NCBI RefSeq assembly: GCF_019428685.1
Contig: NZ_CP080095.1
Location: 2,542,001-2,606,000 of the forward strand
Length of the DNA: 64,000 bases
DNA from: Paraburkholderia edwinii
Lineage (GTDB): Bacteria > Pseudomonadota > Gammaproteobacteria > Burkholderiales > Burkholderiaceae
Direction: 5' to 3'
Under the pieces are notes generated by a model. The model was not told the origin of the DNA. It did no database searches and saw only the letters and a program-made list of their open reading frames with translations. The position numbers and the translations under genes were made by a program. The stretch's first letter is position 1, and every line of letters begins with the position of its first letter. Below are positions 1 to 64,000 of the stretch, piece by piece.

Positions 1-389
1 CTCCTTGCGGTACGTTGTGTCGACCTTTCAAGTCGAGCATCGCCTGTACCTGAGGCGTACAAACGCGTTTGCCCACTCGCCATAGATCGGCCGAACCGCC
101 CTATGCGCCGCGCCCCATCGAATCGACAGGCCTCCATCGATGGTCCAAGTGTACCTGTCCACTCTTGGGCCAATCCTCAGACGGAGCGTCGGACCGCTTG
201 TTAGCGCATGACACGCGGCGCGCCTGCGGCGCGCAATGACCGATCAGCCGAGTCGCATTAACTGACTGCCGAAAAGACTCACAAAGAGGCCACGACCAGG
301 CCGCGCATCCTTGGCGGCGCTGTATCCGGCAAGGTGGAACTGGCAGCAGCTAATCGTCAACGAACGCGGCGCCGCACCGCACGGCGAAT
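1..389. other. Left edge, no supported gene
   Basis: I see no convincing reading frame or RNA gene here. The stretch could be the eroded margin of a neighbouring element, but I find no terminal inverted repeat or recognisable transposase motif. Confidence 0.4.
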
Positions 390-570
390 GCAAATGCCGC
401 CAACACAACTGAGATCAGCATTCAAGGTTGAGTTCGCGCGGGGTGCGTCGCATATATCGAGTGCGATGTCGCCGAAGGCTCGAAGGCCACTGTCGGCAAA
501 ATACTGGATAATTTCGTTGTTGCACGCCCCTCGCGGAAGACCTCAAAAGGCGCGGGTGCATTGACTGCGT
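390..570 (+). pseudogene. Frameshifted copy of the 21.1-21.4 kb small gene
   Basis: Near 420-470 the plus strand encodes AFKVEFARGASHISS, almost identical to the AFKVELARGASHISS segment of the intact minus-strand gene at 21100-21393. After about 470 the match continues in a different frame (KATVGKILDNFV against DAAVAEVLDGFI), which implies a deletion of about two bases. Beyond about 530 the similarity is lost. The start of this copy, in the ATG-rich stretch around 388-400, also parallels the intact gene. No function is known to me for the family. I read this as a decayed duplicate, not an expressed gene. Confidence 0.6.
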
Positions 571-780
571 GGACGCTGTGCTTGCTTACGGTCGCCCGCC
601 TTCGTCGGCGCCACGGATAGGCACGACGCGATCCCATGGCATTGTCGTCGGAGCGCCATTTCAATGCGTACGCGGTGAGTTGCTCTGATGATGCGCAGGC
701 AGCTGCGCCGCCAGTTTGCAACTGTGGTTTGGCTCGGACGTGCAAGCAAACAATGGGGCCTGTTGGCGCGGAGGTCAATG

Positions 781-1026
781 ATGGACCTCGAACACGAGTT
801 GCAGCAGTTACATCTCGCCGATCAGCACATCGCGCGAGGGCGAAATCTCATCGAGTGCCAGATGAGGACAATACACAAGCTCCAGCGAGACGGCCACGAT
901 ACCTCACAGGCAGTGAGACTACTGAACGAACTGCGCGCGTCGCTCGAGGCGATGATGGAACATCGTGCGGTCATACAGGAGACCGTCAAGCTGATGGAGC
1001 TTCAGGGGAGTCGGAGGATGCGATAG
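781..1026 (+). CDS. Small helical hypothetical protein
   Basis: The product is 81 residues, charged and free of membrane segments or a signal peptide. Its heptad-like spacing of Leu, Ile and Met suggests one or two long helices or a coiled coil. I chose the second of two tandem ATGs because a GGAGG lies six bases upstream of it; the ATG at 778 is only three bases away. Similar short coiled-coil proteins are common in Burkholderia genomes, without an assigned role. It stands alone, with no close partner on the same strand. Confidence 0.6.
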   Translation: MDLEHELQQLHLADQHIARGRNLIECQMRTIHKLQRDGHDTSQAVRLLNELRASLEAMMEHRAVIQETVKLMELQGSRRMR

Positions 1027-1268
1027 TCGCGACAAGGCAATCCCATCGGTTCAAATCGGCGCATCCAACGGACATTTACGGATAGCAGCTCTATGTCGGT
1101 GGTGGGCTGCTTCCGGTCGCGTCCAGCTGACCGCGTCGGGCGCCCATCGACTCTTGAGGCGACATTGATGGCGTCCGGTGGGTCGCCGGAGCAGCAAATA
1201 ACCAGCCGCTGGCGCGGCACAAGGGTTGCGCGCACCTCACGCCGAAGCCGCCAACACTTGAAAAGGCG

Positions 1269-1982
1269 ATGACCTACGGCACCTTCCCAAACTGGCTGCA
1301 CACGCTCTCAATCACGTGGATCGTCATAGGGGCAATCTGCGCGGTCGTCATTTCCGTTGACGAGATTCGATACCCACAAAAAATGGGGATCATGAACCTC
1401 GTCTGGCCGCTAGCGGCGTTGTTTGGTACCGCTGTGTGGCTGGCTGCCTACTACGCTTGGGGACGCAACGTCCCGGACGCGGGAAAGGAATCCAGTGCGC
1501 AGCCGTTCGCAGTGATGGTGATAAAAGGAACGAGTCACTGCGGCGCCGGCTGCACGCTCGGCGACATAATTGTTGAATGGTCGGCTTTTGCCTTTCCCGC
1601 CTTAGCTGTATGGTTTGGGTGGCATACGCTATTCAGCGAAAAAACTTTCGCTGTCTGGATTCCCGACTTCATCGTCGCCTTTTTGATCGGCATAGTGTTT
1701 CAGTACTTCACGATCAACCCAATGCGTGAGCTGTCCGTAGGTGCAGGGGTGCTCGCCGCTGCCAAAGCTGACATAGCCTCAATCACGGCCTGGCAGGTTG
1801 GCATGTATGGACTCATGGCGATCATCCAATTCTTGTGGTTCAAGCCGGTGTATGGGGGAATTGCGAAGGTCGTGAGCGCTGAATTCTGGTTCGCTATGCA
1901 GATTGCGATGCTCGCGGGATTTATGACCAGCTATCCCGTCAATTGGTGGCTAATCCGTATCGGCGTGAAGGAAAAGATGTAG
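1269..1982 (+). CDS. DUF4396 domain membrane protein
   Basis: This is a 237-residue integral membrane protein with about six hydrophobic segments: residues 8-30, 42-62, about 100-120, 128-150, 175-195 and 208-230. A central SHCGAGCTLGD motif with two cysteines and a histidine is typical of the DUF4396 family and could bind a metal; the last point is inference. The function of the family is unknown to me. It precedes a copper-storage-like protein on the same strand, which fits metal handling, but the 136-base gap argues against tight coupling. The ATG is preceded by AAAGG at short spacing. Confidence 0.8.
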   Translation: MTYGTFPNWLHTLSITWIVIGAICAVVISVDEIRYPQKMGIMNLVWPLAALFGTAVWLAAYYAWGRNVPDAGKESSAQPFAVMVIKGTSHCGAGCTLGDIIVEWSAFAFPALAVWFGWHTLFSEKTFAVWIPDFIVAFLIGIVFQYFTINPMRELSVGAGVLAAAKADIASITAWQVGMYGLMAIIQFLWFKPVYGGIAKVVSAEFWFAMQIAMLAGFMTSYPVNWWLIRIGVKEKM

Positions 1983-2118
1983 CAGGTGAATCCACGGGTC
2001 CGACGAATGTGTCGATCGTTTCAGGACAGTCAGGTCCGTAGGCTTGCGGCTTGCGGCATTCGGCATGCGAGTTTGCTAGCCGCAATCATCACTTTCCATT
2101 CACCCTACGGAGGATCAA

Positions 2119-2448
2119 ATGGCGCAACAGGAACATCAATCTTGCATAGAGGCTTGCGACGCATGCGCTGCGGCTTGCGACCATTGCGCAACGGCATGTC
2201 TTTCTGAACCGAACGTAGCCGCCATGGTGGAGTGCATCAAGTCGGATATGGACTGCGCGGACATTTGCCGTCTCGCGTCTGCTGTCATGGCTCGTGACAG
2301 CAGTCGTGCACAGGAGATTTGCTCATTGTGCGCGTCGATCTGCGATGCCTGCGCCGCTGAATGCGAAAAGCACCAGCACGAACATTGCAAACAATGCGCG
2401 GAAGCTTGCCGGAAATGCGCCGATGAATGTCGGGGCATGAGCCGATAA
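2119..2448 (+). CDS. Cys-rich four-helix copper-storage protein (Csp3-like)
   Basis: The 109-residue product contains 19 cysteines, mostly in CxxxC and CxxC spacing along predicted helices (CIEACDACAAAC, CKQCAEACRKC). This is the hallmark of DUF326/Csp four-helix bundles, which bind many Cu(I) ions inside the helical core. It has no signal peptide, so it should be cytosolic like Csp3, acting as a copper sink. A strong GGAGG precedes the ATG by six bases. It lies just before a formate/nitrite-type channel gene; no copper regulator is visible nearby. Confidence 0.85.
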   Translation: MAQQEHQSCIEACDACAAACDHCATACLSEPNVAAMVECIKSDMDCADICRLASAVMARDSSRAQEICSLCASICDACAAECEKHQHEHCKQCAEACRKCADECRGMSR

Positions 2449-2585
2449 TAGACGGACCGCCCGCTGTGCTTGCCATGCTCGCCGCAACGACGAGGGCGAC
2501 GACGGGCGGAAGCGATGCGCCTCGTAGCTCCGGCAGCGGGCATGCGGCGTGCGGAGCGCTCGCAGCACCGACCGAGGAGCGCGCA

Positions 2586-3452
2586 ATGGCAGATCAACCG
2601 GGTCCGAACGATGGACAGGCGGCGGGACAAGCCTCTCCGCACCTCGACGAGAAGGAACGCGATCAGGCGTCCGCGCACAGTTCTCCACATGCGCTCGTGA
2701 TTCACGAAATCATTCGCGAGGAAGGCGAGACGGCTCTCGGGCGCAAGCCACTCGCGCTGCTGTGGTCCGCGCTGGCAGCTGGGCTGTCTATGGGCTTTTC
2801 GTTCCTGACTCAGGCCGTTCTCGAACGCAAGGCGCCGTCCGGAACCGATAGTGTCTCGCTTATCGCCGCCGCCGGCTACTGCGTCGGCTTTATCATCGTC
2901 GTGCTGGGGCGCCAGCAGCTTTTTACTGAGAGCACGCTGACTGTCCTGCTGCCGGTGCTCACGCGGCGAGACCTGCACACGGCTGCCGCCGCGCTTCGGC
3001 TATGGCTCATTGTGCTAGCCGCCAATCTGGCCGGCACGTGGTTATTCGCTGGAATGCTCGCCACGCCGACATCGTTTGCCGGTAAGCTTGCGCCCGTTTT
3101 AGACCAGTTGGCGCAAGCGTCATACGAGTCGTCGTTCGCAACAACGACGCTTAAGGCGGTCCTCGCGGGCTGGCTGATTGCCTTGATGGTGTGGCTGCTG
3201 CCGAGGGCGAGGTCTGCCGCGGTACTGATTGTCGCCATTCTGACGTACGTCGTCGCGATCTGCGATCTGTCGCACGTCATCGCGGGCTCGGTGGAAGCCG
3301 CGTATGCGGTGCTGCGCGGCAATGCGGTCGTGTACGACTATCTGCTGCGTTTTCTCGCGCCCACGCTGCTCGGCAACGTAGTAGGCGGCATTGCGCTCGT
3401 CGGCCTGCTGAACCACGCGTCGATTGCGCCGGAGATGACCGGCCGCACATGA
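2586..3452 (+). CDS. Formate/nitrite transporter (FNT) family protein
   Basis: The 288-residue protein has a charged N-terminal tail of about 45 residues and then six membrane segments, the usual FNT layout. The first helix reads LLWSALAAGLSMGFSF, and GYCVGFIIVVLGRQQLFTEST matches the conserved half-repeat pore region. These pentameric channels pass small anions such as formate, nitrite or hydrosulfide; the substrate here cannot be told. I chose the ATG at 2586 because GAGGAG lies upstream and because longer starts would run into the preceding gene. The extended tail resembles the YfdC-like branch. Confidence 0.85.
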   Translation: MADQPGPNDGQAAGQASPHLDEKERDQASAHSSPHALVIHEIIREEGETALGRKPLALLWSALAAGLSMGFSFLTQAVLERKAPSGTDSVSLIAAAGYCVGFIIVVLGRQQLFTESTLTVLLPVLTRRDLHTAAAALRLWLIVLAANLAGTWLFAGMLATPTSFAGKLAPVLDQLAQASYESSFATTTLKAVLAGWLIALMVWLLPRARSAAVLIVAILTYVVAICDLSHVIAGSVEAAYAVLRGNAVVYDYLLRFLAPTLLGNVVGGIALVGLLNHASIAPEMTGRT

Positions 3453-3488
3453 GCGATCCCAGGCGCATGCATCGCGTGGACTTTTCGA

Positions 3489-4730
3489 CTACGGCTTTGC
3501 AGCGCCTCGTTTCCGCGGCGGCGTGTCGCTGAACAAAATCGACCACTTCACTCCGCGCTCAGGTGCGGTCTGCACATCGAGTCGGCCGCCGATACCGTTC
3601 AGCATCAGACGTACGGTACGCAGCCCCGTGCTCTCCAGCGCAGCAGCCGGCAAGCCGTGCCCATTGTCCGAAATTGTTACGGCGCACAGGTCGTCTGCCT
3701 CGCGCGTCATCGAAACCGTAATCTGCCCCTCGCTACCGCCGAATGCGTGCTCGACGGAATTGGCGACGAGTTCATTCACGATCGTTCCGACGGTCGTACA
3801 CGTATCGAGGTCGACGTCGATGCCGAACTGAAGTTCGATCTTCAACGCGATGCCGCTGGTCCTCAATGCATAGAAGTCGTCGAAGCTCGCCGCCATTGCG
3901 CTCAGATAACGCCCGAGATCGGCACGTTCTGCCTGGACGCTCAACCCAAGCAGGTGGTCGTATAGCGATGCCATCGCAAACACGCGGCGCTCGATGTCGC
4001 GCAGATTTTTACGGCAGCCGTCGTCGGTCGTCTGAAGCACGCTGCGTTGAACCATCGCAATGATCAGCTGGAAGTTGTTGCGGATTCGATGTTGCTGCTC
4101 GCGCAGTAGCACTGCTTTCGCGTCGCGTTCGACGATAAGCGCGGCGCGTGCATGGATCTTTTCGATGTTGTCCGCCAGTACGCCTGCGACGACTGCAAGG
4201 AACGAGATGTGAAAGGCGCCGATCTGCGTCGGCTCGGGAAAGTCCACTTCGAGGATGCCATAAGGTCCGTCATGGTTGATCAACGGAAGACTCACCGACG
4301 TGACGACGTTGTTGTCCTTCAGGATGTCAGGCAGCGACTCGGGCGGGCGCCGGCGCACATCAATGTCGATCACCGGCTCGGCATTCTTTAGCGCCTCGCC
4401 GGCTGGATTACCTTCCACCGCTTTCCCTGCAGTCCGGCCGATTGCGCCAGCGGGCATTCCACACTGGCTCTTCAGCACCAGCGTGTCGTCTGTACGGTCG
4501 ATCTCCAGAATTTTAGCCATGGGCGCGGGACATCCTTGCGCGGCGGTATGCACTGCGCCGTTTAGCACCTGTTGCAGTGGCGCCTCTCCCTGCGAGGCCT
4601 CGATCATCCTTGCGATCAATTGCCGCTGCCGCAATACGTCGCTCAACGACACCATGTCGTTGGGGTCGGCGACGATACGGCTCAATGACGCAGCCAACGT
4701 TGCTGCTTGCGCGGTTCCCATTCTTGCCAC
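3489..4730 (-). CDS. GAF-domain sensor histidine kinase, HWE/HisKA_2 type
   Basis: This soluble kinase has 413 residues. A GAF-like sensory domain spans about residues 35-195. A HisKA_2 segment follows with the phospho-acceptor His214 in EQQHRIRNNFQL. The C-terminal ATPase domain carries the N box (NELVANSVEHAFG, Asn324) and DNGHG (from Asp355). HWE/HisKA_2 kinases often work in light or general-stress signalling with separate receivers. No cognate response regulator is adjacent. The annotated start is a GTG without a clear ribosome site; an ATG nine bases downstream is an alternative. No membrane segments are visible. Confidence 0.85.
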   Translation of the reverse strand: MARMGTAQAATLAASLSRIVADPNDMVSLSDVLRQRQLIARMIEASQGEAPLQQVLNGAVHTAAQGCPAPMAKILEIDRTDDTLVLKSQCGMPAGAIGRTAGKAVEGNPAGEALKNAEPVIDIDVRRRPPESLPDILKDNNVVTSVSLPLINHDGPYGILEVDFPEPTQIGAFHISFLAVVAGVLADNIEKIHARAALIVERDAKAVLLREQQHRIRNNFQLIIAMVQRSVLQTTDDGCRKNLRDIERRVFAMASLYDHLLGLSVQAERADLGRYLSAMAASFDDFYALRTSGIALKIELQFGIDVDLDTCTTVGTIVNELVANSVEHAFGGSEGQITVSMTREADDLCAVTISDNGHGLPAAALESTGLRTVRLMLNGIGGRLDVQTAPERGVKWSILFSDTPPRKRGAAKP

Positions 4731-4805
4731 CGTGAAGGTCGATTATCTGTACCCGGGGCGCGCAAGTCATGTACCTCGGAACATTTCTCCGCCATGTACA
4801 GCATC

Positions 4806-5042
4806 ATGGCGACGAAGGAACCAACGCCGGACAACGCGCAACCGGACAATGCGGGCAAAGAAAACGCTGGCACGGACGCAAGCGACGCGGGCACGTTCGA
4901 AACCGATATTTCCGAAACCGGCGAGGACGGCACCACGGTGCGCCAGGCCGAAGTCAGCGAACAGGACTTGCGTGAGGTCAAGCCGGACTCCGAGCGCAGC
5001 GGCCGGAAGGAGTCAGGCAAGCGTGAGGGACCGGGCGTGTGA
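4806..5042 (+). CDS. Small acidic, hydrophilic hypothetical protein
   Basis: The predicted product has 78 residues, is rich in Asp, Glu, Thr, Ser and Gly, and looks intrinsically disordered. There is no signal peptide or cysteine. ATGs at 4794 and 4806 are both possible and neither has a strong ribosome site. It is divergent from the histidine kinase gene. Similar disordered, stress-associated small proteins occur in Burkholderia, but I cannot assign a family. Confidence 0.45.
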   Translation: MATKEPTPDNAQPDNAGKENAGTDASDAGTFETDISETGEDGTTVRQAEVSEQDLREVKPDSERSGRKESGKREGPGV

Positions 5043-5058
5043 GCCCTTTGACGATGCG

Positions 5059-5574
5059 CTAACGCGACGGCCGCCGCAGCATCGCGGCGACGAACAACCC
5101 CGCGCCGAGCGCAACATAAACGGCGGCCAGCGATTTGCCTGACAGGCGCACTTCGAAACCTGGGGTAAGCCGCGGCGGCACAACCTTATAGTCGACCGCA
5201 TACGCTGTCGCTGCCGTTGCCGCCGCAGCCGCTGCGGTGGCAACCGGCTGTTGTCTCTGGCGCGCGTCGGGCATGCGGCCGATCAATGTCTCGAACAGCA
5301 TCGCCCAGAAGATCGCGGACGCCTCATGAATCGCGAAACCCGTCACGGTGTGGCGCAAGCTGAAGCCGCGTTGGCGCAATGCGCGGCGCGGCCACAGGCA
5401 ATGTGTGACTGCGTTCACCGGGGCGAACGCGGAGCCGCCTTCGCTGACCGATCGTGCGCACGCAGTGCCAGCTGCGAACAGTCCCGCAATGAGGCCCGAA
5501 GGCACGGCGCGGCAGGCCGTCGCGCAAAGCGATTTGTACCAGGTGGGGTGGCTTGCGTGCGCGAGCGATTTCAT
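5059..5574 (-). CDS. Membrane protein of unknown function
   Basis: The 171-residue protein has an N-terminal hydrophobic segment (about 24-42), a central one (about 75-95), an Ala-rich stretch (about 110-125) and a C-terminal segment (about 148-165). The VDYKVVPPRLTPGFE motif before the last helix looks conserved in Burkholderia homologues I recall only as hypothetical. A GGAG seven bases before the ATG supports the start. It converges with the small acidic gene, leaving only 16 bases between the two ends. No function is proposed. Confidence 0.6.
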   Translation of the reverse strand: MKSLAHASHPTWYKSLCATACRAVPSGLIAGLFAAGTACARSVSEGGSAFAPVNAVTHCLWPRRALRQRGFSLRHTVTGFAIHEASAIFWAMLFETLIGRMPDARQRQQPVATAAAAAATAATAYAVDYKVVPPRLTPGFEVRLSGKSLAAVYVALGAGLFVAAMLRRPSR

Positions 5575-5979
5575 TATGCGGCTCCGTGTCGATGCTTCGG
5601 CCCGCGCGGGCCGGTTGTGGCGGCACGCCAGCCAGGGCGTGCTGCCCGCTTACATCAGTAGCATCGCGCGTTCCCCCTCGCTCGCCCATCTCCGCGGCGT
5701 CACGCGACATGGCTTTGACGCTCGCATTATCCATGGTCATTTCCGATCCAATCGTGGCCTGCGCGGATTTAAACAGTTATCGCAGGTGCCCCAGCGTTCG
5801 AACCCTCGCGCGTCGCTAACGTAATCGAGCACTTCGCGCCAACGGCGTCCGACCGCAGGCACGAATTCGCGCTACACGCGTATTTCGTCAGCCGGCGGTG
5901 TTGCGACTAGAACTGCTGGCCCGCCGGGAATTGACTTTGCTCGTTAATGGTTAGCGAAGCTTTGAACCAGGTGGCGACC
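5575..5979. other. Intergenic region between divergent genes
   Basis: This 405-base stretch separates the minus-strand membrane gene from the GNAT gene. A minus-strand frame runs from 5740 into the membrane gene but overlaps it heavily in another frame, so I do not call it. The region probably carries both promoters, though I cannot point to clear -35/-10 boxes. Confidence 0.4.
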
Positions 5980-6462
5980 ATGATGCATCCGTCAATAACT
6001 ATCGTCGTCGTTCGAGAAGACCCTCGAATACAGGACGCACAAATTCTGCTCGACGAATCCAGTGCTGCTTTTGCGATATTTTCAGGCGACAGCGGACAAT
6101 CGCGCTTTCGCACCGAAGACTTATGCTCGGCCAGAGGAGAGTATCTGATAGCGAGAACCGCGCAGGGTGAGCCTCTCGGCTGCGGCGCATTTCGGAGGTT
6201 CGACTATGGCGTTGCTGAGGTCACGCGGATTTATAGCAGGCAAAGCCGAATCGGGGTTGGGCAGGCGATTCTGCAAAAGCTGGAGCTCGGCGCGGTTACT
6301 GCTGGTTATCACACACTGATCACTGAAGCGCCGTCATCCAACAAGCGAGCCGTTCGGTTCTATGAACACAATGGATTTACCCCAGCCGCGCCATTCGGTG
6401 TATGCGCGCAATCCCCAGGCGTTTGTTACTTCTCGAAAGCGCTGTGCTCCATCACTGCTTAG
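5980..6462 (+). CDS. GNAT-family N-acetyltransferase
   Basis: The 160-residue protein matches the GNAT fold: a beta segment carrying GEPLGCGAFRRF, then VTRIYSRQSRIGVGQAILQKLE, where the R-x-x-x-G-V-G-x-A loop binds acetyl-CoA pyrophosphate, and a C-terminal NKRAVRFYEHNGF motif typical of motif B. The acceptor substrate is unknown. I chose the tandem ATG at 5980 because AGGTGG lies just upstream; a longer frame from 5947 has no ribosome site. It stands alone on this strand. Confidence 0.85.
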   Translation: MMHPSITIVVVREDPRIQDAQILLDESSAAFAIFSGDSGQSRFRTEDLCSARGEYLIARTAQGEPLGCGAFRRFDYGVAEVTRIYSRQSRIGVGQAILQKLELGAVTAGYHTLITEAPSSNKRAVRFYEHNGFTPAAPFGVCAQSPGVCYFSKALCSITA

Positions 6463-6485
6463 GGCGGCCAGCAAGATGACTAATT

Positions 6486-7274
6486 TTAACGACACTTGGT
6501 GTTGCTGTCGTGAGATCTACCGCTAGCGGTAGTCGGATCGGGCCTGCATGTGTCTTTCGCGCCGGGCTTACGCGTAATGGTGACCCGGTCGAGCTTACGC
6601 GGAATCTGCGCGAAGGTTTCCGGCGAAACACCGAAAACCGCTCCGAGCACATCGAGGGGAATAGAACTCAGCGAGGCCACGATGCCCACGTCGTCAGCCG
6701 GCTCGCTCGCACTCGTATTGAAGATAATGAGGACAACGAGGTCCTCAGTGTCGCTAGCGTTTTCGAAATAGTGAAAGTGCCCTTGCGGCGCGAAGACGAG
6801 ATCGCCTTGCGTCACGTCGAACGTGTCGTGAGTGGCTTCGGGTCCCACGAAGCTCCAGCGAGCTGACCCCGTAATGACGAAATTCAGTTCCCACGCGCTC
6901 GGGTGCCAATGAGGCTCCCGCACGCCGCCGGGTTCAAGCCGTGCCAGATACACCGAAGCCTGCTGGCCCGAAAGGATCTTCCAGTTGTCCCCGGTCGCAC
7001 CCTGTAGAGTACCGCCGTCGAAGACGTCTGGCGCCCATGTGGAGAGATGGAATGCGTGAGGGTGCTGACCGCTCCAGCCGCCGCCTGGCTGTCCGGAGGA
7101 GGTCAACGCAGGTGCGTCGTTGAAAGCCTTACGTGTTCGAACGTCGCCCGCTGCATGCGGGCCGGATGACGTTTCGGGGGCGCTTCGTTCGCCCGCGATA
7201 ACGGCGGTGTGTCGGGACGAAGCTTCGATGTCCGGTTGTTGCGCGCCGTCACCCGGCGTGTTGGAGTTGGACAT
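6486..7274 (-). CDS. Cupin protein, oxalate-decarboxylase-like
   Basis: This 262-residue protein has a disordered N-terminal third followed by one cupin barrel. The metal site is visible: His122 and His124 in EPHWHP, Glu129 in AWEL, and His168 in GHFHYF. The motif spacing matches the oxalate decarboxylase/germin branch, which is normally bicupin. Only one barrel is present here, so the activity cannot be assumed. AAGGGA six bases upstream supports the start. The disordered N-terminus lacks a clear signal peptide, so the location is uncertain. Confidence 0.75.
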   Translation of the reverse strand: MSNSNTPGDGAQQPDIEASSRHTAVIAGERSAPETSSGPHAAGDVRTRKAFNDAPALTSSGQPGGGWSGQHPHAFHLSTWAPDVFDGGTLQGATGDNWKILSGQQASVYLARLEPGGVREPHWHPSAWELNFVITGSARWSFVGPEATHDTFDVTQGDLVFAPQGHFHYFENASDTEDLVVLIIFNTSASEPADDVGIVASLSSIPLDVLGAVFGVSPETFAQIPRKLDRVTITRKPGAKDTCRPDPTTASGRSHDSNTKCR

Positions 7275-7357
7275 GGTGATCCCTTGCAGAGCGGATTAGT
7301 GAGGCGCAAGCGCTTCGGCATCGCCGAATGGAGCGTTTGCACGTTTGCCCAGCTCCG

Positions 7358-7561
7358 TCAAAGATTCGTCGGATTGCCGGGGTCTGGCTTTCCCTTTTCC
7401 GCGTTCTCGCGCTGATCGCCTAAGTCCTTGCGGTTATCGCCTTCGGTGATTTGCGCTTCGCCCTTCAGTTTCTGGTCGTCATTGCCGGTGATCGAACCTA
7501 CTCCTTTATTGACGTATCCCTTCAGTTCCTCTTTGATTCCCTGTGTCTTATCGCTGGCCAT
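7358..7561 (-). CDS. CsbD family stress protein
   Basis: A 67-residue hydrophilic protein with the CsbD signature: GIKEELKGYVNKGVGSITGN followed by KLKGEAQ. CsbD-like proteins are induced by general stress in many bacteria; their molecular role is unknown. GGGAG upstream of tandem ATGs favours 7564 or 7561; a longer start at 7576 is less likely. Confidence 0.85.
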   Translation of the reverse strand: MASDKTQGIKEELKGYVNKGVGSITGNDDQKLKGEAQITEGDNRKDLGDQRENAEKGKPDPGNPTNL

Positions 7562-7723
7562 CATCGACTCCCTCAAGACAATTTAATCGGTGGCGCTTAG
7601 TGCTGCGTTGCGGTCGCCGACATTTTGTCGCGCAAAGGGCGTGCCGCACGGACCTGCGTTTAAGGGACGGCAACCTGCCGAATATCAGTGGCCACTCCAA
7701 GCACCGGGTGGCGGCCTTAGCTG

Positions 7724-8314
7724 TCAGTTCCAGATATGCTTTCCGTGTTCCGCCAGCTGCTTGAGCAGTGGTCCCAGCTCTTCCAGCGACAACGAAAACT
7801 TCGGATCGTCGCCATCCAGAGCGCTCATCGGCATTCCCGGCGCCTCAGCCTGTGCGGGGTGCTGGACTATCCCGATACCGCCGGCGAGCCTGATCTTTCT
7901 AAGGCCAAGCGTCCCATCGCTGCCGCAACCGGTCAGAACCACTCCAGCCACTCGCGGGCCATAGCATTCGGCTGCGGACTCGAACAGTCGGTCCGCGGCT
8001 GGCCGTACGCGGTGCAGTTTGGGCCCAGCGTCGAGTCGCAGTATTTCGCCGGGCACAACGATCAGGTGTCGGTCGGGCGGCGCAATGTACATCTGGCCTG
8101 CGTGTATGCGATCGCCATTTCGAGCATACGTGACCGGAAGCGTCGTGTTCCTTTGTATGATGCGATCCAGCATTCCAGGGCTTCCAGGCCCTGTGTGAAG
8201 GACCACCAATATCGTGCCGGGGAACCCGCGGTCAAGTAAGGAGGCGAGGCGTGAAAGTGCCTTCAGGCCGCCAAGGGACGCGCCGATTACGATCAGATCG
8301 CGATATGCGTTCAT
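7724..8314 (-). CDS. Stand-alone CheB-type methylesterase
   Basis: The 196-residue protein consists only of the CheB catalytic domain, without the usual N-terminal receiver. The catalytic triad is present: Ser in GASLGG, His in VVLHTG and Asp in LTGCGSDGT. CheB demethylates or deamidates chemoreceptor glutamates, but stand-alone versions also occur in other sensory systems. GAGGAG five bases before the ATG at 8314 favours it over the GTG at 8320. Its ATG overlaps the stop of the upstream decarboxylase fragment (ATGA), suggesting translational coupling. No chemoreceptor or CheR is nearby. Confidence 0.85.
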   Translation of the reverse strand: MNAYRDLIVIGASLGGLKALSRLASLLDRGFPGTILVVLHTGPGSPGMLDRIIQRNTTLPVTYARNGDRIHAGQMYIAPPDRHLIVVPGEILRLDAGPKLHRVRPAADRLFESAAECYGPRVAGVVLTGCGSDGTLGLRKIRLAGGIGIVQHPAQAEAPGMPMSALDGDDPKFSLSLEELGPLLKQLAEHGKHIWN

Positions 8315-8673
8315 TGCCACTCCTCGATGCTGGAATAACGCCTCTCATCGTGCGAAAACGGACCCTGTCGCGCGAATGTTTTCACGACGCCAGGTCGAAA
8401 TACGAGGCAGCACGTGGATCCATACTGGAAGAAACCAAGCTCATCGCCCTTTTGTACCTGTTGCCCGGGCAAGGCATTGACTACACACGATGACACCTCG
8501 GCCATGCCGACGAAGATGCATCCAACCATACCAATAGCAGTGTTGTCGCTTTCGATGGTGATAACGGCCCTTGCGGCGACGGCGGAGATGTAGCCCTGGG
8601 AGTCGTTGAGGCCGCTCGGGTCGACGCCTTCCGATTCAGCATCGGAGTAGTACGAACCACCGTTGGCATGCAT
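8311..8673 (-). pseudogene. Phosphatidylserine-decarboxylase-like C-terminal fragment
   Basis: These 120 codons match the C-terminal part of the phosphatidylserine decarboxylase family: GSYYSDAE, then SQGYISAVAARA, VGMAEVSS, and the KGDELGFFQYGST segment that holds the GST pyruvoyl-forming site. The N-terminal two thirds are missing. Just upstream, another minus frame (about 8675-8720) reads GAYRHVKCMP, which could be frameshifted remains of the preceding region. The ORF is still open and ends in an ATGA overlap with cheB, so it may have been coupled to it. I consider it truncated and probably inactive. Confidence 0.6.
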
Positions 8674-8709
8674 TTGACGTGCCTGTATGCGCCCCCTGGA
8701 TTCCTGTTG

Positions 8710-9249
8710 TTATGTTTCGCCCGCTCGAGCATGCATCCGGGCGCGCCTGCCTCTCACTGGAAGAAGATTGAAATAGTGTTCAATACGCGACAGCGCGTGA
8801 ATCGCGGCTGCGTGGCGAACTTCGTTGCGACCTCCCGCGAATTGACGTGTCTCACAGAAGGTTGTCAGTTCGCCGTCGTCTGTCCTGAAGGACCAGGCAA
8901 AGCACTGGGTTCCTGGTGCGGGTCCCCCAGCTGGCGCACCGTCCGCGACACCAGTGTTCGATACGGCGATGTCTGCGCAGCACCCTTCCTGGCGCAACGC
9001 ACCTTCAGCCATCTCGCGGGCTACTGCCTCGCTCGTCAGGCCATGCTCATCCATCGTTTTCTGACGGACACCGAGAAAGCCCGCCTTACCGGTTGGTGAG
9101 TAAGCAATAAAGCCAACGTCCAGACAGGTCCCGCTGCCGGGTACAGAGGCGAGAAGCGAGGCGATCTCGCCCGCCGTGCATGATTCGGCCGTTGCAAGCT
9201 TCTTGCCGCGAGAGCCAAGAAAAGAGACCACCTGTCGAGGGATATTCAT
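8710..9249 (-). CDS. CinA C-terminal family, nicotinamide-nucleotide amidohydrolase
   Basis: The 179-residue protein corresponds to the CinA C-terminal domain (PncC). ATAESCTAGEIASLL contains the catalytic Ser region, and GVADGAPAGGPAPGT matches the conserved glycine-rich loop. PncC deamidates nicotinamide mononucleotide to nicotinate mononucleotide in pyridine nucleotide salvage. AAGGAG six bases before the ATG at 9249 fixes the start; the upstream ATG at 9294 has none. The C-terminal 20 residues are Arg-rich and poorly conserved in style. Divergent CinA-like paralogues are common in Burkholderia, so the physiological role is uncertain. Confidence 0.8.
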   Translation of the reverse strand: MNIPRQVVSFLGSRGKKLATAESCTAGEIASLLASVPGSGTCLDVGFIAYSPTGKAGFLGVRQKTMDEHGLTSEAVAREMAEGALRQEGCCADIAVSNTGVADGAPAGGPAPGTQCFAWSFRTDDGELTTFCETRQFAGGRNEVRHAAAIHALSRIEHYFNLLPVRGRRARMHARAGET

Positions 9250-9599
9250 GCTTTTCTCCTTGACGAAGGACTTGATCCAACGGGCTGCGGTCATCCTGCA
9301 TGACCATCAGATTTTTTATCCGCCCGCGCAGATTTACCAGCGGCTGACGTCCACGTAGTTCAACGTCCTCTTTCTTCTGACCGATTTCGGCCCGTCCGCA
9401 GGCATACGCCATGCACATGTTTGCGCGCGACCCGCCGCAAATGGACCCGGTTTATAGGGATCCCGCGCAACTACGATGCCACCAGCCTGATGGATTGCGG
9501 GAAGCAGGTACGAGCCACATGCGTGGCAGGCTCGCGCCGGCCACTACATCAACGACAGGTGCCGACGATTCTCGGCGTAACGTCCTCAGGGAGCAAACC
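9250..9599. other. Divergent intergenic region
   Basis: These 350 bases lie between the CinA-like and ferritin-like genes, which are transcribed away from each other. It likely holds both promoters. I see no gene and no strong inverted repeat. Confidence 0.4.
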
Positions 9600-10094
9600 A
9601 TGACCGCAAAAACTGTCCATGATCTTTTTGTCCATTCGCTTTCCGATATTTACAGCGCGGAAAAGCAGATGACAAAGGCTTTGCCGAAGCTTGCCCGAGC
9701 CGCGACCCATTCCGAACTGAGCGGCGCGTTCACGACGCACCTCGAAGAAACGCAAGGGCAGATCGAGCGCATCGATCAGGTGGTGGAGGCCTGCGGAATT
9801 CGCCTCAAGCGGGTGAAATGCGTTGCAATGGAGGGACTCATCGAGGAGGGACAGGAGCAGATCGACGAGATTGAAAGTGGACCGGTCCTCGACGCTGCGC
9901 TTATCGCCGCGGCACAGAAGGTCGAGCATTACGAGATTGCAGCCTACGGATCGGTCATCGCGCTCGCGAAGCAACTGGGAGAAACGCACGCGGTGACGCT
10001 TCTGCTGCAGACGCTGAAGGAAGAAAAGGCTACCGACGAAAAGCTGTCGCTGCTCGCAGAAGAAAAGATCGCGGCGGAAGCGTTGGGCAAGTAG
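9600..10094 (+). CDS. YciE/YciF ferritin-like (DUF892) protein
   Basis: A 164-residue four-helix protein of the DUF892 family. It begins with LFVHSLSDIYSAEKQMTKALPK, carries ThrHisLeuGluGluThr in helix two, and has KVEHYEIAAYGS in helix three, placing the Glu and His residues expected for a di-iron site. Members are induced by stress and are thought to act as ferroxidases or iron-binding proteins. GGGAG seven bases upstream fixes the ATG at 9600. It fits the stress-gene context of the region. Confidence 0.88.
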   Translation: MTAKTVHDLFVHSLSDIYSAEKQMTKALPKLARAATHSELSGAFTTHLEETQGQIERIDQVVEACGIRLKRVKCVAMEGLIEEGQEQIDEIESGPVLDAALIAAAQKVEHYEIAAYGSVIALAKQLGETHAVTLLLQTLKEEKATDEKLSLLAEEKIAAEALGK

Positions 10095-10297
10095 CAACAT
10101 GCGACAGCCATGACTACTGTATAGGGCGAACGTGAAAGTACGGCGTGCGACACATGCTCAAGACAACCACCTGCGGTTCGCGCTCGCGGGTTGGCAGATG
10201 GCGGTCTGGTTGGTCGCCGTCGCGCTTTCGTTTTCCCTGTGAGCCACAACGGCCGCCATCCACGCGGTGGCCGATTGGGCTTCGCCAGGTGTAAGAC

Positions 10298-11203
10298 ATG
10301 AAAACCGGACAGATCGACTCTAGCGCTGGCCGTGCCTCGCGTTTGTTGAACATCATGCGTGAATCCGTCAGCCGTTTTCTGGCGGACCGGTGCCCAATGA
10401 TGGGCGCGAGCATCGGTTTCTACTCCGCGTTCTCGCTTGCGCCGACGCTGCTTATCGTGCTCGCTATCGTTGGATGGTTCTTCGGCGCGGAGGTGGGGAA
10501 GGGGCGCTTCTTTGGTCAGGTCAAAGCAATCATGGGTGCCGACGCCGCGAGCGCGATGCAGTCGATCGTCGAGCACGCCCACCGTGCTCAGGGCGGTGGC
10601 ATTGCCGCAGCGCTTTCCGGCGTGCTACTCATCGTGGGTGCATCGGCGACATTCTCATCACTGAATACTGCGCTCGATGTGGTGTTTCGCGCCAAGCCGA
10701 CGAAGGGCATTGCTGGCGTTGCCTTGCTCGTGCGAACCCGTGTACTTTCGTTCGCGCTCCTGATGGGGCTGGGCTTCCTTCTCGTAGTGTCGCTCGTGCT
10801 AGACGCCGCAGTCCAGTCATTGGGCAGTGCGATTTTCGGTAACAGCACACTGTCTATCGTGGCTGCGGTCGTGCAGTCGGTGCTCGGACTAACGGTTCTG
10901 ACAGTCGGTCTGTCGGCGCTGATCAAGTGGTTGCCCGACACCAGAGTCGAGATTCGCCACGCGGCAGCCGGCGGTCTGGTCGCAGCCGTGCTATTCACGA
11001 TCGGCCGCCATCTTTTCGGTCTCTATCTGGTCCACGCGGGCACCGCGGGAGCGTTCGGCGCTGCAGGCTCGCTGGCCGTTCTGATGATGTGGCTGTATTT
11101 CTGCGCGGCAGTGTTCCTGTTTGGGGCCGAGGTAGCTGCGGCAGCGGAAGATAAGGGGCGGGCGACTGAAGCACGGTCTGGACCGGCGCGACTGAAACAG
11201 TGA
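10298..11203 (+). CDS. YihY/BrkB family membrane protein
   Basis: This 301-residue inner membrane protein has about six membrane segments and the family features PMMGASIGFYSAFSLAP near residue 33, FSSLNTALDVVFRA near 120, and GSLAVLMMWLYFCAAVFLFGAE near 260. BrkB was named for serum resistance in Bordetella, but the biochemical role of the family is unsettled. The C-terminal 20 residues are polar and probably cytoplasmic. No operon partner is evident; the oxidase operon begins about 130 bases downstream on the same strand. Confidence 0.88.
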   Translation: MKTGQIDSSAGRASRLLNIMRESVSRFLADRCPMMGASIGFYSAFSLAPTLLIVLAIVGWFFGAEVGKGRFFGQVKAIMGADAASAMQSIVEHAHRAQGGGIAAALSGVLLIVGASATFSSLNTALDVVFRAKPTKGIAGVALLVRTRVLSFALLMGLGFLLVVSLVLDAAVQSLGSAIFGNSTLSIVAAVVQSVLGLTVLTVGLSALIKWLPDTRVEIRHAAAGGLVAAVLFTIGRHLFGLYLVHAGTAGAFGAAGSLAVLMMWLYFCAAVFLFGAEVAAAAEDKGRATEARSGPARLKQ

Positions 11204-11329
11204 TTGCGGCAGAGAAGCCGCCGCTGCCCGGCCAGGCTATGGCTCGAGGGGCTCGATATCCGCTTCGGCCAGCATCTTCAGCAGCGACAGGCTGGGGGCG
11301 GGGAGGGGGTACCCGGAGCGGCATGAAAA

Positions 11330-12442
11330 ATGCTGACCGTCTTCACCCTTCGTTCACCCCGATCAGTCATGAAGCGCAATCGTCCTTCATACCGCGGGTT
11401 GCCGAGTGCGCGTGGCCGCTATGCCGCGGCCGGGTGGCTGGCCACTTCTGCGATATCGGCTCCGCGGCTGGCAGACGCCGAGCCGCAGCAGAATGCCTTG
11501 CTGCCTGCGGGTGTGCAGGCCGCGCACATCGGGCAGTTGTGGAATCTCACGCTGGTGGTCTGCACGATTGTCTTTGCGGCCGTGCTGCTCGCCACGCTCG
11601 TCGCGCTCATGCGCAGCCGGCGAGACAACGCCGTGGCCGCGCCCGACCTCGATTCCTTGACTCGTCCCGAGCGGCGCACGCGCCGGGTGGTCGCGGCCGC
11701 CAGCATCGTTTCCGTGGTCGCGCTGTGCGGCCTGATCGTCGCCGACGTGCTGACCGATCGCGCGTTGTCGAAGCTGCCTGTCGATAACCCGGTGCGCATC
11801 GACATGACGGGGCAGCAGTGGTGGTGGCAGGTGCAATATCCGGCCGGGCAGGACATGGCTGGTTTTGCGACTGCCAATGAACTGCACATTCCCGTGGGCC
11901 ACCCGGTTATCGTGTCGCTGAAGGCCGGCGACGTGATCCACAGCTTCTGGGTGCCGAGCCTGCACGGCAAGAAAGACATGCTGCCCGGCATCACGACGTC
12001 GATCGTGTTTCGCGCGGACAAGCCCGGCGTTTACCGCGGCCAATGCGCAGAGTTTTGCGGAGCCCAGCATGCATTGATGGCGGTGCTGGTCATTGCGGAG
12101 CCGCCCGAACGTTACGACGCATGGCTGCGGCAGCAGGCTCAGCCGGCCCGGGCCCCGCTTGACGCGACGGCGCAACATGGCCGCGACGTCTTCGAGAAAT
12201 CGGCGTGCGCGGGCTGCCATACAGTGCGCGGCACATCGGCCAGCGGCACACTCGCGCCCGATCTCACGCATCTGATGAGCCGCCAGACAATCGCGGCTGG
12301 CGTGCTCGCAAATACGCCCGGGAATCTCGCCGCATGGATTCGCGATCCGCACGCATGGAAGCCTGGCGTCACGATGCCGGCGGTACCGCTTTCGGACAGC
12401 GATCTGCAGGCGGTCGTTACATGGCTTGCGACACTCCAATGA
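11330..12442 (+). CDS. ctaC: Cytochrome c oxidase subunit II with heme-c domain
   Basis: This is subunit II of a caa3-type terminal oxidase. It has a signal-like N-terminus, two membrane helices (about 68-94 and 120-140), then the periplasmic CuA domain. CuA ligands are visible as His204, Cys239, Glu241, Cys243, His247 and Met250, and the aromatic GQQWWWQVQY patch is intact. The C-terminus adds a cytochrome c domain with CAGCH (293-297) and a distal Met349. Numbering uses the start at 11330; an ATG at 11369 would give a cleaner signal peptide, and neither has a strong ribosome site. Its TGA overlaps the next start (ATGA). Confidence 0.92.
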   Translation: MLTVFTLRSPRSVMKRNRPSYRGLPSARGRYAAAGWLATSAISAPRLADAEPQQNALLPAGVQAAHIGQLWNLTLVVCTIVFAAVLLATLVALMRSRRDNAVAAPDLDSLTRPERRTRRVVAAASIVSVVALCGLIVADVLTDRALSKLPVDNPVRIDMTGQQWWWQVQYPAGQDMAGFATANELHIPVGHPVIVSLKAGDVIHSFWVPSLHGKKDMLPGITTSIVFRADKPGVYRGQCAEFCGAQHALMAVLVIAEPPERYDAWLRQQAQPARAPLDATAQHGRDVFEKSACAGCHTVRGTSASGTLAPDLTHLMSRQTIAAGVLANTPGNLAAWIRDPHAWKPGVTMPAVPLSDSDLQAVVTWLATLQ

Positions 12443-15129
12443 GCACGACCAACCAATTCCACGCAATAGAAGCGGACCTGCGGATCAAGGACGGGCCCGA
12501 TGCGACCGCAGACGCTCGCACGGCACTGGCCGACACATGGAGCGATCGGCGCGGCGTGGTCGGCTGGCTCTCGGCCGTGAACCACAAAGCGATCGGACGG
12601 CGCTTTATCGTCACGACGTTCGCGTTTTTTCTGCTCGCGGGTCTGCTCGCGCTCGCGATGCGCACGCAACTCGCGCGGCCCGACAGCCGGCTGATCGGCC
12701 CCGACCTCTACAACCAGCTGTTCACGATTCACGGCACGACGATGATGTTCCTGTTCGCCGTACCGGTGATGCAGGCGGTCGCTGTATATCTGATTCCGCT
12801 GATGATCGGCGCACGCAGCGTCGCGTTTCCGCGCATGAACGCGTACGCATACTGGGTGTTCCTGTTTGGCGGCCTCATGCTTTATGTGGCGTTCGCATTA
12901 GGCGCCGGGCCGCGTTCGGGCTGGTTTAGCTACGTGCCGCTCGCGGGGCCCGACTACGCGACCGGCAAAGGTACGGATATCTGGGCGCAGATGATCACGT
13001 TCACCGAGGTGCCGGCGCTGCTCGAAGCCGTGGTGCTCATCACGACGATCCTCAAGATGCGCGCACCCGGCATGTCTCTGAACCGTCTACCGTTATTCGC
13101 GTGGGCGACGCTCGTCACGCAGTTCATGGTGCTGTTTGCGATGCCCGCGATCATGCTGGCAAGCACCGCGCTGATTCTCGACAGGCTGGTCGGCACCCAG
13201 TTCTACAACCCCGCGCTCGGCGGCGACGTGCTGCTCTGGCAGCACCTGTTCTGGTTTTTCGGGCACCCGGAGGTGTACCTGATCTTTATTCCGGCGCTCG
13301 GTTTCATGTCGTCGATCATCCCGACGTTCTCGCGCCGGCCGATTTTCGGCTATTCGGCGATGGTTCTCGCGCTGATCGCGATCGCGTTTCTCGCGTTCGG
13401 GCTGTGGGTCCATCATATGTTCGCGACCGCGGTGCCGGAACTCGGCAAGAGCTTCTTTACCGCCGCAAGCGTGCTGATCGCTGCGCCGTCGGGTATCCAG
13501 ATTTTCTGCTGGCTCGCCACGCTGCTGACCGGTAAGCCGTCGCTAAAGGCGCCGCTGCTATTCGTCATGGCGTTCTTTTTCATACTCGTGCTCGGCGGCT
13601 TGTCGGGCGTCATGCTCGGTTCCGTGTCACTCGATTTGCAGGTGCACGACACGTACTTCGTCGTCGCACACCTACACTATGTGCTGATCGGCGGCGCCGT
13701 GTTTCCGCTATTCGGCGCGTTCTATTACTGGTTTCCCAAATTCACCGGACGCATGCTCGGCGAAACGCTCGGGCGCTGGCACTTCTGGCTGTTCTTTATC
13801 GGCTTTAATCTCACGTTCTTTCCGATGCATCTGCTCGGCCTGCATGGCATGCCGCGGCGCGTGTGGACCTACCCTCCGGGGATGGGCTGGTCGGACATGA
13901 ATGCGCTGGCGACGGCCGGCGCGTACATGATGGCCGTCGCGGTACTGCTTTTTCTTTTCAATGTCGTGCGCAGCCGTCGCCACGGCGAACGCGCGCCGGC
14001 CGATCCGTGGGGTGGCGGCACGCTCGAATGGAGCGTGCCCAGCCCGCCGCCGCCGCACAACTTCGACGTGCTGCCGGTCGTGCACGGCCGCGATCCGCTG
14101 TGGGAGCCGCAGCGCGAGCCGCGCTCGGTGTCGGGGCTGGCCGTGCATGCGCGCGAAGTGCTGACGACCGGCGTGCTTGCCGCACAGCCGGATACGCGGC
14201 CGCTGTTTCCGGGGCCGTCGATCTGGCCGTTCATCAGCGCGGTGGCGACAACCGTGTTCTTTATCGGCTCGATCTACACGCCGAGCGCGGTGTGGTGGGG
14301 CACCGCGCCCGTCGCGGCAGCGATGATCGTGTGGTTCTGGCCGACGCGCCGTGCGAATCGTATCGGGCTCGCACTCGAGCGCTGGCCGCGCGACGAGCGG
14401 GACCGGCAGCCTGAGCGCGAAGGCGCCAGAGAGGCGGGGCGGCGCGCACAGCAACGTGCAGTGCAACGACACGGCGTGCCAGGCGAGACCGAGCAGCAGT
14501 CCGCCGTCCAGCGCGAACCCGACGCCGCAACACCGAGCTCGCTCGATGTGCGCGGACTGCCGAGCTTCGGCTTCGGGCATCGCAGCCTTATGTGGTGGGC
14601 CACGGCGGGGTTGATGCTGATCGAAGGCAGCGTGTTCGCGATCACGGTCGGCATGTACTTCTATCTGCGCGCGGTCAACGCCTGGTGGCCGATGAACGCG
14701 CCGCCGCCGTCGCTGCTTTGGGGGACCTTGAATACGGCCGTGCTGCTGCTCAGCATGTGGCCGAACGCGCTTGCGAAGCGCGCGGCCGAGCGGGGCGAAC
14801 GCGCACGCGCCCGACTCTGGCTCGCTGTATGCCTGCTCTTCGCGCTTGCGTTTCTTGTTTTGCGCGGCTTCGAGTTCGCGGCGCTCAACGTCATGTGGTA
14901 TGCGAATGCGTACGGCTCGATCGTCTGGTTGCTGCTCGGATTGCACACCACGCACCTCGTGACCGATACGGTCGACACGGCAGTCCTCGCATTGCTGCTG
15001 TTCACGGGGCCGTTTGAAGGAAAGCGGCTGCTCGATGCGAGCGAAAACGCCGTGTACTGGTACTTCGTCGTGCTGAGCTGGCTGCCGATTTACGCGGTCA
15101 TCTATCTGGCGCCGCGCATTCACTTCTAA
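12439..15129 (+). CDS. ctaD: Cytochrome c oxidase fused subunits I and III
   Basis: This 896-residue fusion joins the catalytic heme-copper subunit I (about 1-560) to subunit III (about 690-896). Low-spin heme ligands are His98 and His413, the heme a3 ligand is His411, and CuB ligands are His276, His325 and His326. Glu278 in the GHPEVY motif is present, as in A-family proton-pumping oxidases. The linker region (about 560-690) contains two extra hydrophobic segments and a charged stretch of roughly 60 residues. Subunit III helices follow with EGSVFAITVGMYFYLR and a TTHLVTD motif. The ATG overlaps the stop of ctaC. Earlier in-frame starts would lie inside ctaC. Confidence 0.93.
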   Translation: MSTTNQFHAIEADLRIKDGPDATADARTALADTWSDRRGVVGWLSAVNHKAIGRRFIVTTFAFFLLAGLLALAMRTQLARPDSRLIGPDLYNQLFTIHGTTMMFLFAVPVMQAVAVYLIPLMIGARSVAFPRMNAYAYWVFLFGGLMLYVAFALGAGPRSGWFSYVPLAGPDYATGKGTDIWAQMITFTEVPALLEAVVLITTILKMRAPGMSLNRLPLFAWATLVTQFMVLFAMPAIMLASTALILDRLVGTQFYNPALGGDVLLWQHLFWFFGHPEVYLIFIPALGFMSSIIPTFSRRPIFGYSAMVLALIAIAFLAFGLWVHHMFATAVPELGKSFFTAASVLIAAPSGIQIFCWLATLLTGKPSLKAPLLFVMAFFFILVLGGLSGVMLGSVSLDLQVHDTYFVVAHLHYVLIGGAVFPLFGAFYYWFPKFTGRMLGETLGRWHFWLFFIGFNLTFFPMHLLGLHGMPRRVWTYPPGMGWSDMNALATAGAYMMAVAVLLFLFNVVRSRRHGERAPADPWGGGTLEWSVPSPPPPHNFDVLPVVHGRDPLWEPQREPRSVSGLAVHAREVLTTGVLAAQPDTRPLFPGPSIWPFISAVATTVFFIGSIYTPSAVWWGTAPVAAAMIVWFWPTRRANRIGLALERWPRDERDRQPEREGAREAGRRAQQRAVQRHGVPGETEQQSAVQREPDAATPSSLDVRGLPSFGFGHRSLMWWATAGLMLIEGSVFAITVGMYFYLRAVNAWWPMNAPPPSLLWGTLNTAVLLLSMWPNALAKRAAERGERARARLWLAVCLLFALAFLVLRGFEFAALNVMWYANAYGSIVWLLLGLHTTHLVTDTVDTAVLALLLFTGPFEGKRLLDASENAVYWYFVVLSWLPIYAVIYLAPRIHF

Positions 15130-15140
15130 GGCGAACGGAC

Positions 15141-15470
15141 ATGAGAATCTGGCTTGGGCTGCTCGCTGCACCTGCCGTCGTACTCGGTGCGCAAAGCGCG
15201 AATTATGCGCTGCTGCAGCCCGCATGCCGCCATCACACGATGGCCATGTTGCATGCGGTGAGCGTCGCCGCCTTGCTGTTCTCGATCGGTGCGGCGCTGC
15301 TCGCTTTTCGCAGCTGGCGCGTGTCGTCACAGCCGTTCGATGCCAGTTACGTGCCGCGCGATGCGCGCACTGCGTTTCTGTCGCTGATGGCGACGATCGT
15401 CGCGGCGCTCTGCGCGGTGATCCAGCTCGCCATGTATTTTCCGCAATGGTTGCTGTCGCCTTGCCAATGA
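15141..15470 (+). CDS. Small membrane protein of the oxidase operon
   Basis: The 109-residue protein has an N-terminal hydrophobic segment (signal-like, 1-20) and two further helices (about 35-57 and 80-100). It sits between the I/III fusion and ctaG, overlapping the latter by ATGA. The position suggests an accessory or subunit-IV-like component of this oxidase, but I recognise no motif. The start follows a weak purine-rich site. Confidence 0.75.
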   Translation: MRIWLGLLAAPAVVLGAQSANYALLQPACRHHTMAMLHAVSVAALLFSIGAALLAFRSWRVSSQPFDASYVPRDARTAFLSLMATIVAALCAVIQLAMYFPQWLLSPCQ

Positions 15471-16414
15471 ACAAGCGCCCGACATGGATTGCTCTGTTCG
15501 CGCTGCTTGTCGCTGCGCCGCTCGCCAACGCGCATGTGCTGTCCGACGCCGAACAAGCGGCGCCTATATTCGGCTGGAGCGTCGAGCCTTGGCCGCTCGC
15601 GCTGAGCCTGGCTAGCGCTGTTGCATATGCAACCGGGTACTTCAGGCTGCGGCGCAGAAGCGGCGCACACGGCCGCGCGTTGCACGCGCGGCATGGCTTG
15701 GCATTCGCAGGCGGCTCATGTGCGCTCGCGCTCGCATTGTTTTCGCCGCTCGATACGCTAAGCGCGTGGCTTTTTTCTGCTCACATGGTCCAGCACGAAA
15801 CCATGATGCTGGTTGCCGCGCCGCTGCTGGTGCTGGGCCGTCCGCTTGCAGTATGGATCTGGGCGCTGCCGCATGAATGGCGTTTGCGCGTGGGCCGCTG
15901 CATACGCGCGCGCCGCTTTGCCGCAAGCTGGCGTTTCCTGACCGCGCCGTTAGCCGGATGGCTGCTGCACGCTGTGGCGCTCTGGGCCTGGCATGCACCG
16001 GCGGCGTTCGAAGCGGCGCTTGTTCATCCGTTCATCCATTCGCTGCAGCACACGAGCTTTTTGCTGACGGCGCTGGTGTTCTGGTGGACCGTATTCGGCG
16101 ACGGGGCGCGGCGGCAGTCGGGCGGGCACGCGATGCTGTCGGTCTTCACGACGATGGTGCATACGACGGCGCTCGGCGCATTGATCACACTCGCGCCCGG
16201 GCTCTGGTATCCCTACTATGTCGAGCCGTGCAGCACACTCGGCATCGACCCATTGCACGACCAGCAACTGGGCGGCCTCATCATGTGGGTGCCGGGCGCG
16301 ACCGCTTACCTGATCGGAGGCCTCGCAATCGCGGCGCGCTGGCTCAAAGGCCAGTCGTCGCCGCTGCTTGCTACGGGGCGGGCCGTGGTTGTTCCGAGGG
16401 ACACGCCGCGATGA
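15467..16414 (+). CDS. ctaG: CtaG-type caa3 oxidase assembly protein
   Basis: The 315-residue membrane protein has a signal peptide (MNKRPTWIALFALLVAAPLA) and about seven helices. FSAHMVQHETMMLVAAPLLVLG and LWAWHAPAAFEAAL are the conserved caa3_CtaG motifs, and HSLQHTSFLLTALVFWW carries the His-rich helix. The family is needed for maturation of caa3-type oxidases, probably in copper delivery. It is unrelated to the Cox11-type protein that shares the name CtaG. The ATG overlaps the upstream stop and the TGA overlaps the next ATG, so the whole set is translationally coupled. Confidence 0.88.
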   Translation: MNKRPTWIALFALLVAAPLANAHVLSDAEQAAPIFGWSVEPWPLALSLASAVAYATGYFRLRRRSGAHGRALHARHGLAFAGGSCALALALFSPLDTLSAWLFSAHMVQHETMMLVAAPLLVLGRPLAVWIWALPHEWRLRVGRCIRARRFAASWRFLTAPLAGWLLHAVALWAWHAPAAFEAALVHPFIHSLQHTSFLLTALVFWWTVFGDGARRQSGGHAMLSVFTTMVHTTALGALITLAPGLWYPYYVEPCSTLGIDPLHDQQLGGLIMWVPGATAYLIGGLAIAARWLKGQSSPLLATGRAVVVPRDTPR

Positions 16415-17775
16415 AGCTGCTGCGAGTCATTCTGGCGACGCGCATCGCGATGCTCGCGGCGGCGGGCGTGATTGCCGCCGCAATGAGCGGCCTCCCAACG
16501 CCAGGCCCGGCACAAACTGGCACCGCGACAAAAACTCCGGCCGGCGCCGGTGTGCATCCCGGCGCCGACGCCGGCGCGCATATCCTTGCGCGCGGCGAGT
16601 ATCTCGCGAAAGCCGCCGACTGCGCCGGATGCCATACGGCGCCGCAAGGCGGCGCACCCTATGCGGGCGGCCTCGGCCTGGGCTCGCCGTTCGGCACGAT
16701 CGTTTCGACGAATATCACGCCGGACCCGCGCTTCGGCATCGGCCGTTACACCTACGACGAGTTCGCCCGCGCGCTGCGCGCAGGCGTCGCAAAGGACGGC
16801 AAACGGCTGTACCCGGCGATGCCTTACGCGTCATTCACAAAAATTCGCGACGACGACATGCACGCGCTCTACGCGTACTTTATGCATGGCGTCGCGCCGG
16901 TCGCGAAACCGTCGCCGCCATCCGACGTTGCGTTCCCGTTCAATCAGCGTTGGGCGCTGCGTTTCTGGCAATGGATTTTCATCCCGCATGGCGTCTATGA
17001 GCCGCGCGCCGACCGCGATGCGCAATGGAACCGCGGCGCCTATCTCGTGCAGTCGCTCGGCCATTGCGGCGCATGCCACACGCCTCGCGGCGCGGCGTAT
17101 CAGGAGCGTGGCTACGACGAGTCGTCGAACAGTTATCTGGTGGGCGGCGTGAACGACCACTGGTTCGCACCGAATCTGACCGGAGACCCAGGCGCGGGCC
17201 TCGGCCGTCTGTCGGCGCAAGACATCGCATCGTTTCTGAAGACGGGTCATGGCGCCGGCGTCGTCGCGTACGGCAGCATGGTCGAGCAGATCGAGGACAG
17301 CTCGCAGTATCTGACCGATGAAGATCTTGCAGCGATCGCGCGTTATTTGAAATCGTTGCCCGCGCAACAACCCTATGGCACCTACGCACCGCATGCCGAC
17401 GTCGCGCGCTCGCCGCAAAACGGCAGTCGCGTGCCCGATGCGCTCTCAACCGGCTACAACGTCTATCAGTCGTTTTGCGCGCGCTGCCATCGCGACGACG
17501 GCAAAGGTGTGCCCAACGCGTTCCCCGCGCTGGCCGGCAATCCGTCGGTGCTGGCGGAAAACACGACGTCGCTGATCCGGCTGCTCGTCGAAGGCGGCAA
17601 CAGCCCGTCGACCTTGACGGGTCCGCCGCGCCAGCAGATGCCGCGCTATGCCGACACGCTCGCGGATGTGCAGATTGCCCAGGTTCTCACCTATATCCGC
17701 GGCGCATGGGGCAATAACGCACAGCCGATTACGGCCAACGACGTCAGTTCGTTACGCCAACTGTTGCATAAATAG
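16411..17775 (+). CDS. Tri-heme cytochrome c, dehydrogenase-subunit type
   Basis: This exported protein of 454 residues carries three heme-binding motifs: CAGCH near residue 72, CGACH near 220 and CARCH near 364. The domain order and motifs such as ITPDPRFGIGRYTYDEF and NDHWFAPNLTGD are those of cytochrome c subunits of membrane-bound alcohol, aldehyde or gluconate dehydrogenases. No dehydrogenase catalytic subunit is adjacent. Placed as the last gene of the oxidase operon, it may deliver periplasmic electrons to the caa3 complex; that is inference. The N-terminus is a signal peptide or anchor. It starts in an ATGA overlap with ctaG. Confidence 0.88.
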   Translation: MKLLRVILATRIAMLAAAGVIAAAMSGLPTPGPAQTGTATKTPAGAGVHPGADAGAHILARGEYLAKAADCAGCHTAPQGGAPYAGGLGLGSPFGTIVSTNITPDPRFGIGRYTYDEFARALRAGVAKDGKRLYPAMPYASFTKIRDDDMHALYAYFMHGVAPVAKPSPPSDVAFPFNQRWALRFWQWIFIPHGVYEPRADRDAQWNRGAYLVQSLGHCGACHTPRGAAYQERGYDESSNSYLVGGVNDHWFAPNLTGDPGAGLGRLSAQDIASFLKTGHGAGVVAYGSMVEQIEDSSQYLTDEDLAAIARYLKSLPAQQPYGTYAPHADVARSPQNGSRVPDALSTGYNVYQSFCARCHRDDGKGVPNAFPALAGNPSVLAENTTSLIRLLVEGGNSPSTLTGPPRQQMPRYADTLADVQIAQVLTYIRGAWGNNAQPITANDVSSLRQLLHK

Positions 17776-17890
17776 CGGAGCAGGGCCGCAAAGCGCAAGC
17801 GGTATGACGCTTGCTCGGTCGATGGCGCCTTCCGTGCGCGACAGCACAAGCGCACATGTACCGTCAGCCAGGCAACTCCCGGAAACCGAC

Positions 17891-19192
17891 ATGATGGAAA
17901 AAGCGTGGTGGTTCCTGCTGATCGGCACATTGCTCACCTTTATCGCGCTTGCAAGAGGTCCGATCAGGCGCTTGCCGATGACGGGCGCGATGATCTACAT
18001 CGCGGTCGGCTTTGCGATCGGCCCAGCCGGCTCAGGGCTCGTCGCTACCGACCTTGCAAGCCGGCCCGGTCTGCTCGCGGTGCTCGCCGAAATCGGGCTC
18101 GTGGTGTCGCTGTTCTCTATCGGCATGCATCTGCGTGTACCGCTCAGGAACGCGTTGTGGCTGCTGCCGCTGCGTCTGGGCATACCCGCCATGCTTGTCA
18201 CTATCGCGTTGCTGACAGGCTTTTCGCTCGTCGCGACCGGTGCGTCGATCGGCGTGGCACTTTTTCTTGCCGCCGTGCTTGCACCGACCGATCCGGTCCT
18301 TGCCAACGAGCTGCGCGTCGAGCACGCGGGAGACGACGAACCGGTACGCTTCGCGCTATCGGGAGAAGGTGGCCTCAACGACGGCACCGCGTATCCGTTC
18401 GCGTTGCTCGGGCTCGCGCTGTGCGGTGCGCATCAGGCCGGTATCAGCAGCGGCGCGACATTCGCGGGAGTCGCAGTGTGGGGTATCGTCAGCGCGATCG
18501 GTTCTGGCTGGCTGCTTGCAATCGTATTCGTCAAGGCGGTGTTTGTTCTCAGAACGCGGTATGGCGAAGCGATCGGCCTCGACGGCTTTCTCGCGCTCGG
18601 TCTGATGTCCGCGGCGTACGGCGTGGCGATTTTCATTCATGTGTTCGGTTTCGTCGCCGTGTTCGCCGCCGGTGTCGCGCTGCGTCATGAAGAGTTACGC
18701 GCCACAGGCGACAAGCCGCCCGTCGAAGTGCTCGAAAACATGGAGCGCGGAGAAAAATCCGACGTCGCGAAGGACCCCGAGCGCGCGCATGCATACCTTG
18801 CTGAAGCGATGATGGGATTTACGCTCGAGATGGAGCGCATCGCCGAGTTATCGTTGATGCTGGTGACCGGCTGCGTGGTTTCCGCCCATTGGCGCGAAAT
18901 GATTGCGTGGAGCGCAGTGTTGCCGGCGCTGTTTCTGTTTTTCATCGCCCGCCCGTTATCGGTCTGGCTCGTGATGGCCGGCTCGCAGGCCGATCGCCAG
19001 CAGCGACATTTAATCGGCTGGATGGGCATTCGCGGCGTCGGCGCGTTTTACTATATTGCGATGGGTATCGATGAAGCAGGCGAGATGCTGCGTCCGTTGC
19101 TTCCGATGGTGCTCGATGCCATCACGTTGTCGGTGTTTTTACACGGTGCGACCGCGGGCGTCGCGCTCAAGCGCTATTTGCGGAATCGATAA
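17891..19192 (+). CDS. Na+/H+ antiporter, CPA family
   Basis: The 433-residue protein has about twelve membrane segments and CPA1-type features: GAMIYIAVGFAIGP in the second helix, AAVLAPTDPVLANE in the fifth, where the TDP motif is a hallmark, and SGEGGLNDGTAYPFALLG in the sixth, where the ND pair carries ions. There is a polar loop at about 270-300. The role is exchange of protons for Na+ or K+ across the inner membrane. It follows the oxidase operon by 115 bases and may use its proton gradient. A tandem ATG at 17891/17894 leaves a small start ambiguity. Confidence 0.9.
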   Translation: MMEKAWWFLLIGTLLTFIALARGPIRRLPMTGAMIYIAVGFAIGPAGSGLVATDLASRPGLLAVLAEIGLVVSLFSIGMHLRVPLRNALWLLPLRLGIPAMLVTIALLTGFSLVATGASIGVALFLAAVLAPTDPVLANELRVEHAGDDEPVRFALSGEGGLNDGTAYPFALLGLALCGAHQAGISSGATFAGVAVWGIVSAIGSGWLLAIVFVKAVFVLRTRYGEAIGLDGFLALGLMSAAYGVAIFIHVFGFVAVFAAGVALRHEELRATGDKPPVEVLENMERGEKSDVAKDPERAHAYLAEAMMGFTLEMERIAELSLMLVTGCVVSAHWREMIAWSAVLPALFLFFIARPLSVWLVMAGSQADRQQRHLIGWMGIRGVGAFYYIAMGIDEAGEMLRPLLPMVLDAITLSVFLHGATAGVALKRYLRNR

Positions 19193-19215
19193 CGGCCTTT
19201 CGCGCCGCCCGGCAG

Positions 19216-19815
19216 TTACGCGTATTCGCGGCTTCGCCCTCGCCGGCGCGCCGACGATCGGCCGAAAATCCCGCTCACTGCAAAAACGGCAAGGCCTGTG
19301 AGCACGGCTGCTGCAATTGGAAAAGTGCCTGCCGTGTGCACCGCGACGTCGATCGGACGCTCGCCGAGCAATTGCATTCGCCGTCGCGTCATTGCCGCGC
19401 CCAGCGACGACAGTTCGTTCTTCAGCGACCGCTCGGCCATCGGAAGCAGAACGGTTTCTTCGTCGGCGACGTGATGAATTGTGATGCGCATCAGTTGCAT
19501 GAAAAGCCCGTCGTAGGCGGCGTTTTCTGGCCCCATCGAGCGCAGCTTCTCGATCATCTCGCGCATTTCATTATGCTCAGGCTTACTCTTTTTCACCGCG
19601 TCATTGTCGGGCGCGACGCGCGCGACCGCTGGATAAAAGATCTCTTCTTCCAGTTGCGCGTGAATTTCGAGTGCTGTGCATACCGAGCCCACGATTGCGC
19701 GTTTGCGCCACCACGGGCTCGACAGGCGATAGCGGTGAAAAGCGCACAGCACGTGCGTATGGTCCATCCGGATCATCGATGTGATCGTCGGGGAGGCTGA
19801 ACTGAGATCGGTCAT
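19216..19815 (-). CDS. Hemerythrin-domain protein with C-terminal membrane helix
   Basis: This 199-residue protein begins with a hemerythrin/HHE domain: RMDHTHVLCAFHRY, HAQLEEEIFYPAV, KPEHNEMREMIEKL and TIHHVADEETVLLP supply the His, Glu and Asp ligands of a di-iron centre. A C-terminal hydrophobic segment (about 165-185) followed by Arg residues suggests anchoring at the inner membrane. Such proteins bind O2 or NO, or repair iron-sulfur centres. The ATG at 19815 is preceded by AAGAGAAAG. It ends close to the antiporter gene, convergent with it. Confidence 0.85.
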   Translation of the reverse strand: MTDLSSASPTITSMIRMDHTHVLCAFHRYRLSSPWWRKRAIVGSVCTALEIHAQLEEEIFYPAVARVAPDNDAVKKSKPEHNEMREMIEKLRSMGPENAAYDGLFMQLMRITIHHVADEETVLLPMAERSLKNELSSLGAAMTRRRMQLLGERPIDVAVHTAGTFPIAAAVLTGLAVFAVSGIFGRSSARRRGRSREYA

Positions 19816-19985
19816 GGCTTTCTCTTGCGGTCTTGTGGGCGGCCTGCGTGGCATTTCAGATGCGACGGCCTCCTAACGCCCGAGCATTTCGCGTTCCCAC
19901 TTCAGCTCGAACCGTACCCGTACGTATCGCGTTCACGGCTTCAATACAACCTTGATGCAACCGTCTTCCGATGCGTGCGCCGCTG

Positions 19986-20867
19986 TCACGACTTCGCGCT
20001 CGGCTCCGACATGCCGAGTTCCGCACCGGTTTGCGGGTCGGACGATGGATCTGACGCGAGGCGCTGCTGCATCGCCTTGAGTGCGGCCTGCTGTTTCTTC
20101 TCGAGCTTGACGGCAGCGAGGCCGTCGCCGCCGTCGACCGCGGGCTCCGGCTCACCGATGAACTCGAGGCCGCTGCCTTCGTTCCACGGACCCATTTGCG
20201 GTGGCTCACCCTGCGACATCTTCAGATACGCGTTGGCAAATTGCGGCACCGGCGGCATCTTGCCCGGCGGGAAGTTGCCGACGATCGAATACAGCGCCTT
20301 TTCGAACGACTTCTGATGCGAGACCTCGCGTGTCATCAGGAAGCCGAGCGCTTCGCGAATGCCCGCATCGTCGGTCACGTTGATGAGGCGCTCATAGATG
20401 ATCTTCGCGCGCGCTTCCGCAGCGATATTCGAGCGCAAGTCGGCCGTGGGCTCGCCGATCGTATCGATATACGCGGCAGTCCAGGGCACACCTGCCGAGT
20501 TGGTCAGCGGTGTACCGGCGCCGTACAGCACCTGCGTGACGTGGCTATCGTTGCCGGCGCCATTGAGCTTGCGATACATCTCGGCCTGCGCGTCGACGGC
20601 TTCCGCGAGTTCGCCCTTCGCGCCGCGATTGAGCATCGCGACAATCGATCCGATGATTTCGAGGTGGCTCAGTTCTTCGGTCGCGATGTCGTACAGCATA
20701 TCCTTGCGACCCGGATCTTCCTCGGTGACGGCCTGCGTGAAATAGCGCATGGCGGCGGCGAGCTCGCCTTGCGGACCGCCGAACTGTTCGAGCAGAAGAT
20801 TTGCGAGTCCGGGATCGGCCTGGGCGACGCGAACCGTGTATTGCAGACGTTTGTTGTGCATGAACAT
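19986..20867 (-). CDS. Manganese catalase
   Basis: The 293-residue enzyme belongs to the non-heme di-manganese catalases. Ligand motifs include GGPQGELAAAMRYFTQA, ATEELSHLEIIGS and LMTREVSHQKSFEKAL, which provide the Glu and His bridging set. The C-terminal tail has the PPVPQFANAYLKMS motif typical of the family. It destroys hydrogen peroxide in the cytoplasm and is insensitive to cyanide. AAGGAG lies eight bases before the ATG at 20867. The neighbouring hemerythrin and ferritin-like genes point to an oxidative-stress group. Confidence 0.93.
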   Translation of the reverse strand: MFMHNKRLQYTVRVAQADPGLANLLLEQFGGPQGELAAAMRYFTQAVTEEDPGRKDMLYDIATEELSHLEIIGSIVAMLNRGAKGELAEAVDAQAEMYRKLNGAGNDSHVTQVLYGAGTPLTNSAGVPWTAAYIDTIGEPTADLRSNIAAEARAKIIYERLINVTDDAGIREALGFLMTREVSHQKSFEKALYSIVGNFPPGKMPPVPQFANAYLKMSQGEPPQMGPWNEGSGLEFIGEPEPAVDGGDGLAAVKLEKKQQAALKAMQQRLASDPSSDPQTGAELGMSEPSAKS

Positions 20868-21099
20868 GGAGACGCTCCTTGACGAATGATCCAAGAATGA
20901 TTGCCGGGAGGTGGCGCGTTGGCTGCCGCATCACACGTTCCTGACGCAGGGCGGGGCAAGCTATATTTCCGGAGCGACGATCGCGGTCACGGGTGGGGCG
21001 CCGATGCTCTGAGCTGGCGCGCATCGCACCAATGGCGGATAAGCGTTCGTATCCAGTGGACTCTGCGCTCGCGGCAACAGGGCGGCGGACAACGTTTGT

Positions 21100-21393
21100 T
21101 TATCGGCGCTGCTGCCTGGTTATCTTGAGCGTTTCCTCAGGCCGATAGCTGCTTACAGCGAGCGCACCCTCCGCGCATCCCCGCTTCGTGAGGTCTTGAA
21201 TCAGAAAAGCGCGGAATTGATCCAACGCGTCCGACCCGCGATTTTCGATAAACCCATCCAGTACTTCAGCGACGGCCGCATCAGTGCTTTTTGATGATGT
21301 TGTACTGGAGATGTGCGACGCGCCTCGCGCAAGTTCAACCTTGAATGCAAGCCTCAACAGTATTTCCGGACAGGTCCGGGCTGACTTAGGCAT
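21100..21393 (-). CDS. Uncharacterised 97-residue protein, intact member of a duplicated family
   Basis: I do not recognise the family. The product is soluble, mixed-charge and about 97 residues long. It has a basic N-terminal half (LRLAFKVELARGASH) and a helical C-terminal half (AAVAEVLDGFIENRG, LDQFRAFLIQDLTKRG). GAGG upstream of the ATG at 21393 and the matching start in the decayed copy near 390-570 support this start over the longer frame from 21582. Preservation of AFKVE-ARGASHISS in both copies suggests a constrained element, perhaps for nucleic-acid binding; that is only a guess. Confidence 0.6.
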   Translation of the reverse strand: MPKSARTCPEILLRLAFKVELARGASHISSTTSSKSTDAAVAEVLDGFIENRGSDALDQFRAFLIQDLTKRGCAEGALAVSSYRPEETLKITRQQRR

Positions 21394-21803
21394 TTCGACC
21401 TCGCAATCTTTAACGGCATCGGTTGTATTAGCGCAACACTGCGTTCGGCAATTTACCCGACGGTCGCGACGGTGCTTATCGTATTCCGCAGCGAGACCGA
21501 TTTGGGCTGCACCGGGCGTCCGGAAGTCATGGTTTATGCGCGGCCCCGGAGCAAGCGGCGATTGAGCATCTGACACACCCAAATCGGGTCACGAGTCTAT
21601 CGGCGTGGAGAACCGTGAAAGCTGTAATTCAAAGGTTTGAGAATTGCGTGCATGACCGTTGCCGGGAGTAACCGGAGGCAACGAAAGTCCTGCGCAGAGC
21701 CGGTGCAACGAGAAAATGACTTACTCGTGGCGAGTTATAGTTTCATACGTGTCGTAAAGGCCAATGCTCACTTTATCGGGCTATTCCAGCGAGGCATTTT
21801 TCC
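21394..21803. other. Divergent intergenic region
   Basis: A 410-base gap separates the minus-strand small gene and the plus-strand pseudo-receiver gene. AT-rich patches around 21725-21790 may hold the promoter for the signalling genes. No gene is supported. Confidence 0.4.
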
Positions 21804-22403
21804 ATGGACAGGCGTGATGCATTCGACGTGTCGCTGCGCGAACTCAACCGCGCCTTCGACGCGGTAAGTGTCGCCCATTCGAGATGCGGGGAAGATTCGC
21901 TCGCCTTCGCGCGCGCACACGAGCGCTACCGCATTGCAGTCCTCAAATGGAAGTCTGACCATACAGCGCTCGCTGCCGACGGCGCTCGCGTTGTGCTGGA
22001 GGATATTGGTCGCGGACGGCGCGTGCTGGTGCTTTCCCGGCAGCATGAGCCAGTCGCCGAATCCATCTTCAGTTTTTCGCTGATACGCGGATTTGATGCG
22101 ACGCTTGAGGACTGCGCCAACCTTGCCCGCTGCCCGGTTTCGAGCCGCGTACAGCTCGCATTCCTCGATGGGGATTGCCATATTGCATCCAAGGTAAAAG
22201 CGATCGAGCTGATCAGGATAAACAGCCCGCAATGCCGCATCGCCGTTCTGTCGAGGACGCCTTCCCCATTCACTACCTGGCCTGGTGTCGATGCGGTCAT
22301 TGACCGTCCCACATCGCTGAAGCACATCGTCGAGGTTTTTTGCCAACTGGTTGCGACGGTCGAGCATGTATCTCCGGTTCAGGAATCCATGAAGGCGTGC
22401 TAG
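21804..22403 (+). CDS. Pseudo-receiver-like signalling protein
   Basis: This 199-residue protein has an N-terminal helical region (1-70) and a C-terminal part (about 72-190) patterned like a receiver domain: RRVLVLSR in strand one, LAFLDGD where the phosphoacceptor strand should be, CRIAVLSRTPS, and DAVIDRPTSLKHIVEVF. The acidic pair of strand one is missing and the conserved Lys is replaced by Arg in DRPTS, so normal phosphotransfer is unlikely. It lies 39 bases before a hybrid kinase gene on the same strand and probably works with it. GAGG precedes the ATG. The receiver assignment is by pattern only. Confidence 0.55.
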   Translation: MDRRDAFDVSLRELNRAFDAVSVAHSRCGEDSLAFARAHERYRIAVLKWKSDHTALAADGARVVLEDIGRGRRVLVLSRQHEPVAESIFSFSLIRGFDATLEDCANLARCPVSSRVQLAFLDGDCHIASKVKAIELIRINSPQCRIAVLSRTPSPFTTWPGVDAVIDRPTSLKHIVEVFCQLVATVEHVSPVQESMKAC

Positions 22404-22442
22404 GGTGCGGACGCATCGCAAACTTGCGGGCTTCAACATCAA

Positions 22443-24845
22443 ATGGGAAATCCGATGAACGGCGACCAGAGAGACGATAGCGATTCGTCATGGATGCAGT
22501 CCCTGATCACGCGGGTCTCCGAATACGCGATCTTCCGTCTCACAAAGGAAGGGGAAATTGCCAGCTGGAACCCCGGTGCGAGACGTATTAAGGGCTACGA
22601 GGCAGACGAGGTCATTGGCCGACACTTCTCCTTGTTTTACACGGAGGACGATCGGCGCAACGGCGTACCGGAGGCCGCGCTGCACGCCGCGCGGGAGCAC
22701 GGTCAATACGAAACAGAGGGATGGCGCCTACGTAAGGACGGAACGCGTTTCTGGGCGAGCGTGCTCATCACGGCACTCTATGCTGCCGACGACACATGGG
22801 TCGGCTTTGGAAAGATCGTCCGCGACACGACTGACAAACGTCTCGCCCATGAGGCTGTGATCGAAAGCGAGCGGCGTTTCAGGCTGCTGGTCCAGGGTGT
22901 GACCGATTACTCGATCTTCATGCTGTCGCCCGAGGGGCACGTGACAAACTGGAACCTCGGGGCGGCGCGTATCAAGGGCTATGAAGCAACCGAAATTATT
23001 GGAACGCATTTCCGGCAGTTCTACACGCCTGAGGATGTGGCTCAAGGGCTACCGGAGCGCAGTCTGGGCACGGCCGCTACGGAAGGGCGCTTCGAAACCG
23101 AGGGGTGGCGGGTCAGGAAAGACGGCAGCCGGTTCTGGGCCAATGTTGTTATTGATGCAATCCGCGATGAAGGAGGGCAACTGGTCGGCTTTGCCAAAAT
23201 TACACGCGATGTGACGGAGCGCAAGACCGCCCATGAAGAGCTCGAAAAGGCGCGCGCTGCCCTGCTTCAGTCGCAGAAAATGGAGGCGCTTGGCAAACTG
23301 ACTGGCGGCGTCGCCCATGATTTCAACAATGTGCTGCAGGTCTTGCGCGGAAATCTTGAACTGCTCGAAGGACGCCACGGCCGCGATGCCTGGACAAGGG
23401 AGCGTCTTAACAAGGCGATCGAAGCGCTTGAGCATGGGGCAAACCTCGCGTCCCAACTGCTCGCGTTCGGGCGGCGCCAGGCGTTGGATCCGATCGTTGT
23501 CAACCTGGCAGTCATGCTGCGTAGCATGGATGACCTGCTCAGGCGGGCGTTGGGTGAAGTCGTCAACGTGGAAACGGTTATTGCCGGAGGGCTGTGGAAC
23601 ACGCTGGTCGACCCGAATCATCTTGAGAATGTAGTCCTGAATCTTGCCATCAACGCTCGCGACGCCATGCCGGAAGGCGGCAAGCTGACACTCGAGCTGT
23701 CGAACGCGATGCTCGACGATCACTACAGCGCACTCGCCGCGGACGTTCTCGAGGGGCAATACGTGTTGCTGGCGATCACCGACACCGGGATGGGTATGCC
23801 CCCGGACGTACTCGAGCGCGCTTTCGAGCCGTTCTTTACGACCAAGCCGGAAGGACAAGGTACAGGCCTGGGGCTGAGCATGGCGTATGGTTTCGTCAAG
23901 CAGAGTGGAGGCCATATCAGGATATATAGCGAGCCTGGACTCGGAACAACCGTGAAAATCTATCTGCCTCGCTCAACGGAGAGCGTCGCGGATCTCGAAC
24001 CGGCACAACCGGTTACGCTCACCGGTGGGTCGGAAACCATTCTTGTCGTCGAAGACGACCGGCGTGTGCAGGCAACCGTGGTTGAAACGCTCAGGCAGCT
24101 AGGCTATACGGTGCTTAAAGCACACGATGCACAAAGCGCACTCGCGATCGTGCAGAGCGGCGCACATATTGACCTGATATTCACGGATGTCGTGATGCCC
24201 GGTACGATACGCAGCACCGAACTTGCGAAGATGGCGACCCGCGTGCTGCCACATGTCAAGGTTCTTTTTACGTCGGGCTATACGCAGAACGCGATTGTGC
24301 ATGGTGGTCGGCTTGACCCGGGTGTTCACCTGCTTAGCAAGCCTTATAGCCGGGAGCAGCTCGCATCGAAAATCCACCGGCTCCTTGGTCCGGCGCGCTC
24401 GAAGAAAAATGCTCTGACGGCGGAGCCGGCTGGAGCCGCGCCGTCAGCCGCTTCTCAAGCGCCAGCAGGACTGTCAATTCTCATTGTTGATGATGATGCT
24501 ACTTCGCGAGAGGCTGTCAGCGAATTGTTGGGCGCCATGGGCTATGACGTTAGACAGGCGGCTCATGCAGAAGAGGCGACACATATGCTGGCGACGGAAG
24601 AACCGGATGTGCTTCTTACAGATATCGTGCTTCCTGGCCGGTCGGGCATTGAGCTCGCCAGGATGGCGCTTGAGCGTTATCCGGACATCAGGATAGTGTT
24701 TGCGTCGGGCGGTGAAGCTCCCTCTCCCGAAGAGGTGGGGTTCGCATGTGCATCACTTCGCAAGCCATTCGGCGCAGAACAGTTGCATGCGCTTATCGCA
24801 AGGATGCGCGAACAGACGGTGGATGAAAAGACAGGAGGGTCGTAG
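22443..24845 (+). CDS. Hybrid sensor histidine kinase, PAS-PAS-HisKA-ATPase-REC-REC
   Basis: This is a soluble 800-residue hybrid kinase. Two very similar PAS domains (about 20-135 and 148-262) share the GYEA-E-IG-HF and ETEGWR-RKDG motifs. The HisKA helix has the phospho-acceptor His292 in GGVAHDFNN. The ATPase domain carries Asn404 in the N box, DTGMGMP from 447 and GTGLGLS near 474. Two receivers follow with phosphoacceptors Asp582 and Asp727. There is no DNA-binding output, so it must relay phosphate to a partner or act by protein contact. PAS domains of this type often sense light, oxygen or redox state. Confidence 0.93.
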   Translation: MGNPMNGDQRDDSDSSWMQSLITRVSEYAIFRLTKEGEIASWNPGARRIKGYEADEVIGRHFSLFYTEDDRRNGVPEAALHAAREHGQYETEGWRLRKDGTRFWASVLITALYAADDTWVGFGKIVRDTTDKRLAHEAVIESERRFRLLVQGVTDYSIFMLSPEGHVTNWNLGAARIKGYEATEIIGTHFRQFYTPEDVAQGLPERSLGTAATEGRFETEGWRVRKDGSRFWANVVIDAIRDEGGQLVGFAKITRDVTERKTAHEELEKARAALLQSQKMEALGKLTGGVAHDFNNVLQVLRGNLELLEGRHGRDAWTRERLNKAIEALEHGANLASQLLAFGRRQALDPIVVNLAVMLRSMDDLLRRALGEVVNVETVIAGGLWNTLVDPNHLENVVLNLAINARDAMPEGGKLTLELSNAMLDDHYSALAADVLEGQYVLLAITDTGMGMPPDVLERAFEPFFTTKPEGQGTGLGLSMAYGFVKQSGGHIRIYSEPGLGTTVKIYLPRSTESVADLEPAQPVTLTGGSETILVVEDDRRVQATVVETLRQLGYTVLKAHDAQSALAIVQSGAHIDLIFTDVVMPGTIRSTELAKMATRVLPHVKVLFTSGYTQNAIVHGGRLDPGVHLLSKPYSREQLASKIHRLLGPARSKKNALTAEPAGAAPSAASQAPAGLSILIVDDDATSREAVSELLGAMGYDVRQAAHAEEATHMLATEEPDVLLTDIVLPGRSGIELARMALERYPDIRIVFASGGEAPSPEEVGFACASLRKPFGAEQLHALIARMREQTVDEKTGGS

Positions 24846-25069
24846 GCTCATCCCCTGCTGAAGGCGCGGCGCTTGCTCTTGCTGCGCGTGTTGTCGTGCA
24901 GAAGCGTGAATGTCCACGAATCGGGCACGCGTTAAAGCGCCGGCGGCGAGATGCTTGCCCGTCGGCCCCTAACGGCCCGCTATGCGAAAGGCAGTGGAAC
25001 ACCAGATGCTCGATGTGATGGCCGCGCGAGCGGCCGCCACCGATCGCAGCACCCATCTGGAGAATCCGA

Positions 25070-26206
25070 ATGAAAGCGCTAGTCTATGAAGGACCGCGAA
25101 ACGTCGTCATCAAGGAGATGCCCGACGCAAAGATCGAAAAGCCAACCGACGTGCTCGTCAAGATCACCACGACGAACATCTGCGGCTCCGATCTGCATAT
25201 GTACGAAGGCCACACGAATATGGAGAGCGGGCGCATTCTCGGTCACGAGAACCTGGGCGTGGTCGTCGAGACGGGCAGTGCCGTCGAACGCGTGAAGGTC
25301 GGCGACCGCGTCTGCGTGCCGTTCAATATCGGCTGTGGCTTCTGCAAGAACTGCGAGCGCGGCCTCACGGGTTTTTGCCTGACGGCCAATCCGGGCATGG
25401 CCGGCGCTGCATACGGGTTCGCGGGCATGGGGCCTTATAGCGGCGGGCAGGCCGAATATTTGCGCGTGCCGTTTGGCGACTATAACTGCCTGCTGCTGCC
25501 GCCCGATGCCGAAGAAAAGGAAAACGACTACGTGATGCTGACCGACATCTTTCCAACCGGCTATCACGCGACCGTGCTTGCCGGCGTCGAGGCTGGCGAC
25601 AGCGTCGTGATCTACGGCGCGGGACCGGTCGGCCTGATGGCGACGATCTCTTCTGCACTCAAAGGCGCGAGCAAGATCATGGTGGTCGACACGCATCCGG
25701 ACCGGCTCAAGCTTGCCGAGAAGCTCGGTGCGATTCCAATCGACGACAGCGACGGCAGTTCTGCCGACCAGGTGCTCGAGCTGACGGGCGGCGAAGGCGC
25801 TGACCGCGGCTGCGAGTGCGTCGGCTATCAGTGCAGCTGCAAGGGACACGAAGTGCCGCATCTGACGATGAACAATCTCGTGAAGGCCGTGCGGCCAACG
25901 GGTGGCATTGGTGTGGTCGGCGTGTTCGTCGCGGAAGATCCAGGCTCTCCGGACAAGCTGATGAAGGAAGGCAAACTGGCGTTCGACTTTGGCCAATTCT
26001 GGATGAAAGGCCAGCATATGGCGACGGGGCAGGCGAACGTCAAAGCCTATAACCGCAAGCTGCGCGATCTGATCGCGGCCGGCAAGGTGAAACCGTCGAC
26101 GATCATTTCGCACGAGCTGCCGTTGGAGAAGGCGCCCGAGGGATACGAAAATTTCGACGAGCGCAAGGACGGGTGGACAAAGGTTGTGCTGAAGGCCGCG
26201 GCTTGA
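25070..26206 (+). CDS. Glutathione-independent formaldehyde dehydrogenase-like
   Basis: The 378-residue protein is a zinc-dependent medium-chain dehydrogenase. The catalytic zinc site is in NICGSDLHMYEGH and GHENLG, the structural zinc motif in CGFCKNCERGLTGFC, and the NAD fold in YGAGPVGLMA. The insertion with CECVGYQCSC and the overall length match the glutathione-independent formaldehyde dehydrogenases of Pseudomonas and Burkholderia. It probably oxidises formaldehyde or other small aldehydes with NAD+. GGAG eight bases before the ATG supports the start. It is monocistronic; a related enzyme is at 42480. Confidence 0.9.
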   Translation: MKALVYEGPRNVVIKEMPDAKIEKPTDVLVKITTTNICGSDLHMYEGHTNMESGRILGHENLGVVVETGSAVERVKVGDRVCVPFNIGCGFCKNCERGLTGFCLTANPGMAGAAYGFAGMGPYSGGQAEYLRVPFGDYNCLLLPPDAEEKENDYVMLTDIFPTGYHATVLAGVEAGDSVVIYGAGPVGLMATISSALKGASKIMVVDTHPDRLKLAEKLGAIPIDDSDGSSADQVLELTGGEGADRGCECVGYQCSCKGHEVPHLTMNNLVKAVRPTGGIGVVGVFVAEDPGSPDKLMKEGKLAFDFGQFWMKGQHMATGQANVKAYNRKLRDLIAAGKVKPSTIISHELPLEKAPEGYENFDERKDGWTKVVLKAAA

Positions 26207-26337
26207 TGCGGGATGTCTCGGGTTCGAGTTGACACCCGTCCGAGGTTGCGGCGATCTCGTTTCGCACCTCGATGCACGTGCCCGGTTCGCGCCGAATCGG
26301 GCATGACCGCGGGATTCCCATATCACCGCGATCGAAC

Positions 26338-27633
26338 CTATACCCATTCGACGATGAAATGCGCAACCAGCGCAGCGCCCGTGACGATCGTCGCCAGCCA
26401 GCAAAGCATGCGCAGCGACCAGTGCGCGACGAGATCGCCCACAGCCGCGCGTTTGGAACTTAGCAGCACTAGCAACACGAGCACAGGTGTCATCGTCATG
26501 CCGTTGACGACCGCGCTCCAGTAAAGCGCGATGACGGGATCGATGCTGAACATTGTCATCGCGACGGCCAGCGCGATACCGATCGCGGTGATGACGACGA
26601 GCAAAAAGGCAATGCGAGTGTTGCGTCTTTCGCCACGCTGCCAGTCGAAAGCGCTGGCGGCGGCCTGTGCGGCGGAGCCCGCGAGCGGGGGCAGCGCGAG
26701 CAGCGCCGAACCGATCACGGCCAGAGCGAGAACCTGTGGCGCGAACCCATGCGCAAAAGGCTCGAGCACGTGTTCAAGCCGCACGCGTTCGCCGGGCGAC
26801 GGATGCGAAAATTCGAACACGGCGGCAGAAGCGATCATGATCGCCAGTGCAACGGCATTCGATAGCGCAGTTCTTAGCGCCGTGTCCTTGCGCAGTTTGC
26901 GTAACTCCTGATCCGAGCGGGCCGAAGACGCCGACGGTGCACCTTCCTTGCGCTCTTCCACCTCCTGCTCGGCCTGCGAGAACAGCAGGTATGGGCTGAT
27001 CGTCGTGCCGAGCAGCGCAAGCAGCATCGTCGTATAGTCCTTCGTCCAGACAAGCCGCGGAACGAACGCGCGAATCGCGACGGTGTGCCACGGCACCTGA
27101 AGCCACAGAACAACGCCGACATAACCAAACATGCCCAGCACCAGCCATTGAACCGCCCGCGCATAACGCGCGTAGGGAACGCACCATTGCAATACCAGCG
27201 ACGCGGCGCCGCACAACAACGACAGCAATGCGGCGGAGCCGCCCACTACGGCATGCAGGGCCGTACCCATCGCCAGTACGTCGACGGCGATGTTGAAAGT
27301 ATTGGCGATCAGGAATCGCGCGACGCCGAAATAGAAAAAGACGGGAGCATAGTGCTCCCGCATGTTGTCCGTCAGTCCCTTGCCGGTGATCGATGCGACG
27401 CGTGCGGAAATCAACTGAAGCGCGATCATCGATGGATAGGACAGTATGCACACCCATAGCAGGTCATAGCGAAACCACGCGCCGGCAAGCGTGTAAGTGG
27501 CGATGCCGCTCGGGTCGTTGTCGGTGCCGAGCGTCGTTAGGCCTGGCCCGACGTCGGCAGCCCACGAACGTGCTGGCCGCTCGGTGCGCTTGTCGTTTGC
27601 GCGCAGAGCCTGCTTGTCCGGATGACGATTCAT
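26338..27633 (-). CDS. Nramp-family divalent metal transporter, atypical
   Basis: The 431-residue protein has about eleven membrane helices in the Nramp order. The first helix reads GTDNDPSGIATY, where canonical Nramp proteins have DPGN, and helix six reads TTISPYLLFSQA, lacking the metal-binding Met of the MPH motif. A charged cytoplasmic loop, EEVEERKEGAPS-like, follows. Loss of the Met often goes with transport of Mg2+, Al3+ or Mn2+ instead of softer metals in related branches; the substrate is unknown. The ATG at 27633 fits the family length; 27672 is an alternative start. Confidence 0.82.
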   Translation of the reverse strand: MNRHPDKQALRANDKRTERPARSWAADVGPGLTTLGTDNDPSGIATYTLAGAWFRYDLLWVCILSYPSMIALQLISARVASITGKGLTDNMREHYAPVFFYFGVARFLIANTFNIAVDVLAMGTALHAVVGGSAALLSLLCGAASLVLQWCVPYARYARAVQWLVLGMFGYVGVVLWLQVPWHTVAIRAFVPRLVWTKDYTTMLLALLGTTISPYLLFSQAEQEVEERKEGAPSASSARSDQELRKLRKDTALRTALSNAVALAIMIASAAVFEFSHPSPGERVRLEHVLEPFAHGFAPQVLALAVIGSALLALPPLAGSAAQAAASAFDWQRGERRNTRIAFLLVVITAIGIALAVAMTMFSIDPVIALYWSAVVNGMTMTPVLVLLVLLSSKRAAVGDLVAHWSLRMLCWLATIVTGAALVAHFIVEWV

Positions 27634-27762
27634 GCAACAGGCCTGCGTGAGAACGGTGATTATTACCTGCACAAACTGTTCCCATCCCGCTTAGCCAATC
27701 CCCACATGGAAAAAGGCATGTCGATTGCTCGACCGCTACGAAGCCAGCAATGAGAGAGCGCC

Positions 27763-28863
27763 ATGAGTTCAAAGCCGCAGTCGCCAGCTGCCCGCACAAT
27801 CGAGGTACGCAAGGGACAGGTCACGGAAAAAATGTCGCGCGACGCCTTCCGCGAACGCTTCATGGCGCGCTTCTACGATCCCGCCTTTCGTGCCGAAGAC
27901 GAATCGCTGGCCCGGCTCGAAGCGATAGCGTGGGATGCCTATTCGAATGCGCGAAAGTCGCCCGTGACTGAAAAAGCCGGTGCCGGATTTGTCGATCCTG
28001 ACTACGATCTCTCGGTCGAGTGGCGCGCGACGAGCGACCGGATCAAGGCGGCCCAGATAAAACAGCGAGACGCAGCGACGCGATCTCGCGTGCTGGTCGT
28101 CAACGCGTCGGCGAGAAACGACTACACATGCCCCGGAGAGATGTCCAAAAGCTTCCGGCTTGCAGGACTCGCTCATGATGCACTCGAGCGTAAGTCCTGT
28201 GATGTCGACCTGCTTGACCTGTCGCGTCTCGCATCCGACAGGGATCTGCATATTCACCCTTGCAAAGGGTGCGTCTCGACGGCCATGCCCCTGTGCCATT
28301 GGCCTTGCAGTTGCTACCCCAATCACTCGCTGGGACTCGTCAACGACTGGATGGGCGAGATATATGAGCGATTCGCGGCCTGTCACGGTGTGTTCTTCGT
28401 GACACCCGTGTACTGGTATCAGGTGAGCAGTCCACTGAAACTGTTGATGGACCGGCTGGTGTGCGCGGACGGTGGAAATCCGGATCCGACATCCACACAC
28501 GGAAAGACACCCGACGAAGCCAAGCGCCTGGAACTGGAAGGATGGGACTATCCAAAGCACCTCGCTGGCAGGGCGTATGGAATGGTCGTGCATGGCGACG
28601 TGGCGGGTATAGAAGGGTCGCGGCGTGCGCTGACAGACTGGCTTGACTGGATGGGCTTCATCGAATCGGGCGCCAAATCCAGGCTGGACCGCTTCATTGG
28701 CTACTACGAACCGTACGCAACCAGCCACGCAACGCTCGATCACGACGACGCCTTGCAAAAAGAAGTCGTCAACGCAGCCGAAGCTGTAGCCGCGTGCGTC
28801 GAACAGATCCGCCACGGGCGCAAGGAGCCCGACAGCTTTATTGAGCCGCCGCGCGCGAAATGA
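27763..28863 (+). CDS. Flavodoxin-fold NAD(P)H oxidoreductase
   Basis: The 366-residue protein has an unusual N-terminal extension of about 105 residues rich in charged amino acids, followed by a flavodoxin-like domain. RVLVVNASARNDYTCPGEMSKS gives the FMN phosphate loop, and VFFVTPVYWYQVSSPLKLLMDRL is typical of NADPH-dependent FMN reductases and WrbA/iron-sulfur flavoproteins. A Cys cluster, HPCKGCVSTAMPLCHWPCSCYP, lies between them and might bind a metal or cluster. It is divergent from the Nramp gene. GAGAG precedes the ATG. Its substrate is unknown. Confidence 0.78.
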   Translation: MSSKPQSPAARTIEVRKGQVTEKMSRDAFRERFMARFYDPAFRAEDESLARLEAIAWDAYSNARKSPVTEKAGAGFVDPDYDLSVEWRATSDRIKAAQIKQRDAATRSRVLVVNASARNDYTCPGEMSKSFRLAGLAHDALERKSCDVDLLDLSRLASDRDLHIHPCKGCVSTAMPLCHWPCSCYPNHSLGLVNDWMGEIYERFAACHGVFFVTPVYWYQVSSPLKLLMDRLVCADGGNPDPTSTHGKTPDEAKRLELEGWDYPKHLAGRAYGMVVHGDVAGIEGSRRALTDWLDWMGFIESGAKSRLDRFIGYYEPYATSHATLDHDDALQKEVVNAAEAVAACVEQIRHGRKEPDSFIEPPRAK

Positions 28864-28968
28864 GCGAACAGACTTCTGCCAACACGAGCTGCTTAGCGCG
28901 TAGCCCGGCAGGCGCGAGGTTACCGCCTGCTAGCGTGTCAACTCAGTGCGCCACCGCGGGAAGCGCAT

Positions 28969-29955
28969 CTATGCATGAGTCGCGACAGCCGCAGCCGTGC
29001 GCGCGGCGCCGATCACGGACGTGAAATAGCGCGCCGTTTCGCGCAAGCCGTGTTCAAGCGACGTATGCGGCGTCCAGCCGATCAGGCGCGTCGCGAGCGA
29101 GATATCGGGTTGCCGGCGGCACGGGTCGTCCACGGGCAGCGGCCGGAATTCGATCGGAGACGATGAACCGGTGATCGCTTTGGTACGCTGCGCGATTTCA
29201 AGCATGGATACTTCGCACGGATTGCCGAGATTGACCGGACAGCCGGGATCTGACGGCAGATTCATCAGACGCACAAACGCATCGATGATGTCGTCGACAT
29301 AGCAGAACGAGCGTGTTTGCGAGCCGTCGCCATAAACCGTCAATGGCCTGTTTTCCAGCGCCTGCATCATGAAGTTCGACACGACGCGGCCGTCGGCCGG
29401 ATGCATGCGCGGCCCATATGTATTGAAGATTCGCGCGATGCGGATGTCGAGCCCGTGCTGCCGCCGGTAGTCCATAAAGAGTGTTTCCGCGCAGCGTTTG
29501 CCTTCGTCGTAGCACGAGCGCGGGCCGATCGGGTTAACGTTGCCCCAATAGTTTTCCGTTTGCGGATGCACGCGCGCATCGCCATAGACTTCGCTCGTCG
29601 ACGCCTGGAAGATTTTCGCCTTTACGCGTTTGGCGAGCCCGAGCATATTGATCGCGCCGTGTACGCTCGTTTTGGTCGTCTGCACGGGGTCTTGCTGATA
29701 GTGGACCGGCGACGCGGGGCATGCGAGGTTGTAGATTTCATCCACTTCCACATATAGCGGAAACGTCACGTCGTGGCGCATCAGCTCGAAGTTCGCGCAG
29801 TCGAGCAGGTGTGCAATGTTGTCCTTGGTTCCCGTGTAAAAGTTATCTACGCATAGCACGTCGTGGCCTTGCGTCACGAGGCGCTCGCATAGATGCGAGC
29901 CGAGAAAGCCGGCGCCCCCTGTGACGAGAATCCGTTTGCGTGTCAGTTCTTTCAT
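28969..29955 (-). CDS. UDP-glucuronate decarboxylase-like SDR
   Basis: This 328-residue NAD-dependent sugar epimerase/dehydratase family enzyme carries [14 protein letters not shown] at the N-terminus, TSEVYGD, and the YDEGK catalytic Tyr-Lys pair. The pattern, including [14 protein letters not shown] and [20 protein letters not shown], is that of UDP-xylose synthase, which converts UDP-glucuronate to UDP-xylose. GGGAG six bases upstream supports the ATG at 29955. It is the last gene of the minus-strand glycan operon, 49 bases after a glycosyltransferase gene, and probably supplies a pentose donor. Confidence 0.88.
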
Positions 29956-30004
29956 GTGCTGCTCCCTGTCTCCACGATTTTCCGTTGTGCCGCGCATCGC
30001 TTTG

Positions 30005-30958
30005 CTAGCTGCTGACCCGCGATAGCGCTTCGAGCCAGTCGCGCACGAAGCGGTCGATATGAAACCGTTCGCGCGCGGTGCGGCGCGCCGCATAGCCGAG
30101 CGAACGCGCGTGCGCCGGATCGCGCAGCAGGCTTTGCATCGCCTTGACGAGCACCTCGCGGTCGGTATGCACGTAGCCGTTTTCGCCGTTGCGTACGACA
30201 GTGGAGAGTTCAGTCGTCGCAAAGCCGACGACCGGCATGCCGATCGTCATCGCTTCGACGATCGCGAGGCCGAGGCTCGTCCAGCGGATCGGATTGAAAA
30301 AGAAGCGGTAGCGCGCGCTAAAGGCGGCGAGTTCGAGATTCGGTATTTCGCCGATGCCGCCGCTTTGCGCCGCATCCATGCCGACGAGGTCGAGCGGTAC
30401 GCGCTCGCGCATCGCCTCGAACAGGTCCGCGCCGAGCCGGCGGCCGCGCCGCGCCAGATGGTTGACGACGACGATGCCGCGCTCCAGTTCGCCGCTGTAC
30501 TGCACGTCTTTCGGCACGAGCACGCCATGTTCGATCACGCACGTCGGCGTCGCGCCGCAGTCCCAGACCAGTTCGTTGAAATGCGTGACGTGCACGAGCA
30601 GCGTGTGCCGATCGTCGACCCAGTGCTTCTGTTCGTACGGGTTGTCGAGCGGCGGGTCGTGCTCCAGATAGATGCGCGGCAAGCGCTGCTGCGCTGCCGA
30701 CAGCGCATGCTGGCGGTCGTGGTCCCAATGCACGCGATGCTGATACAGCACGACGTCGAATTCCTGCGACGCGACAGCGTCGACCGGCACTTCATGCACG
30801 TTGTCGCCCCACGGCAGCGTGCCGTTGCGGCCCGCGTAGCCGGGCGGGTGACCGGGCTTCGTGACGAGATAGAAGTCGTGCGGGACTTGAGTGAGGTAGT
30901 ACAGGTAGTTGCCGTGTACATGCCAGGTGAGGATGCGCAGGCGTCGGTTAGCGGGCAT
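30005..30958 (-). CDS. Glycosyltransferase, GT4-like
   Basis: The 317-residue protein has a GT-B architecture. [16 protein letters not shown] starts the first Rossmann domain, VIEHGVLVP is the acceptor-domain signature, and [23 protein letters not shown] holds the donor-binding E-x7-E-like motif. Donor and acceptor are unknown. GGGAGG before the ATG at 30958 fixes the start, which overlaps the end of the preceding GT9 gene by 11 bases. Homologues often lie in LPS or capsule clusters. Confidence 0.85.
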
Positions 30959-32096
30959 GGGGCGCCTCCCTGCGTACGCTTGATGACGCGGGCACGTCAG
31001 GAATGTATGCGGCCGCAGCATGTTCGCCCGTCGCGTGCATCGTGGCGGCATGGTTCCCAAGCTGCTCGCGCGCGGCCTCGACCACGCGCTCGACACCGAC
31101 GTTCAACGCGCATTCGTGCCCATATGGGCAGTCGCGGAACGCGCACGGCCGGCACGGCGGATAGTCGGCGAGCACGCGATGCAACTGATGGTCGAGCGGC
31201 GCCCAGCGGCGCGTGTCGCTGCCCGACGCGACCACCACGCTCGCGGTTCGCATCGCCGCCGCAATATGCGAAATGCCGGTGTCGTTGCAGACGACGAGCC
31301 GCGCATCGCGCACGAGCGCAGCGAGCGCGCCGAGCGAAGTGGCGCCCACGAGATGCAGCGCCGGCCCCGCCATCGTGCCGAGCAGGCGGCCCGAGATTTC
31401 GATTTCCGACGCGGTGCCCGTGATTGCGATGCGCCAGCCGTCCGCAGCGAGCGCGTCGGCCACTTTGGCAAAGCGCTCGGCGGGCCAGCGCCGCGACGGC
31501 AATTGCGCGCCGGGATGTACGACCACGAGCCGCTCGACCACGATGCGGTGCATCGCAACGAGGGCCACGTGCTCGGAGAGATCCTGCGGCGTCAATTCGA
31601 ACGCGAGCGCGTCGCTGTCGGCCGGCGCGCCGAGTGCGCCAGTCAGCGCGAGATAGCGGCGCGGTTCGGGCAACGTATCGGGCCATGCGATAAAGCAGCC
31701 GTCGCGCGTTTCGCCGGGCTGCACGAAGCCTGCATACGCGCGTGCGCCGAACTGGCCGACGATGTCGTTCGCGACGCCGCCGCTGCCGTGCAACTGGATG
31801 GCGAGATCGAAGCAGCGTTCGCGCATGGCGGCGGTGAAGCCGGGCAGGGCGGATTCGTCTTCGCGCTGTTCGGGAAAGCCTCGCGCGCCAGGGAACACGA
31901 TCAGTTCGTCGAGCAGATCGCTAAAGCGTTCGACGAAGCTCTTTGCCCACGGCAAGCCGATCAGCGCGATATGCGCGTGTGGTGCCGCGCGGCGCAGTGC
32001 GCGCAAGGCGGGCACGCTACAAAGCATGTCGCCTAGCTGAAGCGCTCTGAAAATGACGATGCGCTTCGTTTCCGACAATTCGGTCATCGCGCTCAT
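30948..32096 (-). CDS. Glycosyltransferase family 9 (heptosyltransferase-like)
   Basis: This 382-residue GT9 enzyme begins with RIVIFRALQLGDMLCSVPALRAL, the standard N-terminal signature, and carries VVHPGAQLPSRRWP and CNDTGISHIAAA in the donor domain. GT9 enzymes usually transfer ADP-heptose to LPS-type acceptors. A C-terminal CRPCAFRDCPYGHEC segment may bind a metal and recurs in the second GT9 here. The ATG overlaps the upstream GT2 stop (ATGA) and AAGGTGG lies seven bases before it. Confidence 0.88.
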   Translation of the reverse strand: MSAMTELSETKRIVIFRALQLGDMLCSVPALRALRRAAPHAHIALIGLPWAKSFVERFSDLLDELIVFPGARGFPEQREDESALPGFTAAMRERCFDLAIQLHGSGGVANDIVGQFGARAYAGFVQPGETRDGCFIAWPDTLPEPRRYLALTGALGAPADSDALAFELTPQDLSEHVALVAMHRIVVERLVVVHPGAQLPSRRWPAERFAKVADALAADGWRIAITGTASEIEISGRLLGTMAGPALHLVGATSLGALAALVRDARLVVCNDTGISHIAAAMRTASVVVASGSDTRRWAPLDHQLHRVLADYPPCRPCAFRDCPYGHECALNVGVERVVEAAREQLGNHAATMHATGEHAAAAYIPDVPASSSVRREAPHAR

Positions 32097-33118
32097 AGAA
32101 AGACCACCTTGAAGCGAAGTGCGCCATACAGACGCCAATACACCGACAGAAACGGAATCAGCAGCGACGTCCATGCCATTTCCGCGAGATGACGCCCGTC
32201 GCGCCGCGTGTGGCGCAGGCGTTGCACGCAGAATCCGGCGGTCAGCGACGCCCACACGAAAGCCGCGCATGCAGCGAGCGCGCCGACGCCCGCGAGACCC
32301 GCGATCATCGCGCAAGCGGCGCTCGCGACGATCGCGTAGTAGCGCAGCGGCGGGTGCGCGTCGATGCGTTGCCGGTACATCCTGGGATGCTTGCTGAACA
32401 GCAGCGCTTCAAAAGCGCTCTTTTTCTGCTGATGCAGACTTACGCCCCAGCGCGCGGGGCGGACCGGATGGACGACGATGGCGTCGTCGGCGCGCACGAT
32501 GCGGTAACCGGTGTTCAACAGCGTGAAGTGCAGGTCGGAGTCTTCGCGCCAGGCCGCCGTGAAGCGCTCGTCGAAGCCGCCCGTCGCTTCAAGCGCCGCG
32601 CGGCGCACGAACACGTTCGCCGTCGCGAATTCGGCGCGCGCGAGGCCGCTGGCGTCAAGTTCGTAGTCGGTCGGGTGCTCGGGTAACGGCATGACGATGC
32701 GGCCGGATACGGCGTCGGCGTTTGCATGGCTCGCTGCCGCGAGGCCCGATGCGAGCCACAGCGGGTCGGGGATCGTGTCGTCGTCGGTGAACGCGATGAG
32801 CGGCGCGCGGGCGATGCGCCAGCCGGCATTGCGCGCGCCGGCCGGGCCTTGCGTCGCGGTGACCGGCACGTAGCGGACGGCGAGGCCGCGTGGTGCGTGC
32901 TCCGCTGCGACGCGGTCGACATACGCGCGCGTGGCAAGATCGCCGGGGCCATCGTCGCAGATCACGATTTCGTAGCGTGTGCAATCGAATTGCTGTGCGG
33001 CTAGTGCGTTCAGGCAACTCGCGAGCATGGCGGGACGACGGTAAGTCGGCACCACGATTGAAATGTCGGGCTGAGCGAACGCCGGCGCGTCGGCTGACTC
33101 CTCGCGCATCGCATTCAT
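32093..33118 (-). CDS. Family 2 glycosyltransferase with C-terminal membrane helices
   Basis: The 341-residue protein starts with ISIVVPTYRRPAMLASCL, has the metal-binding FTDDDTIPDP (DDD) motif, and a catalytic WREDSDLHF motif. Two hydrophobic segments near residues 265-305 suggest that it is tethered to the inner membrane. It belongs to the inverting GT2 family; donor and acceptor are unknown. Its ATG overlaps the stop of the carbamoyltransferase gene and its stop overlaps the next GT9 start, so the three are translationally coupled. Confidence 0.87.
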   Translation of the reverse strand: MNAMREESADAPAFAQPDISIVVPTYRRPAMLASCLNALAAQQFDCTRYEIVICDDGPGDLATRAYVDRVAAEHAPRGLAVRYVPVTATQGPAGARNAGWRIARAPLIAFTDDDTIPDPLWLASGLAAASHANADAVSGRIVMPLPEHPTDYELDASGLARAEFATANVFVRRAALEATGGFDERFTAAWREDSDLHFTLLNTGYRIVRADDAIVVHPVRPARWGVSLHQQKKSAFEALLFSKHPRMYRQRIDAHPPLRYYAIVASAACAMIAGLAGVGALAACAAFVWASLTAGFCVQRLRHTRRDGRHLAEMAWTSLLIPFLSVYWRLYGALRFKVVFL

Positions 33119-34872
33119 CGCGTGGCCCCCGCACTGCCGGCAGCCGACCCTGCCTTCTCGACGATAAACGACCCAATGACCAGCGCATCGAGCGGCGACG
33201 TCCAGAACGACTCCACCGCATCGCGCGGCGAATTGACCATCGGCTCGCCGCGCGTATTGAACGACGTGTTGACGAGCACCGGCACACCGGTCCGCCGGTA
33301 AAACGCGTCGAGCAGACTGTAGTAAAGCGCATGCTGCTCGCGATTGATGGTCTGCACGCGCGCCGTGCCGTCGACGTGGCGCACCGCGGGAATCCGGTCC
33401 GCTTTTTCTTCGCGCACGTCGAAGATAAACAGCATGAACGGCGCGCGTTGACCGCCGACGAACCAGTCCGCCGCATGCTCTTCCATTACGACGGGCGCGA
33501 CGGGCCGGAAATCCTCGCGATCCTTGATTTCGTTCAGACGCGCCTGCATGCCGGGGTCGATCGGCGACGCGAGAATCGACCGCGCGCCGAGCGCGCGCGG
33601 ACCGAACTCGGTACGCCCCTGGTACCAGCCGAGCACCTTGCCGGCGGCCAACATATCGGCGGCTTCGCCGGCAATATCGGCAGCACGGCGATATGGAATT
33701 TTCGACCACTTCAGAAACCGCTCGACTTCGTCGTCCGCATACTGAGGGCCGAGATAGGCGTGATCCATTGTCCAGTGCCGCGCGCGCTCGCCGCGCTGAC
33801 GGTAGTCGGTCCACAAGGCCGCGCCTAGCGCGGTGCCCGCGTCGCCGGCGGCCGGCTGCACCCATACGTGTTCGAACGGCCCTTTGTCGCGCACCTTCGA
33901 GTTCATCACGCAGTTCAGCGCCACGCCGCCCGCCATGCAGAGCCGCGACAGGCCCGTTTGCTGGTGCAGCCAATGCGCGAGCTGAAGCACGGTTTCTTCG
34001 AGCACGCACTGCAGCGAGCTCGCGATATCGTAGTGACGCTGCTCGAGCGGGCCGCCGCGTTCGCGTGCAGGACCGAAACGTTCGACGAGCCGCGGTGCAT
34101 CGACCGTATAACTACCGTCCTGATTTACCTTGACGATTTCGCGGAACGCGTCCGCATAAAGTGGCTTGCCGAACGACGCGAGCGCCATCACCTTGTACTC
34201 ATCCGACGAGTGCAGAAAGCCGAGCCAGCCCGTCACCGCTTCGTAAAGCAGTCCAAGCGAATGCGGCAGTTCGACCTGGCGCAGCCGCTCGTACTTGCCG
34301 TCGATGAAACGTCCCATGCTCGTCGTCACGCCTTCGCCGCGGCCGTCCATCGTCAGGACCGCGCAATCGTCGAATGGGCTCGCGAGAAACGCGCTCGCTT
34401 CATGCGAAAGATGGTGATCGACGAAATGCCATTCGAAGCCGTTATTGCGGTCGACCCCGCGAAAGCGTTTCGCGAGGTGATGCGGCGCGCCGTCGAGCAG
34501 TTGCGCCTTGGCGTTCGCGATATAGCTGAGAAAAAGCGGGTCCCACGGCGATTCGGATGGATTCGTCGCCCGCTGCCGCGTGGGGTCGAACGGTAACGCA
34601 ATCGTTGCGCCCGGCGCCTTCGGCATGCCGGAAAAGAGCGCAGGGTCATACGAATAGGCGACGTGATCGACATCCTTGAGCGTGATACCCGCCTCGGACA
34701 GGCAGTAGTCGATCGCATCGAACGGCAATTGCCATGTCGAAAACGGCACGGGCCGTTTCGCGTGCTTCACGTGCGTAAAGCGTTCGTCTTCGGCGGCCGC
34801 CAACACGACACCGTCTTGCAGCAGCGCGGCGGCGCTGTCGTGATAAACCGCATTGATTCCGAGTGTGTACAT
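33115..34872 (-). CDS. NodU/CmcH-type carbamoyltransferase
   Basis: The 585-residue enzyme has the N-terminal ASKHA-fold start MYTLGINAVYHDSAAALL, HHLSHEASAF, SSDEYKVMALASFG, and the C-terminal GRTEFGPRALGARSIL motif of the carbamoyltransferase family. Members use carbamoyl phosphate and ATP to O-carbamoylate sugars of Nod factors, antibiotics or LPS. Its place among GT9 and GT2 genes suggests decoration of a surface glycan. The start is supported by a purine-rich site upstream, and the gene follows a GT9 gene by 47 bases. Confidence 0.92.
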   Translation of the reverse strand: MYTLGINAVYHDSAAALLQDGVVLAAAEDERFTHVKHAKRPVPFSTWQLPFDAIDYCLSEAGITLKDVDHVAYSYDPALFSGMPKAPGATIALPFDPTRQRATNPSESPWDPLFLSYIANAKAQLLDGAPHHLAKRFRGVDRNNGFEWHFVDHHLSHEASAFLASPFDDCAVLTMDGRGEGVTTSMGRFIDGKYERLRQVELPHSLGLLYEAVTGWLGFLHSSDEYKVMALASFGKPLYADAFREIVKVNQDGSYTVDAPRLVERFGPARERGGPLEQRHYDIASSLQCVLEETVLQLAHWLHQQTGLSRLCMAGGVALNCVMNSKVRDKGPFEHVWVQPAAGDAGTALGAALWTDYRQRGERARHWTMDHAYLGPQYADDEVERFLKWSKIPYRRAADIAGEAADMLAAGKVLGWYQGRTEFGPRALGARSILASPIDPGMQARLNEIKDREDFRPVAPVVMEEHAADWFVGGQRAPFMLFIFDVREEKADRIPAVRHVDGTARVQTINREQHALYYSLLDAFYRRTGVPVLVNTSFNTRGEPMVNSPRDAVESFWTSPLDALVIGSFIVEKAGSAAGSAGATR

Positions 34873-34919
34873 ATCCGTCGTTCCGTATCAAGGATGTCGT
34901 GTAAGAGGGCCGGCGGCGT

Positions 34920-36119
34920 TTATTGCGCGAGCCGCTGCGGTTCGTCGTCCTCGGGCTGTGGCACCGCGCGCGAACGGATTTCGTCGAGCAGGTCGAGCGT
35001 CGCGTCGACGACGTCCCGCGTTTCGACGCCGAGCAGGCAAGCGTGATGCCCGTAAGGGCAGACGCTGCGATAGCACCAGCGGCACTCGACGTCGTGAAAC
35101 AGCACACGATGCGGCGTTTGCCATGGGGCGTGCTGCGGGTTCGTCAGCGCGTAAAGGTCAACCACCGGCGTGCCCAACGCGGACGCAATATGCACGGGGC
35201 CGCTGTTGTTCGAAATCAGCACGCGCGTGCGTTCGATCAGCGCCGCGAATGCGCCCAGATCGAGTGCGCCGGTCAGGTCGTGAATCCACGGGCGACAAGC
35301 GGGCGGCGCCGATGCGCGCAAAGTGTGCGCAAGCGCGGCTTCGCCGGCGCTGCCTGTGACGAGCACGTTCATACCGGTTTCGCCGATCAACCGCGCCGCT
35401 GCGCCGCCGAAGCGTTCGGCCGGATAGCGGCGCGATTCGGCCGTGGCGCCCGGATGCATGACGATAAATGGCTGCGTAGCGTCGATGCCGCATGTGCCGA
35501 GGGCGGTATCGAGGGCGATCCGCGCGGCGTCCGTGACGATCATGCGCATCCGTGTGTCGTCGGTGTGGGCGCCGATTGCGTTGACGAGCGATAGCTGGCG
35601 CAGCACTTCGTGTTGCGTGCCTTGCTCGGGCTCGTGTTCGGGCACCCAGTCGCTGATCAGCGCATAGGGGTTTTCGCGGCATCGTGCGAGCCGGCGTTCG
35701 ATGCCTGACAGGTAGCAAAGCGTCGCTGCGCCGAGCGGGTTCTGGCTGTAGACGGTGAAGATGGCCGCTGCGTCGAAGCCGCGCATTTTTAGCTGTGCGT
35801 GCATCGCGAGGTCGGAGGCGATGCTGGTCGATGAGCGGTGGCCGGCCCACGGGGCGTCGTAGCGGATCACGTCGTCGACGTCGGGTAGAAACGGTGCGAG
35901 CGCGCAGCCGGCCGACGAGGTCAGCAAGGTCAGACGCCGGCCCGGCGCGGCGCTGCGCAAGGCGTGAAGCGCGGGCGTGGTCATTAGCACGTCGCCGAGG
36001 TTGTCGGTGCGGACGCACAAGATGCGCTTCACGTCGGCGCCCCAAGCGTCGAGCGGTTTCGCGGCGGTGAGACGCGCGTGAGCGGTGATGGGCTTCGCGA
36101 GGGCGGAGAGGCTTTTCAT
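34920..36119 (-). CDS. Second GT9 glycosyltransferase
   Basis: This 399-residue GT9 enzyme carries ILCVRTDNLGDVLMTTPALHAL, VMHPGATAESRRYPAERF and ISNNSGPVHIASALG, all diagnostic of heptosyltransferases. Like the other GT9 here it ends with a CRWCYRSVCPYGHHACL cluster, so the two probably share ancestry and may act in sequence on the same glycan. The ATG overlaps the stop of the phosphatase gene upstream (ATGA), with GAGG six bases before it. It precedes the carbamoyltransferase gene by 47 bases. Confidence 0.88.
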   Translation of the reverse strand: MKSLSALAKPITAHARLTAAKPLDAWGADVKRILCVRTDNLGDVLMTTPALHALRSAAPGRRLTLLTSSAGCALAPFLPDVDDVIRYDAPWAGHRSSTSIASDLAMHAQLKMRGFDAAAIFTVYSQNPLGAATLCYLSGIERRLARCRENPYALISDWVPEHEPEQGTQHEVLRQLSLVNAIGAHTDDTRMRMIVTDAARIALDTALGTCGIDATQPFIVMHPGATAESRRYPAERFGGAAARLIGETGMNVLVTGSAGEAALAHTLRASAPPACRPWIHDLTGALDLGAFAALIERTRVLISNNSGPVHIASALGTPVVDLYALTNPQHAPWQTPHRVLFHDVECRWCYRSVCPYGHHACLLGVETRDVVDATLDLLDEIRSRAVPQPEDDEPQRLAQ

Positions 36120-36844
36120 GGCTTGGCCTCGCGCGTCGGGTGGCATGTGGTCGCGGTGGCATCGACGGCATTGCCCACATCGATGGCATCGCCGGTATCG
36201 CCCGCAGCCGCCCGCTCGTGGTCGCAGGCAATGAGCCGCGCCGCCACGTGCAGGTCGCCCACATGCGCAAACGGCGCGCGCCGCGGCCCGTTGCGCCATT
36301 CCGTCTCGTTGCCGTTATCGAGCAGAATCGTGCGGCAGCCCGCGCGATTACCGGCTTCGACATCGTCAAGAATGTCGCCGACGAGCCACGACGCGCGCAG
36401 ATCGATCTGGTGGTCGTTTGCGGCTTGCACCAGCATCCCGGCCGCCGGCTTGCGGCACTCGCATGCGCATGCATACGGGCCGACATGCCCGCGCGGATCG
36501 TGCGGACACCAGTAAAAGCCATCGAGCGCCGCTCCGCATGACGCGAACATCGCGCGCAACTGGTGCTCGACCGCATCGAGCGCCTCGACCGCGAAACGGC
36601 CGTGCGCCACGCCGCCCTGATTGCTGACGACGATCAACCGGTACGGATACAGCGCGAGCAATTCGAGCGCCGCACGCGCGCCCGGCGCAAAGCGCATCTT
36701 GCGAGGGTCGACGTTGTACGGCACGTCGTTGAGCACCGTACCGTCCTTGTCGAGAAAGACGGCGCGCTCAGAAGGGCCGCCCGGCAAGCGCCCATGCGCG
36801 CGATCCGACGCTGGCCTGAAGACCGGATTTTCAGCGTGGGCCAT
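36116..36844 (-). CDS. HAD phosphatase, GmhB-like
   Basis: The 242-residue protein belongs to the HAD-IIIA branch. AVFLDKDGTVLNDVPYNVDP gives the nucleophile Asp and general acid Asp, IVVSNQGGVAHG the second motif, and CPHDPRGHVGPYACACECRKP the zinc-binding loop plus motif III, followed by LVGDILDDVEAGNRAGC. This matches D-glycero-D-manno-heptose 1,7-bisphosphate phosphatase, which would feed the two GT9 enzymes. The C-terminal 30 residues are a low-complexity Asp/Ala/Thr tail. The gene overlaps the GT9 start by ATGA. Confidence 0.85.
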   Translation of the reverse strand: MAHAENPVFRPASDRAHGRLPGGPSERAVFLDKDGTVLNDVPYNVDPRKMRFAPGARAALELLALYPYRLIVVSNQGGVAHGRFAVEALDAVEHQLRAMFASCGAALDGFYWCPHDPRGHVGPYACACECRKPAAGMLVQAANDHQIDLRASWLVGDILDDVEAGNRAGCRTILLDNGNETEWRNGPRRAPFAHVGDLHVAARLIACDHERAAAGDTGDAIDVGNAVDATATTCHPTREAKP

Positions 36845-36943
36845 ATCGATGAATGCTCGAACAAGGAAGAGTGGATCGGAAGCCGCCGCAGCACGACTGT
36901 GCGTGTGCGCGGCTTGCCGCCTGAAACGATCGTTTTCGAAGGT

Positions 36944-38245
36944 CTAGCCGTAAGCGCCTCCGACGGCCGAACGGGCGCCTTGCGCACTCGCCGTTGCGTC
37001 GTCGCGCTCGCGCGGCTGCGGCAGCCTCGCGACGCGCCGGTACACGTTTTCAAGCGATTGCGCGACGCCTTGCCATGTGAACTGCGCCCGGGCGCGCGCC
37101 AGACCGGCCTCGCCCATCTGCCGCGCGCGCGCCGGGTTCGCATGCAGTTGCGCGAGCCGTGCGGCAAGCGCCGCCGGATCGCGCGGCGGCACGAGCCAGC
37201 CTGTCTCGCCGTCGCGGACCGAATAGCGGATGCCGCCGACGTCGGCGCCGATCACCGGCGTGCCGCAGGCCATCGCTTCGACGGGCGTGATGCCGAACGG
37301 CTCGTACCACGGTGTCGTCACGAACACGTCGGCGGCACTGTAGAAGAGGCCCAGATGCGAGCGGCCGCGCCGGCCGACGAAGGTTGTCTGTGCAGCAACC
37401 TGCTCATGCGCGGCGATGCCGCGCAGGCGCGCGATTTCAGGCGTCGCGATCTCGTTCGGCGATTCGGAATTGCCGCCCACGATATAGAGGCGTGCGCTCA
37501 CGCCGTGATCGCGCTGCAACGCGCCGACGCCGCGAATCACGTTATCGATGCCCTTGCGCTGCACGATCCGGCCTAGCTGCAGCACGATGAACTCGTCCTG
37601 CGACCAGCCGAGGGCCGCCCGCGCTTCGCGCTTCGAGACACGCGTCAATTCGTCGACGTCGAAGCCGCACGGTACGATCTCGATTCGTTCGGGATCCGCA
37701 TCGTACAGTTTGATCAGATCGATTTCATCCTGCGGGCATTCGGCAATGACCGCATCCGAATCGCGGACGAGCTCGTCTTCGATCGCGAAGCGTTCGTCGG
37801 GGAAGCCGTCGTCATCGCCTTGATGGATGCGCCGCACGCGGCCGAGCGCATGGAATGTCGTGACTACGGGGATCTTCAACGCGCGCTTCACTTTTAGCGC
37901 GACCATGCCCGACATGAAGAAATTCGCGTGCATCAGGTGGTACGGGCGGCGTTCCTGCGCGAAGAACGGCACAAGAAAATCAGCGAACTCGTTCATGTAC
38001 GGCAGCAGGCGCTCCTTCGCGAGTTGCCGCGGCGGGCCTGCCGGAACGTTGATTACCCGAATACCATCCATTTCGGACACTAGCGGTAACAGCGACCGGT
38101 CGCGTCGCGTGAACACGTCGACCTCGTGACCCGCTCGATGCAACTGCCGCGCAACGTTCGCGACATAAATATTCTGTCCGCCACTGTCGACGCTGCCGGC
38201 AAGCGCCAGCGGCGACGCGTGTTCGCTGATCATGGCGATCTTCAT
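36944..38245 (-). CDS. GT4 glycosyltransferase, sucrose-phosphate-synthase-like
   Basis: The 433-residue retaining GT-B enzyme begins with MKIAMISEHASPLALAGSVD and SGGQNIYVANVARQL, a motif seen in sucrose-phosphate synthase and related GT4 proteins. The donor domain has QLGRIVQRKGIDNVI and PWYEPFGITPVEAMACGTPVIG, the E-x7-E motif. GAGGA precedes the ATG at 38245. It is probably the first gene of the minus-strand glycan operon, 99 bases upstream of the GmhB-like gene and divergent from the ABC exporter gene. Confidence 0.9.
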   Translation of the reverse strand: MKIAMISEHASPLALAGSVDSGGQNIYVANVARQLHRAGHEVDVFTRRDRSLLPLVSEMDGIRVINVPAGPPRQLAKERLLPYMNEFADFLVPFFAQERRPYHLMHANFFMSGMVALKVKRALKIPVVTTFHALGRVRRIHQGDDDGFPDERFAIEDELVRDSDAVIAECPQDEIDLIKLYDADPERIEIVPCGFDVDELTRVSKREARAALGWSQDEFIVLQLGRIVQRKGIDNVIRGVGALQRDHGVSARLYIVGGNSESPNEIATPEIARLRGIAAHEQVAAQTTFVGRRGRSHLGLFYSAADVFVTTPWYEPFGITPVEAMACGTPVIGADVGGIRYSVRDGETGWLVPPRDPAALAARLAQLHANPARARQMGEAGLARARAQFTWQGVAQSLENVYRRVARLPQPRERDDATASAQGARSAVGGAYG

Positions 38246-38623
38246 TGGGGTTCCTCTTCGTTCATGGTCGGGCGGTGTCTGGAGATGGCCGCGTTGATTG
38301 ACTTTCAGCGCCGCGGCGCATGCAGCAGTTTCAGCATCCGTTGTGCCCAACGATGAGTACAGGCGTTTCCAACGAACGCCACCGCACGCATTGTTTTTTC
38401 GCCGCGCGCGTTTTTTCGAAGTGCTGTGGCGATCCCCGATTTACACACTGCATGTAAGAAGGTGGGCGATGTATACGCGATGAACACACGCTATAGCGCC
38501 GCTTCAGGCCGCGTCGCGGGTGAATCGAACGAAGCGCGAACGAAGCGTGAACAGACCGCGAGCCGGGACCGAATCTCGCTCGCCTGCCAAAACGTCTTGT
38601 GATCACGCAACCGGAAAGTGAAG
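38246..38623. other. Divergent promoter region between glycan operon and ABC-receiver gene
   Basis: These 378 bases separate two divergent transcription units: the GT4-led glycan operon (minus) and the ABC fusion (plus). Short AT-richer patches occur near 38380-38400 and 38440-38490, but I cannot assign -35/-10 boxes. No gene is supported. Confidence 0.5.
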
Positions 38624-41437
38624 ATGGCGCCAACCGATTTTCGGCAGAACGAGCGGGAAAACAGCGGGGAAAATCGCAGGCAATTGCGCAAGCGCATCAC
38701 AGCCGACCTCTGGCATGCGCTCCTGACGTACCGCGGCATCACGCTTGCGTCGTTCGCGTTGATGATCGTCGGCAAACTCGCCGCGGTCGGCATGCCGCTC
38801 GTGCTCCGCGAGATCGTCGACGAGCTCGGGCATCCGGTGTCGCTCGCGCTGCTGCCGGTATTTCTGGTGCTCGCGTATGCGCTGATGCGCTTTCTTGCCG
38901 ATGCGCTCAACGAAGCGCGCGATGTGGTGTTCAGCGTCGTCACCCAGCGAACTGTTGCATCGTTCACGGAACGGACCTTCGCGCATCTGCATCGGCTCGG
39001 CGCGCGCTTTCATGCGCAGCGCGAGACGGGCTCGGTCGTGCGCGACGTGCAGAAGGGCGCCGACGGCATCGGCTTTCTGCTCGGCACGGCAATCTTCGCG
39101 ATCGTGCCGACCTTCGTCGAGATCGCCACGATCGTCGTCATCATCGCGCGCGGCTATTCGTGGGGCTTTACCGCGGTAATCGCGTTGACCTTCGTTTGCT
39201 ATGCGATCTATACCTATGTGTTCACGCAGCGGCGCCTCGCCGTGCAGCGGCGCGTCAATGCGCTCGAGGCGCAGTCCGACGCGCGGCTCGTCGACAGCAT
39301 GCTCAACTACGACACGGTTAAATTCTTCGCGACCGAACACGTCGAAACGCGGCGCCTGACGGAAGTGCTCGAACAGTGGATCGACGCGCGCATCGCGAAC
39401 CAGCGCGCACTCACCACCTTGCACATCGGCCAAAGCGCGGTGGTCGCTGCCGGAATCGCCGCGATGCTATTGATCGCGGTGCAGGACGTGCTGCTCGGGC
39501 GCATGACGGTAGGCGACCTCGTGCTCGTGAACGCGTACATCGTTCAAGTCTGCATGCCGCTCAATACACTTGGCTTCGTGTTCCGCGAGACCAACGACGC
39601 GAAGGTCAACGTCGAGCGGATGTTCGGGATTCTCGCGGCGCGAGGCGTGCAAGGAGAAGATGTCGATTTGCCTCAAGCGCGGCCACTCGTCGTGACCGAC
39701 GGCGCGATCGAGTTCGCGCATGTCGACTTCGCCTACGATGCGTCGCGACCTGTGCTGCATCACGTGCATTTCCGTGTGCATCCGGGGCACCGGCTCGCGG
39801 TGGTCGGCGGCAGCGGGTCGGGCAAATCGACGCTCGTGCGGCTGCTGTTCCGCCTCTATCAGCCCGGCGCGGGCCGCGTGAGCATCGACGGCCAGGACTT
39901 GCGCGAGGTCACGCAAAAGAGCGTGCGCGAAGCGGTCGGCATCGTGCCGCAGGACACCGTGCTGTTCAACGATACGATTGCGTACAACATCGCGTACGGC
40001 CGGCCCGGCGCGACGCGCGCCGATATCGTGCGGGCCGCGCGCGCCGCGCAGCTCGATGAATTTATCGAGCGCCTGCCCGATCACTATGACACGCGCGTCG
40101 GCGAACGCGGCCTGCGGCTATCGGGTGGCGAGCGTCAGCGCATCGCGATCGCGCGCGCGATTCTGAAAAACCCGCGCATCATCGTCTTCGACGAAGCGAC
40201 ATCGGCGCTCGATACGCGCTCGGAACGCGCGATCCAGGCCGAACTGAACCGGCTCGCGCACGGCCGCACCTCGGTGGCGATCGCGCACCGGCTGTCGACG
40301 GTCGTCGACGCCGACTGGATTCTCGTGATGGAGCACGGGCGCATCGTCGAGCAGGGCGCGCACGACGATCTGCTCGCGCGCGACGGCGTCTACGCGAAAA
40401 TGTGGGCGCTGCAATGGCAGCAGGGCGAACTCGAGCATATGCAGCGCAAGGTGTCGGCGCAGGCGGTCGAACTCGGTCCGCTCGTCGCCGCGGTGGGCGA
40501 CGATCTGCGCAATGAGATGGCGCGTCGCCGGGTGCGCTGGCACGTATCGATGCCCGACGGTGCGTTGTGCGCGACGGGCGACCGGTTCGATCTCAAGCAG
40601 ATTGTGGCGAGCTTGTGCCGCAACGAGATCGAGCACGCGGGTGCGGGCGAGACGGTCGACGTGCGCGTCGAGCGGCGCGCGAATCATGCGTGGCTGAGCG
40701 TGTCCGGTGCGCGCGAGCGGCCCGGCGAGATGCCTGAAGAAGCGGCGCGGCGCATCGAGGCGAAGCTGTCGGCATTGGGCGGCGGCTTCACGGCGACGCA
40801 GGTCGGCAAGCGCGTCGCGTATGCGGCGGTGATTCCGCTCAGGCCGGTGGTCGAAGCGTCGGCGCTGGAAAAATACGTCACCGGAGTCGAGGCTGAATCT
40901 GACGCCGACGCCGCGGCGAATACGGCGAACGCGAACACCGCGCAGGTGCAGCCAGCCGATGCCGAGGCTTCGCAAGCTGTGCATCCGGCTCTGCTGGAGG
41001 AACCGCTTGCCGGCATAACCGTACTTGCGCTCGACGACCAGGAGGAAGCGCGCGACGCGCTAGAAGCGGTGCTGAGCGCGAGCGGCGCACACGTATTGCT
41101 GGCCGAATCGGGCGACGATGTGCTGCAGCTTCTTGCCGACACCCCCAAGCGGACATGGCCGCAGGTGTTTCTCTGCGACATCGTGCTCGGCCACGAAGAT
41201 GGCTATGAAGTGCTCAAGCGCTTACGCGACCTCGAAGCCGCGCAGGATGCCGCGCTCGATGCCGATCGCGCGGCCCAGCATCTGCCGGCAATCGCGCTGA
41301 CCGGCTATACGGAACCGTCGGCAGGCGCCGCTGCCCGCGCGCTGCAAGAGGGCTTTGCCGCGCATCTGACTAAACCTGTCGCTGCGGCAGTTCTGATCGG
41401 GACGATTCGCGACGTGGCGCACGCGCGTCGAGTCTGA
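38624..41437 (+). CDS. ABC exporter fused to kinase-ATPase-like and receiver domains
   Basis: This 937-residue protein has three parts. Residues 25-335 form a six-helix ABC exporter domain of the ATM1/HMT1 type. Residues 355-595 form the nucleotide-binding domain: Walker A GGSGSGKST (395-403), LSGGERQ (499-505), Walker B IIVFDE (519-524) and the H-loop His555. Residues 615-743 resemble the ATPase domain of a histidine kinase (GDRFDLKQIVASLCRNEIEHA holds an N-box-like Asn667), but no phospho-acceptor His or DxGxG box is visible. Residues 796-935 form a receiver with Asp804/Asp805, phosphoacceptor Asp852, Thr893 and Lys917. I chose the ATG at 38624 with GGAAAG upstream; a GTG lies at 38618. The substrate is unknown. 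The 3' end overlaps a convergent GT2 gene. Confidence 0.88.
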   Translation: MAPTDFRQNERENSGENRRQLRKRITADLWHALLTYRGITLASFALMIVGKLAAVGMPLVLREIVDELGHPVSLALLPVFLVLAYALMRFLADALNEARDVVFSVVTQRTVASFTERTFAHLHRLGARFHAQRETGSVVRDVQKGADGIGFLLGTAIFAIVPTFVEIATIVVIIARGYSWGFTAVIALTFVCYAIYTYVFTQRRLAVQRRVNALEAQSDARLVDSMLNYDTVKFFATEHVETRRLTEVLEQWIDARIANQRALTTLHIGQSAVVAAGIAAMLLIAVQDVLLGRMTVGDLVLVNAYIVQVCMPLNTLGFVFRETNDAKVNVERMFGILAARGVQGEDVDLPQARPLVVTDGAIEFAHVDFAYDASRPVLHHVHFRVHPGHRLAVVGGSGSGKSTLVRLLFRLYQPGAGRVSIDGQDLREVTQKSVREAVGIVPQDTVLFNDTIAYNIAYGRPGATRADIVRAARAAQLDEFIERLPDHYDTRVGERGLRLSGGERQRIAIARAILKNPRIIVFDEATSALDTRSERAIQAELNRLAHGRTSVAIAHRLSTVVDADWILVMEHGRIVEQGAHDDLLARDGVYAKMWALQWQQGELEHMQRKVSAQAVELGPLVAAVGDDLRNEMARRRVRWHVSMPDGALCATGDRFDLKQIVASLCRNEIEHAGAGETVDVRVERRANHAWLSVSGARERPGEMPEEAARRIEAKLSALGGGFTATQVGKRVAYAAVIPLRPVVEASALEKYVTGVEAESDADAAANTANANTAQVQPADAEASQAVHPALLEEPLAGITVLALDDQEEARDALEAVLSASGAHVLLAESGDDVLQLLADTPKRTWPQVFLCDIVLGHEDGYEVLKRLRDLEAAQDAALDADRAAQHLPAIALTGYTEPSAGAAARALQEGFAAHLTKPVAAAVLIGTIRDVAHARRV

Positions 41438-42284
41438 CCGCGTCCAGCATTGCCACGACGCGATCGGGTACGCACCGGCGTTCGCGCAGCGTCCACTTAA
41501 GGCCGCGGAGCAACGCGAATCCGTCCAGCCACAACGTCCCTTCGTTGCGAAAGCAGCCGAATGCGCGTGCCGTCGCGCGCAACGCGTCCATGACGGGCAA
41601 CCGTTGCCACGCAGTCCATGCCGCATTGCGCGCAAGCATCCGCCGACGCAGCGCGCTGTCGCGCAACGGCGAAGGATGATGCGAGATCGTGCATGCCGGG
41701 CAGTAAACAATCGCGTGTCCGGCGGCAAGCACATCGAGCGCCATGCGCTCCTCCTCTCCGCCAATGAAATAGCGCGCGTCGTAGCCGCCCATCTGCCGGA
41801 ACACGGACGTGCGCATGACCGACGCGCCCGCCATATAACCGACCAGCGACGGCCCCGGCAAACCGGTCGCATCGAGCGGACTCATCCGCATGACGGTCGA
41901 GACCGGATCGGTAGCGCCGTCGACGCCGACCTCGATGCGTGCGTTCAGAATCCCTACCCGTGGATACGCGTCGAGCAGCCGTACAGCCCGAGCGAGCGAT
42001 CCGGGCTGCCACCACGTGTCGTCGTCGCAGAACGCGACGTAATCGGTGCGCGCACGATTGACCGCAAGGTTGCGGCCGGCCGCGCCGAGATTGGCGCCGC
42101 ATTGCACGATAGTGACGTCGGGGAACAGCAGGGCGGCCATGCGCACGGTGTCGTCGGCGGAGCCGTTGTCGGCAACGATAATCGGCGGGCGTTCGGGCAG
42201 GGCACGAAGCCGCGTTAAGGTATCGACGAGTTGCGCCATGCGGTTATGGGTCAGGACGACCACGGAAATTCTCGATTCGGGCAT
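41370..42284 (-). CDS. Family 2 glycosyltransferase
   Basis: The 304-residue protein carries ISVVVLTHNRMAQLVDTL, the FCDDDTWW metal-binding motif, and GGEEERMALDVLAAGH, typical of GT2 enzymes such as rhamnosyl- or glucosyltransferases. AGGAAAG lies immediately before the ATG at 42284. Its last 68 bases overlap the 3' end of the convergent ABC-receiver gene, so both reading frames use the same DNA there. It faces the glycan operon across the ABC gene and probably works on the same or a related polymer. Confidence 0.87.
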   Translation of the reverse strand: MPESRISVVVLTHNRMAQLVDTLTRLRALPERPPIIVADNGSADDTVRMAALLFPDVTIVQCGANLGAAGRNLAVNRARTDYVAFCDDDTWWQPGSLARAVRLLDAYPRVGILNARIEVGVDGATDPVSTVMRMSPLDATGLPGPSLVGYMAGASVMRTSVFRQMGGYDARYFIGGEEERMALDVLAAGHAIVYCPACTISHHPSPLRDSALRRRMLARNAAWTAWQRLPVMDALRATARAFGCFRNEGTLWLDGFALLRGLKWTLRERRCVPDRVVAMLDAVRLDARAPRRESSRSELPQRQV

Positions 42285-42479
42285 CTTTCCTCATAGGTTC
42301 GCAAGTGCGCGATTCGTCGATCAACAGGCCGCGCTGTGACACGGCTTTTGCAAACGCAATGCCTGACGTTGCACCGGTATTCGAGCCAGCATTTCGCGAG
42401 ACCTTAAGCAGGACTTCCGCTTGCTCGTCGACAGTGTCCGGCCACCGCGCCGCCCTGAACCTGTCTATGGAGAGCATCG

Positions 42480-43688
42480 ATGAAAGCTGTCGTATTCCAC
42501 GGTATCGGCGATATCCGCCTCGATACGGTTCCCGACCCGACGATCGAACAACCGACCGACGCGATCGTGCGCATCACGTCGAGCGCGATCTGCGGCACTG
42601 ATCTACATATGATCCGCGGCACGATGCCCGGCATGGCGCCCGGTACGATACTGGGCCACGAGGCGGTCGGCATCGTTGAAGAGGTGGGGCGCAACGCGCG
42701 CAATCTCGCGCGGGGTGACCGCGTGCTCGTGCCGTCGACGATTTCATGCGGCTTCTGTTCGTATTGCCGCGCGGGCTACACCGCGCAATGCGATACGGCG
42801 AACCCGAACGGGCCACTGGCCGGCACCGCGTTCTACGGCGGCCCGAAAACGACGGGCCCGTTCAACGGTCTGCAGGCGCAATATGCGCGCACGCCGCTCG
42901 CGCACGCGAGCCTGATCCGCTTGCCCGACAGCGTCGACGACGACCGGGCGATCCTGCTGTCGGATATTTTCCCGACCGGATATTTCGGCGCGCAGCTCGC
43001 AGAAGTGCAGCTTGGCGATACGGTCGCCGTGTTCGGCGCGGGCCCGGTCGGTCAGTTCGCGATCGCGAGCGCGAAGCTGATGGGGGCGGGCCGCGTGATT
43101 GCCGTGGACCGCATTGCGTCGCGTCTCGAGATGGCACGCCAGCAGGGCGCGGAAGTGATCAACTTCGATGAAGACGACCCGGTGCAGGCGATTCTTGAAC
43201 TGACGGGTGGCATCGGCGTGGATCGCGTAATCGATGCGGTCGGCGTCGATGCGGTGCGCGCCGAAAAGGGCGCGGCCGCGCAAAGCCAGAAAGACGCGCA
43301 GGGCCAGTTCGATGAGGAGCGCAAGGAGATCGTGCCGCAGCAGAATCCGCATGATGGCAACTGGCAGCCCGGCAGCGGTCCGTCGCAAGTGTTGCGCTGG
43401 GCCGTCAAGGCAGTCGCGAAGGCCGGCACCGTGTCGATCATCGGCGTCTATCCGGAAGGCGATCGCTTTTTTCCGATCGGCGAAGCGATGAACCGCAACC
43501 TGTCCATCAAGATGGGTAATTGCAACCACCGGTCGATCACGCCGAAGCTCGTCGAGCTCGTGCGCAATGATTCGTTCGATCCTATCGGCGTGCTCACGCA
43601 GCGTGAGCCGATCATGAACGCGATCGACGCTTATAAGGCATTTGATGCCCGTGAATCAGGGTGGGTGAAGGTCAAGCTTGAGCCCTGA
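42480..43688 (+). CDS. Zinc-dependent alcohol/aldehyde dehydrogenase
   Basis: The 402-residue medium-chain dehydrogenase has the catalytic zinc motifs AICGTDLHMIRG and GHEAVG, the structural zinc loop CGFCSYCRAGYTAQC, and the NAD-binding FGAGPVGQFA. A charged insertion near residues 262-305 (EKGAAAQSQKDAQGQF) resembles formaldehyde-dehydrogenase-like proteins of Burkholderia. It is a distant paralogue of the enzyme at 25070. It probably oxidises small alcohols or aldehydes. GGAG precedes the ATG. It is monocistronic and divergent from the GT2 gene. Confidence 0.88.
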   Translation: MKAVVFHGIGDIRLDTVPDPTIEQPTDAIVRITSSAICGTDLHMIRGTMPGMAPGTILGHEAVGIVEEVGRNARNLARGDRVLVPSTISCGFCSYCRAGYTAQCDTANPNGPLAGTAFYGGPKTTGPFNGLQAQYARTPLAHASLIRLPDSVDDDRAILLSDIFPTGYFGAQLAEVQLGDTVAVFGAGPVGQFAIASAKLMGAGRVIAVDRIASRLEMARQQGAEVINFDEDDPVQAILELTGGIGVDRVIDAVGVDAVRAEKGAAAQSQKDAQGQFDEERKEIVPQQNPHDGNWQPGSGPSQVLRWAVKAVAKAGTVSIIGVYPEGDRFFPIGEAMNRNLSIKMGNCNHRSITPKLVELVRNDSFDPIGVLTQREPIMNAIDAYKAFDARESGWVKVKLEP

Positions 43689-43835
43689 GCTCTGGGCACG
43701 GAAGCGTACGCATTGAGGCCGACGCCAGCTATTGGCGCTCGGTCTGGGCGGAGCCGCATCAGTCGCAGCAGAATGGCGTGCCATTTGCAGGCAGTCAGGC
43801 TAAGGTGATAACGCGGCACGTGCCGCGATATTGCC

Positions 43836-44141
43836 TCAAGTGCGGCGTGTGGCGCCCGGTGGCGGCTGCGGCACCGCCGGTGCTTGTGGATCTGGTTGCA
43901 AAGCAGGGTCGAGCTGATCGTGCTCCGGCTCATACGGGCCTTGCTCGGGATGGTCCTTGCTGCTGGGGATCAACGTCTCGTCCATGTTTCCGTGTGGCTT
44001 CTGCACCACCTTACCGTCGCGCTCAATCGTGACGTCGTGATCCGTCTGTGACTCACGGCGGCGATCCGCGCGTTCGACAGGATCGGCGGAGCCTTCATGA
44101 CTTTCGCGCGCGAGGGTGCCGTGCTTTTTAGGGGTGTTCAT
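43836..44141 (-). CDS. Small hydrophilic hypothetical protein
   Basis: The 101-residue product is highly charged (many Glu, Asp, His, Arg and Pro) and likely disordered, with a Pro-rich C-terminus. A strong AAGGAG six bases before the ATG supports expression. I recognise no domain; the composition is like stress-associated or hydrophilin-type proteins. It is convergent with the dehydrogenase gene. Confidence 0.6.
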   Translation of the reverse strand: MNTPKKHGTLARESHEGSADPVERADRRRESQTDHDVTIERDGKVVQKPHGNMDETLIPSSKDHPEQGPYEPEHDQLDPALQPDPQAPAVPQPPPGATRRT

Positions 44142-44867
44142 CGCAAACTCCTTCTCAGATTATCGAGTGCAAGTGTGCATCGCGCGTGCCCGGTTATCCG
44201 GCGACGGCGCGGAGAGACATTGACAGCCCTACGCCCGCACTAAACTTTGTGCGCCTTTGTGAATTGCGCCGCCGGCGAGCGGTCGCTTCCCGGCCATGAA
44301 GACCTGTTCACCACTTTTGCAGAAACGTCCGCTTCTACGCGTACAACGGCCGTCGCAAGCCTGTCATCGATCATAGCGACGGCTTGAACACCATGAGCCA
44401 GTACACGATCAGCATTGCCGCGAAGGCCGGATAGCCTGAACCCGTGTCGCTATGCGACCGATATACCTGGACTCACCATCATCTCGAACATCCGGTTGCC
44501 TACGGGGACGCACTATCCGCCGCACTTAACGATCTCCCGTTTGTGGGGTGTAAAGCGGCCCGCGGTCTCCCCGGGATGTCATCCCGATGGATGGGTTGCA
44601 CAGTGCCTGGTGTGTGAAAAGTGGGCCGGCAAAACGCGCCAACGCGCTACGTTGGCTCGCTTCCTTCGGCGGCACCGACACTGCGCACCGCATAGTCATC
44701 ACCGAACCGATATGTGTTGAACCGGAGCAACGTGAAGACATGCCCGCGAAAGCTCGGGGCAACGCGGGATGGTATGAATGCGCTTCGACCACATGAATCG
44801 GTAGAGCCCCTTCGACCGCGCAAGCAGCCCTCGAGGCTGCTTGCATCACTGCTGCACGCGCCGACGC
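44142..44867. other. Long intergenic region without a supported gene
   Basis: Over these 726 bases there are only short or overlapping frames on both strands and no recognisable domain. One minus-strand stretch near 44375-44470 encodes a hydrophobic run ending in VYWLMVFKPSL, but it lacks a start codon and may be a fossil membrane-protein end. A perfect stem-loop sits at the right edge (see 44820-44844). Confidence 0.4.
44820..44844 (-). terminator. Stem-loop downstream of the OxlT-like gene
   Basis: The DNA forms a perfect 10-base-pair stem (gcaagcagcc / ggctgcttgc) with a 5-base loop, starting 24 bases past the stop at 44868. A T-run is missing on the minus strand, so it may be a weak or Rho-assisted terminator or an mRNA-stabilising hairpin. 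Confidence 0.45.
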
Positions 44868-46151
44868 TCAGTGTGCCCGTTGCCGCGCAAACCACGCGCG
44901 GCGCAGCGGCAGCAGCACCGTGATCGCCAGCAGCGCCGTGCAGGTATCGAGCGCGATCGCCGTGCCGAATACCGCATGCCAACCGCCGGTGCGCTGATGC
45001 AGTAGCGCCGCCACCGGACCGCCGAGAATCGAGCCGACGCCTTGCGCATAAGACAGGCACGCGTAGTTGACGATCGCATGCCGGCTGCCGAAGGTATCGG
45101 TCAGCGTCGACGGAAACAGCGAAAAGATCTCGCCCCAACCGAGAAATACCACGCCCGACAGCAGCACGAACAACAGCGGGTCGTGCCGCAGCGCCAGCCA
45201 TAGTGCCATGGCCGCCGCTTCCATGCCGAATGCGATGCACATGGTCGGCTCGCGGCCGATGCGATCGGAAATCCATCCGAACAGCGGCCGCGTCACACCG
45301 TTGGCCACACGATCGATGGTCAGCGCAAGCGGCAGCGCCGCGAGTCCGAACACGCTCAGGTCGGCGAGGCCGAAGTCGCGCGTGAACACAGCCATTTGCG
45401 ACGTGACCATCAGGCCGGAGGTCGACATCATCGACATCATCGCAAACAGCAGCCAGAAGATCGGCGTGCGCAGCATCGCGCCAGTACGCGTGTCGCGCGC
45501 CGCATGCGCGGCCACCGGCGGCCGCCAGTCCGCCATGTAGCCGGACGGCGGCAAGCGCATGCCGAGCCCCGCGGCGATGCCGACCACCGCCAGCAACACG
45601 CCGAAGCCGGCTAGCGTGTGCTGATAACCGTACTTCGCGAGGCTTGCCGCGATCGGCCAGGTGGTCAGCATCGAACCCATGCCGAAGCCGGCCATCACCA
45701 CACCGATCGCGAGGCCGCGCTTGTCCGGAAACCAGCGCGCCATCAGGCCGATGGTGCCGACCACGATAATGCCCACGCCGAGGCCGCCGATCACGCCATA
45801 AGCCAGATACACCTGCGTCAGCGACGACGCGCTGCTGGTCAATATCCAGCTGAGCCCGGTCAACGCGCCACCCGCCGCCAGCAGCCAGCGCGCGCCGAAG
45901 CGTTCGATCAGATAGCCCTCGAGCGGCGACAGGAAGGTCTGGCACACGATCAGGATCGAGAACGTCACCTGTAGCGCGGGCAACGACACGCCCAGCCGCT
46001 GCATTAGCGGATGCGTAAGCAGGGTCCAGATGTACTGCGGATTCGACGCGACCATCGCGCAAACCACGCCGCACGCGAGCTGGCACCAGCGGTTGTGAAG
46101 GGTAAACGCGAACTGCGTTCGAACGGCGGTATCGACAGGCTGCGTGCTCAT
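44868..46151 (-). CDS. OxlT-like oxalate/formate MFS antiporter
   Basis: The 427-residue protein has twelve membrane segments and the MFS features of the oxalate/formate antiporter group. LIERFGARWLLAAGG is the helix 2-3 loop motif, and GVIGGLGVGIIVVGTIGLMARWFPDKRGLAIGV is typical of OxlT. The ATG at 46151 gives the expected length, although no good ribosome site is present. OxlT relatives exchange oxalate for formate or carry other small carboxylates. It is divergent from the MetX-like gene at 46501. Confidence 0.8.
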   Translation of the reverse strand: MSTQPVDTAVRTQFAFTLHNRWCQLACGVVCAMVASNPQYIWTLLTHPLMQRLGVSLPALQVTFSILIVCQTFLSPLEGYLIERFGARWLLAAGGALTGLSWILTSSASSLTQVYLAYGVIGGLGVGIIVVGTIGLMARWFPDKRGLAIGVVMAGFGMGSMLTTWPIAASLAKYGYQHTLAGFGVLLAVVGIAAGLGMRLPPSGYMADWRPPVAAHAARDTRTGAMLRTPIFWLLFAMMSMMSTSGLMVTSQMAVFTRDFGLADLSVFGLAALPLALTIDRVANGVTRPLFGWISDRIGREPTMCIAFGMEAAAMALWLALRHDPLLFVLLSGVVFLGWGEIFSLFPSTLTDTFGSRHAIVNYACLSYAQGVGSILGGPVAALLHQRTGGWHAVFGTAIALDTCTALLAITVLLPLRRAWFARQRAH

Positions 46152-46500
46152 GGGCGGGGAGGGGCGGCAATATTGAAGGGCCCACGCCCGCGCAATGTCT
46201 ATGCCATGATGCGGATGCGCGCGGCAGCGGCCGTGCGGCGCACGGACGGCGCAGCAGAAAGCGCAGTCCGGATCCGCAACGGGCCCACGGCAAGCCCACG
46301 CAGATGCGGCCTCGCATGAACCGCAAGCGAGCCGCAAGCCGATGGCAAGCCGGACGTGGAGCCGGAGCGCAGGCAGCACCGCAAGCGCCCCGCGCGCACG
46401 CCGCGCGTGCGTGCGCGCGCCGGCGTGGTGCCGCGCCGCCGCCATCGCCTTTATCGTTGCCTTCGATTACCGACCTCACTCACCTGTTACGCCGAAAGCC
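46152..46500. other. GC-rich divergent intergenic region
   Basis: A 349-base gap between the OxlT-like gene (minus) and the hydrolase gene (plus). Its GC content is very high and several open frames cross it on both strands, but none has a ribosome site. It presumably holds the divergent promoters. Confidence 0.4.
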
Positions 46501-47511
46501 ATGCAAGACTATTCGATATTCAACGCGGGCCACGTGGTGCTGCAGTCCGGCATCACGTTCAGGGACGCGCAACTCGCCTACAAGACGTACGGCCGACTCG
46601 ACGCCGCGAAGTCGAACGTGATCCTGTACATGACGTCGTTCTCCGCGCATCACTACGACGTCGACTGGCTGATCGGCCCCGGCAAGGCGCTCGATACCGA
46701 GCGCTATTTCGTGATCGTGCCGAATCTGTTCGGCAATGGGCTGTCGTCGTCGCCGAGCAATGCGGTCGAGCCGTTCAACGGCACGCGCTGGCCGAACTTC
46801 ACGATTGCCGACAACGTCGCGGTGCAGCGCCGGCTGCTCGACGAGCTCGGCATCGAAACGCTTCAGCTCGCGTGCGGCTGGTCGATGGGCGGCATCCAGG
46901 CGTATCACTGGGCCGCGCTCTATCCGGCGATGGTGAAGCGGCTCGCCGTGCTATGCGGCGCGGCGAAGACGTCGCCGCACAACCTCGTGTTCCTCGAAGG
47001 CGTTCGCGCGACGCTGACCGCCGATGCCGCTTTCCAGAACGGCACCTTCGTCGCGCGCCCCGAACGCGGACTGCGCGCGATGGGCCGCAGCTATGCGGCG
47101 ATGGCGATGTCGCAGACGTTCTATCGTGAGGAACTGTGGCGCCGCGCCGGCTTTTCTTCGCTGGAAGATTATCTGGTGATGAGCTGGGAGGCCAACTTCC
47201 TGCGCCGCGATGCGAACAATCTGCTCGCGCACCTGTGGACCTGGCAGCATGCGAACATCGCCGCCAACGACATCTATCGCGGCGACTTCCACGCCGCGTT
47301 GCAGGCGATCACCGCCAACGCGCTGATCATGCCGAGCGAGACAGATCTGTATTTTCAGGTGGAAGACAACCGTCTCGAAGTCGAGCAGATGCGCAATGCG
47401 CGGCTGCTGCCGATTCCTTCGGTATGGGGCCATCGCGCGGGCCTGCCGACCGCCAACGTCGAGGATGCTGCGTTCATTACCGAGGCGTTCACGCAGTTGC
47501 TTGCGCAATAA
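46501..47511 (+). CDS. Alpha/beta hydrolase, homoserine O-acetyltransferase-like
   Basis: The 336-residue protein belongs to the MetX-like alpha/beta hydrolases. The nucleophile elbow [13 protein letters not shown] provides Ser, PSETDLYF the Asp and WGHRAG the His of the triad. The [13 protein letters not shown] loop replaces the longer CRGS-type motif of true MetX, so homoserine acetylation is doubtful and a hydrolase or other acyltransferase role is plausible. GAAAG precedes the ATG. It is divergent from the OxlT-like carrier, possibly a functional pair. Confidence 0.82.
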
Positions 47512-48013
47512 ACGAAGCGCCGCTTAGCGGCTTGCGGGCAGCGCGCTTTGCCGCGTGTGCTCGCTAAACGCGCGCCCCGGCTTCAGGCGCACCGGTACAT
47601 GCGCGAGCTTCGCACGGTCGACGCTGACGTCGAGACCGCCGCCGCTTCCTCGTAGCTCAGGCCTTCCACTTCCGCCAGCAGCAGCGATGCGCGCTCGGGC
47701 GGTGCCAGCCGGCATTCAGTGCATAGCCGTGGATGTCCCTAAAAATTCCGACAGCGGCCGTTCGAATGCAAAGCATAACGCGACCTCTTGCACGAGCGCA
47801 TCCCAACATCGCTAGCCTTCTGTAAGTGGGCAACGTGCCGACTCCCGTCGGGTGAGATCTAATTGAACGGCCTGATGCCTCGTGAAGATCGGCCGGAAGG
47901 TCGGCGATGCGTCGATGTTCATGGTCGAACCGGAAGCGGGATCCGGGTCTCGCGTGGCCGTCGACGACGTTCGCTAAAGCGGCGCTTTCGCTGTCTTCGC
48001 GCAGCGGCCCGAC
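47512..48013. other. Degenerate region between hydrolase and psiE-like gene
   Basis: No intact gene is seen. It contains an ECF-sigma remnant at 47583-47708 and, near 47890-47980, a short plus-strand frame reading KVGDASMFMVEPEAG that I cannot assign. The region looks eroded. Confidence 0.45.
47583..47708 (-). pseudogene. ECF sigma factor region-4 remnant
   Basis: A minus-strand frame reads LAPPERASLLLAEVEGLSYEEAA, which matches the start of sigma-70 region 4 of ECF-type sigma factors (PPERRAVLLLAEVEGLSYEEAA-like). After that the frame reads VSTSASTVRSS and stops, while an adjacent frame continues with LDVSVDRAK, suggesting a frameshift. Upstream of 47708 no region 2 is visible. I interpret this as the leftover of a deleted sigma-factor gene. 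Confidence 0.55.
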
Positions 48014-48580
48014 TCAATCGCCCCGCCGCGCACCTTCGCCGGATCGTGTTTCCTGCTGCCGCTTTGCATACATGGCCCGGTCGGCTTCGGCGTGCGCCGC
48101 CGTGGTCGCGTCGACCGGATCGTCGCGCTGCCGCATCAGCCAGTAGACGCTCCCCAGCGCCACCAGCGCAAGCGCAAGCGCCGCGATCTGCGTGGGTGCG
48201 CTGGCCGGATCGAGAATGATGAATTTGCGGGCGATGGCAAGCAGCGCAATGAGAACCACCGTCTTGACCTGAACGATATGATCCTGCCGCGCCATCACGC
48301 GCGTAATCGAATGTTTGAATTCCATTGCGATCAGTAACGTCATGACCATGCCGAAGACCGTTTGAAACACTGCGTGATCGAGCGGGTTCAGCGCGTCCGA
48401 AACCAGCAATACAGTAACCGCTTGAATCAATTGCCAAAGCGTCACGAGAATGATGACGGAGATCACCAGGCTCAGCACATGTGCGACAAGCTGTTCGAAG
48501 CGTTCATAAAAGGTGAGTACGTCCCACTGCAGACGCAGCGCATCGAAATCCCTGCGCACCCAGTTTTTCTTTCTGTCCAT
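48014..48580 (-). CDS. PsiE family inner membrane protein
   Basis: The 188-residue protein has four membrane segments (about 30-55, 62-82, 100-120, 132-150) after a charged N-terminus, and includes MEFKHSITRVM and VVLIALLAIARKFIIL, typical of the phosphate-starvation-inducible PsiE family. The molecular function is unknown. PsiE is one of the genes in known heat-resistance islands. GGGAG seven bases before the ATG at 48580 supports the start. It is divergent from the AraC-type regulator gene. Confidence 0.85.
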   Translation of the reverse strand: MDRKKNWVRRDFDALRLQWDVLTFYERFEQLVAHVLSLVISVIILVTLWQLIQAVTVLLVSDALNPLDHAVFQTVFGMVMTLLIAMEFKHSITRVMARQDHIVQVKTVVLIALLAIARKFIILDPASAPTQIAALALALVALGSVYWLMRQRDDPVDATTAAHAEADRAMYAKRQQETRSGEGARRGD

Positions 48581-48912
48581 GATCTGGCTCCCGGGCGGCT
48601 GCCGATACGCGGCGCGCGCGCAGCGGGGTGAGGATTTGCACATGCGTCGTGCGCCTGGTCAGTGACGATGCGGCAGCCCATGCGCCACGGTCTTTCGAAT
48701 TCATGCTGTTTCTTTGCAGATAGCTGCTCGAAAACGCAACGGGCGAAGTTAGATGTTGCAAGTTTTAAGTCACCGTTGCCTGCGAGCACCCTCGGGATCG
48801 GCGAATGCGCCATTTTTTATGTTCGCGGGCAGGAGCGCGGCATGACACACGTACTAAGCTAGGAGCAGGAATAGTCACAACAGACCCGGAGGCCGCATCC
48901 CGACAGCGCAAT
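48581..48912. other. Divergent intergenic region, psiE-like and AraC genes
   Basis: These 332 bases probably contain the promoters of both genes and the operator of the regulator. A longer frame of the regulator could start at 48805, but it has no ribosome site. No gene is supported. Confidence 0.4.
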
Positions 48913-49803
48913 ATGGAACGTACCGATTTCCCCGCGCCCCTTCAAGGATTACGCCACTACCCGACCCGCGCTACGTGCGTCGACCGGTCGGGTCGGATAC
49001 GCCCCGACATCTTCCTGCTCGTACCGGCCGACAGGACAGGAGTAGAAGCAAGCAGCCGTGACGCAACCGGCAAACGTAACCGCATCAGCGTTAGTGCACC
49101 GTGTATCGCGTTCGTTCCAGCCACGGCGCAATTAGCCGCGCCTAGGGACGATCCTCAAGGGATCGTCATCACGCTCGATTTGCAAACGCTCAAAAGCAAA
49201 TTACGACAGGTTTTCGGATCGGCTGCCCGTGAGTTGCCGCTATGGTTTCAGGCTTGGGACCCGTTCCTGCGCGCGGCGGCCGACACGCTGATGTCGCTCT
49301 CTCAAACCGCCGCCGTAGATGCTGGCTGCCTCGAATCCTTCGCCGACGCCATCGCCCTGCATGTCTCGTACCATTACAGCCGCAACGCTCGTGCGAGCGA
49401 CCCCGAAGTACCGATCGACCAGCAAAAACTGGCGCGCATCAACATCTACATCGCCGAACATATTGCCGAGAACATCCAGGTCGAGCATCTGGCCGCGCTG
49501 GTGCACATGAGTCAATCGCACTTCGCGCGTGCATTCAAGAAGGTCACGGGTTCCCCACCTCATTTTCATTTGACGACTGAGCGCCTGAGGCTTGCCAAAT
49601 GGATGCTGTCTTCGAGTCAGGTGCCGCTCGTTGACGTTGCGGCCCGCGTGGGTTTCCAGACCCAGCAGCATTTCACCGAAGTGTTTCATCGCTACACGGG
49701 AATGACTCCCCGCGCATTCCGCCTTGCCGCGCGAAGCGAATTGCCGGAATTCGGAAAGCGCACGCCAGGATCGCAGAATCCCGACACGTCTTCGCAGGAA
49801 TGA
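48913..49803 (+). CDS. AraC-family transcriptional regulator
   Basis: The 296-residue protein has an N-terminal region without a clear ligand-binding signature and a C-terminal AraC DNA-binding domain (about 190-290). The first helix-turn-helix lies in VEHLAALVHMSQSHFARAFK and the second in VDVAARVGFQTQQHFTEVFHRYTGMTPRAFR. It likely controls a nearby promoter, possibly the heat/acid-stress genes that follow on the same strand; that is inference. The ATG at 48913 is preceded by a purine-rich sequence. Confidence 0.85.
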   Translation: MERTDFPAPLQGLRHYPTRATCVDRSGRIRPDIFLLVPADRTGVEASSRDATGKRNRISVSAPCIAFVPATAQLAAPRDDPQGIVITLDLQTLKSKLRQVFGSAARELPLWFQAWDPFLRAAADTLMSLSQTAAVDAGCLESFADAIALHVSYHYSRNARASDPEVPIDQQKLARINIYIAEHIAENIQVEHLAALVHMSQSHFARAFKKVTGSPPHFHLTTERLRLAKWMLSSSQVPLVDVAARVGFQTQQHFTEVFHRYTGMTPRAFRLAARSELPEFGKRTPGSQNPDTSSQE

Positions 49804-49899
49804 GAAAGAAGTCACTTCTGTCGGCGCGTAGTGTTGAATGCGTCGCTTCAATGGCTCCGCCAGAGGCGAATACAGTTCATTGCTACGCGAGGCCTCACG

Positions 49900-50466
49900 A
49901 TGCACGATCTGCTCGGACACGCGTGGTGGATGCTGGCGCTGCGCGGCGCCGCCGGTTTCGTATTTGGCGCGCTGGCGCTGGTTCTACCTGGTCTTACGCT
50001 CACCTTTCTGGTCGCACTGTACGCGGCCTACGCGATTATCAGCGGCATTAGCGCGATCAGCGGGGCAATCCGTCATCGTCATGACACATCGGGCTGGTGG
50101 GCGCCGCTGCTGCTGGGATTGTTCAGCGTCGTCGCCGGTGGGATCGCAATCTTCCTGCCGGCCATCACTGCGCTGGTGCTCGTCATCGTGATGGGCGTCA
50201 ATGCCATCGCGACAGGCGTGTTCGATCTCATTACCGTCTTCCGGTTGCGTGGCCGCGTGCGGCGCGCCTGGTTGCTGTTTGCAACCGGAGTTATTTCGCT
50301 GGTATTCGGCGTGCTCGTGATCGCCTGGCCCGGCGCTGGCGCGCTCGCGCTCGTCTGGATGATCGGTGTGTACGCCATTTTCAGCGGTGCCTTGCTACTG
50401 GTGCTCGGCCTGAGCGCGCGCGGCTGGCTTCGCGACGGGCTGACGGGTCACCCATCCACTGGATGA
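49900..50466 (+). CDS. HdeD family membrane protein
   Basis: The 188-residue protein has six membrane helices arranged as three hairpins and matches HdeD/DUF308: WWMLALRGAAGFVFGALALVLPG at the N-terminus and VWMIGVYAIFSGALLLVLGL near the C-terminus. HdeD of E. coli supports acid resistance at high cell density, and homologues occur in the heat-resistance locus. GAGG precedes the ATG. It is co-oriented with the Hsp20 and ClpG-like genes, 42 bases upstream of the former. Confidence 0.88.
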   Translation: MHDLLGHAWWMLALRGAAGFVFGALALVLPGLTLTFLVALYAAYAIISGISAISGAIRHRHDTSGWWAPLLLGLFSVVAGGIAIFLPAITALVLVIVMGVNAIATGVFDLITVFRLRGRVRRAWLLFATGVISLVFGVLVIAWPGAGALALVWMIGVYAIFSGALLLVLGLSARGWLRDGLTGHPSTG

Positions 50467-50508
50467 CCGCGTCAATTCGTGCATCTTCCTTCATGAAAGG
50501 AGTCGGTC

Positions 50509-51120
50509 ATGCTGCTCGATCTCGACAAGTGGAACCCGTTCAGGTTTTTGCGCCATTCCTTCGAGGAGAAACAGACACAGGCGTCGTCCGGCGCGACACA
50601 ACAGGCTCAGCAGCAAAACCCCCAGCGCACGGCCGCCGCGCAGCCGTCTGGCGCCGCCTTGCCGGCGTTATGGTCCGACCCGCAGCGTTGGCCCCTGGCC
50701 GACCCGTTTCATCTGCTCACCGATCTGATCCGCGATCCTTTCGGCGGCCTTGGTCCCTTGGAACAGTGGTTCGGCGATTTCAGTCCCAGCCGGTTTCAGC
50801 CGCGTATCGACGTGGTCGACGACGGCGACGCCCTGCGTATCGTCGCCGAACTGCCGGGCCTGAGTCGCGACGACGTGAAGCTCGAAGTGATCGAGAACAT
50901 GCTGGTACTGAGCGGCAATAAGCAGATCGAGTCTAAGGACGAAGAAAAAGGCTGTTACCGCGTGGAACGCGCGTTCGGGCAATTTCAGCGGGCGATTCCG
51001 TTGCCGTCCGGCGTCGACCTGGATCGTGCCGACACGCGCTTCGCCAACGGCGTGCTGACCATACGCGTGCCCAAGGCGGGCGTGACAAAGCAGACCGCAA
51101 AGCAGATCGAGATCAGGTGA
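50509..51120 (+). CDS. Hsp20/alpha-crystallin small heat-shock protein
   Basis: The 203-residue protein has a Gln-rich N-terminal arm (about 1-95) and an alpha-crystallin domain (about 98-200). FQPRIDVVDDGDALRIVAELPG opens the domain and FANGVLTIRVPK is the A-x-x-x-N-G-V-L signature. It lacks an I-x-I motif at the very end apart from KQIEIR. Small heat-shock proteins hold unfolded clients for ATP-driven disaggregases. AAGGAG before the ATG supports the start. It lies directly upstream of the ClpG-type gene, the same order as in known heat-resistance loci. Confidence 0.92.
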   Translation: MLLDLDKWNPFRFLRHSFEEKQTQASSGATQQAQQQNPQRTAAAQPSGAALPALWSDPQRWPLADPFHLLTDLIRDPFGGLGPLEQWFGDFSPSRFQPRIDVVDDGDALRIVAELPGLSRDDVKLEVIENMLVLSGNKQIESKDEEKGCYRVERAFGQFQRAIPLPSGVDLDRADTRFANGVLTIRVPKAGVTKQTAKQIEIR

Positions 51121-51258
51121 CGCGCGAACCTCGTTTCGCCGCGAAAGATCGTGAAGCAGTGCGTCAGCGAGGCAGAAACATCCAGGATATGGACAGCCCA
51201 GTCCCAACCGCTCACATCGCAACGCACAGCGCTTGGGCAGAACCTGAAGAGGAACATC

Positions 51259-54087
<2,829 letters not shown>

Positions 54088-54140
54088 GGCTTGGAAACGA
54101 CGGGTGCGACCGGTGAATCAACGCCGCCGGCTGTACCCGT

Positions 54141-54413
54141 TTACTGTGCCACTTCTCCCGCGATCATCTCGTCGCGATAGCACCAGATCCACGATTCGCC
54201 TGGTTCGATGGAACGCACCAGTGGGTGGCCGGTCGCATGATAATGCGCGCTCGCATGGCGATTAGGCGACGAGTCGCAACACGCTACATGACCGCACGAC
54301 ATGCAGAGCCGCAGATGCACCCAGGGCTGGCCGAGTTTCACGCAGTCCTCGCAATAGTCCTTCGGGGTCTGCAATACGCGGATTCCATCGAGATGTGTGC
54401 AGGTGGGAGTCAT
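54141..54413 (-). CDS. ZnF-UBP domain protein
   Basis: The 90-residue protein is essentially one ubiquitin-protease-type zinc finger. CTHLDGI, CEDCVKLG, HLRLCMSCGHVACCDSS and HASAHYHATGHPLV supply the Cys and His ligands. Bacteria lack ubiquitin, so the target must differ; some bacterial members are encoded next to thioredoxin-reductase-like flavoproteins, as here. AGGAG seven bases before the ATG at 54413 supports the start. It follows the flavoprotein gene by 74 bases on the same strand. Confidence 0.87.
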   Translation of the reverse strand: MTPTCTHLDGIRVLQTPKDYCEDCVKLGQPWVHLRLCMSCGHVACCDSSPNRHASAHYHATGHPLVRSIEPGESWIWCYRDEMIAGEVAQ

Positions 54414-54487
54414 GGTCAGCTCCTGGTGATGAGATTGCGATCGAGAAAGTGGACGGCGCCTCACTCATGTGAGGGACATGAACCACA

Positions 54488-55723
54488 TCATGCGCCGCTC
54501 AGATAGCGGTGCACGAGCGCCACCGCCGTCGCTCCTTCGCCGACGGCAGCCGCAACACGTTTGATCGAGCCGTGGCGGACATCGCCGGCGGCGAACACGC
54601 CGGGCATGCTGGTTTCCAGATACAGCGGCTCGCGATCCAGCGGCCACTGCAGCTTCCGGTCCGAGTCGTTCAGGTCAGGCCCCGTCACGAGATAGCCCGC
54701 TTCATCGCGAGCCACGCCCACCTCTTTGGCCCAATCGGTCCGCGGCAGGCCGCCGATGCAAACGAACAGCCAGTTCGTCTTCACGCGTCGCGCTTCGCCG
54801 CTGCGGCGATCGGTCAGCGTGATTTCGCGAAGCACGTCGTCGCCGTGCAATGCGGTAACGGTCGTGCAGGTCAGCACGTCGATGTTCGACGTGGATGAAA
54901 TACGGTCGATCAGGTACTGCGACAGTGTGCTTTTCAGCGATGTGTCGCGCACCACCATGGTGACGTGATTGCAGTACTGGGAAAAATGCATCGTGGCCTG
55001 TCCCGCGGAATTGCCGCCACCCACGATGTATACGTGTTCGCCGCGAGCCAGCGACGCCTCGCTCGCACCCGCGCCGTAGTACACACCTGCGCCGCTGAAA
55101 CGCGCTTCGTCTGGCAATTCGAGCAGCCGGTACGCGACACCTGTCGCGCATACGACCGTGCGCGCCGTGATCCGAGAACCGTCTTCCAGATAGACGATAC
55201 CGTTGCCCGTCGAGAAATCCGCGCGCACGCCGGCACGGGCCAGCAGGATTTCCGCGCCGAACCGGACTGCCTGATTGCGGGCCCGCTCGGCGAGCTCGGT
55301 CCCGCTGACACCGTCTGGAAACCCCAGGTAGTTCTCGATCTTCGAAGTGCTGCCGGCCTGCCCACCGACGGCCCAGCGCTCCACCAGGACGGTGCGCAAT
55401 CCCTCGGATGCACCGTAGACCGCTGCGCTCAGACCGGCCGGGCCGGCGCCATAGATCGCGAGATCGTATTCCGAACGTGACGGGCTGCGGAACCAGCCGA
55501 GCTTTTCGGTGATCTGCCGGATGGTCGGACATTCGAGTCGCGTGCCGTCGTGAAACTCGCATACCGGCAGGCGCGCGTCGCCAAGGTGCTGCACGTGTGC
55601 CAGCTTCTCTGCCTCTTCATCACTGCTGAGTTCGATCCACTCGAAGGGAATGTCGCAACGATGCAGGAAATCGCGGATCGCATAGCCTTCCGCAGACCGC
55701 ATGCGTCCATAGATCTTGACCAT
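54488..55723 (-). CDS. Thioredoxin-reductase-like flavoprotein with glutaredoxin-like N-domain
   Basis: The 411-residue protein begins with a glutaredoxin-like fold (1-80: VKIYGRM, RLPVCEF) that lacks the CPYC active site. A two-domain flavoprotein follows with the FAD motif GAGPAG (92-97), KIENYLGFPDG, the NADPH motif GGGNSAGQA (235-243) and a C-terminal FAAGDVR. The redox-active CxxC of thioredoxin reductase is absent: the segment reads YYGAGASEA (215-223). It must pass electrons by another route, perhaps to a partner such as a separate redox protein. GAGG precedes the ATG at 55723; 55738 is an alternative start. Confidence 0.85.
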   Translation of the reverse strand: MVKIYGRMRSAEGYAIRDFLHRCDIPFEWIELSSDEEAEKLAHVQHLGDARLPVCEFHDGTRLECPTIRQITEKLGWFRSPSRSEYDLAIYGAGPAGLSAAVYGASEGLRTVLVERWAVGGQAGSTSKIENYLGFPDGVSGTELAERARNQAVRFGAEILLARAGVRADFSTGNGIVYLEDGSRITARTVVCATGVAYRLLELPDEARFSGAGVYYGAGASEASLARGEHVYIVGGGNSAGQATMHFSQYCNHVTMVVRDTSLKSTLSQYLIDRISSTSNIDVLTCTTVTALHGDDVLREITLTDRRSGEARRVKTNWLFVCIGGLPRTDWAKEVGVARDEAGYLVTGPDLNDSDRKLQWPLDREPLYLETSMPGVFAAGDVRHGSIKRVAAAVGEGATAVALVHRYLSGA

Positions 55724-55769
55724 GTGTGCCTCGCCCATGTCTGTGTTCCGTCATGTGTGTGGTCAACAG

Positions 55770-56009
55770 TCAAAGAGCATCCGCCGGCGCTTCGATCTTT
55801 TGCCGGATGAATCGGCGCCCCCATTCGAAGCCGTCACGCACGGCTTCGGCCTCGGTCAACCATTCCGGCTGAACCGTCTCGGGACGAAACTCGATCGACG
55901 TTTCGGAACCCTTGCGCACGCTGACCTTCGCGCGCCATGCGCCGAACTCATTCTGCTCCGGCTGCACCGCGATCTCGTAGCCTCGCCACGCAAGCGTGTG
56001 TGTCTGCAT
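55770..56009 (-). CDS. Small hypothetical protein
   Basis: This 79-residue protein has beta-strand character (HTLAWRGYEIAVQPEQN, WRAKVSVRKG) followed by a helix (EWLTEAEAVRDGFEWGRRFIRQK). Similar short proteins occur in Burkholderia without assigned function. GGA seven bases before the ATG at 56009 favours this start over the longer frame from 56147. It lies just upstream of the thioredoxin-reductase-like gene on the same strand. Confidence 0.6.
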   Translation of the reverse strand: MQTHTLAWRGYEIAVQPEQNEFGAWRAKVSVRKGSETSIEFRPETVQPEWLTEAEAVRDGFEWGRRFIRQKIEAPADAL

Positions 56010-56277
56010 ACGGTGTCCGACGTCTGCCACGACGCCGCCTCGATTTATTGAAACGCTCTGGCCGGCGCGCGTTGGTCTCAATCCGGCAATACGAACTCCG
56101 TACCCGACCGGGATGCGATCCCGAAGGCCGCCGACTAATCGAAGCAAAACGCGTGGACCGCTTTGTCGAGGTCAGAGCACCTTGCTGACGGTAGACGCGC
56201 CCTAACACGATGACCGCTGCGAGAGCGACGATCGTGGTGCTTCCTGCACTTTCATATCGTCCTCCACAGGACGGTGT

Positions 56278-56808
56278 TCAGGTAGCCACGCCACTCGTGT
56301 TCAAACCCTCCAGTGCCTTTCTCAGACGCTCCTCCTCATCATTCGTGAGAGACGTCTTAATTACCTTTCCACCTAAGGGTTTCAGTTCCGGCAGGACCTT
56401 GTCGAAGTTCACGCGCCGCACCAAAATGAAAAGCGCGGACGAACCCGCCTCGATGTTCTGCCCCGTCGAACGCATGAAATCGTCATCGATTCCATAGTCT
56501 GAGAGCGCGCCCGACAACGCACCCGTGCCGGCGCCGACGGCCATGCCTGTCGCCAGTCCGACAAGCGGATTGAGCAATAACAGGCCAACCAGCGAACCAA
56601 ACAGGCCGCCCCAGGCGGCGCCGCTGAGCGCGCCCATCCCGACGAGATCCACGGCTTGCTTGAGGTGTATCTTGCCCTTCGCGTCCCGGACCACGACGCA
56701 GGCATCCTCAAGGTCGATCAGATGCTCTTTCTGCAGCTGCTGGAGCTTGTTCAACACCTGGTCGGCAGTATCTTCACCTTTGAAACTCACAACGACTAGA
56801 TCGCTCAT
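56278..56808 (-). CDS. DUF1269 domain membrane protein
   Basis: The 176-residue protein matches DUF1269. The N-terminal part (DLVVVSFKGEDTADQVLNKL) precedes a Gly-rich hydrophobic hairpin (about 55-100: GMGALSGAAWGGLFGSLVGLL). A cytoplasmic domain follows with ALFILVRRVNFDKVLPELKP. Members are often annotated as stress-related membrane proteins; the function is unknown. The gene starts at an ATG with a purine-rich upstream sequence. It stands at the end of the stress cluster. Confidence 0.85.
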   Translation of the reverse strand: MSDLVVVSFKGEDTADQVLNKLQQLQKEHLIDLEDACVVVRDAKGKIHLKQAVDLVGMGALSGAAWGGLFGSLVGLLLLNPLVGLATGMAVGAGTGALSGALSDYGIDDDFMRSTGQNIEAGSSALFILVRRVNFDKVLPELKPLGGKVIKTSLTNDEEERLRKALEGLNTSGVAT

Positions 56809-57653
56809 GGACTCGCTCCTTCTTCTGAAAGATCAAACCGAAACACTGCCGGGACAAGACGATCGATTTCAGTCCCAGCGCCAGGTGCAATCCGCTCAGC
56901 CGCTCGGCAAGGCTGCCGCGGTGTCCCGGCACCGCACGTACTTCCGCATCCAGCGGAGGGCCATTGACGGGATGCAATCACCAATCCAGATTAGGCTCGC
57001 GCTGACTGCGCTTCTTCCACGTTCCTGCGAAGACATGTCGGATTTCTGCGATGGCGTCGGGAACTTGCAGCAGCCTTGCACAATAGCCCGGCCGACCAAG
57101 AGAAGAAATTCACTCCAGCGCGCCCTGTGGTGACGGATGCGCGGCGAGGCGAACGCGAGCGGACCGCATGGCTTGCTCCCGCTGTCGTGAGGGTCGGCAA
57201 CCGAATCACCATGGAGTACTGACGGGCTGGTGGAAATGGGGTGGCTGGCCTGCGTACCGAGCTTCTGTGGCTGTTCGCGTTTCGATGCCGAACTGAGCGT
57301 CTCGCCTGGAGGCGACCGTCCGACTTCGGCCAGGCAGCAGACGGTCGACGATCCGGACTGACTGGCGCCAACGAGTCGCAGCCCGTTACCGCGTGAGCGG
57401 ATCAGGCAGTCCCACGGCATCAAGCATCATTCGATGTCGCGGGAGTTCGGACATTGACGCGTCCGGTCCCCTGCTGGAACGATCATACCCAGAACGGGAC
57501 ACGCGATCTGGCCGCGCCGAGCAGCTACCGCGGGGCGCCAGTGCAGAAAGCTTTCGGTTCCAAACATGCCAATTTCCACCTACGATACGCACTGTTGGCG
57601 ATCGCAGACATATCGGGACCGTTGTGCCGGTCGATCAAGGGAGGGGCAAGGAC
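56809..57653. other. Long intergenic region before the GGDEF-EAL gene
   Basis: The 845 bases lack a supportable gene. Minus-strand frames at about 56896-57423 and 56991-57371 are open but have irregular composition and no recognisable motif. A plus-strand extension of the GGDEF-EAL frame back to 57393 looks non-native. It may contain the GGDEF-EAL promoter. Confidence 0.45.
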
Positions 57654-59333
57654 GTGGAAAGTTTTCAAATACTCGATCACATCACGGACGGCGTCATGGC
57701 GCTCGACCGGGAGTGGAAGTTTCGGAACATCAACCGGACCGCTGCGCGGCTGCTGAAGCGTCGGTCCGAGGACTTGCTGAGTCGCGAGATCTGGGCCGAA
57801 TACCCGGATCTCATCGGGTCGAGCTACGAGGCAGCCTATCGGCAGGCGGCCGAAACCTGTATGCCCAGCACCGCGACCGACTTTTACGCGCCGCTAGGTA
57901 CCTGGTTTGAAGTGCGGGCGTTCCCGTGCGACGACGGTATCGTCGTGCTGGTTCGCGATGTCACCGAAGCGCGCGCGATCTCCGAACGTTTGTCGCGCCA
58001 AGCCACGCATGATGAACTGACCGGCCTCATCAATCGCCGGGAACTGCTGCGGCGCCTGAACAGTCTCGTCGACGAAGGCGCGGCAGCGTCCGTCGATCTG
58101 CTCTTCATCGACCTTGACCGCTTCAAGGATATCAACGACTCGTTTGGCCACGCGGCGGGCGATGAAGTACTGCGTGTCATCGGCGAGCGTCTTTCCGACA
58201 TGTTTACCCAAGGCGCACATGTTTCGCGCATCGGCGGTGACGAATTCGTAATTTTCCTCGTCGACGCCCCCGAGGGCGAGGCCGCGCGCGTCGCGCGCGA
58301 CGTCACAATACGCATGCGCGAGCCAATTCAGACGCCGTGCGTGCGGGCCTCGGTGAGCGCGAGCATCGGCGTGGCGCGCTACCCCGTCTCGGCATCGAAC
58401 GCGGGCGAGCTGCTGCGTAATGCGGACACCGCGATGTATCAGGCGAAGCGCGCGGGCGGTTCGCATGTGTGGTCGTTTGGCAAGGAGGATGCGCAGCGCC
58501 TCTTGCATCGCCGGCGGCTACGCGCGGATCTGGAGAGTGCGAGCGCCGCGCGCCAGTTCGAACTGCACTACCAGCCACAACTGGACCTGCATACTGGCCG
58601 CGTCTACGGAGTTGAGGCGCTCCTGCGATGGAACCATCCGCAACTGGGGCTGCTCACGCCGGCCGACTTCCTCGACGTGCTGCTTGAATCGCCGGCCTAC
58701 GAGGCGACAGGCGATTGGCTAATTCGCCTTGCGTACCGCCAGGCGGCGAAATGGCAGGCGGCGAACCGTATGCCGTTCAAGGTCGCCGTCAATCTCTCGG
58801 CCACGACGATCCAGAACTGCGATCTGGCCGCACTGGTTTCGGAGGCGGCCGAAGCGGCTGGCGTATGCGCTTCCGCACTCGACATCGAGGTGACGGAGAC
58901 TGTCGTCATGAGCGACTTCGCCGCCGCGTCGCGCGCGCTTTCAGCTGTACGAAGGCTCGGCGTGACCGTCTCGCTCGACGATTTCGGCACCGGCTACTCC
59001 AGCCTCGCATACCTCACCCGGCTGCCTGTCGATCGTATCAAGATCGACAAGTCGTTCGTGCAGGAGCTCACTGTTAAGGAGAATTGTCACCAGGCACGCG
59101 CGATGGTCGAAGCGATGGTGGCGCTCGCGCGCGCGCTGGGCATGAGAACGGTCGCGGAAGGCATCGAGAGTGAAACGCAATTCGTCCTCGTCAAAGAACT
59201 CGGTTGCGATGCCGTGCAGGGATATTTCATTGGCAAACCGGTATCGGCAGCGCGCATCGAACCTTACGCCGAGACACGGTTCGGGCCGGCTGAAGCTTCG
59301 TCGTTGCACGACGCTGGAAGCGGATCGCGCTAG
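57654..59333 (+). CDS. PAS-GGDEF-EAL cyclic-di-GMP protein
   Basis: The 559-residue protein has a PAS-like sensor (about 3-110), a GGDEF domain with an intact GGDEF motif (RIGGDEFVIF) and an EAL domain with intact EALLRW and DDFGTGYSS. Both diguanylate cyclase and phosphodiesterase activities are possible, set by the PAS input. I chose the GTG at 57654 because GGGAGG lies just before it, whereas the upstream ATG at 57393 adds 87 residues of atypical sequence and has no ribosome site. No membrane segment is visible. Confidence 0.88.
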   Translation: MESFQILDHITDGVMALDREWKFRNINRTAARLLKRRSEDLLSREIWAEYPDLIGSSYEAAYRQAAETCMPSTATDFYAPLGTWFEVRAFPCDDGIVVLVRDVTEARAISERLSRQATHDELTGLINRRELLRRLNSLVDEGAAASVDLLFIDLDRFKDINDSFGHAAGDEVLRVIGERLSDMFTQGAHVSRIGGDEFVIFLVDAPEGEAARVARDVTIRMREPIQTPCVRASVSASIGVARYPVSASNAGELLRNADTAMYQAKRAGGSHVWSFGKEDAQRLLHRRRLRADLESASAARQFELHYQPQLDLHTGRVYGVEALLRWNHPQLGLLTPADFLDVLLESPAYEATGDWLIRLAYRQAAKWQAANRMPFKVAVNLSATTIQNCDLAALVSEAAEAAGVCASALDIEVTETVVMSDFAAASRALSAVRRLGVTVSLDDFGTGYSSLAYLTRLPVDRIKIDKSFVQELTVKENCHQARAMVEAMVALARALGMRTVAEGIESETQFVLVKELGCDAVQGYFIGKPVSAARIEPYAETRFGPAEASSLHDAGSGSR

Positions 59334-59753
59334 CGGTCAACACGCAGCCCCTCGGCGGCTTCGCTAGCGATGTCACAATAACCTCCGGTTCGCAAGCAAC
59401 AATCGAACGGCTGAGGCAACGCGAATCCGCCCGGGATCGCGACACACCGCGCGAACGCAGGCGCGCCCACACGAGGGCCAAGTGAAACTGCGATGACACC
59501 ACAACTGCTCACAGGATCAACCTCTTGCACGGCGACGTCATCAGTGCCGTCGTGAATGACCGTTTGTGAACTTGAAAGGACCTCCGGGGCAACATAGGAC
59601 GGTCGACCGCTGTGGGTCGTTTTGCTGCGTTCGTCGTCGGCCCGAGTTCGGCCAAAAGCCGCCATCGACCTTGCGCGTGCGAATGTCCGCTCATGCAGGT
59701 TCAAGCGACTCATGCCCTACCGGGAAACAAAGAGCCGCCCCGCGACCGGGGGA
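59334..59753. other. Intergenic region, no supported gene
   Basis: A 420-base gap between the convergent GGDEF-EAL gene and the secreted-protein gene. A minus-strand frame (59330-59713) is open but overlaps the neighbour's end and has no ribosome site. I see no terminator hairpin with a T-run. Confidence 0.4.
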
Positions 59754-60110
59754 TCACGGTTGAACGGTATGCCATGCCTGGTTCAATCCATCGCCATGTC
59801 GGTCTCCCGGCTTTTTGTCTATCAATCCGCGGTACAACGGCTTGCCCTTATACGCCCACTGTGACGTACCGTTTGCCATCGCCATCAAGGTCAGATCGCC
59901 TGACGGCCGGTCTGCCTGTTCAGCGAGTGCAGGCGGGAAGTTTCGCGCGCAGTCGCCTTCGCATGACTTCTGATCCGGTGGACCATTCCCGATGAACGCG
60001 TACAGGGTCATTCCATGGTCGTCCACCAGCACACCTTCGCTCAGATGGGGCGTGGCCGCATGGGTAACCGTAGTTGCGAGCAGAATCGCCATTCCGGCAA
60101 ATGCCTTCAT
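59754..60110 (-). CDS. Small secreted protein, COG4315-type repeat
   Basis: The 118-residue protein has a signal peptide (MKAFAGMAILLATTVTHAA) and two halves carrying the PF03640-type motif: LVDDHGMTLYAFIGN and QWAYKGKPLYRGLIDKKPGD, with CEGDCARNFPP between them. These proteins are periplasmic or secreted and of unknown role, often near oxidative-stress genes. GGAG six bases before the ATG fixes the start. It is the last gene of the minus-strand operon, 47 bases after the YncE-like gene. Confidence 0.85.
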   Translation of the reverse strand: MKAFAGMAILLATTVTHAATPHLSEGVLVDDHGMTLYAFIGNGPPDQKSCEGDCARNFPPALAEQADRPSGDLTLMAMANGTSQWAYKGKPLYRGLIDKKPGDRHGDGLNQAWHTVQP

Positions 60111-60157
60111 GTGGAAACTCCTGAATTGGCGATCCCGAACGTGCTGACAGTTGTCTT

Positions 60158-61198
60158 TTATCGTGGCGCCATGATCCGCAGCACCGGATGCCCGTCGACG
60201 CTCTTCAGCGGAAACCACGATCGATGTTTTGTCGCGTCGACGTTGACGACGTGCGCATTCGGTCCGACCCGGCCGTCGCCGATCTTCGAGACCTTTGACC
60301 CGGCAACGCTGAACATCGACACGACGCCTTTTTCACCTGCTACATAGAGCAGGCGCGGACCCGGATCGAACGCCAGGACGTCCGGATTGCCACCAACGTC
60401 GAATGACGCGGCAACCTTCATCGTGCGCATATCGAGTACCAGCAGCTTGTCGTTGTCTTCGCATGCGATGAACGCGAGGCGTTGTTCGGGGGCGAAGAGC
60501 AAACCATGGTTGCCCTTCGCGCCCGGCAGATCGGTGCGAGTCACAATCCCATCGGTGGCCGGGTCGATTTCAACCAGTTGCCGTCGTGTCTGCACGTTGA
60601 CGAAGATGTGCCGCGTGACCGGGTCGTATTGCGTATTGCCTGCTTCGCCGCCCAGCGGAATGGTTGCGACACGCCTGTTCGTCAGTACATCGATCACCGT
60701 CTCGGTTTCACCCGTCTCGTCCGAGACGTAAAGCTTGTGGGCATCCGGCGCGTAGGCCATCCCGTCCGGATAGACGCCGCCGGGCGTGCGCGCAAATTCC
60801 TTCAGGGTCTGTTCGTCGATCGCGACGATCTCGTTCGTTCCCGTCGCTGATGCAAATACGCGGGACAATTCCGGCACTATGAGCACACCGTGCACGGCCG
60901 CGATTTCCGGTATGCGCGCAACGACGCGCGAGGTGAGCGTATCGAACACCACAATTTCGCTGTCGCCGAGATGCGCAATAAACAGCAGATGCCGGCGTGG
61001 ATCAAAGCTCTCATAGTCGAACCGCGATGCGCGTCCCGGCAGCGGGACATCGGCGATGTGAGTCAGAGGCAACGCGCCCGTTGCCCGGCTGTTCGAATCC
61101 TGCGCGAAACAGCCGGTTAAAAGAGCAGAAGCGGAGAACAGGCAAGCCGTCTCAATCAGCCGTGCAGCAAAAGACCGACGCGCCCGCACGTGATTCAT
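60158..61198 (-). CDS. YncE-like beta-propeller lipoprotein
   Basis: The 346-residue protein has a lipoprotein signal (LLTGCFAQ, Cys near residue 30) and then a YncE-type beta-propeller: repeated blades such as HLGDSEIVVFDTLTSRVV, YVSDETGETETVIDVLTNRRV and FIACEDNDKLLVLDMRTMKV. Such proteins are periplasmic and may bind a ligand or metal. The ATG overlaps the stop of the MFS gene (ATGA). GAGGG precedes it. Confidence 0.87.
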   Translation of the reverse strand: MNHVRARRSFAARLIETACLFSASALLTGCFAQDSNSRATGALPLTHIADVPLPGRASRFDYESFDPRRHLLFIAHLGDSEIVVFDTLTSRVVARIPEIAAVHGVLIVPELSRVFASATGTNEIVAIDEQTLKEFARTPGGVYPDGMAYAPDAHKLYVSDETGETETVIDVLTNRRVATIPLGGEAGNTQYDPVTRHIFVNVQTRRQLVEIDPATDGIVTRTDLPGAKGNHGLLFAPEQRLAFIACEDNDKLLVLDMRTMKVAASFDVGGNPDVLAFDPGPRLLYVAGEKGVVSMFSVAGSKVSKIGDGRVGPNAHVVNVDATKHRSWFPLKSVDGHPVLRIMAPR

Positions 61199-62436
61199 GA
61201 TGACCCTCCGTCTGGCCTGATATGGCGAAAGGAAGCGAGCAGCGCAAGATCGTAGGCAATCTTGAGCGCACCACACGCGATCAGTGGCGCACCGAGCCAG
61301 CCCGCACCCAGCAGGCCACCGGCGATCGTCGGCGCGAGCGCAGCCGCAAGGCTACGGGGCACAGCGGTGAAGCTCGCAGCAGCCGGCCGCTCGGCCGGCG
61401 TGACGACGGCCATCACGTAAGCACTGCGGGTTGGCACGTCGAGCTGCGAGAGTGCACTGCGCAGAAGCAGCAGCATCAGTGTCGGCGCGAGTGAAGGCGT
61501 GAAGGCGGCGGCGATCAGGCACACGCTCGATGGGATGTGCGTGAAGACCATGGTATTGAGCAGCCCGATGCGGCGGGCAATGGGCGCCGCGGCGAGCTGC
61601 GAGGCCGCGCTCAGCAGCCCGGCCATGAAGAAGAACTGCCCAGCCGCAGAAAGCGAAAGACCGAACCGCTGGATCAGCCACAGCGTAAGCAGCGAGTTGA
61701 CGAGCAGGCCACCGGCAAAGGCGTCGACGCTGAACAGCAGCGCCAGGCGCGTCACGATCCCGCGCGATGGACCGAGCGGTGCGCGCCCATCCTTTGCGCG
61801 CGATTTGAGCTTCGGCAGCCGCAGATACAGCAGGCAGATCGCGCAGCCCGTCAACGCGTAAAGGACGAACATGGCGCGCATTGCTGCGAGCGTGGAAACA
61901 ACGGAACGGGCGGCAATCCAGTCGGGCACCCCGGCCAGAAGCGCGCCCAGTGCGGCCGATAACGCGCCCACGAGACTGTAGCGGGCGAACAGCGCGGTCC
62001 GGGCGTCGGAATTCGCCGCCTCGGCAAGGCGCGCATGCTCGAGCGGCAGAAACAGGCTGACATCGCCCGAACTCGGGTTAAGCGTACCGACAAAAGCGAC
62101 CACGAGCAGAGGCCATAGCGACGACAGACTTGCAAATGCGAGACCCGTGGCCGCCATCAGTCCCGCCGCAATGAGCAGCAGTGCGCGTTGCGGATAGCGA
62201 TTACCCAGCAGGCCAACCACAATCGTTGCGATAGCCGACCCGACGAGCGTAGCGGTGCTGATGACGCCCACGGTCAGCTGCCCGAAGCCAAGCGCCAGCA
62301 GATACGCAGGCAGCAGGACCGCGATAAACCCGTCGCAAAATCCGCGCATGCCGCGTGCGGCGAGCAGTAGCCAGGCACTCCGTTCGGCGCCCGCTGGCAG
62401 GAACGACATCGATAGCGCTGCGCGGAAGGGGATCAT
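61195..62436 (-). CDS. MFS transporter
   Basis: The 413-residue protein has twelve membrane segments and a weak MFS signature: GLLGNRYPQRALLL in the helix 2-3 loop and SVDAFAGGLLVNSLLTLWLI in helix seven. The substrate is unknown. It precedes and overlaps a periplasmic YncE-like lipoprotein gene, and follows a DoxX-like gene by 33 bases. The set is probably one transcript with the superoxide dismutase gene. Confidence 0.85.
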   Translation of the reverse strand: MIPFRAALSMSFLPAGAERSAWLLLAARGMRGFCDGFIAVLLPAYLLALGFGQLTVGVISTATLVGSAIATIVVGLLGNRYPQRALLLIAAGLMAATGLAFASLSSLWPLLVVAFVGTLNPSSGDVSLFLPLEHARLAEAANSDARTALFARYSLVGALSAALGALLAGVPDWIAARSVVSTLAAMRAMFVLYALTGCAICLLYLRLPKLKSRAKDGRAPLGPSRGIVTRLALLFSVDAFAGGLLVNSLLTLWLIQRFGLSLSAAGQFFFMAGLLSAASQLAAAPIARRIGLLNTMVFTHIPSSVCLIAAAFTPSLAPTLMLLLLRSALSQLDVPTRSAYVMAVVTPAERPAAASFTAVPRSLAAALAPTIAGGLLGAGWLGAPLIACGALKIAYDLALLASFRHIRPDGGSS

Positions 62437-62469
62437 CGCTGTGTACTCAGGCGTGGGTGACAGTTTCTG

Positions 62470-62952
62470 TCAACGTTGCGAATGCATCTGTTTCACCCCT
62501 AGCTTCCGGGACAGCCAGTAGTCCACCGACCATCGGCCGCTGCCGGTACCGATCAGATCGTCGAGCAGCAGCGCGGTGCCGAGATACAGCGCACCGTAGC
62601 CCCAGTTTCCATGCGGGACGATGTACCCGTCCGTGAAGTCTCGCAGCCAAGCGAAGGAGCCCGCGGCATTCCCAACCGCTCTCAGACCGAAAATGATGAC
62701 GGCCGGGCAGGCAGCCAGCCTGATGCCAAGCCCGGCAAGAAAACTGATGCCCGCGACGATCTCGACGGCACGCAGTGCGCTGCCAATCCATGCGCACTGC
62801 GCCACCGTTTGCGATACGGTAAGCACCTGCCCGATACCGCCATCAAGCGGAAAGAGGAGCAGCAAGCCAAATGTCAGGCGCATGGGGACGACCCATTGGA
62901 CACTGCTAGTACTGACAGCAGCGAGCAGCCCGGATCGTGTCAGCCATCTCAC
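62470..62952 (-). CDS. DoxX-like membrane protein
   Basis: The 160-residue protein has about four membrane segments (about 27-45, 62-82, 85-100, 122-140), in a layout like DoxX/DoxD-type proteins, with GISFLAGLGIRLAACPAVI as the central hairpin. DoxX proteins are linked to thiosulfate:quinone oxidoreduction or to a membrane complex with superoxide dismutase. Here the dismutase gene is immediately upstream, which fits the second. The start is a GTG at 62952, since AAGGAG lies six bases before it. Confidence 0.7.
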   Translation of the reverse strand: MRWLTRSGLLAAVSTSSVQWVVPMRLTFGLLLLFPLDGGIGQVLTVSQTVAQCAWIGSALRAVEIVAGISFLAGLGIRLAACPAVIIFGLRAVGNAAGSFAWLRDFTDGYIVPHGNWGYGALYLGTALLLDDLIGTGSGRWSVDYWLSRKLGVKQMHSQR

Positions 62953-63006
62953 AGTGCTCTCCTTGCTTCGGCGGTCTCTCTATCGAATGACGTCGTCGCA
63001 TACATC

Positions 63007-63741
63007 TCATGCGGTCCGGCGCGACGGCATCGCCGCCTGCAGCCGGAGCGCCGCGTTGTCCCAGTTGACGATACTGAACAGCTGGTTGACGTACTCGTTG
63101 CGGCGGTTCTGGTGCTTGAGGTAATAGGCATGCTCGAAGACATCGAGGACCAGGATCGGCTGGATGCCCCAGGCGGTGAGCTTCTGGTGGTTCTCGCACT
63201 GCAGGATCATGAGCTTGCCAGTCGCCGGGTGAAAACCGACGACACCCCATCCCGAAGCTTCGACCGCGATCGTCGCGGCGACGAGCTGCGCCTTGAACTT
63301 CGCGTATGAGCCGAAGTCCCGGTCGATTGCCTTCGCGAGATCGCCCTTCGGCTCACCGCCCTTGCCGGATATGCTGGTCCAGTAGATCGTGTGCAGAATG
63401 TGGCTGGAGAGCTGGAACGCGAGTTCCTTCTCGTAATACTTCACCAGCGCAAAATCGTTGGTATCGCGCGCCTTCGCCAGCGCGTCTTCGGCCTTGTTCG
63501 CCGCGACCACCGCCGGCTTGTGGTGAAAGGTGTAGTGCAGTTCAACCGTACGCGCATCGATGACCGGTTCGAGCGCGCCGTAGTCGAATGGCAGGGGTGC
63601 CGCTGCGTACTTGCCGTCGGCATCCACGAGCTTGTCGGTGTAGACGGCGCTGTCTGCCGCGAAGACCGTTTGTGCCTGAGCCAGCATCATCCCGGCGCCG
63701 ACCGCGGCAGAGTTATGCAGAAAGGTACGACGTGTTGCCAT
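63007..63741 (-). CDS. Tat-exported Fe/Mn superoxide dismutase
   Basis: The 244-residue protein has a Tat-type signal (TRRTFLHNSAAVGAGMML, cleavage near residue 28) and a Fe/Mn superoxide dismutase body. Metal ligands lie in LHYTFHHK, SSHILHTIYW and LDVFEHAYYLKHQNRR. Most bacterial Fe/Mn dismutases are cytosolic, so export to the periplasm is notable. GAGGAA before the ATG at 63741 supports the start. It leads the operon with the DoxX-like, MFS and YncE-like genes. Confidence 0.9.
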   Translation of the reverse strand: MATRRTFLHNSAAVGAGMMLAQAQTVFAADSAVYTDKLVDADGKYAAAPLPFDYGALEPVIDARTVELHYTFHHKPAVVAANKAEDALAKARDTNDFALVKYYEKELAFQLSSHILHTIYWTSISGKGGEPKGDLAKAIDRDFGSYAKFKAQLVAATIAVEASGWGVVGFHPATGKLMILQCENHQKLTAWGIQPILVLDVFEHAYYLKHQNRRNEYVNQLFSIVNWDNAALRLQAAMPSRRTA

Positions 63742-63772
63742 GTGTTCCTCACAGATTCGCGCACGCGTCCGG

Positions 63773-64000
63773 TCACAGGGCGTGCAGGTGGACAAGCGGA
63801 TAGACGACAAGACCAACGACGGCAGCTGCCACGACGATCACGGGCTCCTGGAGCTTCCTGAAGCGCCACAGCAGCAATACGGTTGCGAGCGCGAGCAGCG
63901 CGGTCGGCCAGTCGATGACCGAGCGCTTCGCGATGACGACTACTGAGCCTGTGATTGCGCCGACCGCCGCAGCCGTTATGCCATCGACGAACGCTTTGAC
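63773..64000 (-). CDS. Chromate transporter family protein, C-terminal part
   Basis: Only the last 75 codons lie in the window; the gene continues beyond 64000. The frame reads VKAFVDGITAAAVGAITGSV and ends with a hydrophobic segment VIVVAAAVVGLVVYPLVHL, the C-terminal pattern of ChrA chromate transporters. The role would be export of chromate, but the diagnostic N-terminal part is not visible. It lies 31 bases upstream of the superoxide dismutase gene on the same strand. Confidence 0.7.
   Translation of the reverse strand, partial: VKAFVDGITAAAVGAITGSVVVIAKRSVIDWPTALLALATVLLLWRFRKLQEPVIVVAAAVVGLVVYPLVHLHAL

What the first reader, a model, noticed from the sequence alone, without database searches (positions are those of the whole stretch)
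38624..41437. ABC exporter carrying a kinase-ATPase-like segment and a receiver domain
One polypeptide combines a complete ATM1/HMT1-type exporter (Walker A, signature, Walker B, H-loop), a segment patterned on the N-terminal half of a histidine-kinase ATPase domain, and a receiver with all catalytic residues (Asp804/805, Asp852, Thr893, Lys917). I know of no characterised transporter with this order. Export could be switched by phosphorylation of the receiver, or the exporter could signal through it. The gene is divergent from a carbamoylated-glycan operon, so its cargo could be a glycan precursor or a glycolipid.
Basis: partly seen in the sequence, partly recalled or inferred. Interest (0 to 1): 0.8.

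Follow-up and report, generated by a model that had tools for sequence, protein, structure and literature searches.

The report
Exporter with a built-in phosphorylation switch
A bacterial membrane pump next to sugar-building genes carries a broken kinase piece and a working-looking phosphorylation switch on its tail, suggesting that bacteria can gate an exporter directly with their two-component signalling chemistry.

Summary
Window 38624-41437 is one clean 937-residue frame: an Atm1-like ABC exporter, then a histidine-kinase ATPase domain, then a receiver with every catalytic residue. The middle segment is not half a kinase ATPase but nearly the whole fold with the ATP lid (about 25 residues) and G boxes gone, so it should not bind ATP. 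No phosphoacceptor helix is found. The tail aligns collinearly with hybrid kinases (profile E 1.9e-45).

The fusion forms one clade. 65 of 200 sampled genomes of the window's family carry it; none of 100 matches outside that family in a 369-genome class sample has the tail. Receiver residues are complete in 57 of 65, kinase G boxes in 0 of 65. All 65 carry the neighbouring carbamoyltransferase, 63 within 15.1 kb.

Best reading: an exporter gated by phosphorylation of its own receiver through a dead-kinase adaptor, tied to that glycan cluster. Gating, phosphodonor and cargo are inferred. Against a glycan cargo: six of 71 cluster-bearing genomes show no intact fusion gene, and the pocket keeps six of eight Atm1 glutathione-site residues. 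No structure model was obtained. A new variant of a known kind.

The parts
38624..41437 (+). whole gene, 937 aa: ABC exporter + degenerate HATPase + receiver
   Evidence: GTG at 38618 is an alternative start
38747..39562 (+). ABC transmembrane domain, residues 42-313
   Evidence: Pfam ABC_membrane E 7.9e-29
39755..40204 (+). ABC nucleotide-binding domain, residues 378-527; Walker A K401, Q-loop Q443, signature G501 G502, Walker B D523 E524 (D-loop D530 and H-loop H555 follow)
   Evidence: Pfam ABC_tran E 5.2e-34; these residues identical in 51 of 51 rows of A1
40448..40846 (+). degenerate histidine-kinase ATPase domain, residues 609-741; N-box position 664-672; ATP lid and G boxes missing near residues 695-712
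   Evidence: hhalign E 7.9e-15; PDB profile search E 1.2e-11; G boxes in 0 of 65 genomes, N-box Asn in 13 of 65
40847..41014 (+). variable linker, residues 742-797
   Evidence: varies in length between relatives; highest dN/dS of the five regions in 7 of 7 pairs
41021..41407 (+). receiver domain, residues 800-928; acidic pair D804/D805, phosphoacceptor D852, T893, K917
   Evidence: Pfam Response_reg E 2.4e-12; D805, D852, T/S893 and K917 all present in 57 of 65 genomes
36944..38350 (-). divergent neighbour, glycosyltransferase group 1 (frame as listed, start uncertain)
   Evidence: Pfam
36116..36844 (-). HAD-type phosphatase; heptose-bisphosphatase-like by recall
   Evidence: Pfam Hydrolase_like
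34920..36299 (-). glycosyltransferase family 9 (heptosyltransferase), start uncertain
   Evidence: Pfam
33115..34872 (-). carbamoyltransferase of the glycan cluster
   Evidence: Pfam Carbam_trans_N and _C; co-occurrence
32093..34009 (-). glycosyltransferase family 2 (listed frame over-extended upstream)
   Evidence: Pfam
30948..32315 (-). second glycosyltransferase family 9, start uncertain
   Evidence: Pfam
30005..31096 (-). glycosyltransferase group 1
   Evidence: Pfam
28969..30222 (-). NAD-dependent sugar epimerase/dehydratase, start uncertain
   Evidence: Pfam
41370..42284 (-). glycosyltransferase family 2 on the other side of the exporter, convergent with it; 3' ends overlap by 68 bases
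   Evidence: Pfam; coordinates

Best explanation
A half-size, presumably homodimeric Atm1-like ABC exporter that has captured the C-terminal half of a hybrid histidine kinase. The captured kinase ATPase domain has lost its ATP lid and the phosphoacceptor helix in front of it, and now serves as a dead-kinase adaptor below the nucleotide-binding domains. The receiver behind it keeps a complete phosphorylation site. I propose that a separate histidine kinase, a histidine phosphotransfer protein or a small phosphodonor phosphorylates Asp852, and that the phosphorylated receiver changes how the two ATPase domains dimerise, so opening or closing export. The exporter serves the product, or an intermediate, of the adjacent carbamoyltransferase/heptosyltransferase cluster. 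Shown by sequence: domain order, collinear kinase ancestry, loss of kinase motifs, conservation of the receiver site, one fused clade, genomic linkage. Inferred: phosphorylation in the cell, effect on transport, donor, cargo.
For: Tail aligns end to end with HATPase-receiver of six hybrid kinases, E 1.9e-45, starting after their HisKA region and skipping the lid. Kinase G boxes 0 of 65 and N-box Asn 13 of 65, while D805/D852/T-S893/K917 are complete in 57 of 65 and in 51 of 51 of a second set that shares some genomes with it. Purifying selection: dN/dS 0.06-0.28 for the dead ATPase, 0.04-0.29 for the receiver, 0.16-0.74 for the linker, 0.01-0.08 for the NBD, over 7 pairs. One fused clade, support 97/85. 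Linkage: 65 of 65 fusion genomes carry the cluster carbamoyltransferase against 6 of 135 without the fusion, and 32 of 32 against 2 of 85 inside the genus. In 47 of 57 loci compared the exporter has at least one cluster gene beside it, in differing orders and orientations. None of the cluster genes scanned with Pfam is a second flippase or exporter (an Nramp and an MFS transporter lie just outside the cluster). Precedents: Rv1747, an exporter positively modulated by the kinase PknF (PMC3908365, abstract); EpsW~P, a receiver that activates a glycan enzyme post-translationally, with evidence of direct contact (PMC12802240, abstract and passages).
Against: No structure model and no experiment. 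Six of 71 cluster-bearing genomes have no detected intact fusion gene; four of them hold pieces of it beside cluster genes, so the exporter is not indispensable to keeping the cluster. Five genomes of one genus lack the receiver with a clean end while keeping the dead ATPase. Unfused kin occur in Massilia agri, without a detected carbamoyltransferase, and in Noviherbaspirillum, whose carbamoyltransferase is not in the fetched flanks of the exporter. Six of eight glutathione-site residues of Atm1 are kept. I saw no kinase shared between the neighbourhoods I read.
Confidence: 0.5

Rival explanations
1. An Atm1-like exporter of glutathione conjugates, persulfides or metals, with cargo unrelated to the glycan; the receiver gates it in a stress response, and the linkage to the glycan cluster only reflects shared regulation or joint gain and loss.
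For: Closest solved structure is an ATM1-type exporter (4mrn, NaAtm1), E 3.8e-148; T197, R204, Q270, L313, G317 and R321 match six of the eight conserved AtAtm3 glutathione-site residues (PMC9000953 passage; mapping); an unfused relative without a detected carbamoyltransferase in Massilia agri; pieces of the exporter gene beside kept cluster genes in several genomes.
Against: The other two site residues are replaced, R328 to Q208 and N387 to H267, in 65 of 65 and in both unfused kin examined; the genome has a separate Atm1 (L002, E 1.3e-178 to plant ABCB25/AtAtm3) that keeps all eight; the cluster link holds in 65 of 65 genomes.
Confidence: 0.27
2. The exporter signals outward: transport state alters the receiver, which acts as phosphate sink or output for another kinase, as in transporter-coupled two-component systems (recalled).
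For: Best structure hits of the tail profile include kinase-attached receivers, a kind often used in relays (recalled).
Against: No shared kinase, phosphotransfer or DNA-binding partner seen beside the gene in the neighbourhoods read.
Confidence: 0.13
3. The tail is a decaying relic with no function.
For: The ATPase segment diverges fast and has lost its motifs, the receiver is absent in one genus, and broken exporter copies exist.
Against: Receiver catalytic residues complete in 57 of 65, with two of the eight misses frameshift-like and one a contig end; dN/dS of both domains well below 1 and below the linker in 7 of 7 pairs.
Confidence: 0.1

Closest known systems
Atm1/ABCB7-type exporters (NaAtm1, 4mrn)
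   Same: match over residues 19-599, E 3.8e-148; ATPase motifs; six of eight glutathione-site residues
   Different: R to Q and N to H in the site, separate clade beside the genome's own Atm1, about 330 extra residues at the C terminus
Hybrid histidine kinases (HisKA-HATPase-receiver)
   Same: tail aligns collinearly with HATPase plus receiver, E 1.9e-45
   Different: no HisKA hit, no G boxes, no ATP lid; attached to a transporter instead of a sensor
Rv1747, FHA-domain ABC exporter modulated by kinase PknF (PMC3908365 abstract)
   Same: ABC exporter tied to a cell-envelope product and modulated by a kinase
   Different: Ser/Thr kinase and FHA domains (FHA: abstract start of PMC5549992 in the listing) instead of a two-component receiver
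EpsW-EpsZ of Myxococcus (PMC12802240 abstract and passages)
   Same: a receiver that controls glycan machinery post-translationally by protein contact; the paper also mentions receiver domains in small phosphoglycosyl transferases
   Different: separate single-domain receiver acting on the initiating enzyme, not fused to an exporter
DivL and RetS (hits)
   Same: HATPase fold matched by the same profile; that these act as atypical or pseudokinases is recalled
   Different: not part of a transporter (recalled)

Membership tests
ABC exporter (ABC_membrane + ABC_tran half-transporter) | complete transmembrane and nucleotide-binding domains with Walker A, signature, Walker B, H-loop | tested here: met
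   motif residues in 51 of 51 rows
Atm1/ABCB7 subfamily | conserved glutathione-site residues T, R, R, N, Q, L, G, R (PMC9000953 passage) | tested here: not met
   6 of 8 met; R328 to Q and N387 to H in 65 of 65
Atm1/ABCB7 subfamily | falls inside the Atm1 clade | tested here: not met
   the 17 fused and 2 unfused kin form a clade (99/97) beside six Atm1-like rows including the genome's own Atm1; midpoint root, long outgroup branches
Hybrid histidine kinase | HisKA/DHp phosphoacceptor helix | tested here: not met
   no HisKA hit up to E 1; profile match starts after that region of the kinases
Hybrid histidine kinase | N, G1, F and G2 boxes for ATP binding | tested here: not met
   G boxes 0 of 65, N-box Asn 13 of 65; lid gap of about 25 residues
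Response-regulator receiver | acidic pair, phosphoacceptor Asp, Thr/Ser, Lys | tested here: met
   window protein; family 57 of 65
Response-regulator receiver | accepts phosphate on the Asp | not testable with these tools
   needs biochemistry
Glycan or glycolipid exporter | transports the product of the adjacent cluster | tested here: inconclusive
   65 of 65 co-occurrence, but six of 71 cluster genomes have no detected intact fusion gene

The most novel reading that the evidence does not exclude
The receiver is charged directly by carbamoyl phosphate, a known small phosphodonor for receivers and presumably the co-substrate of the neighbouring carbamoyltransferase. The exporter would then open only when the cell can finish the carbamoylated glycan: a metabolite-gated ABC exporter in which two-component chemistry is used without any kinase, with the dead kinase domain as the mechanical coupling.
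Probability: 0.08. Interest if true: 0.85.

Novelty: new variant of a known kind. Interest (0 to 1): 0.6.

Why it matters
Bacterial receivers mostly act on DNA, enzymes or motors (recalled). A receiver built into an ABC exporter, conserved across genera with its phosphorylation site intact behind a kinase ATPase that can no longer work, would be direct post-translational gating of export by two-component signalling, and a case of a dead kinase reused as a transporter part. It also gives a handle on a carbamoyltransferase/heptosyltransferase cluster of Burkholderiaceae for which I found no description in the held papers (one search).

Tried and rejected
Frameshift or assembly join between 40400 and 41000: rejected, same order of parts in relatives from other genomes.

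Unrelated fold for residues 615-743: rejected; the family profile hits histidine-kinase structures and hybrid kinases.

Hidden active kinase in some members: rejected for those examined, G boxes 0 of 65 and 0 of 51.

Fusions outside the family: in a class sample of 369 genomes, 101 had a match at E 1e-165 or better, one of them the window's own. Reported coverage alone is not a safe test, because in the family search many fused genes are also reported only to about residue 745. So I read the ends of 22 of the 100 others, among them all with a listed open frame over 700 aa: 48-71 residues follow the H-loop motif, no tail. The other 78 have listed open frames of at most 694 aa, too short for the fusion.

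Shared partner kinase next to the gene: looked for in the loci, none seen; a kinase beside the cluster in L111 was not seen in the others read. No genome-wide search for a partner was made.

Structure prediction of the whole chain: asked 17 times, always answered that 100 jobs were waiting; no model, so no fold search.

Papers: nine searches. Searches (15 of 22 listed; 3 of 3; 12 of 24 listed; none found) were aimed at an ABC exporter with a receiver or at surveys of receiver architectures; no listed title describes such a protein. Of these I opened by word search only PMC1183210 and PMC4618731, and PMC13257379: no passage on this architecture. for the cluster gave one paper, on Laribacter, not opened. 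Subscription papers are mostly not held, so absence here is weak.

A first motif count picked up only 18 of 65 genomes because of a too strict filter and was replaced. The dN/dS script stopped with an error at the eighth of ten pairs; seven are reported. One search failed on a file name and was not needed.
Full report
What is there. Window 38624-41437 (+) is a single 937-aa frame in an assembly of two contigs and 8.3 Mb. Homologues and loci that bear names are Paraburkholderia, Caballeronia, Chitinasiproducens and Cupriavidus. Pfam finds a complete ABC transmembrane domain (42-313), ABC ATPase (378-527) and receiver (800-928); HATPase_c appears at 652-694 with E 0.015, below its cut-off. The closest solved structure is the ATM1-type exporter 4mrn (NaAtm1) over residues 19-599, E 3.8e-148.

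The middle segment. A 26-row family profile of this segment (A2) searched against PDB sequences returns histidine kinases, best E 1.2e-11. Profile-profile comparison with six hybrid kinases found (A4) gives E 7.9e-15 for the segment alone and E 1.9e-45 for segment plus receiver. The alignment begins after the kinases' HisKA region, runs through the N-box, shows no DxGxG, skips about 25 residues that in the kinases hold the F and G2 boxes (the ATP lid), and resumes in the domain's C-terminal part. The best hits to the tail that are not fusions, in the protein collection, are also hybrid kinases, from E 1.2e-12. In the window's own genome a 1433-aa frame matches residues 612-928 at E 6.3e-13; I did not scan that frame.

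The receiver. Asp805, Asp852 and Lys917 are identical, and 893 is Thr or Ser, in 51 of 51 rows of alignment A1 (39 Thr, 12 Ser; Asp804 in 50 of 51). These 51 are 40 of the 69 top hits (P0001-P0069, two of which are fragments without the membrane domain and one of which, P0069, has a damaged receiver; I left these three out) and 11 of the 13 Cupriavidus loci. In a second set, one gene from each of 65 fusion genomes, which shares some genomes with the first, the four residues are all present in 57; of the eight misses, five belong to one genus (g11) in which the frame ends cleanly before a receiver, one gene runs off a contig (G058), and two look frameshifted (G099, G158). Kinase G boxes: 0 of 65; N-box Asn: 13 of 65. 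dN/dS over seven close pairs: NBD 0.014-0.077, TMD 0.014-0.163, dead ATPase 0.063-0.280, receiver 0.037-0.288, linker 0.160-0.738. Both tail domains are under purifying selection.

Distribution and origin. A protein search of 200 genomes of the window's family gave 71 with E 1e-170 or better, the window's own included; six of these (G022, G024, G043, G113, G137, G144) match only the ABC part (residues up to about 605) and I left them out, which leaves 65. In the genus, 32 of 117 match at E 1e-200 or better, one of them with stop codons inside (G584); the receiver was not counted there. In a class sample of 369 genomes none of the 100 matches outside the family has the tail: 22 were read at their ends, the other 78 have listed frames of at most 694 aa. 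A tree of the ABC part (33 rows) puts 17 fused rows in one clade (support 97/85; one change in 94% of 200 bootstrap trees), next to unfused genes of Massilia (L070) and Noviherbaspirillum (L069), and that group beside Atm1-like rows, including the window genome's own copy L002, whose best structure match is plant ABCB25 (AtAtm3), E 1.3e-178. The tree is drawn with a midpoint root and has long outgroup branches.

Neighbourhood. On one side lie, on the minus strand, a group-1 glycosyltransferase, a HAD phosphatase, two family-9 (heptosyl) transferases, a carbamoyltransferase, a family-2 and another group-1 glycosyltransferase and a sugar epimerase; on the other, a convergent family-2 glycosyltransferase whose 3' end overlaps the exporter gene. 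An Nramp-type and an MFS-type transporter lie just outside this stretch. Of 57 loci compared, 47 list the exporter with at least one cluster gene beside it, in different orders and orientations (L054 and L079 with only one gene); eight show exporter or remnant without a cluster gene (L046, L053, L055, L069, L070, L084, L088, L104), some of them short or at a contig end, and L075 and L086 show cluster genes without an exporter match over 40% of its length. All 65 fusion genomes carry the carbamoyltransferase (E 1e-150 or better); 71 genomes carry it in all (Fisher exact P 4e-46, which ignores relatedness). In 63 of 65 the two genes' start coordinates are 5.0-15.1 kb apart; G058 is split by a contig end (the rest of the receiver starts the other contig), G006 has them on different contigs. 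Within the genus 32 of 32 fusion genomes carry it, and 34 of 117 in all.

Results against a glycan cargo. Six of the 71 cluster genomes gave no fusion hit at that threshold (G037, G071, G080, G090, G102, G190). Pieces of the exporter gene remain in four: by tblastn in L108 (G071) and L110 (G090), by eye in frames of L109 (G080) and L111 (G102); in L107 and L112 none was found in about 20 kb. L086 is a further relic beside cluster genes. So lineages can lose the exporter and keep cluster genes. Massilia agri has an unfused relative and no detected carbamoyltransferase; Noviherbaspirillum has one, but not in the 21.7 kb around its exporter. Caballeronia megalochromosomata has a damaged fusion gene (777-aa frame, partial receiver) and no carbamoyltransferase hit. 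The pocket: eight AtAtm3 residues named as conserved in the glutathione site (PMC9000953, passage read) map to T197, R204, Q208, H267, Q270, L313, G317, R321; six are kept, two changed, identically in 65 of 65 fusions and in both unfused kin, while L002 and another Atm1-like row (L104) keep all eight. The two changes are shared with unfused kin, so they probably predate the fusion.

Mechanism. With no phosphoacceptor histidine found and no ATP site, the tail should not act as a kinase. The receiver must then be charged from outside: a separate kinase, a phosphotransfer protein, or a small donor. I propose that phosphorylation changes how the tails, and so the two ATPase domains, pair. Which direction (opening or closing) is unknown. 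Small donors, including acetyl phosphate and carbamoyl phosphate, are invoked for the receiver EpsW in PMC12802240 (passage), and the cluster contains a carbamoyltransferase, whose co-substrate would be carbamoyl phosphate (recalled); hence the novel case. In one genus the receiver is gone but the dead ATPase stays, which suggests that the latter has a role of its own, perhaps structural.

Comparison with the known. As a transporter it belongs to the ABC exporters and sits beside, not inside, Atm1. As a signalling module it is a hybrid-kinase remnant. Kinase-modulated ABC exporters are known (Rv1747/PknF, PMC3908365, abstract read), and a receiver acting on glycan machinery is known (EpsW, PMC12802240, abstract and passages), but in four searches aimed at it (listings, with three papers opened by word search) I saw no described ABC exporter with a receiver. 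The Pfam combination itself is already tagged in public databases, so the architecture is recorded though, as far as I could see, not studied.

Limits. No structure model: the prediction queue was full at 17 attempts (see Tried and rejected). Kinase partners were sought only in the neighbourhood, not genome-wide.

Noticed in passing
L056:12798-13352, L099:11378-11902, L087:11060-11629: In other lineages a small protein (174-189 aa), weakly HbpS-like in one of three (Pfam E 0.0014, below cut-off), directly follows or overlaps the exporter gene, before a short-chain dehydrogenase in L099. No match in the window's own genome. It could be a sensor partner.
   Followed up: partly
L096, L097, L098, L139, L140: Five genomes of one genus lack the receiver with a clean end but keep the dead ATPase domain.
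   Followed up: partly
L086, L108, L109, L110, L111: Pieces of the exporter gene lie beside kept cluster genes; in L110 an open 309-aa frame holds the start of the exporter and the receiver.
   Followed up: partly
L011 (G171), receiver region: The receiver carries a long insertion rich in Gly, Asn, Ser and Pro before its last strand.
   Followed up: no
window 40616-40618, residue 665: A cysteine in the dead ATPase domain is identical in 51 of 51 rows of A1 and in 54 of 65 of the wider set; possible redox role.
   Followed up: no
PDB 7ltq_A: A solved 'histidine kinase' aligns over nearly the whole dead ATPase segment (E 8.5e-11), so its own lid may be short too; no held paper names it.
   Followed up: partly
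window 3492-4730 (-): A GAF-HisKA_2-HATPase histidine kinase lies about 34 kb from the exporter gene.
   Followed up: no
G570 (Caballeronia temeraria, L046): This genome carries two copies of the cluster carbamoyltransferase on different contigs, and the exporter locus fetched has no cluster gene beside it.
   Followed up: no
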